34,147 nt of DNA from Hellea sp. (GTDB lineage Bacteria > Pseudomonadota > Alphaproteobacteria > Caulobacterales > Maricaulaceae), in contig JAHDBU010000010.1 in NCBI GenBank assembly GCA_020630275.1, forward strand, positions 1 through 34,147. The letters run 5' to 3'. Positions 1 to 34,147 of this stretch are shown in pieces; the stretch's first letter is position 1; every line of letters starts with the position of its first letter. The position numbers and the translations under genes are program-made. A model generated the notes under the pieces. The model saw only the letters and a program-made list of their open reading frames with translations, did not search any database and was not told the origin of the DNA.

Positions 1-869
1 AGAACACGCCCCGCCACCGCGTCAAGTTTCGCCAACAGTTTCGGATCACGGGCTTCAGGGGCTGTGATCATGGCCACATCCAGATTGGTTTCGATGCCCT
101 GTGGACTTGGGGTTCGCTGTGTTTTGGCGAGCGTGCCCACGAGTTCCTTCACGGCGGCTCTTGCCGTATTAGCGTTTTGCATCAACACAGCAATCACAGA
201 CGCCACATCCACATTACCGTGATCCGGATGCCAGCAATCATAGTCGGTGACCATGGCCATGGTGGCATAAGGCAGTTCCGCTTCGCGGGCGAGCTTGGCT
301 TCGGGCATATTCGTCATGCCGATCACGTCACAGCCCCATTGTCTATACATATGACTCTCGGCTTTGGTTGAGAATTGCGGACCTTCCATCGCTAGATAAG
401 TGCCGCCCCTATGGACGGTCGCACCAGCCGCTTCCGCCGCATCACCGGCCAGTCCGGATAAGCGCATACAGACAGGGTCAGCCGTTGAAACATGGGCCAC
501 CATGCCTGTGCCAAAGAATGACTTTTCACGTTTAAAAGTCCGGTCAATGAACTGATCGACCATAACGAAATGGCCGGGGGCGTAAGTCTCTTTTAATGAG
601 CCGACGGCGGAGATCGAGAGTACATCCGTACACCCTGCCCGCTTGAGCGCATCGATATTGGCGCGGTAGTTCACATCACTGGGCGAAAGACGGTGACCTC
701 TACCATGGCGTGGCAGGAAGCGCAGCTTTATTCCCTCCAGTTCTGCAAACAGGATATCATCCGATGGCATGCCCCATGGGGTCTCGATGGAGATCCACTC
801 CCGGTTCTCCAACGCCTCCATATCATAAAGGCCGGAACCGCCTAAAATACCGATAACCCATTCGCTCAT
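1..869 (-). CDS. mtnP: S-methyl-5'-thioadenosine phosphorylase, partial (runs off the left edge)
   Basis: Minus-strand translation from ATG at 869: MSEWVIGILGGSGLYDMEALENREWISIETPWGMPSDDI...FLPRHGRGHRLSPSDVNYRANIDALK...GTYLAMEGPQFSTKAES..., typical MTAP/PNP family. Missing from the ORF track because it is open at the edge. Confidence 0.93.
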   Translation of the reverse strand, partial: MSEWVIGILGGSGLYDMEALENREWISIETPWGMPSDDILFAELEGIKLRFLPRHGRGHRLSPSDVNYRANIDALKRAGCTDVLSISAVGSLKETYAPGHFVMVDQFIDRTFKREKSFFGTGMVAHVSTADPVCMRLSGLAGDAAEAAGATVHRGGTYLAMEGPQFSTKAESHMYRQWGCDVIGMTNMPEAKLAREAELPYATMAMVTDYDCWHPDHGNVDVASVIAVLMQNANTARAAVKELVGTLAKTQRTPSPQGIETNLDVAMITAPEARDPKLLAKLDAVAGRV

Positions 870-879
870 TTTACTCTCC

Positions 880-1377
880 TTACATCAGAGATTTAAACAT
901 GACATAAGCATCCACATAGTATTGCGCTTTGTGATGAAATGCCCCCGGCAAAGTACCGACGATATCAAATCCCTGCGATTGCCATAGCCGAACCGCACCG
1001 TAATTGGTACTCACAACAAGGTTATATTGCATGCCGCGATAGGCTTCTTCCTTCGCAACCATTTGCGAATGCTGACACATTTTTGTGGCAACACCCCTCC
1101 CGCGAAAAACCGGGTCGACAATATATCCGCAATTACAAATATGCGCTCCCAAGGATTCCGAGTTGGGCCGGATATAATAAGTTCCACAGACTTCTCCAGT
1201 CTCTTCCTCGACGGCAACGAATGTCGTTTTATCTGAGGCAAACCAATAAGCCCGCGCATCAGCTTCACTGACATCCATGGCAACCGGATAGCTTTCTCCA
1301 GCCGCAAAAACAGGCTGTAAAAACGCCCAAATCTGGGCCCAGTGTTTATCTGGATCGCAAGGCAGGATTTCAAACAT
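880..1377 (-). CDS. GNAT family N-acetyltransferase
   Basis: 165 aa ORF with GNAT-like core GYIVDPVFRGRGVATKMCQHSQ and C-terminal NYGAVRLWQSQGFDIVGTLPGAF. Confidence 0.85.
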   Translation of the reverse strand: MFEILPCDPDKHWAQIWAFLQPVFAAGESYPVAMDVSEADARAYWFASDKTTFVAVEEETGEVCGTYYIRPNSESLGAHICNCGYIVDPVFRGRGVATKMCQHSQMVAKEEAYRGMQYNLVVSTNYGAVRLWQSQGFDIVGTLPGAFHHKAQYYVDAYVMFKSLM

Positions 1378-1397
1378 GAGGCCTCATAAACAAAAAA

Positions 1398-1418
1398 AGC
1401 CCGGCGTAAAACCGGGCT
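1398..1418 (-). terminator. Rho-independent terminator of the pet operon
   Basis: AGCCCGG-cgtaaaa-CCGGGCT stem followed on the minus strand by TTTTTTTG, just downstream of the cytochrome c1 stop at 1441. Confidence 0.85.
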
Positions 1419-1440
1419 CTTTGTAATTCGTTCTAAAAGC

Positions 1441-2283
1441 TTAGTGCTTAACGTTCCGCCAAACTTCTTTGTAAGCGAAGAACAGAAGACCAGCCAGAAT
1501 AAGCAAATAGATCATCACAGATAATCCCAAACTCTTGCGGGCTTCCATTTTTGGATCAGCCGTCCACATGAGGAATTCTGTCACGTCCTTGGCCATCTGC
1601 TCGCGCGTAGCTTCTGGTGGCTGGATCTCTTTAACAGAGCCATCTTTGTTCTGGACCTTGATAACCTCATATTCGACTTTTCCGTCAAACAACTGGTCCG
1701 GCATAGCTACCTTAGTACCCAGAAACTTGTTGAACATATTGTCGTCTTTGTCATAGCCCAGCAGGAAGCTGTAGATATGATTGGCACCATCCGGGCGTGC
1801 TTTGGCCATTACCGAAAGATCTGGCGGAGCTTTTCCAAAGTTCGCAGCTGCCGCAGCGACATCATTCGGGTAAGGCGATGGGAATTTGTCGACAGGTTTG
1901 CCGTCCCGAGGCAGGTCCTCTCCCGTATCCCAGTCGATATCCTGAATCGGCACAGGATAATTTTTAGCGATATATTTCACAACCGGATTATCAATCGGAT
2001 TTGGATATTTCTTATCGTAAAACGGTCCACCCTTATCGCCCAGGTGGCGGAAAGACATGAACTTCAGCTGATGGCAGGAAGAACAGACTTCTTGATAGAC
2101 TTGATAGCCGCGCTGCATGGCGTGCCGGTCAAATTTTCCAGTGAAACCATTGAAGCCCCATTCGACCTTCTTCTTGTATTTGCTGTCGCCACCGCCAGCC
2201 GCTTCAGCGACTTTGACGCCGGCAAATGCCGCCAGGCCTAACGCCGTTGCGGCGACCAAGGCTGTTTTCAACGTCAGTCTCAT
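1441..2283 (-). CDS. petC: Cytochrome c1 of the bc1 complex
   Basis: Signal peptide, heme motif CSSCH, ...MSFRHLGDKGGPF, C-terminal TM anchor; overlaps the cytochrome b gene by 4 nt. Confidence 0.95.
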   Translation of the reverse strand: MRLTLKTALVAATALGLAAFAGVKVAEAAGGGDSKYKKKVEWGFNGFTGKFDRHAMQRGYQVYQEVCSSCHQLKFMSFRHLGDKGGPFYDKKYPNPIDNPVVKYIAKNYPVPIQDIDWDTGEDLPRDGKPVDKFPSPYPNDVAAAAANFGKAPPDLSVMAKARPDGANHIYSFLLGYDKDDNMFNKFLGTKVAMPDQLFDGKVEYEVIKVQNKDGSVKEIQPPEATREQMAKDVTEFLMWTADPKMEARKSLGLSVMIYLLILAGLLFFAYKEVWRNVKH

Positions 2284-3572
2284 GATGACGCTCCTCCAGA
2301 AGGTACTCCTCCCGACGACGATCCTCCGAGTACGGATTTGGTGATGGATTCCGGTAACTCTTTGGGCTTCTCAATCATGCCCATAATCGGCAGGATCAAA
2401 AGGAAGTAAGCAAAGTAATAAAGGGTAGATATTCTTGACAGCCACAGGAAGTTCAGTCCTTTGCCTTCGCCCATCGGGATCGCAATATCCGATGGCGTCG
2501 CCGCACCGCACCACCCCAAAATAAATGAGTTGATCAGAAACAGAATGAACCAGATACGAGTCACAGGTCGGAAACGCATGGAGCGAACCTTGGACGTATC
2601 CAGCCATGGCAGGATGAATAGAACCGCAATGGCTCCGACCATCAGTAACAGCCCCATCAGCTTGTCTGGCACAGCCCGCAGGATGGCATAGAACGGCAGG
2701 AAGTACCATTCCGGCACGATGTGTGCGGGTGTCGCAAGAGGGTCGGCCTCGATGTAGTTATCAGCATGCCCTAACGCGTCGGGGTAGTAAAAGATGAAGA
2801 AGGCGAATATCAGTAGAAAGACGACAATCGCAAAGGCGTCTTTGACCGTGTAAAAAGGGTGGAACGGCAAAGTGTCTTCCTTGGATTTTGGTTCAATACC
2901 GACAGGGTTATTTTGACCGGTATGATGAAAAGCCCAAATGTGCAAACCAACGATTGCCGCAATCAAGAACGGCAGCAAATAATGCAACGCGAAGAAACGG
3001 TTGAGCGTCGCATTGTCAACCGAATAACCGCCCAAAATCCATTGCTGCAGCGCCTCTCCCACAAACGGAACCGCCGTAAAGAAGTTAGAAATCACGGTCG
3101 CGCCCCAGAATGACATCTGCCCCCAAGGCAGAGTGTACCCTAAGAAGGCCGTCGCCATCATGATTAGGTAGATAATACAACCTAATATCCAAGTCATTTC
3201 CCGAGGGGCCTTGTAGGAGCCGTAGTAAAGCCCCCTGAACATGTGAATGTAGACAGCAAAGAAAAACATCGCTGCCCCCACTGCGTGCATGGGTTGAATT
3301 AACCAACCAAAAGGCACGTCACGTCGTATACGCTGAACATCGGAAAACGCGACATCGACATTCGCCGTGTAATGCATCGCCAAAATGATCCCCGAGATAA
3401 TCTGGACCATAAGGCAAAGTGTCAAAATACCGCCAAACGTCCACCAGTAATTCAAATTACGAGGACTTGGGTATGTCATAAAATCTGCGCCCATCCGGAC
3501 AATCGGCAGACGTTTATCTAGCCACTTGGTGACGCCGTATTTTGGTTCATATGTTGAAAGATGTCCGCTCAT
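2280..3572 (-). CDS. petB: Cytochrome b of the bc1 complex
   Basis: 430 aa multi-TM protein with NYWWTFGGILTLCLMVQIISGIILAMHY, GYTLPWGQMSFWGATVI, PEWYFLPFYAILRAVPDK. Confidence 0.97.
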   Translation of the reverse strand: MSGHLSTYEPKYGVTKWLDKRLPIVRMGADFMTYPSPRNLNYWWTFGGILTLCLMVQIISGIILAMHYTANVDVAFSDVQRIRRDVPFGWLIQPMHAVGAAMFFFAVYIHMFRGLYYGSYKAPREMTWILGCIIYLIMMATAFLGYTLPWGQMSFWGATVISNFFTAVPFVGEALQQWILGGYSVDNATLNRFFALHYLLPFLIAAIVGLHIWAFHHTGQNNPVGIEPKSKEDTLPFHPFYTVKDAFAIVVFLLIFAFFIFYYPDALGHADNYIEADPLATPAHIVPEWYFLPFYAILRAVPDKLMGLLLMVGAIAVLFILPWLDTSKVRSMRFRPVTRIWFILFLINSFILGWCGAATPSDIAIPMGEGKGLNFLWLSRISTLYYFAYFLLILPIMGMIEKPKELPESITKSVLGGSSSGGVPSGGASS

Positions 3573-3574
3573 GA

Positions 3575-4144
3575 TTAACCGACCTTGATAACAGTATCTG
3601 AAACGTATTCGTAAGGAGGAATAACGAGATTTTCTGGTGCAGGTCCTTTACGTATACGGCCCGCCGTATCGTAGTGTGAACCGTGGCACGGGCAGTACCA
3701 ACCGCCATATTCGCCCAGCGCGTCAACTTTGCCTTGCTCGCCAATCGGCACGCAACCAAAGTGAGTGCAAACGCCAACCATAACGAGGTAGCGCGGGTCC
3801 AGCTTGCCTTCTTTGTTGGGCATCAGGCGCTCATTATCTGTGGCTGGATCCGGTAGAGTTGCCACATCAACGGCTTCGGCCTCGGCAATCTCGGCAGGTG
3901 TTCTATGTCTTACAAAGACAGGCTTGCCGCGCCAAAGCGACTTTACTTGTGAGCCTTCGTCAATATTGGAAAGGTCAATTTCAATCGAACCCGCAGCCTT
4001 TGTATCGGCAGCCATACTCATTTGCGAAACCAAAGGCCATCCTATGGCGCCAGCGCCGACAGCAGCGACAGCCCCGGCAGCAATATAGATAAAATCGCGC
4101 TTCTCTTCGTCTACGTGATCATGTGAGTGTTCGGTGTCAGACAC
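3575..4144 (-). CDS. petA: Ubiquinol-cytochrome c reductase Rieske iron-sulfur subunit (canonical)
   Basis: CTHFGC ... GGWYCPCHGSHYD, KRDFIY Tat-type anchor, GPAPENL Pro loop. Confidence 0.97.
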   Translation of the reverse strand: MSDTEHSHDHVDEEKRDFIYIAAGAVAAVGAGAIGWPLVSQMSMAADTKAAGSIEIDLSNIDEGSQVKSLWRGKPVFVRHRTPAEIAEAEAVDVATLPDPATDNERLMPNKEGKLDPRYLVMVGVCTHFGCVPIGEQGKVDALGEYGGWYCPCHGSHYDTAGRIRKGPAPENLVIPPYEYVSDTVIKVG

Positions 4145-4189
4145 GGGAGAATCCCTTCCATTTTACACATGTAATTTCGAGCGTCGTAA

Positions 4190-4206
4190 TAAACATTTTG
4201 TGTTTA
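4190..4206. promoter_or_regulatory. Short inverted repeat upstream of petA (possible regulator site)
   Basis: TAAACA-ttttg-TGTTTA in the 102-nt gap between the two Rieske genes; function not shown. Confidence 0.25.
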
Positions 4207-4224
4207 AAAGGCTAATTTTTAATC

Positions 4225-4239
4225 GCGGCACAACGCCGC
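4225..4239 (-). other. Small GC hairpin just after the second Rieske gene stop
   Basis: GCGGC-acaac-GCCGC perfect 5-bp stem in the gap; no convincing T-run on the minus strand. Confidence 0.4.
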
Positions 4240-4246
4240 AAGCTTT

Positions 4247-4816
4247 TTATCGCCGGATGAATTTGTGGTTTGGAAACTCCACAATGTTTTCAGTCACATA
4301 TTTAAATTCAGGTATGGGCAGATTGGTTGGCGAGGGTCCTTTTCTAACGCGGCCAGACGTATCGAAATGCGCACCGTGAGACGGACAATACCAGCCACCA
4401 TAATCGCCCATTGGATCCTTTTTGTTTTGCTCGCCTGTAACGATCGCCCCGAAATGGGTGCAGACCGCCGATAGGATCAGAAAGCGTGGGTCCAGAGTGC
4501 CATCGGGCCTTGGGCGCAAGCGATCTTCATCGGTTTCCGGATGAGGCAAAGTGGAAATGTCGACATTCCTGGCGGTATCAATTTCCCACTGGGCACGATG
4601 ACGAATAATCACAGGCGTCCTATTTGCCAAAATTTTAATCGCTGACCCTTCGGGAATAAGACTCAAATCAACAGTGATGGGACGACCGACCACGATATCA
4701 TTCGCGATCCCGGTGCTCTTGGCTAAAGGAATTGTTGCTGCAGCCACGCCCCCTGCGGCCATAACTCCCGCCGAAATAAAAATGAACTTGCGTCTGGTTT
4801 GGTTTGATTTGTCCAC
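4247..4816 (-). CDS. Divergent Rieske-domain paralogue lacking the disulfide cysteines
   Basis: 189 aa, TRRKFIF Tat motif plus TM anchor, CTHFGA ... GGWYCPSHGAHFD, GPSPTNL Pro loop; clearly homologous to the adjacent petA product. Confidence 0.92.
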   Translation of the reverse strand: MDKSNQTRRKFIFISAGVMAAGGVAAATIPLAKSTGIANDIVVGRPITVDLSLIPEGSAIKILANRTPVIIRHRAQWEIDTARNVDISTLPHPETDEDRLRPRPDGTLDPRFLILSAVCTHFGAIVTGEQNKKDPMGDYGGWYCPSHGAHFDTSGRVRKGPSPTNLPIPEFKYVTENIVEFPNHKFIRR

Positions 4817-4869
4817 GGTTGCATCCTAGCAAGGCGCGGAGTGAAGGCAAGATAACGGAAAGTCGCACA

Positions 4870-5319
4870 ATGAAGGTCACGCTTTACCAGCCCGATATCG
4901 CCCAGAACCTGGGCGCGGCCATGCGGCTTTGTGCCTGTTTTGATGTGCCGCTGGGTGTGATCGAACCGTGCGGTTTTCCCTTATCCGTCAAAGCGCTGCG
5001 ACGGACGGCTATGGATTATGGGACCGCAGATGATTTGACCCGCTATGCAAACTGGGACGCATTTCAATCTAAGGCCTCAGGGCGAACAGTCTTATTTACG
5101 ACGAAAGCGGCCGAGCGGCTGGAACGTTTTGAGTTTCAAGCGGGAGACCATCTATTATTCGGACGGGAGAGCGCCGGCGTGCCGGACGATGTGCACGCCT
5201 CAGTCAACGCCCGCGTTATTATTCCTCTGGGCCCTGATGTGCGGTCTTTTAACCTCGCGACAAGTGTAGCCATTGGGTTATATGAAGCCCTGAGGCAAAC
5301 AAATGGACTGCCGAAATGA
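4870..5319 (+). CDS. trmL: tRNA (cytidine(34)-2'-O)-methyltransferase, SpoU family
   Basis: [38 protein letters not shown] ... [15 protein letters not shown] ... [26 protein letters not shown]. Start set at the internal ATG 4870, not 4804. Confidence 0.93.
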
Positions 5320-6179
5320 GTTTTGATCAAAAGAAAAGACAGGCCGCCAATTGGTTTCGCGAACTCCGCGATACGATTTGCGCTGAGTTTGAAGTCCTTG
5401 AGTTGGAAGCTTCGGACGGACTTTATGGTCCGACACCGGGCAAGTTTGAGTTTGAAGACTGGCAGCGCAAAAATGATGGCGGCGGCGGAACCGGCGGCAT
5501 GCTCCGTGGTCGTTTGTTTGAGAAATGCGGTGTGCATATATCGGTCGTCCACGGTGAGTTTGAAGGCGAGATGCGCGAAACTGTGCCAGGGGCCAAGGAT
5601 GATCCGCGCTTTTGGGCGGCGGGTGTGAGCCTGATTGCGCATCTGACCAATCCCAACATTCCAGCTGTTCATATGAACACCCGTTATATTGTGACCACGC
5701 AGGACTGGTTTGGTGGCGGGGCGGATCTAACCCCTACTCAGGCCAAAGCCCGCGTGCAAAACCATCCGGATGCAATCGCCTTTCATTCCGGCATGCAGGC
5801 GGTCTGCAATGCGCATGATTGCGCCGATTACGAAAAATACAAACAATGGTGCGATGACTATTTTCACCTGCATCACCGCGACGAGCCCCGAGGCATAGGG
5901 GGCATCTTTTATGACCGGCATAATAGCGGGAACTGGGATGCAGACTTTGCTTTTACCCAAGACGTGGGGCGAGGCTTTTTAAAAACTTATACCGATATCG
6001 TGCGTGGCCGCATGGACGAGCCCTGGACGGAAGCCGACCGCGAAGAACAACTTATTACCCGTGGACGCTATGTGGAATTCAACCTGCTCTATGATCGGGG
6101 TACGACTTTTGGCCTCAAAACCGGAGGCAATGTCAAAACGATCTTGTCTTCCATGCCGCCCGTTGTGAAATGGCCGTAA
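5316..6179 (+). CDS. hemF: Oxygen-dependent coproporphyrinogen-III oxidase
   Basis: [74 protein letters not shown]. Confidence 0.97.
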
Positions 6180-6193
6180 AGTAAAACATAAAA

Positions 6194-6215
6194 AAAGAGG
6201 CCCGAAGGCCTCTTT
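6194..6215. terminator. Bidirectional intrinsic terminator between convergent hemF and the S8 peptidase gene
   Basis: AAAGAGGCC-cgaa-GGCCTCTTT hairpin with A/T flanks. Confidence 0.85.
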
Positions 6216-6238
6216 CGAATTCAAAAATTCAAACTGTC

Positions 6239-7345
6239 TTAGTTGACACAGACGTCGTACACATCGCTAGATGTGCGCGCGATGTCACCGCCATCTGAAC
6301 AACCGCCCAACAGAACAACGCCGGCAACGTGTGGCGATGCCATGGAAGTCCCGGAAATCGTGCGGTAGCCGCCATCTTTCCATGTTGAGTTAATAGAAGA
6401 CCCAGGTGCAATCCAATCAACAGGTGGCTGACCGTAGTTTGAGAAGCTGGACCAACCATCACTTGATGTCGATGATGCAACTGTCAAAATGTTTGGACCG
6501 TTTGCAGAGGCGGGAGAGCCGTTTGTGAAGCTAGAGTCGTTACCAGCAGCTAGTACAAATGTCGTTCCGCCAGCAGAAGCAGCTTCGACAGCGTCATTCA
6601 GGGCCTGTGAGAAACCACCACCCAGGCTCATATTCGCAACGTCGCAGTTTGTAGAGGCAACGTGGTCAACACCAGCGATAACACCTGACGTCGAACCAGA
6701 ACCACGAGCACCCAAAACTTTGATAGGAACAACTGTTGCGCCAGCGGCAACGCCGATAACACCAACTTCATTGTCAATCGCAGCAATAGTACCGGCGACG
6801 TGTGTACCGTGCCCATTACCGTCGTCCATTCCGGCGTCCTTGCCCTTTGTGAAGGCAGAGAAACCCTGAGACGCATCGACGTTCAGGTCAGGATGGTCGA
6901 GGTCAATACCAGAATCGAGGACACAGGCAACGCCATTCGATGCAACACCACCATTGACTCGGGTAATACCCCAAGGCGTTGTTTGGGCTGGGCCGGTCGT
7001 ACCACCGTCACCACCGCCGCCTGGGCCTTTCCCTGGAGGACGTGGCATTGCGCGCATCATGCCGTCGGCTTCGAAATAAGCGATACGTGGATTGTTTGCG
7101 GCCAATTTTTCAGCGGCTGTCGCTGACATGCGAGCCGAGAAACCTTTGATTGCCGTAGAATATGTGTGACCCATTTGACCACCAGCGCGATTGACGGCTT
7201 GGTTGGCCAGGCCCGGGGCTTCAGCGCCCGAAACAGAATTATCGAAAACGAATATCCAGCTTTCCTGTGCGTTGGCATTGGCTGACATAGCCGCGGTCAA
7301 CGCGATTCCTGTTCCTATAAGGGCTGCTTTTTTGAAAATTGCCAT
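6239..7345 (-). CDS. Secreted subtilisin-like (S8) serine peptidase with I9-type propeptide
   Basis: Signal peptide ending ANAQE; triad motifs VLDSGIDLDHPD, GNGHGTHVAGT, SGTSMASPHVAG. Confidence 0.95.
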   Translation of the reverse strand: MAIFKKAALIGTGIALTAAMSANANAQESWIFVFDNSVSGAEAPGLANQAVNRAGGQMGHTYSTAIKGFSARMSATAAEKLAANNPRIAYFEADGMMRAMPRPPGKGPGGGGDGGTTGPAQTTPWGITRVNGGVASNGVACVLDSGIDLDHPDLNVDASQGFSAFTKGKDAGMDDGNGHGTHVAGTIAAIDNEVGVIGVAAGATVVPIKVLGARGSGSTSGVIAGVDHVASTNCDVANMSLGGGFSQALNDAVEAASAGGTTFVLAAGNDSSFTNGSPASANGPNILTVASSTSSDGWSSFSNYGQPPVDWIAPGSSINSTWKDGGYRTISGTSMASPHVAGVVLLGGCSDGGDIARTSSDVYDVCVN

Positions 7346-7547
7346 GCTTGTTTTCCTCCCGAAATTGCAAAGACCGCACTTTCTTTATAATCCCAACATG
7401 AATGTCAAATGATTGTATGAAAAAAGGGAAAGATTTCCAATAATCCGCTTATTTGAAGAATCATATTCCAATATTCAATGCGGGAAATATGGCAAAATTA
7501 GGACCATATGCACAAAATTGCTCATGCAGCACGAAATTTTACCACTT

Positions 7548-8786
7548 TTAACGTGATTTGGGGTGAATCATTCCAAGCGCCGTTAAGAGCTTCGCCTTGT
7601 CCGCTTCGAAGCCGCTTCTTATCCATAACTCTTTCAGGGCCCTAAGCATTTTACCCATTTCTGGCCCGTCTTTGACGCCTGCAGTTTTCAGGTCCCGGCC
7701 CTTTAATGGGAACTCAGGAATTGGCCAGTCGCGGGCAAACCTTGCCTGTTTTACCCACTCGGCTGCTATAATGGGATCCGGCTCGCCAGCGGCTCTGACA
7801 GTCATTCGGTCATAGGCCGTTTGCGGTGTACTGGCATAAACCCCCTGTTTAAAGGTTCGCTCGGCCATATCTGGTGAAAAAGCTACTTGATTGCCCGCCC
7901 ACGACAATAATCGTGCCCGCTCAATATTGGAAATCTTCAAACGTTTGGCCAACCCCGCCATGGCCAATTCATCTCGACCAGACATGGCCATCAACCGGAG
8001 AAGTGGATCGGGCTCTATATTATGGCGCTCTTCCAATGCCTGCATTAACGCTAGACCTTCGGCATTGGAGCTTTCCGGCAGGACAACCGGCAAAATATCA
8101 TTGGTCAGCATGATTTGCACGGCGCGCGCCGGTTTCGGCGCCGACAACATTTTCTTGATTTCCATCCAAACCCGTTCGGACGAAAGAGATTTCAGCCCGG
8201 CCCGGTTTTCCCGACAGGCCTTGAGCGCAGCCGCATCGATTTTTCTGTCACCCGCATACCAAGCCAGAAACCGGAAATAGCGGAGAACACGAAGATAATC
8301 CTCCCTTACGCGCGCATCACCGTCGCCGACAAAATTGAATTTGCGCGTCTTTATATCGGTGAGTCCTTGTCCCGTAGGGTCATAAACATGGCCCTGCTGA
8401 TCGGCATAAAGCGCATTAATCGTGAAATCCCGACGGACGGCATCCTCCGCCCAGTCCTTGGTGAAGGCGATGACGGCTCGACGGCCGTCGGTTTGAACAT
8501 CTTTGCGGAGAGAGGTGATTTCGAGCGGTTCTCCATCAACAACAGCCGTTATGGTTCCGTGCTCAATGCCGGTAGGTACGGTTTTAATATCAGCCGCTGT
8601 CAATATGTCTTGCACCTCTTTCGGCTCGAGTTGTGTGGCTAAATCAATATCACCGATGCGTTCACCCATGATCGCATTGCGCACGCAACCACCGACAAAC
8701 CGCGTTGTGCCATCAGGGAGTGCGGCCATAATGGCCTTGGCACCTTTGGACGACAGCCAGCTATGTTCCTTTGGATCAAGCTTCAT
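7548..8786 (-). CDS. cca: CCA tRNA nucleotidyltransferase
   Basis: RFVGGCVRNAIMGERIGDIDLAT, RRDFTINALYAD, DYLRVLRYFRFLAWY. Confidence 0.94.
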   Translation of the reverse strand: MKLDPKEHSWLSSKGAKAIMAALPDGTTRFVGGCVRNAIMGERIGDIDLATQLEPKEVQDILTAADIKTVPTGIEHGTITAVVDGEPLEITSLRKDVQTDGRRAVIAFTKDWAEDAVRRDFTINALYADQQGHVYDPTGQGLTDIKTRKFNFVGDGDARVREDYLRVLRYFRFLAWYAGDRKIDAAALKACRENRAGLKSLSSERVWMEIKKMLSAPKPARAVQIMLTNDILPVVLPESSNAEGLALMQALEERHNIEPDPLLRLMAMSGRDELAMAGLAKRLKISNIERARLLSWAGNQVAFSPDMAERTFKQGVYASTPQTAYDRMTVRAAGEPDPIIAAEWVKQARFARDWPIPEFPLKGRDLKTAGVKDGPEMGKMLRALKELWIRSGFEADKAKLLTALGMIHPKSR

Positions 8787-9369
8787 GGCTAAAGCCTCTT
8801 TGATAGACCCGGTAAATCATCATGGCCGTCATCCCCCAGAGATTTCTATGCACACCGTTTGGTTCGTCATATGGCATGTCGTAAAGTCGGTGCTCGCGCC
8901 CATCAAAGAATACATCTCGGGGGACATGATTATCCGGGTTCATTAAAAACGAAAGGGGAATTTCGAACAGATCCGCCACTTCTCGGGGGTCGGGCTTCAT
9001 ATCTGCTTGCGCGTCCACAATCCCTACATAGGGCGTTACCCGGTATTCCGTCACTGCATTAAAAGACGGCAGACGACCGATGAGTTCGATTTGATCCTCA
9101 ACCAGACCTATCTCTTCCCAAGTCTCACGGAACGCCGCCGCCTGCGCCGTTTCGCCGGGCTCTATTTTGCCACCAGGAAAGCTAATTTGCCCAGGATGGC
9201 TTGGCATGGTTTCCGGACGTTGTGTCAAAATGACTTGCCAAACATCCCGTTTTACAAGCGGCATCAGCACAGTGGCACGGCGCTGGCCCTCGCGTTTGAT
9301 GGCATCATCATCACCCGTGATTTCCACAGGCAATAGGGCTGATCGGATTTTATCAATTGGGTCGGTCAT
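8776..9369 (-). CDS. NUDIX hydrolase, CoA pyrophosphatase-like
   Basis: Nudix box GGKIEPGETAQAAAFRETWEEIGL; start at MTDPIDKIRSALL (9369) preferred over 9405. Confidence 0.9.
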   Translation of the reverse strand: MTDPIDKIRSALLPVEITGDDDAIKREGQRRATVLMPLVKRDVWQVILTQRPETMPSHPGQISFPGGKIEPGETAQAAAFRETWEEIGLVEDQIELIGRLPSFNAVTEYRVTPYVGIVDAQADMKPDPREVADLFEIPLSFLMNPDNHVPRDVFFDGREHRLYDMPYDEPNGVHRNLWGMTAMMIYRVYQRGFSHEA

Positions 9370-9950
9370 ATAGGTCCGAGCCGGAAATAGGTGCCAGACG
9401 CCCAAATGCCAAGCTCTCCATCATCTTTTTCTACAGCGTGCTCGACCAGTTCATAGAACACAGGCCGGGTCATCAGCGCCTCTAACCGCCCTCGAACAAA
9501 AACAAAGGGCCGAGGTTCGGCCGTTTCCGGATCAATTTCGACACGAATAGGTCGGTCCGCATTAGCCTCAATCACTTCGTCAATATTGGTTGTAAAGAAA
9601 ACCCGTTGGTTTTCGCCTTCGCCTTTCACGTCGACACGGATCGCCGTGAAATGCGCGACATCGACTTCGATCTGAATTTTCTCAACCGGCGTGACCAGGT
9701 AAGTTTCGCCGTCTTCGTCTTTGCGCAGGATGGATGCAAATAGACGGACTAAAGGTTCGCGGGTAATGCGTGTCCCCTCATGCCACCAACTACCGTCGGC
9801 CTTAATGCGCATGTCCATTTCGCCGCAATATTCGGGATTCCATTTGTCGACGGGTCGTTCACCGTCACCATCTGCCTGAGCTCGCGCAGATTTGATTAAC
9901 TGTGAAAGGTCAAAGCCCTCTTTTTTGCTGCTTTTTAATGATTCAGGCAT
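9366..9950 (-). CDS. DUF1285 domain-containing protein
   Basis: YCGEMDMRIKADGSWWHEGTRITREPLVRLFASILRKDEDGETYLVTPVEK is typical of the family. Confidence 0.88.
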   Translation of the reverse strand: MPESLKSSKKEGFDLSQLIKSARAQADGDGERPVDKWNPEYCGEMDMRIKADGSWWHEGTRITREPLVRLFASILRKDEDGETYLVTPVEKIQIEVDVAHFTAIRVDVKGEGENQRVFFTTNIDEVIEANADRPIRVEIDPETAEPRPFVFVRGRLEALMTRPVFYELVEHAVEKDDGELGIWASGTYFRLGPI

Positions 9951-10039
9951 AGACTTTTTCTTATCGATTTTTACTGTTTAATCCAGTAGTCAGCGTCGTA
10001 ACTAAATCTTATTACGATATTTCAACATAAAGAGACCGT

Positions 10040-11032
10040 ATGACCGATAAAATTTCAGCAGCGCTTGAGAAAAAAGCGCTGGCTGCAGGTGACAAACTCG
10101 CCAAAGCCAAGTCCAGCATCCAAAACATTATTCTCGGTCAAGATGAGGTCGTCGACCTGTCATTAGCAGCCATCCTGTCTGGCGGTCACGCTCTTCTAGT
10201 CGGTGTACCTGGTCTAGCGAAGACTCTTCTGGTTGAAACGCTCGGCACTGTTCTGGGCATGGAGAATAACCGGGTTCAATTCACACCGGACCTGATGCCA
10301 TCTGATATTATCGGCTCAGAGGTTCTGGAGGAAACCGCAAAAGGCAAAAGGTCTTTCAAATTCATCCAGGGCCCGTTGTTCAGCCAGCTATTGATGGCCG
10401 ATGAAATCAACCGTGCCTCACCACGGACCCAGTCTGCTTTGTTGCAAGCCATGCAAGAACGCACCGTAACAGTCGCCGGCCAACATTATGAACTGCCCAA
10501 GCCGTTTCACGTTTTGGCGACGCAAAACCCGATAGAGCAAGAAGGCACCTATCCCCTACCCGAAGCTCAGCTGGATCGCTTTTTGGTTCAAATTGATGTG
10601 GACTTCCCAGATTTGGAAACCGAGAAACAAATCCTGATCGCCACAACTGGCTCGAAAGATGCCAAAGCGACCAAAGTCCTGACACCCAAAGCCCTGATCG
10701 ATATGCAGGCCTTGGTACGCGAAATGCCTATAGGCGAATCCGTCGTCGATGCCATCCTGAAATTGGTGCGCAATGCGCGCCCTGATCAAACCGCAATGGA
10801 CAGCATTAAAGAGCAAGTGGCTTGGGGGCCTGGGCCTCGTGCCGGTCAGGCGCTCATGCTGACAAGTCGCGCACGCGCATTGATGGATGGTCGTTTGTCG
10901 CCCTCTATCGACGATGTTCTCGCTTTGGCCGGTCCGGTTTTGCAACACAGAATGGCGCTAACCTTCGCAGCCCGTGCGGACGGCGTGACCATCGAGGATA
11001 CCATCGCCCGTCTTAAGGACGCCATCGCTTAG
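10040..11032 (+). CDS. MoxR-family AAA+ ATPase
   Basis: HALLVGVPGLAKTLLVETL (Walker A), MADEINRASPRTQSALLQAMQERTVT, VLATQNPIEQEGTYPLPEAQLDRF. Confidence 0.96.
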   Translation: MTDKISAALEKKALAAGDKLAKAKSSIQNIILGQDEVVDLSLAAILSGGHALLVGVPGLAKTLLVETLGTVLGMENNRVQFTPDLMPSDIIGSEVLEETAKGKRSFKFIQGPLFSQLLMADEINRASPRTQSALLQAMQERTVTVAGQHYELPKPFHVLATQNPIEQEGTYPLPEAQLDRFLVQIDVDFPDLETEKQILIATTGSKDAKATKVLTPKALIDMQALVREMPIGESVVDAILKLVRNARPDQTAMDSIKEQVAWGPGPRAGQALMLTSRARALMDGRLSPSIDDVLALAGPVLQHRMALTFAARADGVTIEDTIARLKDAIA

Positions 11033-11042
11033 GTGGCGTGAT

Positions 11043-11927
11043 ATGGCCAAGACCGCCGACAGACATATCGAACTTCGCCGCCGGTCCGAACGACTGGCCT
11101 CCAGCTATCCCGATCTGCTCGCTGAAGCCGAACGCGTCGCCGCAATTGTCGCCCAAGGCGTACACGGTCGACGTCGCGCCGGTCAGGGTGAGACCTTTTG
11201 GCAGTTTCGCAACTATGATCGCTCAGACGCCGTTAGTGACATTGATTGGCGGCGTTCTGCTCGCGGCGATCAATATTATGTTCGTGAGAACGAATGGGAG
11301 GCCGCCAATACGGTCTTTTTCTGGAGGGACGGCAATCCTGGTATGGACTGGCGGTCCTCCAAAGAATTGTCCTGCAAACAAGACCGGGCGACCGTGATCT
11401 GTATGGCCCTGGCCAGTTTGCTCATGCGGTCCGGCGAACGGTGTGCCGTACTTGGCGAATCCGAACGGCCTCGGTCAGGGCGTTTAGGGTTGGAACGGAT
11501 TACAAAACGCCTCGCACACTCAGAAGGGCCCTACAAAAATCTGGACGGAAAAATGCCAGCCCATACGCAGCTGATTATTGCATCGGATTTCCTGGAAGAT
11601 CCTGAAATATGGAAAAAACGCTTAACCCGGCTCGCTGGACGCCCAGTTAAAGCAATCCTTCTCAGGATTGTCGACCCAGCTGAACGGGTATTTCCTTACA
11701 AAGGCCGACTGGAAATGATGATGCCCGGCAAAACAAAAGCGGCCCCCTTTATTGTGGGTCGGGCGGAAAAAGCGAAAGACGCCTATCGCCGCAAGTTTGA
11801 GGCCCACGGCGCGGCCATTTCTGATATGGCACGACGTCTTGGCTGGCCAGTCATCACCCACCAAACAGATAGCCCTGCCAATGTGGCCCTGACGTCGCTC
11901 TACATGGCGATCAGCGGAGAAGCCTGA
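11043..11927 (+). CDS. DUF58 domain-containing protein
   Basis: GVHGRRRAGQGETFWQFRNYDRSDAVSDIDWRRSARGDQYYVRENEWE typical DUF58; directly downstream of moxR. Confidence 0.93.
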   Translation: MAKTADRHIELRRRSERLASSYPDLLAEAERVAAIVAQGVHGRRRAGQGETFWQFRNYDRSDAVSDIDWRRSARGDQYYVRENEWEAANTVFFWRDGNPGMDWRSSKELSCKQDRATVICMALASLLMRSGERCAVLGESERPRSGRLGLERITKRLAHSEGPYKNLDGKMPAHTQLIIASDFLEDPEIWKKRLTRLAGRPVKAILLRIVDPAERVFPYKGRLEMMMPGKTKAAPFIVGRAEKAKDAYRRKFEAHGAAISDMARRLGWPVITHQTDSPANVALTSLYMAISGEA

Positions 11928-14704
11928 TGACGTTAGGACCGCTGACATTTCTGGCGCCATTAGCTTTATTGGGATTACTGAGCCTGCCGCTCATCTGGTG
12001 GCTCCTGCGGATCACGCCGCCTAAACCCATCCAACAGATATTTCCCCCCCTTCGGATCTTGAAAGAAGTTGAGACCGAAGAAGAGACGCCCAATAGTACA
12101 CCGCTTTGGCTTTTGATATTCAGGCTCATCATGGTGGCGCTTATTGCAATCTCCCTCGCCCAGCCTTTCTTGACGCGTCCCGAAGGTATTGAGTCCCGAC
12201 CTGTGGTACTCGTTGTTGATAATGGTTGGGACGCCGCCGCCAATTGGCCCAAAATCACCAAAGAAGCCGAGAACCGGATAGCAGACGCGCGGCGCAAGGA
12301 CGTCAAAGTTCTTTTACTGACGCCGGATAGCAAATTAGAAGAGGCTGGCTTTGAGGACCCATCCGACGCGCTCCGCAAAATCAAATCCATGTCCCCAAGA
12401 CCTGAACCAAACCGCCCAGCTGACCTAGCCAAGAAACTGACAGAATTGGAATTTGCGGATGCCGATGTGTATTGGCTCTCCAGCGGTATACAGACGGAGG
12501 CCCAACAGGACCTCGTGGAGGCCATGTCCAAAGGCCATTCTTTAAATGTGTTATCTCCGACCAGCGCCGTTTTGCCGCTCGTACCTGGCGAATTGGAAGA
12601 AATCGCTGATGGCCTTAGAACCGAATGGCACCGACCTGACAGTAACGGCTTACGCAGCACGGATGTTACCGCCCACGGCAAAGACGGGCGCATCATTTCC
12701 CGCGCGACGATTTCCTTTTCTCCAGGCCAAACTTCGGCAGAAGCCGTTATGAAACTGCCGACGGAACTGCGCAGCCAGATCGCCGCTTTTCGTGCTGCCG
12801 ACAGTGTGACAGCGGGCTCCATCCGTCTATTAGATGACAGTTGGGGGCGGCCCCTCATCGGTGTACTGACAGAAAATCAGGATGTCTCCAATCCGCTCTT
12901 GTCCGAACCTTTTTATGCTGAAACCGCGCTCAAACCCCATGCCGATGTATTTCGAGGCACGCTGGAAGACATTCTTCCACTCGCACCAAGCGTGATCGTG
13001 ATGCCCGATGCGTCGCGAAACGACTCTAAGGAAGTTAAGGAGTTCGTTGAAAATGGCGGGCTATTGATCCGGTTTGCCGGTCCTAAACTGGCGCAAAAAT
13101 CCGATCCGTTTATTCCAGTCCGGTTGCGTTCGGGTGGCCGGGCATTAGGCGGCGCGTTAACCTGGGAAGAGCCGCAAAACTTTTCCGAATTCTCTCCTGA
13201 TAGCCCGTTCTTTGGGTTGGACATTCCCGCCGATATCGAAGTCAAACAGCAAGTCATGGCCGAGCCTGGCGCTGAAACCGACAGCCGTACCTGGGCGCGC
13301 CTCCAGGACGGCTCTCCTGTGGTCACATCCAAAGAAGTTGGTTTCGGACGCATTATTCTCTTTCATGTCACGGCGCATCCGGAATGGTCCAATATCCCAG
13401 TGAGCGGGCTTTATGTGGATATGCTCAAGCGCCTACTAAGTTTGGCAAAGGCTTCCAGCGCCGCCAACGCGCCGAGCGCGTCGTCTGGGGATTGGGCGCC
13501 GGAACGTGTCTTGAATGGGTATGGTCGTTTGATGACCCCTGGGATTTTCACCAAGCCTATTCCCTTTGATGGATTTGATACGATAGAAATTTCCAAGACC
13601 CATCCGCCCGGTCTATACCGTCAAGGTCCGCGACGTCAGGCCCTCAATATCGTAACTGATGCCGCCAAATTTCAGGGACTCGGCGAGATAAAAGGCGCTA
13701 AGCGAACAACCTACGGCGCCACAACGGAAAATAATCTGGGCGGAACATTGCTTTGGATTGGCCTGCTTATGCTGGCGATAGATGCCATCCTGGCCATTTA
13801 TGCGTCTGGTCGGATGCGCGGATTAAAGTCCCGTCTCCGTCTATCCCCCAAGGCAACAGCGAGTATTGTTTTTTCCGGATTTATTTTGGCATCGACCGCA
13901 CAAGATGCCGTGGCCCAAAAAGAAGACCATTTCGCAGATGCGCTGGAATTACGCTTAGCCTATGTTCTAACCGGCGATTTCTCAGTCGATAATACAAGCG
14001 AGAATGCCATGGAAGGCCTCGCGAAGGTCCTGAATGACCGCACAACAATTGAGCCCGTCGGCGTACGCGGTGTGGACCCGGCATCTGATCCGCTCATCTT
14101 TTATCCGTTTCTTTACTGGCCTGTGGACCGGGACGCTCCGGCTCTGACGGACGACGCCATCAAAGCCCTCAATGATTATATGGCCGGCGGGGGATCTATC
14201 GTGTTCGATACGCGTGACAGTGGCGATGATTTCCTCTCTGTTGGCGAGCCGCATCCTGGGCTGAAACGTATCACGGACAGTTTGGACGTTCCGGCACTCA
14301 ATGAAGTCCCGGAAGATCATGTCTTGAACAAAAGTTACTACCTTATCGACCTTTATCCTGGGCGCTGGGCCAATGGACGTGTTTGGGTGGACCGAAATCA
14401 GACCGGTGCTGCGCGCGACGGTGTTTCCAGTGTGATTATTGGCGGCAATGACTGGGCCGCGGCCTGGGCATTTGAAGCCGATAATTATTATTTGGAAATA
14501 GAACGCGACATTCCCAAGCAAAGAGAAATGGCGTTGAGATTTGGCGTCAATCTGGTGATGTATACACTGGCTGGGAATTACAAAGCCGATCAAGTCCACG
14601 CCAAAGCCTTGATCGAACGGCGTTCTATCCGTGATCGTATCCCGCGCAATCTGGATGATGAAGACGACAGCGATGATAGCGAAGACTCAGGAGACGTCGA
14701 ATAA
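11927..14704 (+). CDS. Membrane protein with BatA N-terminal region and DUF4159 domain
   Basis: N-term PLTFLAPLALLGLLSLPLIWWLLRITPPKP...; C-term FADALELRLAYVLTGDFSVDNTSENAMEGLAKVLNDRTTIEP...IFYPFLYWPVD. Confidence 0.92.
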   Translation: MTLGPLTFLAPLALLGLLSLPLIWWLLRITPPKPIQQIFPPLRILKEVETEEETPNSTPLWLLIFRLIMVALIAISLAQPFLTRPEGIESRPVVLVVDNGWDAAANWPKITKEAENRIADARRKDVKVLLLTPDSKLEEAGFEDPSDALRKIKSMSPRPEPNRPADLAKKLTELEFADADVYWLSSGIQTEAQQDLVEAMSKGHSLNVLSPTSAVLPLVPGELEEIADGLRTEWHRPDSNGLRSTDVTAHGKDGRIISRATISFSPGQTSAEAVMKLPTELRSQIAAFRAADSVTAGSIRLLDDSWGRPLIGVLTENQDVSNPLLSEPFYAETALKPHADVFRGTLEDILPLAPSVIVMPDASRNDSKEVKEFVENGGLLIRFAGPKLAQKSDPFIPVRLRSGGRALGGALTWEEPQNFSEFSPDSPFFGLDIPADIEVKQQVMAEPGAETDSRTWARLQDGSPVVTSKEVGFGRIILFHVTAHPEWSNIPVSGLYVDMLKRLLSLAKASSAANAPSASSGDWAPERVLNGYGRLMTPGIFTKPIPFDGFDTIEISKTHPPGLYRQGPRRQALNIVTDAAKFQGLGEIKGAKRTTYGATTENNLGGTLLWIGLLMLAIDAILAIYASGRMRGLKSRLRLSPKATASIVFSGFILASTAQDAVAQKEDHFADALELRLAYVLTGDFSVDNTSENAMEGLAKVLNDRTTIEPVGVRGVDPASDPLIFYPFLYWPVDRDAPALTDDAIKALNDYMAGGGSIVFDTRDSGDDFLSVGEPHPGLKRITDSLDVPALNEVPEDHVLNKSYYLIDLYPGRWANGRVWVDRNQTGAARDGVSSVIIGGNDWAAAWAFEADNYYLEIERDIPKQREMALRFGVNLVMYTLAGNYKADQVHAKALIERRSIRDRIPRNLDDEDDSDDSEDSGDVE

Positions 14705-16791
14705 TGTCTTGGCTCCCCAATATCGCCTTTGATCCATTGGTTTCCTTGGTCTGGATCGCCGCTATTGTCATTCTGGCCATTTTGGCGGCCGCCTTGGGCG
14801 GGATCAGCAAGCTGCGCAGTTTCTTGTTTAGAACGCTGGCCGCGCTCTTTTTGGCGCTTGCCTTGCTGAACCCGCAAACGGTTGAAGAAGAACGTGAAAC
14901 TTTGCCCGACGAAGTGCTTGTCATCGCCGACAAAAGCGAGAGCGCCATGCTAGGCGGACGGGATCAGAAAATCGAAGCCATCATAGAGAGTCTGGGGAAC
15001 GCGCTGGAGGGTGCGGAAAATCTCGAAGTCACCCTCATCCGCTCCGGCACAAATGACGATGGTACCAAGCTGGCGACCGATATGGTTGAGGCGCTTTCTG
15101 CCTTGCCGCAAAATCGATTGGCCGGGGTGATCGCTGTGACTGACGGACAGGTCCATGATATCCCTAAGAATACGGAAAATCTCTTGCCCGAAGGTGTCCC
15201 GTTCCATGCCGTTGTCCTCGAGGACCCAGACAGTCGGGACCGGCGTATTAGTACGATTGTGGCCCCGCGTTTTGGACTCGTTGGGGAACAGACAGAATTT
15301 GAAGTCCAGGTCGATGACCCAGGTCATGAAGGCGAGACAGCGGTCATTCAAATTCGGGTCAATGGTGAGCTTGTGGCCCGCTTCCCGGCGACAATAGGCA
15401 AGCGCGTTGCCATCCCTATCAAGATCGAACGCCGCGGGACAAATACGGTAGAGCTCAATGTGGTTCCGGCTGATAATGAACTCACGCTAAAAAACAATAT
15501 TTTTGTGTCTGAGATATCGGGCATTCGCGACAGCATGCAGGTCTTGCTGGTCACTGGTGAGCCGCACCGAGGGGGACGTGCCTGGCGCAACCTGTTAAAG
15601 AGTGATCCTTCCGTGGAAATGGTCCATTTCACGATTTTGACGGTCCCAGGTGTGAAAGAAAGACGGGCCTTATCCACGGAACTCTCTCTGATCTCCTTCC
15701 CTACGGCGCAGCTTTTTGAGGAAAAGCTCGACGACTTTGATTTAATTATTTTTGATCATTTCACCCGGCGCTCGTCCCCAGGACGAAGTGGCCGTATTAC
15801 GCCGCTCCTGGATCCCTACTATGTCCAGAACATTGCTGTTTATGTAGAAAATGGCGGGGCGTTGCTCATGGCAACCGGTCCTGGCTATGCCAGCGAAAAC
15901 AGCATGTACCGTTCCGCCCTAGCTGCGATATTGCCGGCACGTCCAACGGGCGAAGTCGTCGAGTATGCCTTCCGTCCAGAATTGACCGACAAAGGCAAGC
16001 GCCACCCGGTCACCGCATCCTTTGACGGTGAGCAATCAAAGAATTGGGGACAGTGGTTTCGAATAATCGAAAGCGATGTGGCCAGCGGCCATGTTCTCAT
16101 GAAGGGCCCCGGCGACGAGCCGCTTCTGATCATGGAGAAAGTCGGCGACGGGCGCGTCGGCATGTTAATGTCTGACCAATCCTGGTTGTGGTCCAAAGGT
16201 TATGATGGCGGCGGCCCTTACAGCGAGCTATTCCGGCGCATGGCGCATTGGCTACTCGGAGAGCCTGATCTGGACGCAGAGAAACTAACGGCCGTTATTA
16301 ATGGTGATGAGCTGGTCATCGAGCGCTCAACCCTCTCCGACGAGGTAGGCAGCGTTGAAGTTCGCAAACCAGACCAGAGCGTTGAAATCGTCGAATTAAA
16401 ACAGGTCACCGATGGTGTTTTCCGCGGGACTGGCTCGACCGCAGGACAAGGTGCCTATCTCTTAAAATCAGAGGACATCAGCACCGTGACAGCCCTTGGG
16501 GCTTTGAACCCAAAGGAGTTCAGCATCCTGACTCCGACCACGGATATAGTGAAACCTTTAGCAGATGCGACAGGTGGCGGCGTATTTAAAGCTGCGGATA
16601 GCGGCGATATTGTTTCCGTTCGCAGGGTCGGCAAAGGTGATAAAACGCGTGGCGAAAACTGGATGGGATTGGTCGAAAACCAGCAATATGTAACCCGCAA
16701 TTCAAGGCGCAAACCTTTGGCCCCTACTCTGCTCTATTTCATTTTGGCAGTGGGCGCTCTGGCGTTAGCCTGGCGTCGAGAGAGCCAATAA
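14704..16791 (+). CDS. Membrane protein with VWA-like and glutamine-amidotransferase-like regions
   Basis: 695 aa, N- and C-terminal TM segments, VIADKSESAM and IAVTDGQVHD VWA-like motifs, GATase-like LLVTGEPHRGGRAWRNLL...YVENGGALLMATGPGYA; translationally coupled to the preceding gene. Confidence 0.88.
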   Translation: MSWLPNIAFDPLVSLVWIAAIVILAILAAALGGISKLRSFLFRTLAALFLALALLNPQTVEEERETLPDEVLVIADKSESAMLGGRDQKIEAIIESLGNALEGAENLEVTLIRSGTNDDGTKLATDMVEALSALPQNRLAGVIAVTDGQVHDIPKNTENLLPEGVPFHAVVLEDPDSRDRRISTIVAPRFGLVGEQTEFEVQVDDPGHEGETAVIQIRVNGELVARFPATIGKRVAIPIKIERRGTNTVELNVVPADNELTLKNNIFVSEISGIRDSMQVLLVTGEPHRGGRAWRNLLKSDPSVEMVHFTILTVPGVKERRALSTELSLISFPTAQLFEEKLDDFDLIIFDHFTRRSSPGRSGRITPLLDPYYVQNIAVYVENGGALLMATGPGYASENSMYRSALAAILPARPTGEVVEYAFRPELTDKGKRHPVTASFDGEQSKNWGQWFRIIESDVASGHVLMKGPGDEPLLIMEKVGDGRVGMLMSDQSWLWSKGYDGGGPYSELFRRMAHWLLGEPDLDAEKLTAVINGDELVIERSTLSDEVGSVEVRKPDQSVEIVELKQVTDGVFRGTGSTAGQGAYLLKSEDISTVTALGALNPKEFSILTPTTDIVKPLADATGGGVFKAADSGDIVSVRRVGKGDKTRGENWMGLVENQQYVTRNSRRKPLAPTLLYFILAVGALALAWRRESQ

Positions 16792-16877
16792 TAAAGCTGT
16801 AACAATTCTACTGTATTGGTGAATAGAGTTAAATCGGCTCCCGTGATAGGGGATCCAGAAATTTCGAGGAAATAGAC

Positions 16878-17333
16878 ATGCCTGCTATGAAAACCACTGC
16901 CATGATGCTCCTAGTCCCGGTCTTCATGTTATCTGGATGCAAAACGACCGGCAAGGTCGTATCAGCCCCGTTTAAGGGCGCTTATGCTGTCGGCAAAGGC
17001 GCAGCCAATGTAACGGGTGCTGTCGGCGGAGCCGCTATTGATACAGGTAAATTTGTTGGTGGCGCTGCTATCGATACTGGAAAATTTGCCGGAAAAAGCG
17101 CCTACACGGTCGGGAAAGGCGTCTATTATGTGGGCTCCGTCCCCGTGAAAATCACAGATGCGGCACTGGACACGACCGAACGCGTATTGCGCATTACCAG
17201 CCATGTTGTCGATTTGTCAGGGAAAACCGTAACCGTTGTCAAAGACATTCAATCCGTTCAGCTCAACAACGAACTTATGAAGATTAAAGCCGCAAAGAAT
17301 GTTTTAAGCGTATTCGTCGACGTGGCCCGGTAA
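16878..17333 (+). CDS. Putative lipoprotein with glycine-rich tandem repeats
   Basis: Lipobox MLSGC; GGAAIDTGKFV/GGAAIDTGKFA repeats. Confidence 0.75.
   Translation: MPAMKTTAMMLLVPVFMLSGCKTTGKVVSAPFKGAYAVGKGAANVTGAVGGAAIDTGKFVGGAAIDTGKFAGKSAYTVGKGVYYVGSVPVKITDAALDTTERVLRITSHVVDLSGKTVTVVKDIQSVQLNNELMKIKAAKNVLSVFVDVAR
17025..17090 (+). repeat. 33-nt tandem repeat (2 copies) in the lipoprotein gene
   Basis: Encodes GGAAIDTGKFV then GGAAIDTGKFA, with synonymous differences between copies. Confidence 0.85.
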
Positions 17334-17362
17334 GCCCAATTACATTTTCGTTATTGCTGTAG

Positions 17363-17389
17363 GGTCGACATTGTTTGTCGGCCTTTTTT
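17363..17389 (+). terminator. Rho-independent terminator
   Basis: GGTCGACA-ttgtt-TGTCGGCC (one G:U) followed by TTTTTT. Confidence 0.8.
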
Positions 17390-17419
17390 GTGTTATGTTG
17401 TGACAAATCGGAGGTCTTT

Positions 17420-18028
17420 ATGCGTACTGTTTTGTCCACTGTCATCCTTTCGACAGGCTTACTATTTACCTCTCCGGCGATGGCCAAGAACTCCAAGAAA
17501 TTTGAAAACACCTATGCTGTCCCGGTTAGCTCCGTGAAAGTCGAAGTCGTTCTAAGCGAAGACCTCGAATGGCGTGCCAATAACTTACCTAAAGACCGGA
17601 GTGATCGTCGAAACGCCAAGAACAGCCGTGACGGTTTTGGCGGCAATGGATTTTACGGAGAACGTGATCTCTCAAAATTGGTGACACGTCTTGAAAAGCG
17701 TTTAGCGAAACAGCTTGAGAAGCGGGGCGTCAAAGTTGATCCTGAATCTGAGAACGTCCTAAAAGTGACTTTGGATGACGTCCGCCCGACACACCCTACT
17801 TTCAATCAATTGTCCAGAAATAGCAGCCTCTCCATGCGGAGCGTTGCGCGTGGAGGCGCGTCTTTTGTCGGTAGCCTCATTGCGAATAATGGTGAAGACC
17901 AAGGCAATATTTCCTATGCTTGGTATGAAAACGATATCTGCAACACTGCTGGCACAACCTGGTCAGATACGAACCGGGCAATTGATCGTTTCGCAAAAAA
18001 GACAGCCAAATCCCTCGCTTGGAATTAA
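17420..18028 (+). CDS. Secreted protein of unknown function
   Basis: Start with GGAGGT RBS at 17420 (not 17375); signal peptide MRTVLSTVILSTGLLFTSPAMAKN. Confidence 0.75.
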   Translation: MRTVLSTVILSTGLLFTSPAMAKNSKKFENTYAVPVSSVKVEVVLSEDLEWRANNLPKDRSDRRNAKNSRDGFGGNGFYGERDLSKLVTRLEKRLAKQLEKRGVKVDPESENVLKVTLDDVRPTHPTFNQLSRNSSLSMRSVARGGASFVGSLIANNGEDQGNISYAWYENDICNTAGTTWSDTNRAIDRFAKKTAKSLAWN

Positions 18029-18031
18029 GCG

Positions 18032-18664
18032 CTAAGGCACACCTATCCATTTATGAGTCTGCAAGCTTAAACGCCAACGCGGGTTGGTAAGGCAATAGTC
18101 AAAAGCTGCCTGCATATTCTCCTTCTGATTATCATCATCCAGAGGCTGAAGGCAGAAATATTTAAAATCCATGCTTTCGAATTTTGTGGGCTCGTTTTCC
18201 CGTTGCGGGAAAACGAGCTTTAGCTCGTGACCAGAGGATTGCACGATCTCTGTGTCTGCTTTGGGGCTCACGCAAATCCAATCAATTCCAGGAGGCGCTT
18301 TTAAGGTTCCATTCGTTTCAATGGCAATTTTAAACCCGGCCTTATGAAAGGCATCAACCAAATTCGGATCAAGCTGCAACAAGGGCTCACCCCCTGTGCA
18401 GACGACCCAAGGCTGGCCTATTCCTTCCGGCCAATGGGATTTAACCGCTTCGGCTAACTGGTCCGGCCTCTTGAACTTCCCTCCGCCTGGACCATCCGTC
18501 CCGACAAAATCTGTGTCGCAAAAATTACAAATAGCGGAGGCGCGGTCGCGTTCCAGACCAGACCAAAGATTACATCCCGCAAAGCGTAGAAATACTGCCG
18601 GCATACCGGTTTGTACGCCCTCACCCTGTACGGTAAAATATATTTCTTTGACGGAGTAAGTCAT
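18032..18664 (-). CDS. queE: 7-carboxy-7-deazaguanine synthase
   Basis: [30 protein letters not shown]...[28 protein letters not shown]; adjacent to queC. Confidence 0.95.
18188..18228 (-). other. Nested mutually exclusive hairpins inside queE
   Basis: Plus strand GCTCGTTTTCCCG-ttg-CGGGAAAACGAGC (18190-18218) and the alternative ACGAGC-ttta-GCTCGT (18213-18228) sharing one arm. Confidence 0.7.
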
Positions 18665-19368
18665 GCGGTATTGGCTTTAAATTCGCGCCAACCTTTGGCG
18701 CGGAGGTCACAGGCCGGACACGCCCCACAGCCATATCCCCAATCATGTCGGGTACCTCTTTCGCCGAGATAGCAAGTATGGGTCGCTTCTAGAATAATGT
18801 CGACGAGTGCCTGACCACCCATATTTCGCGCCATTTTCCAGGCCCCGGCTTTGCTGACATGCATAAGCGGTGTTTCCAAGTTGAAAGTCTTGTCCATACC
18901 CATGGAAATAGATGTCATAGTCTGGTCCAACGTATCCTGACGGCAATCAGGATAGCCCGAAAAGTCCGCCTCACACATGCCACCAATCAGATGGGTGATA
19001 CCCCGGCGATAACCCAACGCAGCCGCGAAATTCAGGAAAATCAAATTGCGTCCAGGAACAAAAGTTGACGGCAATCCAGTCTCATCCATTTCGATTTTTA
19101 TGTCCCGCGTAAGCGAGGTCTCACTGATTTCACCCAAGACAGATAGATCAAGAATATGATCGTCTTTAAGGGCATCTTTCCAGTCGGTTTTCAAAGCAGC
19201 AATCTGTTCGCGGACCTGCGCCCGGCATTCTAGTTCAACAGCATGACGCTGTTCGTAATCAAACCCGACGGTTTCGACGTGATCAAATCTTTCCAACGCC
19301 CAGGCGAGACAAGTAGCCGAGTCTTGGCCCCCCGAAAACAACAACAGAGCTTTTGCGCATTTTTCCAT
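18661..19368 (-). CDS. queC: 7-cyano-7-deazaguanine synthase
   Basis: [56 protein letters not shown]. Confidence 0.96.
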
Positions 19369-19443
19369 GGCCGCGCCTATATCCGCTTCTTTGAGCTTTG
19401 GCCAGTGGCACCTTTCTTGAATAGACTAGCTCGGAGGCAAAGA

Positions 19444-19929
19444 ATGCGAAAACGCACTATTATTATTGGTATAGCCATTCTGGAAATTCTCGCGATTCCA
19501 GCGGCAGCACATTTGCATTCAAATCTGGATATCAAGAAGCGCGTCAATGTAATTGCTGCAGAGATCGAAGCGCCGAAAGGGGTTAAAAGCTACTTTGTTA
19601 GTAGTGACGGTCCGTTTGTGGTTACCGGAGATGGTCTAAGAGGAAAAGCCATCATCGCCTTGTATACAAACGGTCAACTTGGTGAAGTCAGTTTTGGTAA
19701 AACAGCCCAACTGCCAGGCCCAGCTCAATCCTGCGTCGTTAGTCTTTCAGATCGGAAACAAATTATTTACGCGGCGGATCAGTCGACCGTCACCGATAAA
19801 GCCGATGTATTATCGGGAGCTGTGCTTTTTAACTTGTATCACGATCCAGCTCTAGAACCTGAAATTCAATTCTTGAGACCGTCCAAGGCGGATGGGTTGA
19901 AATCAACTGACTCTTGCCGTTCGCTTTAA
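19444..19929 (+). CDS. Hypothetical exported or membrane-anchored protein
   Basis: ATG 19444 after a GGAGG-like RBS; N-terminal hydrophobic segment IIIGIAILEILAIPAAAHLH. Upstream extension to 19243 overlaps queC antisense and is unlikely. Confidence 0.65.
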   Translation: MRKRTIIIGIAILEILAIPAAAHLHSNLDIKKRVNVIAAEIEAPKGVKSYFVSSDGPFVVTGDGLRGKAIIALYTNGQLGEVSFGKTAQLPGPAQSCVVSLSDRKQIIYAADQSTVTDKADVLSGAVLFNLYHDPALEPEIQFLRPSKADGLKSTDSCRSL

Positions 19930-19966
19930 TTCGGGATAGCTCCGAAACAATTCACAGGGAGCTAAC

Positions 19967-20422
19967 ATGGCAGGTCTATATTTTGACGAGTTTGAAGTCG
20001 GGCATATTTTCAAGCATGAGCTGCGCCGTACCATTACCGAAGCGGATAATATGTTGTTTTCCAACATGACATTAAATCCGCAACCCTTGCATATCGATTT
20101 TGATTTTGCCTCTAAAACCGAATTTGGCAAACCTCTGGTCAACAGCCTCTTTACCTTAGGGCTCATGATCGGGATTTCAGTGAATGATACAACAATTGGT
20201 ACAACGGTCGGTAATCTGGGAATGAGCGAAGTGAAATTCCCTCACCCTTTATTTCACGGCGACACAGTTCGGGTCGAAACGGAAGTCAAAGCCGTGCGCG
20301 CAAGCAAATCCCGTCCAACACAAGGGATCGTCACCTTCGTTCACCGCGCCTATAATCAGACGGATGACTTAGTGGCAATTTGCGAACGGGCAGCTCTCAT
20401 GCACAAAAGGCCTAAGAGCTAA
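19967..20422 (+). CDS. MaoC-like dehydratase (hot-dog fold)
   Basis: FDEFEVGHIFKHELRRTITEADNMLFSNMTLNPQPLHIDFDFA...GDTVRVETEV. Confidence 0.9.
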   Translation: MAGLYFDEFEVGHIFKHELRRTITEADNMLFSNMTLNPQPLHIDFDFASKTEFGKPLVNSLFTLGLMIGISVNDTTIGTTVGNLGMSEVKFPHPLFHGDTVRVETEVKAVRASKSRPTQGIVTFVHRAYNQTDDLVAICERAALMHKRPKS

Positions 20423-20436
20423 CTTTCGCCAAATAA

Positions 20437-20459
20437 AAACCCCGCTCAAGGCGGGGTTT
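20437..20459. terminator. Bidirectional intrinsic terminator between convergent maoC-like gene and TonB receptor gene
   Basis: AAACCCCGC-tcaag-GCGGGGTTT. Confidence 0.85.
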
Positions 20460-20483
20460 GAATTCTTGGAAACAAATCTCTTC

Positions 20484-22988
20484 CTAGAACTTGTATCGAA
20501 GTGTCGATCCGAACATGCGGCCTTCCTGCAAGAAGGCTGAACGGGAGCCAGTTCTTAGAACCGTGTTAAAGGTTACACCGCGTGTAACTTCGTCGGTTAG
20601 GTTGGTCACCCAAGCTTCCAATGTCCAATCTTCGTTATAGGTTAATCCACCACGAAGATTGATTTTGATTGATTCCTGCTGGACATCGAATGGGTTGAGC
20701 GGAGAATCCGCAAGTCCTGCAACCGTCGCTGGAACCAGTCGGCCTTGTGTCGAAGTCCGGCGGTCTCCTTCAAAACGCATCTGTCCGTTCAGGAAGTAAT
20801 CCAGACTTTCTGAGATATCATTTTGATAATTTGCGCCTAACAAGCCTACCCATTCTGGAGCATTTGTTAGAGAGAAACCACAAAGAGCTAACACACGGAC
20901 CGGCGCGTCTGTCGGGCCGCAATCGTCAGGGTATTCTGCATCCGTATAAGTGACCGCAGCCGTCAAGTCGAAATTATCTGACAAACGTGAGAAAGTTTCC
21001 ACTTCCACACCCCGTGATCTGGCTTTAGGAACGTTGAACGTCTGAAACTGAGCACCCGTAAATTCAAGAACCTGGAAGTCCGTAAAATCTTCCCAGAAGC
21101 CTGCAACATTTACCGTGATCCGACCATCCGCCAGTTTAGACTTTAACCCGATTTCATAGGCGTCGACCTTCTCAGAGGCAAAGCGCGGGTCGGCGCCACC
21201 GACTGCTGCAGTCGAGTCAAGGTTGAAACCACCTGACTTGTAACCATGTGTGAAGCTGCCATAAACATTCGCATTGCTACCAACATCATATGACAGCTTT
21301 CCGGTATAAATCAGTTCATCATCTTTGAATTCACCCGCAAAAGTTCTCGGTAAAGGAAAGAACTGAGCTTGAGGTAAATCGGCGGGCGCCGTGAAGGCGA
21401 AGCACCCTGTGCCAAATACCGGGCCAAAGACACTAGGCGGAGATCCGGCAAAGAAAGGCTGACCTTGAGGCGTAAACTGGACATTTGCCAACAAGCTCGT
21501 GCAAAGTGGGTTATTCACACTTGGCTGTGTGAAGCTGCCGTCTTTGCTTTCGTCTGTATATCGAAGCCCTACGGTAACACTTAAGTCGTCGGTTACATCA
21601 AAAATATTGTGCGTAAACAGCGAGTAGCTTTTACTATTTTGAGTGTATTTATTTGTGGCACGAACCACAGATGGATCGACACCACCCGATAGTAGCGTTA
21701 ACGGATTTGGCCCGAAGGCGGCACCAAACAGTGCGCCAATGAGCTCGCCATAGTCTTCACCAAGGCTGAAATTGACCTGTTGTTCAATATCTTCATCAGA
21801 ATAATAAGCGCCAACAAGCCAATCGATTTTTCCGGCTTCGCCTTGAACTCTAAGCTCGTGGGTCATGGTATCAATAAAGGTACCACCACCTTGATCGCTG
21901 CGAGTAACGTTGAAAATGTCCAGCCCAGAGAAACCTGAATCATAAAGCTCAGCGGCCTCATATTCGCGGTATGATCCGACATATACGAGATCCATCGAGT
22001 CAGACAGATTATACTCTAGATCCGCTGTAAATCCGATTTGTTCATTACTTGGATCAGGCACTTGTGAAGAGGATGCCCAACGATCATCAAGAGCCGCATC
22101 CAATACGTCAGTCTCAAAAATATTAGCTGCAACATTTGGTGCAGTCATTCCACCTCGGGGGCCTAGCCCAACGGCGTTGAAAACGCCGCCTAACTCAATC
22201 GGTGATGCCAAAAGTTCGACAGCTGAACAGCAAACAGAGTCACTATCGGAATAATCTGCGATCAAACGACCTTGAAGCCCGCCCGTCTCAAATCCTAGTT
22301 GACCCCGCAACATCATTTGGCTGATCGTATTCGACTCACCAATTTTTGTCCCAGTTCTGTCATAAATATCAATTTCACCATCCCGCTCTCTGATCGCTCC
22401 TGACACGCGCGCGGCCAAAGTATCGTCAACCAAAGGAATATTCACAGCACCCTGTAAACTACGAAGATTGTGATTACCGATTGAGGCGTTCACAAAGCCT
22501 TCCATTTCATTCATGACCGGACGCTTGTTAGTGATGTTCAATGCACCCGCTGAGGTGTTCCGACCGAATAGCGTTCCTTGTGGACCGCGCAGAACTTCGA
22601 CCCGTTCCACATCCACAAATTCCCCGAGAGCAACGCCCGGACGAGATTGGTAAGCTCCATCAATGAAAATACCGACAGCGGACTCAAAGCCGATATTGTT
22701 CGATGTGGTACCGACGCCGCGGACACGCAAAACAACCGATCCTGATGCGATCTGTGCATTGGATGTCGAGAAGCTCGGTGCGACACTTGTCAGGTTTTGG
22801 ATATTGACCACCCCTTGCTTTTCCAAAGTTTCCGGTAGAACAGCCGTCACCGCAATTGGAACATCTTGAATGCTTTCGGCACGACGGGTCGCCGTAACAA
22901 TAATCTCGTCATCCTGAGCAACCGCCTCGACGGGCACACACGCCGCTAATGCAGAAGTTGCCAGCAGTAATTTGATGGTAGTTTTCAT
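20484..22988 (-). CDS. TonB-dependent receptor
   Basis: Signal peptide, DEIIVTATRRAESIQDVPIAVTAV TonB box/plug, VEVLRGPQGTLFGRNTSAGALNI, C-terminal beta-strand ending RYKF. Confidence 0.95.
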   Translation of the reverse strand: MKTTIKLLLATSALAACVPVEAVAQDDEIIVTATRRAESIQDVPIAVTAVLPETLEKQGVVNIQNLTSVAPSFSTSNAQIASGSVVLRVRGVGTTSNNIGFESAVGIFIDGAYQSRPGVALGEFVDVERVEVLRGPQGTLFGRNTSAGALNITNKRPVMNEMEGFVNASIGNHNLRSLQGAVNIPLVDDTLAARVSGAIRERDGEIDIYDRTGTKIGESNTISQMMLRGQLGFETGGLQGRLIADYSDSDSVCCSAVELLASPIELGGVFNAVGLGPRGGMTAPNVAANIFETDVLDAALDDRWASSSQVPDPSNEQIGFTADLEYNLSDSMDLVYVGSYREYEAAELYDSGFSGLDIFNVTRSDQGGGTFIDTMTHELRVQGEAGKIDWLVGAYYSDEDIEQQVNFSLGEDYGELIGALFGAAFGPNPLTLLSGGVDPSVVRATNKYTQNSKSYSLFTHNIFDVTDDLSVTVGLRYTDESKDGSFTQPSVNNPLCTSLLANVQFTPQGQPFFAGSPPSVFGPVFGTGCFAFTAPADLPQAQFFPLPRTFAGEFKDDELIYTGKLSYDVGSNANVYGSFTHGYKSGGFNLDSTAAVGGADPRFASEKVDAYEIGLKSKLADGRITVNVAGFWEDFTDFQVLEFTGAQFQTFNVPKARSRGVEVETFSRLSDNFDLTAAVTYTDAEYPDDCGPTDAPVRVLALCGFSLTNAPEWVGLLGANYQNDISESLDYFLNGQMRFEGDRRTSTQGRLVPATVAGLADSPLNPFDVQQESIKINLRGGLTYNEDWTLEAWVTNLTDEVTRGVTFNTVLRTGSRSAFLQEGRMFGSTLRYKF

Positions 22989-23174
22989 TTCTTCCCCTTT
23001 TTTGGTTTGATCGAATTATTATTCGTTATTGCTAAAACTCTATCTGGCGAGCTCACATTTGGCCAAACAAAATTGTGCGCATATGCAAAAAATTGAGTAT
23101 TTTCGGCTTATTTCAACGGCTTTGTTGCATTTCTGTCACAAATAATAACGAACAAAATATGTTAGGCGACTCAA

Positions 23175-23756
23175 ATGATCAGAAGACAGTTAGACAAAGT
23201 CATAGCCGCCGCAGGGAGCATTTATGCCCTTTGGGTTCTTGGGGTTGTGTCATTTTTGGAGAGCGCACTCCTTCCAATACCCGTCGATCCATTTGCCTTG
23301 CCTGTGATGATGGCCAACCGAAAACGGCTATGGCAAGCGGCTCTTGTCGCCAGCCTGGCCTCGGTAGCAGGCGGTTGTCTGGGCTATTATATCGGCGCTT
23401 TTCTCGCGGACAGCTTCGCTGCTTGGGTTATCAACAGTTATGGCATGGATAAACAATTTGATGGATTCAAAACCGATTTGCAAACCAAGGGCGGTTGGAT
23501 GATTGCAGTGGCTGCAATTTCTCCCATTCCTTATAAACTGGGCGCTATTGCGGCGGGCGTTGTTAAATTCAGCTTCCCGCTTTTCCTCACCATTTCCATA
23601 TTTTGCCGAACATTACGCTTCTTAGCATTTGCAGGGGCAATTTACGTTTTGGGTCCGTCTTTCGAGCGAGTGTTGAAACAAAAGCCTGCTCTGGTAACAG
23701 CTTTGCTGATAGCTGTGACAATTGCAGGATTTGCGGCCCTTTTTTATGTATTCTAA
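23175..23756 (+). CDS. YqaA/DedA-like (SNARE-associated family) membrane protein
   Basis: 193 aa multi-TM; ESALLPIPVDPFALPVMMANR, GGCLGYYIGAFL, ISPIPYKLGAIAAG. Confidence 0.85.
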   Translation: MIRRQLDKVIAAAGSIYALWVLGVVSFLESALLPIPVDPFALPVMMANRKRLWQAALVASLASVAGGCLGYYIGAFLADSFAAWVINSYGMDKQFDGFKTDLQTKGGWMIAVAAISPIPYKLGAIAAGVVKFSFPLFLTISIFCRTLRFLAFAGAIYVLGPSFERVLKQKPALVTALLIAVTIAGFAALFYVF

Positions 23757-23809
23757 TCAAACCAATTTGTCACACGCCCATTCCATCAAAATCAGTTAGA
23801 AGGCGCACC

Positions 23810-25678
23810 ATGTCGGAACAAGACAAACAATTTCGGCGTGGCGGAGGGACAGCTTACGCAGCCAAGATTGATCAAGAGAGCGGACATCGTTCGCGGTCTC
23901 GGTCCATCAAACCTCTCCGTTACATCTGGCCATTTATTGCACGGTATCCGGGACGCCTGATTCTGTTTTTGATCTTTTTGGCTTTGTCTTCCATCGCAAC
24001 GTTGACGATTCCAGCTCTAGCCAAACTCATTATTGATTGCGGGTTTGGCGGCGAAAAGGCTTTGACCATTGAAATGTGCCAAACCATCAATGTCTACGGC
24101 GCAGCAGACCTCTCGCCTTACTTCAAATTTGCGTTTATTATTGTGGGCATCTACGCCATTGTGGGGCCGGTCCGAGCGTTCCTGATCAACACCCTTGGAC
24201 AACGGGTGATCGCCGATATCCGCAACAAAGTTTACTCGCATCTCTTAACACTCAGCCCAGCCTATTTTGAGCGGGTTCGAACCGGAGAAGTGCTCTCCCG
24301 CCTGACGACCGATACAACCCTTATCGAAACGGTTGTGACAGGTTCGATCTCGTTTGGCATCCGCGCTCTAGCCGTCGCGGCCGGCGCTATTTTCATGATG
24401 TTTTTCACCAATTGGAAAATGGCGCTCATGGTCGTGGCTATGGGCCCCCTGATCCTGATACCAGTGATTGTTCTGGGCCGAAAAATCCGCAATCTCTCCC
24501 GCGATGGACAAGACCGCTTGGCCGATGCTTCTGCCCGAGCGGGTGAAACCTTGTCAGCCATCCAGACCGTACAAGCTTACACGCGGGAAGGATATGAAGA
24601 CGCGGCATTTTCAGCGGTCGTAGACGCGACTTATGATTTACAGGAAAAACGAATTGTCATCCGGACATTTTTGACTGCGATCATATTCTTAGTGGCTCTA
24701 GGCGGTGTTGTTAGCATTCTATGGTACGGAGCCAATGAAGTCGTATCCGGCCATATGACAGGTGGCGACATCGGACAGTTCTCTCTTTATGCCTTTTTGG
24801 CGTTGTCAAACTTCTCATTTCTAACAGAGACCTGGACAAACTTGTTACGCGCAGCAGGTGCATCTGAACGCCTTGTGGAGATATTGCAGGCTAAGCCAGA
24901 AATCTTGTCGCCTTCGAACCCAAAAACGCCAAAGTCTGATACCGGCATTATTTTTGAAAATGTAGCATTCAGATATCCAACTCGACCGGATGATATTGTT
25001 ATTGAAGAACTGAGCTTTAGTGTCAGCCCGGGCGAAACCATTGCAATTGTCGGTCCCTCAGGAGCTGGCAAATCGACATTGTTTCAACTTATGCTCAGGT
25101 TCTACGACATTAAGTCCGGCGCCATATATCTGGGCGGCGTCAACACGAGGGAGATGAACCCGGAAACTCTGCGCGAACAATTTGCAATCGTCCAGCAAAA
25201 CACACCTTTGTTTTCTGGCTCGGCGATGGACAATATCCGATATGGCCGTGAGGGCGCAAGCGACGCAGACGTCAAAGCCGCTGCCAAAGCTGCTTTTGCT
25301 GACGACTTTATTATGACCTTACCCGAGGGCTATGAGACCGATCTCGGAGAAAGAGCGACCACTTTATCAGGCGGTCAACGTCAGCGCATCGCCATTGCAC
25401 GGGCCATCCTAAGAGATGCACCGATCCTGCTGCTGGACGAAGCGACAAGTGCACTGGACGCTGAAAGTGAATTAGCGGTCCAAAAGGCGTTCGAGGCTCT
25501 GTCCAAAGACAGAACCACACTCGTCATTGCTCACCGACTAGCCACCGTGAAAAAAGCAGACCGAATAATTGTTATGGACAAAGGCCGGATTGTCGAGGAA
25601 GGCACTCACGAAGACTTGGTTAAGAATGGTGCACTCTATGCACGCCTGGCCGATTTGCAATTCAATCCCATCAATTAA
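23810..25678 (+). CDS. ABC transporter, fused permease/ATPase (exporter type)
   Basis: Walker A GPSGAGKST, signature LSGGQRQRIAIARA, Walker B ILLLDEATSALD; start MSEQDKQFRRGG at 23810. Confidence 0.95.
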   Translation: MSEQDKQFRRGGGTAYAAKIDQESGHRSRSRSIKPLRYIWPFIARYPGRLILFLIFLALSSIATLTIPALAKLIIDCGFGGEKALTIEMCQTINVYGAADLSPYFKFAFIIVGIYAIVGPVRAFLINTLGQRVIADIRNKVYSHLLTLSPAYFERVRTGEVLSRLTTDTTLIETVVTGSISFGIRALAVAAGAIFMMFFTNWKMALMVVAMGPLILIPVIVLGRKIRNLSRDGQDRLADASARAGETLSAIQTVQAYTREGYEDAAFSAVVDATYDLQEKRIVIRTFLTAIIFLVALGGVVSILWYGANEVVSGHMTGGDIGQFSLYAFLALSNFSFLTETWTNLLRAAGASERLVEILQAKPEILSPSNPKTPKSDTGIIFENVAFRYPTRPDDIVIEELSFSVSPGETIAIVGPSGAGKSTLFQLMLRFYDIKSGAIYLGGVNTREMNPETLREQFAIVQQNTPLFSGSAMDNIRYGREGASDADVKAAAKAAFADDFIMTLPEGYETDLGERATTLSGGQRQRIAIARAILRDAPILLLDEATSALDAESELAVQKAFEALSKDRTTLVIAHRLATVKKADRIIVMDKGRIVEEGTHEDLVKNGALYARLADLQFNPIN

Positions 25679-27510
25679 GCCATCCAATCAGGCTCGCCTA
25701 AGAATGAGGCCCCTTCTTCGGCGTTACGACTAGCGGCCCGCATTGGCGCGAACATGTCCATACCTGTCATATCCGATAGAGCCCGCTTTTTAGGTTCGAC
25801 TTTCTCGCGCTTGGAGAGATCAACTCCTACCACTTCAACCATGTTATTCAGTGGATCAATGCGGATCATATCACCATTCTCGACCTGTGACAGCGGTCCG
25901 CCCTCCAAAGCTTCTGGTACAGCATGAATGGCGGCAGGAAATTTCCCTGACGCACCGGAAAGACGACCATCTGTTATTAGGGCGACTTTAAACCCTTTAT
26001 CCATCTGCGCACCAAAGATTGGCGTCAACGCATGCAACTCAGGCATGCCATTCGCTCGCGGGCCCTGAAATCTTAAAACAACAACGAAGTCTTTTTCCAA
26101 TTCGCCAGCCTTATGCATTGTTTTGAGCTCGTCTTGGTGCTCAATGACGATCGCGGGCGCTTCGACAAACCAGTTTTCACGCTTGACAGCCGACACCTTC
26201 ATCATGCTCCGACCGAGATTACCCGTTAACAGGCGCAATCCGCCGTCGGGACGAAATGGCGATTTGAAATCTGTCAAAATCTCTTTGTCGAGGCTTTCCG
26301 TCGGACCTTTTCTAAACAGAACATAATCTGCTTCGGCATGAGCATTCCGAATAGGTTCTCGCGTATACTCATGGAGACCATTGCCGCCTGCAATTGTCGT
26401 CACGTCTGGATGAACGAGGCCTTCTTCAATGAGTTCACCGACTAGATAGGCCATGCCGCCGGCTGCGTGGAAGTGATTCACATCAGCGACACCATTGGGA
26501 TATACTTTACAAATCAGGGGTACAGCCGCAGAAATCTCAGCAAAGTCATCCCAATTTACGATGATGCCCGCCGCGCGTGCGATAGCCACAAGGTGAATAG
26601 CCACATTGGTTGATCCGCCCGTTGCCATTAGACCAACCAGACCGTTAATGACCGCTTTTTCGTCAACAACTTTGCCAATAGGCGTGTAGTCGTCGCCTAA
26701 GTGAGAAATTTGAATAGCCCGACGTGTCGCCTGAGCGGTCAAGGCATCGCGTAAAGGTGTGTTGGGATGGACAAAAGACGTGCCCGGCAATTGCAGCCCC
26801 ATCAATTCCATCAGCATTTGATTAGAATTAGCCGTGCCATAAAATGTGCATGTTCCCGGTGCATGGTAAGAGGCAGCCTCAGCTTTCAACAATTCTTCAC
26901 GGCCGATTTCACCCAAAGCAAATTGCTGGCGTATTTTCGCTTTTTCTGGATTGGGGATACCAGAGGGCATGGGACCGGCTGGCGCGAAAATCGCCGGTAG
27001 ATGACCATATCGGAGCGCCCCAATCAACAACCCCGGAACGATTTTGTCGCAAACACCTAGCAGAATTGAAGCGTCAAACATGTCGTGAGAAAGCGCTACC
27101 GCCGTGCTCATGGCAATTGTGTCGCGAGACAATAGCGATAACTCCATGCCGTCTTTGCCTTGGGTCACCCCGTCACACATCGCTGGCGTACCGCCTGCAA
27201 CTTGCGCCGTGGCCCCATTGCGCCGCGCAGCATGTTTTATCAATGGCGGAAACTTCTCAAAAGGCTGATGCGCTGACAGCATGTCATTATAAGACGTGAC
27301 TATGCCTATATTCGCCCACCCGGCTCCGAGAATATCCGTTTTTTCGTGTAATGGGCAGGCGGCAGCTGCATGAGCAAGATTACCTTCAGATAGGAATTTA
27401 CGTCGCGGTCCATCTCGGTAATTAGACTTGAGCTGATCTAGGTATCCGGCGCGAGATTTCGCCGAACGCTTGATGATGCGGTCGGTAACGGTCTGAATAA
27501 TTGAATTCAT
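25675..27510 (-). CDS. edd: Phosphogluconate dehydratase
   Basis: SYNDMLSAHQPFEKFPPLIK, CDGVTQGKDGMELSLLSRDTIAMSTAVALSHDMFDA, TDGRLSGASGKFPAAIH. Confidence 0.96.
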   Translation of the reverse strand: MNSIIQTVTDRIIKRSAKSRAGYLDQLKSNYRDGPRRKFLSEGNLAHAAAACPLHEKTDILGAGWANIGIVTSYNDMLSAHQPFEKFPPLIKHAARRNGATAQVAGGTPAMCDGVTQGKDGMELSLLSRDTIAMSTAVALSHDMFDASILLGVCDKIVPGLLIGALRYGHLPAIFAPAGPMPSGIPNPEKAKIRQQFALGEIGREELLKAEAASYHAPGTCTFYGTANSNQMLMELMGLQLPGTSFVHPNTPLRDALTAQATRRAIQISHLGDDYTPIGKVVDEKAVINGLVGLMATGGSTNVAIHLVAIARAAGIIVNWDDFAEISAAVPLICKVYPNGVADVNHFHAAGGMAYLVGELIEEGLVHPDVTTIAGGNGLHEYTREPIRNAHAEADYVLFRKGPTESLDKEILTDFKSPFRPDGGLRLLTGNLGRSMMKVSAVKRENWFVEAPAIVIEHQDELKTMHKAGELEKDFVVVLRFQGPRANGMPELHALTPIFGAQMDKGFKVALITDGRLSGASGKFPAAIHAVPEALEGGPLSQVENGDMIRIDPLNNMVEVVGVDLSKREKVEPKKRALSDMTGMDMFAPMRAASRNAEEGASFLGEPDWMA

Positions 27511-27519
27511 TTTTAATCC

Positions 27520-28194
27520 TTATGGCGCCCACATTACGGTCAATCGGCGCCCTGCGGCAAGTAGGGCTTTGACAGGCGCTTCAAAGACTGACTTTTCTGT
27601 CGCGTGCTCAAATACTCTACGCTTTTCCTCGCCCGTTATGAGAAGAAGGATTTGCTTGCTATTCATTACTGCGGGCAAAGTCATCGTTAGACGATGCGGA
27701 TAAATACCAGCACCAGGGCATCCCATCGCATCAATCTCAATTGTATGTTGATTTGAATGAGGATTTAGCGCGTCTTGTAAACCGACAGAACCTGGAAACC
27801 AACTTGCCGTGTGTCCATCTGTACCCATTCCCATAATCGTTAGGTCAAAACCGTTGGGACTAAATTCATGGCTTGCCAATGGCGTGAAAGACATGTCGGC
27901 TGCTAGGTTTTGAACGAATAACGAACGTACCATTGCCGCATTCGACCCCAATGGATCATCAGTTATGCGATCATCCACGAGGGTCGAAGTTACCCGGTGC
28001 CAGTTGAGCGGCGCTTTCGAAAGCGCTGTATAAACAGGTTTGGGCGTTGATCCCCCGGAAAGCGCCAAATTCGTTTGACCCGATGAATATTTGACCAAAT
28101 CAGTCACATATTGACACGCAGCCTCAACCAAAGCGTCTCGGGCATCGTATAGCTGGAAGCGATAATTTGATTGTATGTGTTGGCTCAGTCCCAT
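27520..28194 (-). CDS. pgl: 6-phosphogluconolactonase
   Basis: LALSGGSTPKPVYTAL, DDRITDDPLGSNAAMVR, GMGTDGHTASWFPGS. Confidence 0.95.
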   Translation of the reverse strand: MGLSQHIQSNYRFQLYDARDALVEAACQYVTDLVKYSSGQTNLALSGGSTPKPVYTALSKAPLNWHRVTSTLVDDRITDDPLGSNAAMVRSLFVQNLAADMSFTPLASHEFSPNGFDLTIMGMGTDGHTASWFPGSVGLQDALNPHSNQHTIEIDAMGCPGAGIYPHRLTMTLPAVMNSKQILLLITGEEKRRVFEHATEKSVFEAPVKALLAAGRRLTVMWAP

Positions 28195-29672
28195 TGATTA
28201 CCGTCCTTGGCCAACATGTCGTGAGACTCATCAGGTCCGTCCTGCCCCGCTTGATAGAGCTCCAATCGTTGACCTGAGGCCTCCCAAGCGTTGATTATCT
28301 CGTCGACCCATTTCCAGGCGGCCTCAACCTCGTCACCCCGCATAAACAAGGATAGATTTCCGCGAACAACATCCATTAATAATCGCTCATAGGCATCCGG
28401 GTATCGTACGGCGAAATTATCGGCGTAGGACAAATTGAGCGGCAGTGTTTTGAGCCGAAGCCCCCCTGCTCCTGGCTCTTTTATTTCCATCCAGAGATTA
28501 ACAGCCTCATCTGGCTGCAGGCGAATAACCAGTTTATTGGGATTAAGTTTGGTCTTGCCAAATACGGAATGTGGTACGGGCTTGAATTGGATGACTATTT
28601 CTGACCGCCGAGACGCCATGCGTTTGCCGGTTCGGATATAAATGGGAACGCCGGCCCAGCGCCAGTTGTCGATATGGGCTTTGATCGCCACGAAGGTTTC
28701 GGTCTCGCTAAAATCCACGCCGACATCAGTTAAATAGTCGGGCATGACTTCGTCACCAACCTTGCCCCGTGCATACTGACCACGAACAGTGACATAAGAA
28801 GACACGTCTTTTGTTATAGGTCTTAGGGCTCTGAGGACTTTCAGTTTTTCAGTTCGCACGTCATCAGCGTCCAGCGAGGCAGGCGTTTCCATTGCTGTTA
28901 GACACAAGAGTTGGAGCAAGTGATTTTGAACCATGTCCCGGAGCGCGCCCGCCGTATCATAGTAGGAGCCTCGTCCGCCCACACCAATGGATTCAGCAAC
29001 AGAAATTTCCACATTATCGATGGCCCTATTGGACCAAAGCGGCTCCAATAGGACATTACCAAACCTCAGAACCAATAAATTCTGCACGGTCTCTTTGCCG
29101 AGATAATGATCAATCCGGTAAATCTTGTTTTCGTCAAAAACGGCGCGCACGCCTTCATTGGTCGCTTTGGCGGACGCGTAATCCGTGCCCAGTGGCTTTT
29201 CCAAAACGACCCGCGCATTTTCTGTAACGAGTCCCGCTGACTTCAGACCTTCGCAAATAGGTACAAACAGTTTTGGCGGCACGGCCAGGTAAAAAACACG
29301 TACCCGCTTTTTATCCTTGGACAGGGCTTTCCCGAGCGCTTTCCAGTCGGCGGCTTTGTCTCCAATATCCAGACTGACATAGCTCAGCTTATCTGTGAAA
29401 TCAGACCATCGCCCGTCATCATAGTCATCACCGCCGGAAAACTCCTTATAGGCTTCATGCATCTGCTTGGCATAGGCACTATCCGTTCTATCAGAGCGCG
29501 AGGTTCCAATAATACGGCTGTCGTCACTAATCTGACCATCACAAAAACGGTGATACAGAGCCGGGATGAGTTTTCTCCGGGCCAGGTCCCCTGTTCCGCC
29601 AAAAACGACCAGGTCGAATGTATTGACCGGAAGAAAGGCCGATGAAGTTTGTTTGTTTTTGTCTTTAGACAT
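28185..29672 (-). CDS. zwf: Glucose-6-phosphate 1-dehydrogenase
   Basis: VFGGTGDLARRKLIPALY, RIDHYLGKETVQNLLVLRFGN, RTGKRMASRRSEIVIQFK. Confidence 0.97.
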   Translation of the reverse strand: MSKDKNKQTSSAFLPVNTFDLVVFGGTGDLARRKLIPALYHRFCDGQISDDSRIIGTSRSDRTDSAYAKQMHEAYKEFSGGDDYDDGRWSDFTDKLSYVSLDIGDKAADWKALGKALSKDKKRVRVFYLAVPPKLFVPICEGLKSAGLVTENARVVLEKPLGTDYASAKATNEGVRAVFDENKIYRIDHYLGKETVQNLLVLRFGNVLLEPLWSNRAIDNVEISVAESIGVGGRGSYYDTAGALRDMVQNHLLQLLCLTAMETPASLDADDVRTEKLKVLRALRPITKDVSSYVTVRGQYARGKVGDEVMPDYLTDVGVDFSETETFVAIKAHIDNWRWAGVPIYIRTGKRMASRRSEIVIQFKPVPHSVFGKTKLNPNKLVIRLQPDEAVNLWMEIKEPGAGGLRLKTLPLNLSYADNFAVRYPDAYERLLMDVVRGNLSLFMRGDEVEAAWKWVDEIINAWEASGQRLELYQAGQDGPDESHDMLAKDGNQWD

Positions 29673-29719
29673 GTCGATATCGCTTGTCCGAACTATCAGT
29701 CAGGCCCCTTTAGCAAAAA

Positions 29720-29733
29720 TGACAGCGCTGTCA
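29720..29733. promoter_or_regulatory. Predicted LacI-family operator upstream of zwf-pgl-edd
   Basis: Perfect palindrome TGACAGCGCTGTCA with CG-centred symmetry, 48-61 nt upstream of the zwf ATG; overlaps lacI stop codon and a minus-strand TTGACA hexamer. Confidence 0.75.
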
Positions 29734-30735
29734 ATTCTTGAGTGAACGCGTGGATGCTCTTTCTACCAAAGCATGATTTAGAATATTTTGACTCAATTCC
29801 GACTCGTCCTTTTGCAGGAGTAGTTTCGCGGCCCTATACCCCATATCAACGACCGGCTGGCGAATAGTTGTTAAGGGCGGCCAAACCGAGCGCGCGATGG
29901 TTGTGTCGTCAAACCCCGCAACTGACAGGTCATTCGGAACGGAGATTCCAAGCTGCGCGGCAGACGACATAACCCCCGCCGCCGAGTCATCATTACAGGC
30001 AAAAATCGCTGTCGGTCGTTTGCCAGACTTTAAAATCGCTAATCCTGCATCCACACCTGATTTGTACGTAAAATCTCCATCAACAACCCAATCGGGACTA
30101 ATGGTAATTTCAGCCGCCCTCATAGCCTCGCGATAGCCCTGAAATCTAAGCGCGCTGGCACTGTGACGCGGATGCCCTTTCACAAACCCGATATCCCGGT
30201 GCCCCAAGCCTATGAGATAGCTGGTCATTTCCTTTGCGGCCCGCACGTCATCCATTTTGACAATAGAAACGTCACCATGATTGGCTGACGGAGCAATGGG
30301 AATGTAAGGGGTGTTTTTTTTAGCCAGTAAACGCACTACCTCTGCATTGTCACACAGTGGTGGCGCCAAAATAATGCCGTCCACACTCAGACGGGTTATG
30401 AGCCCAGTAATCTCTTTTGTGATGTTTTCCCCCGCCGTATCCAAGGGCTCAACAATAAGATGGTAACCATGCTCACGGCAGGCATTTGTTGCCCCCTTTT
30501 GCAAGTTGATCGTGTAGCCAGGGCTCGGGATATCATAGAGCATAGCGATGAGAAAAGATTTGGAACTGGCAAGCCCTCTGGCAGCCCGATTAGGGGTGTA
30601 ATTCAACTCCAACGCTGCACTATTGACCTTTTCGCGGGTTGTATCTGAAACCGAAGGTTCATTATTCATGACGCGCGAAACGGTTTTCATAGAAACCCCG
30701 GCAAGACGCGCGACATCCATAATTGTTGTTTTCAT
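29731..30735 (-). CDS. LacI-family transcriptional regulator
   Basis: TTIMDVARLAGVSMKTVSRVMNNEPSVSDTTREKV HTH; periplasmic-binding-like effector domain. Confidence 0.95.
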   Translation of the reverse strand: MKTTIMDVARLAGVSMKTVSRVMNNEPSVSDTTREKVNSAALELNYTPNRAARGLASSKSFLIAMLYDIPSPGYTINLQKGATNACREHGYHLIVEPLDTAGENITKEITGLITRLSVDGIILAPPLCDNAEVVRLLAKKNTPYIPIAPSANHGDVSIVKMDDVRAAKEMTSYLIGLGHRDIGFVKGHPRHSASALRFQGYREAMRAAEITISPDWVVDGDFTYKSGVDAGLAILKSGKRPTAIFACNDDSAAGVMSSAAQLGISVPNDLSVAGFDDTTIARSVWPPLTTIRQPVVDMGYRAAKLLLQKDESELSQNILNHALVERASTRSLKN

Positions 30736-30813
30736 GGGCAGGTGTTTAGGCGGTTCGTGTCACAATCGCAACCCCGCCTCAGGTCTCACTCCGGAGGCGA
30801 AATCGTCAGAGCA

Positions 30814-30879
30814 TTAAACGCCGAAAAGAAGCGCCATCACAAAAAGAATGATAGCGATGAAAATCTCTTTCAAGTCCAT
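30814..30879 (-). CDS. Possible 21-aa membrane miniprotein
   Basis: MDLKEIFIAIILFVMALLFGV* with GAGGG upstream of the ATG; below the ORF-track length cut-off. Confidence 0.5.
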   Translation of the reverse strand: MDLKEIFIAIILFVMALLFGV

Positions 30880-30964
30880 TTTCCAAAATCCCTCTTACGT
30901 TGTTGTCTTTAAACGTAAGAAAAGGGAAAAAGAAGCCTAAAAATTGTGAAAATCTCGCAACGAA

Positions 30965-31654
30965 TTAGTCGTAGAAATGCACTAACTCATCAAGCTCAGC
31001 CCGATCTGCCCATAAATCATTGACCTTGGCCTCCGGATTTCCATATCCCAAGGACATACCGACCAAGACGTGTTCGTCGTCTGGTACACTTAAATATTTT
31101 CTAACAGTTTCGGGGTGACGACGCCACCAACCTTGTGGAGCGGTGTGCAATCCTTCCTCGCGCGCTAATAGCATGAGCGATTGCAAATATATGCCGACAT
31201 CCAGATGTTGGGGCATGAGCAGGTCTTTGTGGCCCGTAATGATGATACCGACAGGGGCCTCGAAAAACCTGGCATTATTGGCCAACCAAAGCAGTCGCCC
31301 CATTTTATTATCTCTTGGGATATCCAGCAGCGCATACATGTCCTCGCCCAGCTTATACCGCCAGCTGCGCTGCGGCTCCCAGAGCGGGCTGGGATAGGCA
31401 GGGAAAGTCTCGCCTTCCTGTTTACCGCCTAAAGTGCTTTGAGCGGCTTCTTCCGTAAATTTCTTCAGCGTTTCGCCGGTCATGACATGAGCACGCCAGG
31501 GTTGAAGGTTACCCCCTGACGGCGTGCGGCGCGCGGTATCAAACATCCGGGTCAGAGTCTCTTTCGGAACAGGTTTATCCAGAAATGCGCGGACCGTAAT
31601 CCGGGTCATGAGCGCGTCAGTCACAGAGGAAGATTTGTCGGTATTTAAGGGCAT
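30965..31654 (-). CDS. Nitroreductase family protein
   Basis: RITVRAFLDKPVPKETLTRMFDTARRTPSGGNLQPWRAHVMTG...VLVGMSLGYGNPEAKVN. Confidence 0.92.
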   Translation of the reverse strand: MPLNTDKSSSVTDALMTRITVRAFLDKPVPKETLTRMFDTARRTPSGGNLQPWRAHVMTGETLKKFTEEAAQSTLGGKQEGETFPAYPSPLWEPQRSWRYKLGEDMYALLDIPRDNKMGRLLWLANNARFFEAPVGIIITGHKDLLMPQHLDVGIYLQSLMLLAREEGLHTAPQGWWRRHPETVRKYLSVPDDEHVLVGMSLGYGNPEAKVNDLWADRAELDELVHFYD

Positions 31655-31717
31655 TTATAATCTCGCTTTAACGTGCCTGCTTTACACATCAGGCGAGAGT
31701 TCAAATCAAGGACTGTC

Positions 31718-31888
31718 TTATTTCTTGAAGACTTTTTTCAACATCATAAGGAAAACATAATCGGCGACGGCCAGCCCAATTCCAACAGCCATGGCCAAAG
31801 CCGGGTTTTGCCATTTCTGCCAGACCAGAAAGCCGATGCCTGCGCCGATAATTAACGCACCGAAAGCCGCACCTTCATCGAGTTTCAT
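31718..31888 (-). CDS. Small membrane protein (56 aa)
   Basis: MKLDEGAAFGALIIGAGIGFLVWQKWQNPALAMAVGIGLAVADYVFLMMLKKVFKK*; two TM-like stretches; below the ORF-track cut-off. Confidence 0.65.
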   Translation of the reverse strand: MKLDEGAAFGALIIGAGIGFLVWQKWQNPALAMAVGIGLAVADYVFLMMLKKVFKK

Positions 31889-31956
31889 AGCATTTGGCCT
31901 TGGGCTTTGGACATGCCTATTTGATAAACGTCCAGACGAGCGAAGGCAAGAAGGTC

Positions 31957-32592
31957 TTATTCCACCAATCTGAATTGGATCTCATTGCGACGCGCAAAGC
32001 CAGGCACGAAGGGCGGATCATAAAAGGCATAGTCCGGCGTATCCGCGATTTTCAATCCCTTGGCGGTCGCATAAGCGCGCAATTCTCTGGTTTTCTTGTC
32101 GAGTTTGGATTGCTTCCAGCGGCCTGAGAAACGGATGGTAAGCGCCTTATAGGGCTTAGTTTCGCGGATGGTGATTTCAGAGTTTGTCGGCTTGGGAAGG
32201 GTTTCCATGGTATATTTCGACGGCATCATGAAATTGACGACCCATTGTCCTTCGGATGTTTGTGTCTGGACAACCGGAGAGGTCATTTTAATCTTTTCAG
32301 ATTTGATCTCTGTCTGAACAACCGGTGATGTCATCTTGATTTTGGACTGCACCTGATTGTCACCAAAGATGAAATCAGCCAGTTTGCGAAAGGCCTTATT
32401 GGCGGCCTGTTTACGGTCTCCGGTCACGGTGACTTCCGCCAACAACATAGGCGGATATTCACGAATTTCGATTTTTCCGTCTTCCTGCAGCACCTCATAG
32501 GCGGGCTTTTCGATGGCATAGGCTTTGGGCGGCACGAACATGATCATGACAATAGATATTGCCGTGAGAAACAAAACAGAAAAACGGGTCAT
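31957..32592 (-). CDS. SOUL-family heme-binding protein
   Basis: Signal peptide; PAYEVLQEDGKIEIREYPPMLLAEV, KIKMTSPVVQ repeats, AYATAKGLKIADTPDYAFYDPPFVPGFARRNEIQFRL. Confidence 0.93.
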   Translation of the reverse strand: MTRFSVLFLTAISIVMIMFVPPKAYAIEKPAYEVLQEDGKIEIREYPPMLLAEVTVTGDRKQAANKAFRKLADFIFGDNQVQSKIKMTSPVVQTEIKSEKIKMTSPVVQTQTSEGQWVVNFMMPSKYTMETLPKPTNSEITIRETKPYKALTIRFSGRWKQSKLDKKTRELRAYATAKGLKIADTPDYAFYDPPFVPGFARRNEIQFRLVE

Positions 32593-32615
32593 TAGGACAC
32601 CTCCTAACCCGTTTT
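32581..32615 (-). promoter_or_regulatory. Start-codon-spanning hairpin / terminator-like element
   Basis: Minus strand AAAACGGGT TAGGA ggtg TCCTA [ATG] ACCCGTTTT then TTCTGTTTTG; 9+5 bp perfect stem. Confidence 0.75.
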
Positions 32616-32656
32616 ACGCGTTTCTATATCTCGTAGATCAGAACAATAGCAGTTGG

Positions 32657-34147
32657 CTACAGCCCCAACTTATCCCGCAAAATTTGGTTCACAGCCTGTG
32701 GGTTGGCTTTGCCGCCACTGGCTTTCATGACCTGCCCGACAAAGAAACCGAGGAGTTTCGGATTGTCTTTGGCCTTTTCAACTTGAGCCGGATTGGCGTC
32801 GAGCGCCTCTTGGACTAAGGCTTCGATAGCGCCCGTATCTGTTACCTGTTTCAAACCTTCCTTTTCGATGATGTCGTCAGCTGAGCCGCCGCCTTCGAAC
32901 ATTTTCTCGAAGACTGTTTTGGCAATTTTACCGGAAATGGTGTTATCGGCAATCCGGTCCAAAAGCCCACCCAACGCATCAGCACCGACAGGACTATCAG
33001 AAAGATCGATCGCAGACTTATTGAGGGCTCCGAACAGATCTCCCATCATCCAGTTGGCCGCTATCTTGGCGTCGCGCGGTTTATCGCCGCCTTTAACTAG
33101 CTGCTCATAGAAATCGCCAACGGTTTTATCGACCGTCAGAACACCTGCGTCATAAGACGGGATACCGAATTCCGACACAAAGCGCGCTTTGCGGGCATCT
33201 GGCAATTCCGGAAGGTTGGCTTTGATCGCATCAACAAAACCCTGCTCCAGGTTCAGGGGCAACAAATCCGGATCCGGGAAATAGCGATAGTCATGGGCGT
33301 CCTCTTTTGAGCGCATGGACCGGGTTTCGTTTTTGACGCTGTCATAAAGACGCGTTTCCTGATCAATGGTCTCGCCGGCCTCGATGAGGTCGATCTGGCG
33401 ACGGGCTTCATGCATGATGGCCTGACGAATAAAGCGCAGGGAGTTGACGTTTTTGATCTCGCACCGCGTACCAAGCTCCCCGCCCGGACGGCGAACCGAT
33501 ACGTTCACATCCGCCCGCAGATTGCCTTTTTCCATATCGCCATCACAAGTGCCAAGGGCCCGGACAATGCCGCGGAGCTTATCCACATAGGCGGACGCCT
33601 CTTCGGGCGAGCGCATATCGGGCTTGGACACAATCTCCATAAGTGCCACGCCGGAACGGTTCAAATCTACATAGGTTTCGTCATCTGATAAATCATGCAC
33701 GGATTTTCCGGCGTCTTGCTCGAGGTGCAGCCGCTCAATACCGACGGTGATGGTTTCACCGTCTTCGCGTTCAATCTCGATCTCGCCTTCGCCCACGATA
33801 GGATGGGCGAATTGAGAAATCTGGTAGCCCTGCGGCAAGTCTACATAGAAATAATTCTTGCGATCAAACCGGGAATATAGGTTGATTTGTGCGTTCAGAC
33901 CCAATCCCGTACGGACCGCCTGCTCAACGCAGAATTCATTGATGACCGGCAGCATGCCTGGCATGCCTGCATCGACCAGCGACACTTGCGTGTTCGGCTC
34001 GGCCCCATATTCCGTGGCAGCCCCAGAGAAGAGCTTGGAATTAGACGCGACCTGAGCATGGACTTCCATACCGATGATGATTTCCCAATCACCGGTCTCG
34101 CCTTTGAGCCAATCTTTTTCATCGGCGACGCGTTTAGCTGTAAACAT
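32657..34147 (-). CDS. gatB: Asp-tRNA(Asn)/Glu-tRNA(Gln) amidotransferase subunit B (reaches the right edge)
   Basis: [53 protein letters not shown] at the final bases, so the true start may lie outside the window. Confidence 0.96.

Follow-up and report, generated by a model that had tools for sequence, protein, structure and literature searches.

A fast-evolving second Rieske gene beside petABC in Hellea and Litorimonas, probably a petA duplicate with a stepwise altered cluster pocket

The tuning of Rieske proteins by the serine and tyrosine of the cluster pocket, as well as the contribution of the disulfide, is known mainly from mutants. The window, which is the whole 34,147 nt stretch of Hellea sp. 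DNA analyzed here (contig JAHDBU010000010.1), contains a second bc1-type Rieske gene (hereafter par) that naturally lacks these features, directly upstream of an intact petABC. The locus raises the question of whether the pocket was concertedly rewired, as the initial annotation proposed, or came apart in a copy of PetA freed from the Q-cycle. The answer reached here is that par is a real and rare anomaly, and that purposeful rewiring is an over-interpretation of it.

The par gene and its setting

The features of the locus are as follows.

4247..4816, minus strand: par, divergent second bc1-type Rieske gene, 189 amino acids plus stop, GTG start
4715..4816, minus strand: twin-arginine (RRKF) signal/anchor helix region of par, residues 1-34 (PF10399)
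4445..4462, minus strand: first cluster loop of par, CTHFGA; ligands C and H kept, disulfide Cys replaced by Ala
4361..4387, minus strand: second cluster loop of par, CPSHGAHFD; ligands C and H kept, Cys to Ser, Ser to Ala and Tyr to Phe
4319..4339, minus strand: Pro loop of par, GPSPTNL, as read in the sequence
3575..4144, minus strand: petA, canonical Rieske iron–sulfur protein (ISP) of bc1 (CTHFGC...CPCHGSHYD)
2280..3572, minus strand: petB, cytochrome b, with a single orthologue in nine of the ten genus genomes
1441..2283, minus strand: petC, cytochrome c1 (CSSCH)
4870..5319, plus strand: trmL-like gene, divergent neighbour marking the syntenic site
4817..4850, minus strand: promoter-like TTG-N16-TGCTA upstream of par, putative function
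4225..4239, minus strand: palindrome GCGGC-N5-GCCGC between par and petA, putative regulatory role

The genes petA, petB and petC share the strand of par, while the trmL-like gene and hemF diverge on its other side. The two CxHxGx motifs of par are separated by 19 residues, which is the PetA spacing, and the two Cys and two His ligands of the [2Fe-2S] cluster are all present. Four pocket residues have changed (C131A, C153S, S156A and Y158F in window PetA numbering): with Ala and Ser in place of the two cysteines no disulfide can form between the cluster loops, and the Ser and Tyr hydrogen bonds that give a high potential are absent, Ala and Phe having replaced these residues. The initial reading of the position, motifs, spacing and Pro loop, and of intact ligands beside four lost pocket residues, was thus borne out throughout.

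The protein scores 129.1 bits against the family model TIGR01416, compared with 214.2 bits for PetA and a cut-off of 97.4, and passes both Pfam UCR_Fe-S_N and Rieske; since these thresholds are passed, par is a bc1-type Rieske homologue rather than a chance ORF. Its best family is TIGR01416 and not a ferredoxin or dioxygenase Rieske domain. The RRKF motif and a PF10399 score of 28.0 bits (cut-off 24) support a membrane-anchored, Tat-type bc1 paralogue. For most of the soluble domain the AlphaFold2 model has a pLDDT above 90, the N-terminal signal/anchor region being its low-confidence part, and it superimposes on the bovine Rieske fragment (1RIE) with a TM-score of 0.92 and an r.m.s.d. of 1.5 Å; among the structure matches listed there are bc1 ISPs and isolated Rieske domains, and no others. 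Nevertheless, par is only 48-49% identical to PetA of the window and has lost 24 of the 65 residues that are near-invariant in PetA of the family, as defined on 39 PetA rows. The organism is a Hellea-type member of Robiginitomaculaceae, and its earlier placement in Hyphomonadaceae is corrected accordingly.

The TTG-N16-TGCTA element ends ∼9 nt before the start codon of par, and in each of the five Hellea-group loci it stands at a fixed distance before whichever Rieske copy comes first. The element upstream of petA consists of the palindrome and an A/T-rich block and is partly kept in Litorimonas; the palindrome itself precedes petA across the genus, both in genomes that have par and in those that lack it, and is imperfect or weaker in G004. 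As petA has its own upstream element, par did not acquire the petABC promoter through the duplication. The palindrome may resemble RegA/PrrA/ActR sites. A 157 nt tract running from this palindrome into the first 59 nt of petA (4086-4242) is identical at 156 of 157 positions to that of the sister species G005, unlike petA as a whole, which differs between the two at ∼58% of synonymous sites; the tract may reflect either recent recombination or a strongly constrained leader. No match to an Rfam family was found anywhere in the window.

Distribution and origin of par

A canonical-type Rieske protein is encoded in all ten genomes of the genus, and five of them (the window, G001, G003, G005 and G007) carry a divergent copy at the trmL–petA junction. 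In G002, G006, G008 and G009 trmL directly adjoins petA with nothing between them, and G004 gave no second Rieske match. Three genomes of the Litorimonas group, including that of the isolate Litorimonas cladophorae KCTC 23968, also carry par, so that the trmL–par–petA slot is common to eight genomes; among the 137 family genomes scanned, no other was found to have par. G015, G034 and G044 do encode a second Rieske protein, but these copies were rejected as par, having canonical pockets and lying elsewhere.

A DNA pattern for GW[FY]CxxHGAxFD matched seven stretches among 84,980 species genomes, namely six par loci and one unrelated betaproteobacterial PetA. A similar Ser-to-Ala/Tyr-to-Phe pattern matched five of the 398 genomes of the order, all at par, and the matching canonical pattern was found in 41 of 41 relatives. 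These counts indicate that the combination is rare and tied to the par locus. Exact-peptide patterns taken from the window protein found no relative in genome contigs, the gene being too divergent for patterns of this kind, and no paper on the paralogue was found in the literature.

Several observations were made alongside this survey. In G003 (L033 6533-7742) two tandem Rieske genes follow trmL, one with a canonical pocket and one with CTHFGS/CESHGAYFD; the contig ends before petA/petB, no petB was found in this 100%-complete MAG, and a third Rieske copy may be missing from the assembly. The alignment of G002 PetB (L036 5606-7027) is split in two, ∼50 additional residues preceding the C-terminal part. 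The betaproteobacterial match, from the MAG RIFCSPLOWO2_12_FULL_62_58 (L068 4207-4827), is a bc1 PetA with GWYCPCHGALFD that adjoins petB; the Ser-to-Ala/Tyr-to-Phe pair therefore occurs there in the apparent main ISP, with the disulfide kept.

With the pocket and loop masked, the par rows fall on one side of a branch with support of 94/80 (not starred), and at 13 alignment sites the par proteins of Hellea and Litorimonas share a residue found in no compared PetA. A six-residue insert between the cluster loops (residues 137-142 of window PetA, 3719-3736) is present only in Hellea PetA and Hellea par; it is missing from Litorimonas par and PetA and from the PetA of G002 and G004. This shared insert makes separate duplications or gene conversion possible. 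Trees joining Hellea par with Hellea PetA gave AU p values of 0.067-0.09 against that arrangement. A single origin of par with many losses is favoured, and the sequences suggest that par probably arose as a tandem duplicate of petA within the Hellea/Litorimonas part of Robiginitomaculaceae.

Pocket changes, selection and predicted function

The eight divergent copies differ in how far the pocket has changed. Ser-to-Ala and Tyr-to-Phe are found in all of them, whereas the disulfide Cys pair is intact in four (G007 and all three copies of the Litorimonas group), reduced by one Cys in G001 (CTHFGY) and fully lost in the window (A/S) and G003 (S/S). The cluster ligands are intact in seven, the exception being G005. 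This genome is the sister of the window species (PetA 97% and PetB 95% identical), yet its par is only ∼36-42% identical to that of the window, has a deletion of ∼20 residues and has the pocket CPREGC...CTCCGAYFD, which lacks both His ligands but retains the two disulfide Cys and has acquired a fifth Cys. The marker tree is ((window, G005), G003), and because G005 has kept its cysteines the losses of the disulfide in the window and G003 are most simply independent. The shared Ser and Tyr changes together with the variable disulfide indicate that the pocket was lost stepwise; a concerted rewiring does not fit changes of which one set is group-wide and another later and lineage-specific, with both His ligands missing in G005. 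Beyond the pocket, W71, R72, I164 and G189, near-invariant in PetA like S156 and Y158 within it, are lost in all eight copies, and most hinge residues and P133 are gone from most.

With regard to the G005 copy itself (L034 6770-7276), the two cluster loops contain five Cys and no His, the predicted fold still matches Rieske domains, and an altered metal site is possible judging from the loops. A chimeric assembly behind the divergence of par between the window and G005 was considered and is unlikely, as the genes on either flank diverge to the same degree, that of sister species, and par aligns at both of its ends.

The copies are nevertheless under some constraint. Between the window and G005, dN is 0.647 for par and 0.020 for petA, a nonsynonymous rate ∼30 times higher, and dS is ∼2.6 and ∼1.1, respectively. 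The resulting omega is ∼0.25 for par, a rough value because synonymous sites are near saturation, against 0.018 for petA and 0.02-0.08 for neighbouring genes; within the Litorimonas group omega is ∼0.1 for par where computable. Differences at the three codon positions number 77/67/102 for par and 4/4/78 for petA, and the third-position excess in par indicates a weak but present constraint. The end branches of Hellea par (1.1-3.5, against a median of 0.24) are several times longer than those of the PetA rows. The ORF is intact in all eight genomes, whereas in a simulation of neutral drift fewer than 1% of ORFs stayed open at 0.5 or more substitutions per site. The initial view that par is not a decaying ORF is supported to this extent.

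The loss of Ser and Tyr was predicted to lower the potential, and this sequence-based expectation agrees with published yeast mutants, in which the Ser change gives -130 mV and the Tyr change -65 mV in a roughly additive manner (cited in PMC12954380). However, Kustd1480 has Phe in place of the Tyr and nonetheless reaches +335 mV (PMC12954380), so that the potential is not readable from sequence with certainty. The accompanying statement that loss of the disulfide destabilizes the cluster is not general: a yeast ISP without it still assembled its cluster, although the quinol site was damaged (PMC3119413), and AioB of NT-26 naturally lacks it (PMC3758308). As its four ligands remain, par of the window probably still takes up a low-potential cluster. 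If present, this cluster is estimated to have a potential of about +100 mV or below, which would be too low to run the high-potential branch well. The loss of the His ligands in G005 makes a conserved low-potential redox role in the window/G005 lineage doubtful, and an accessory or drifting role appears more likely there. The sequence of par, its synteny and distribution, the order and rate of its changes and its predicted fold are thus shown directly, while we infer its potential, cluster content and role, and its absence from Q-cycle turnover.

Among the explanations, we lean modestly towards par being a PetA duplicate with a low-potential ancestral pocket that escaped Q-cycle constraints and is now a fast-diverging accessory protein. 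The first shared changes would have been Ser to Ala and Tyr to Phe, together with the disappearance of W71/R72 and of residues in the hinge and at the C terminus. Their product would be a membrane-anchored Rieske protein, exported by Tat and low in potential, that had ceased to serve quinol bifurcation, which would have stayed with PetA. Once unconstrained, par may have turned into a rapidly changing accessory protein, dispensable and situated at or near bc1. The window copy retains its ligands and probably a low-potential cluster but not the disulfide brace, while the G005 copy, with its Cys2His2 site lost, would represent a lineage drifting from redox towards a cluster-free or altered-metal role. 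Against this reading, par is missing from half of the ten genus genomes and from almost the whole remaining family. That patchy presence would also suit a non-functional duplicate in slow decay, in which erosion of the pocket is plain relaxation, as would the accelerated rate, the gradual disappearance of pocket residues, eventually including ligands, and the deletion in G005. This is rather unlikely given the eight open frames, the third-position excess, the low omega within the Litorimonas group, the small neutral expectation and the conserved upstream element of par.

It is decidedly unlikely that par is an alternative or regulatory low-potential ISP that, depending on conditions, stands in for PetA in a part of the bc1 complexes, throttling or rerouting quinol oxidation. 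Its place next to petABC on the same strand, its separate promoter-like element, a soluble domain predicted to fold as a bc1 ISP and the ligands kept in seven copies are in keeping with such a role. However, par has lost hinge, transmembrane and W71/R72/P133 residues that are invariant in PetA, its dN is far above that of petA, G005 has lost the ligands and half of the genus lacks the gene; the alternative bc1 subunit first suggested is disfavoured on these grounds and by the universal loss of I164 and G189. A stand-alone low-potential carrier or redox sensor, maintained in that role across the whole group, is very unlikely: the universal Ser-to-Ala/Tyr-to-Phe pair and the conserved, more strongly constrained pocket of the Litorimonas group would agree with it, but not the loss of both His ligands in a sister species, the full or half loss of the disulfide in three others, or the lack of a conserved partner gene besides petABC/trmL. 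Highly improbable, finally, is that one syntenic slot holds a natural step-by-step dismantling or rebuilding of the Rieske site, hydrogen bonds first and then disulfide or His ligands, in which the Rieske fold of the G005 copy may have come to hold a metal or cluster by Cys alone. A constraint-released duplicate of PetA thus remains the preferred reading.

Comparison with known systems

Canonical PetA (TIGR01416) and par are alike in the Tat anchor, the basal and cluster domains, the four ligands, the Pro loop and the fold. They differ in that par lacks the disulfide and the Ser and Tyr hydrogen bonds and evolves far faster, with PetA present next door. A laboratory counterpart of two of the par changes is provided by mutant structures of the Rhodobacter sphaeroides ISP soluble domain (2NUM, 2NVE and others), which include Ser and Tyr pocket variants; these are engineered and keep the disulfide.

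Among natural proteins, AioB of NT-26 (PMC3758308) resembles par of the window in lacking the disulfide and having Phe for Tyr. However, AioB keeps the Ser, has an F/G pair that shields its cluster and has AioA as its partner, whereas par has a bc1-type domain and no neighbouring aioA, its neighbours being petABC, trmL and hemF. Of the published proteins, the closest to a Rieske subunit that persists despite a broken site is the 'deranged' ISP from Acidocella (Acetobacteraceae), where the gene is retained although cluster-site residues are lost, the only bc1 present being itself deranged (PMC10715153). With ligands lost and both disulfide Cys kept, it resembles par of G005 and shows the opposite pattern to par of the window, which keeps the ligands and loses the disulfide. 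Furthermore, whereas the Acidocella bc1 is deranged, PetA and PetB orthologues are present and conserved here, the altered protein being additional to them. Genomes of other proteobacteria can also encode more than one Rieske protein, for example mlr0970 of Mesorhizobium loti (PMC6256036), but such second proteins sit in separate bc1-type clusters, while par has no second petBC.

The par locus thus offers natural proteins with several pocket combinations beside an intact bc1, and one carrier, L. cladophorae, is a cultured isolate. Both the order in which a Rieske pocket comes apart and the fate of a PetA copy freed from the Q-cycle become testable.
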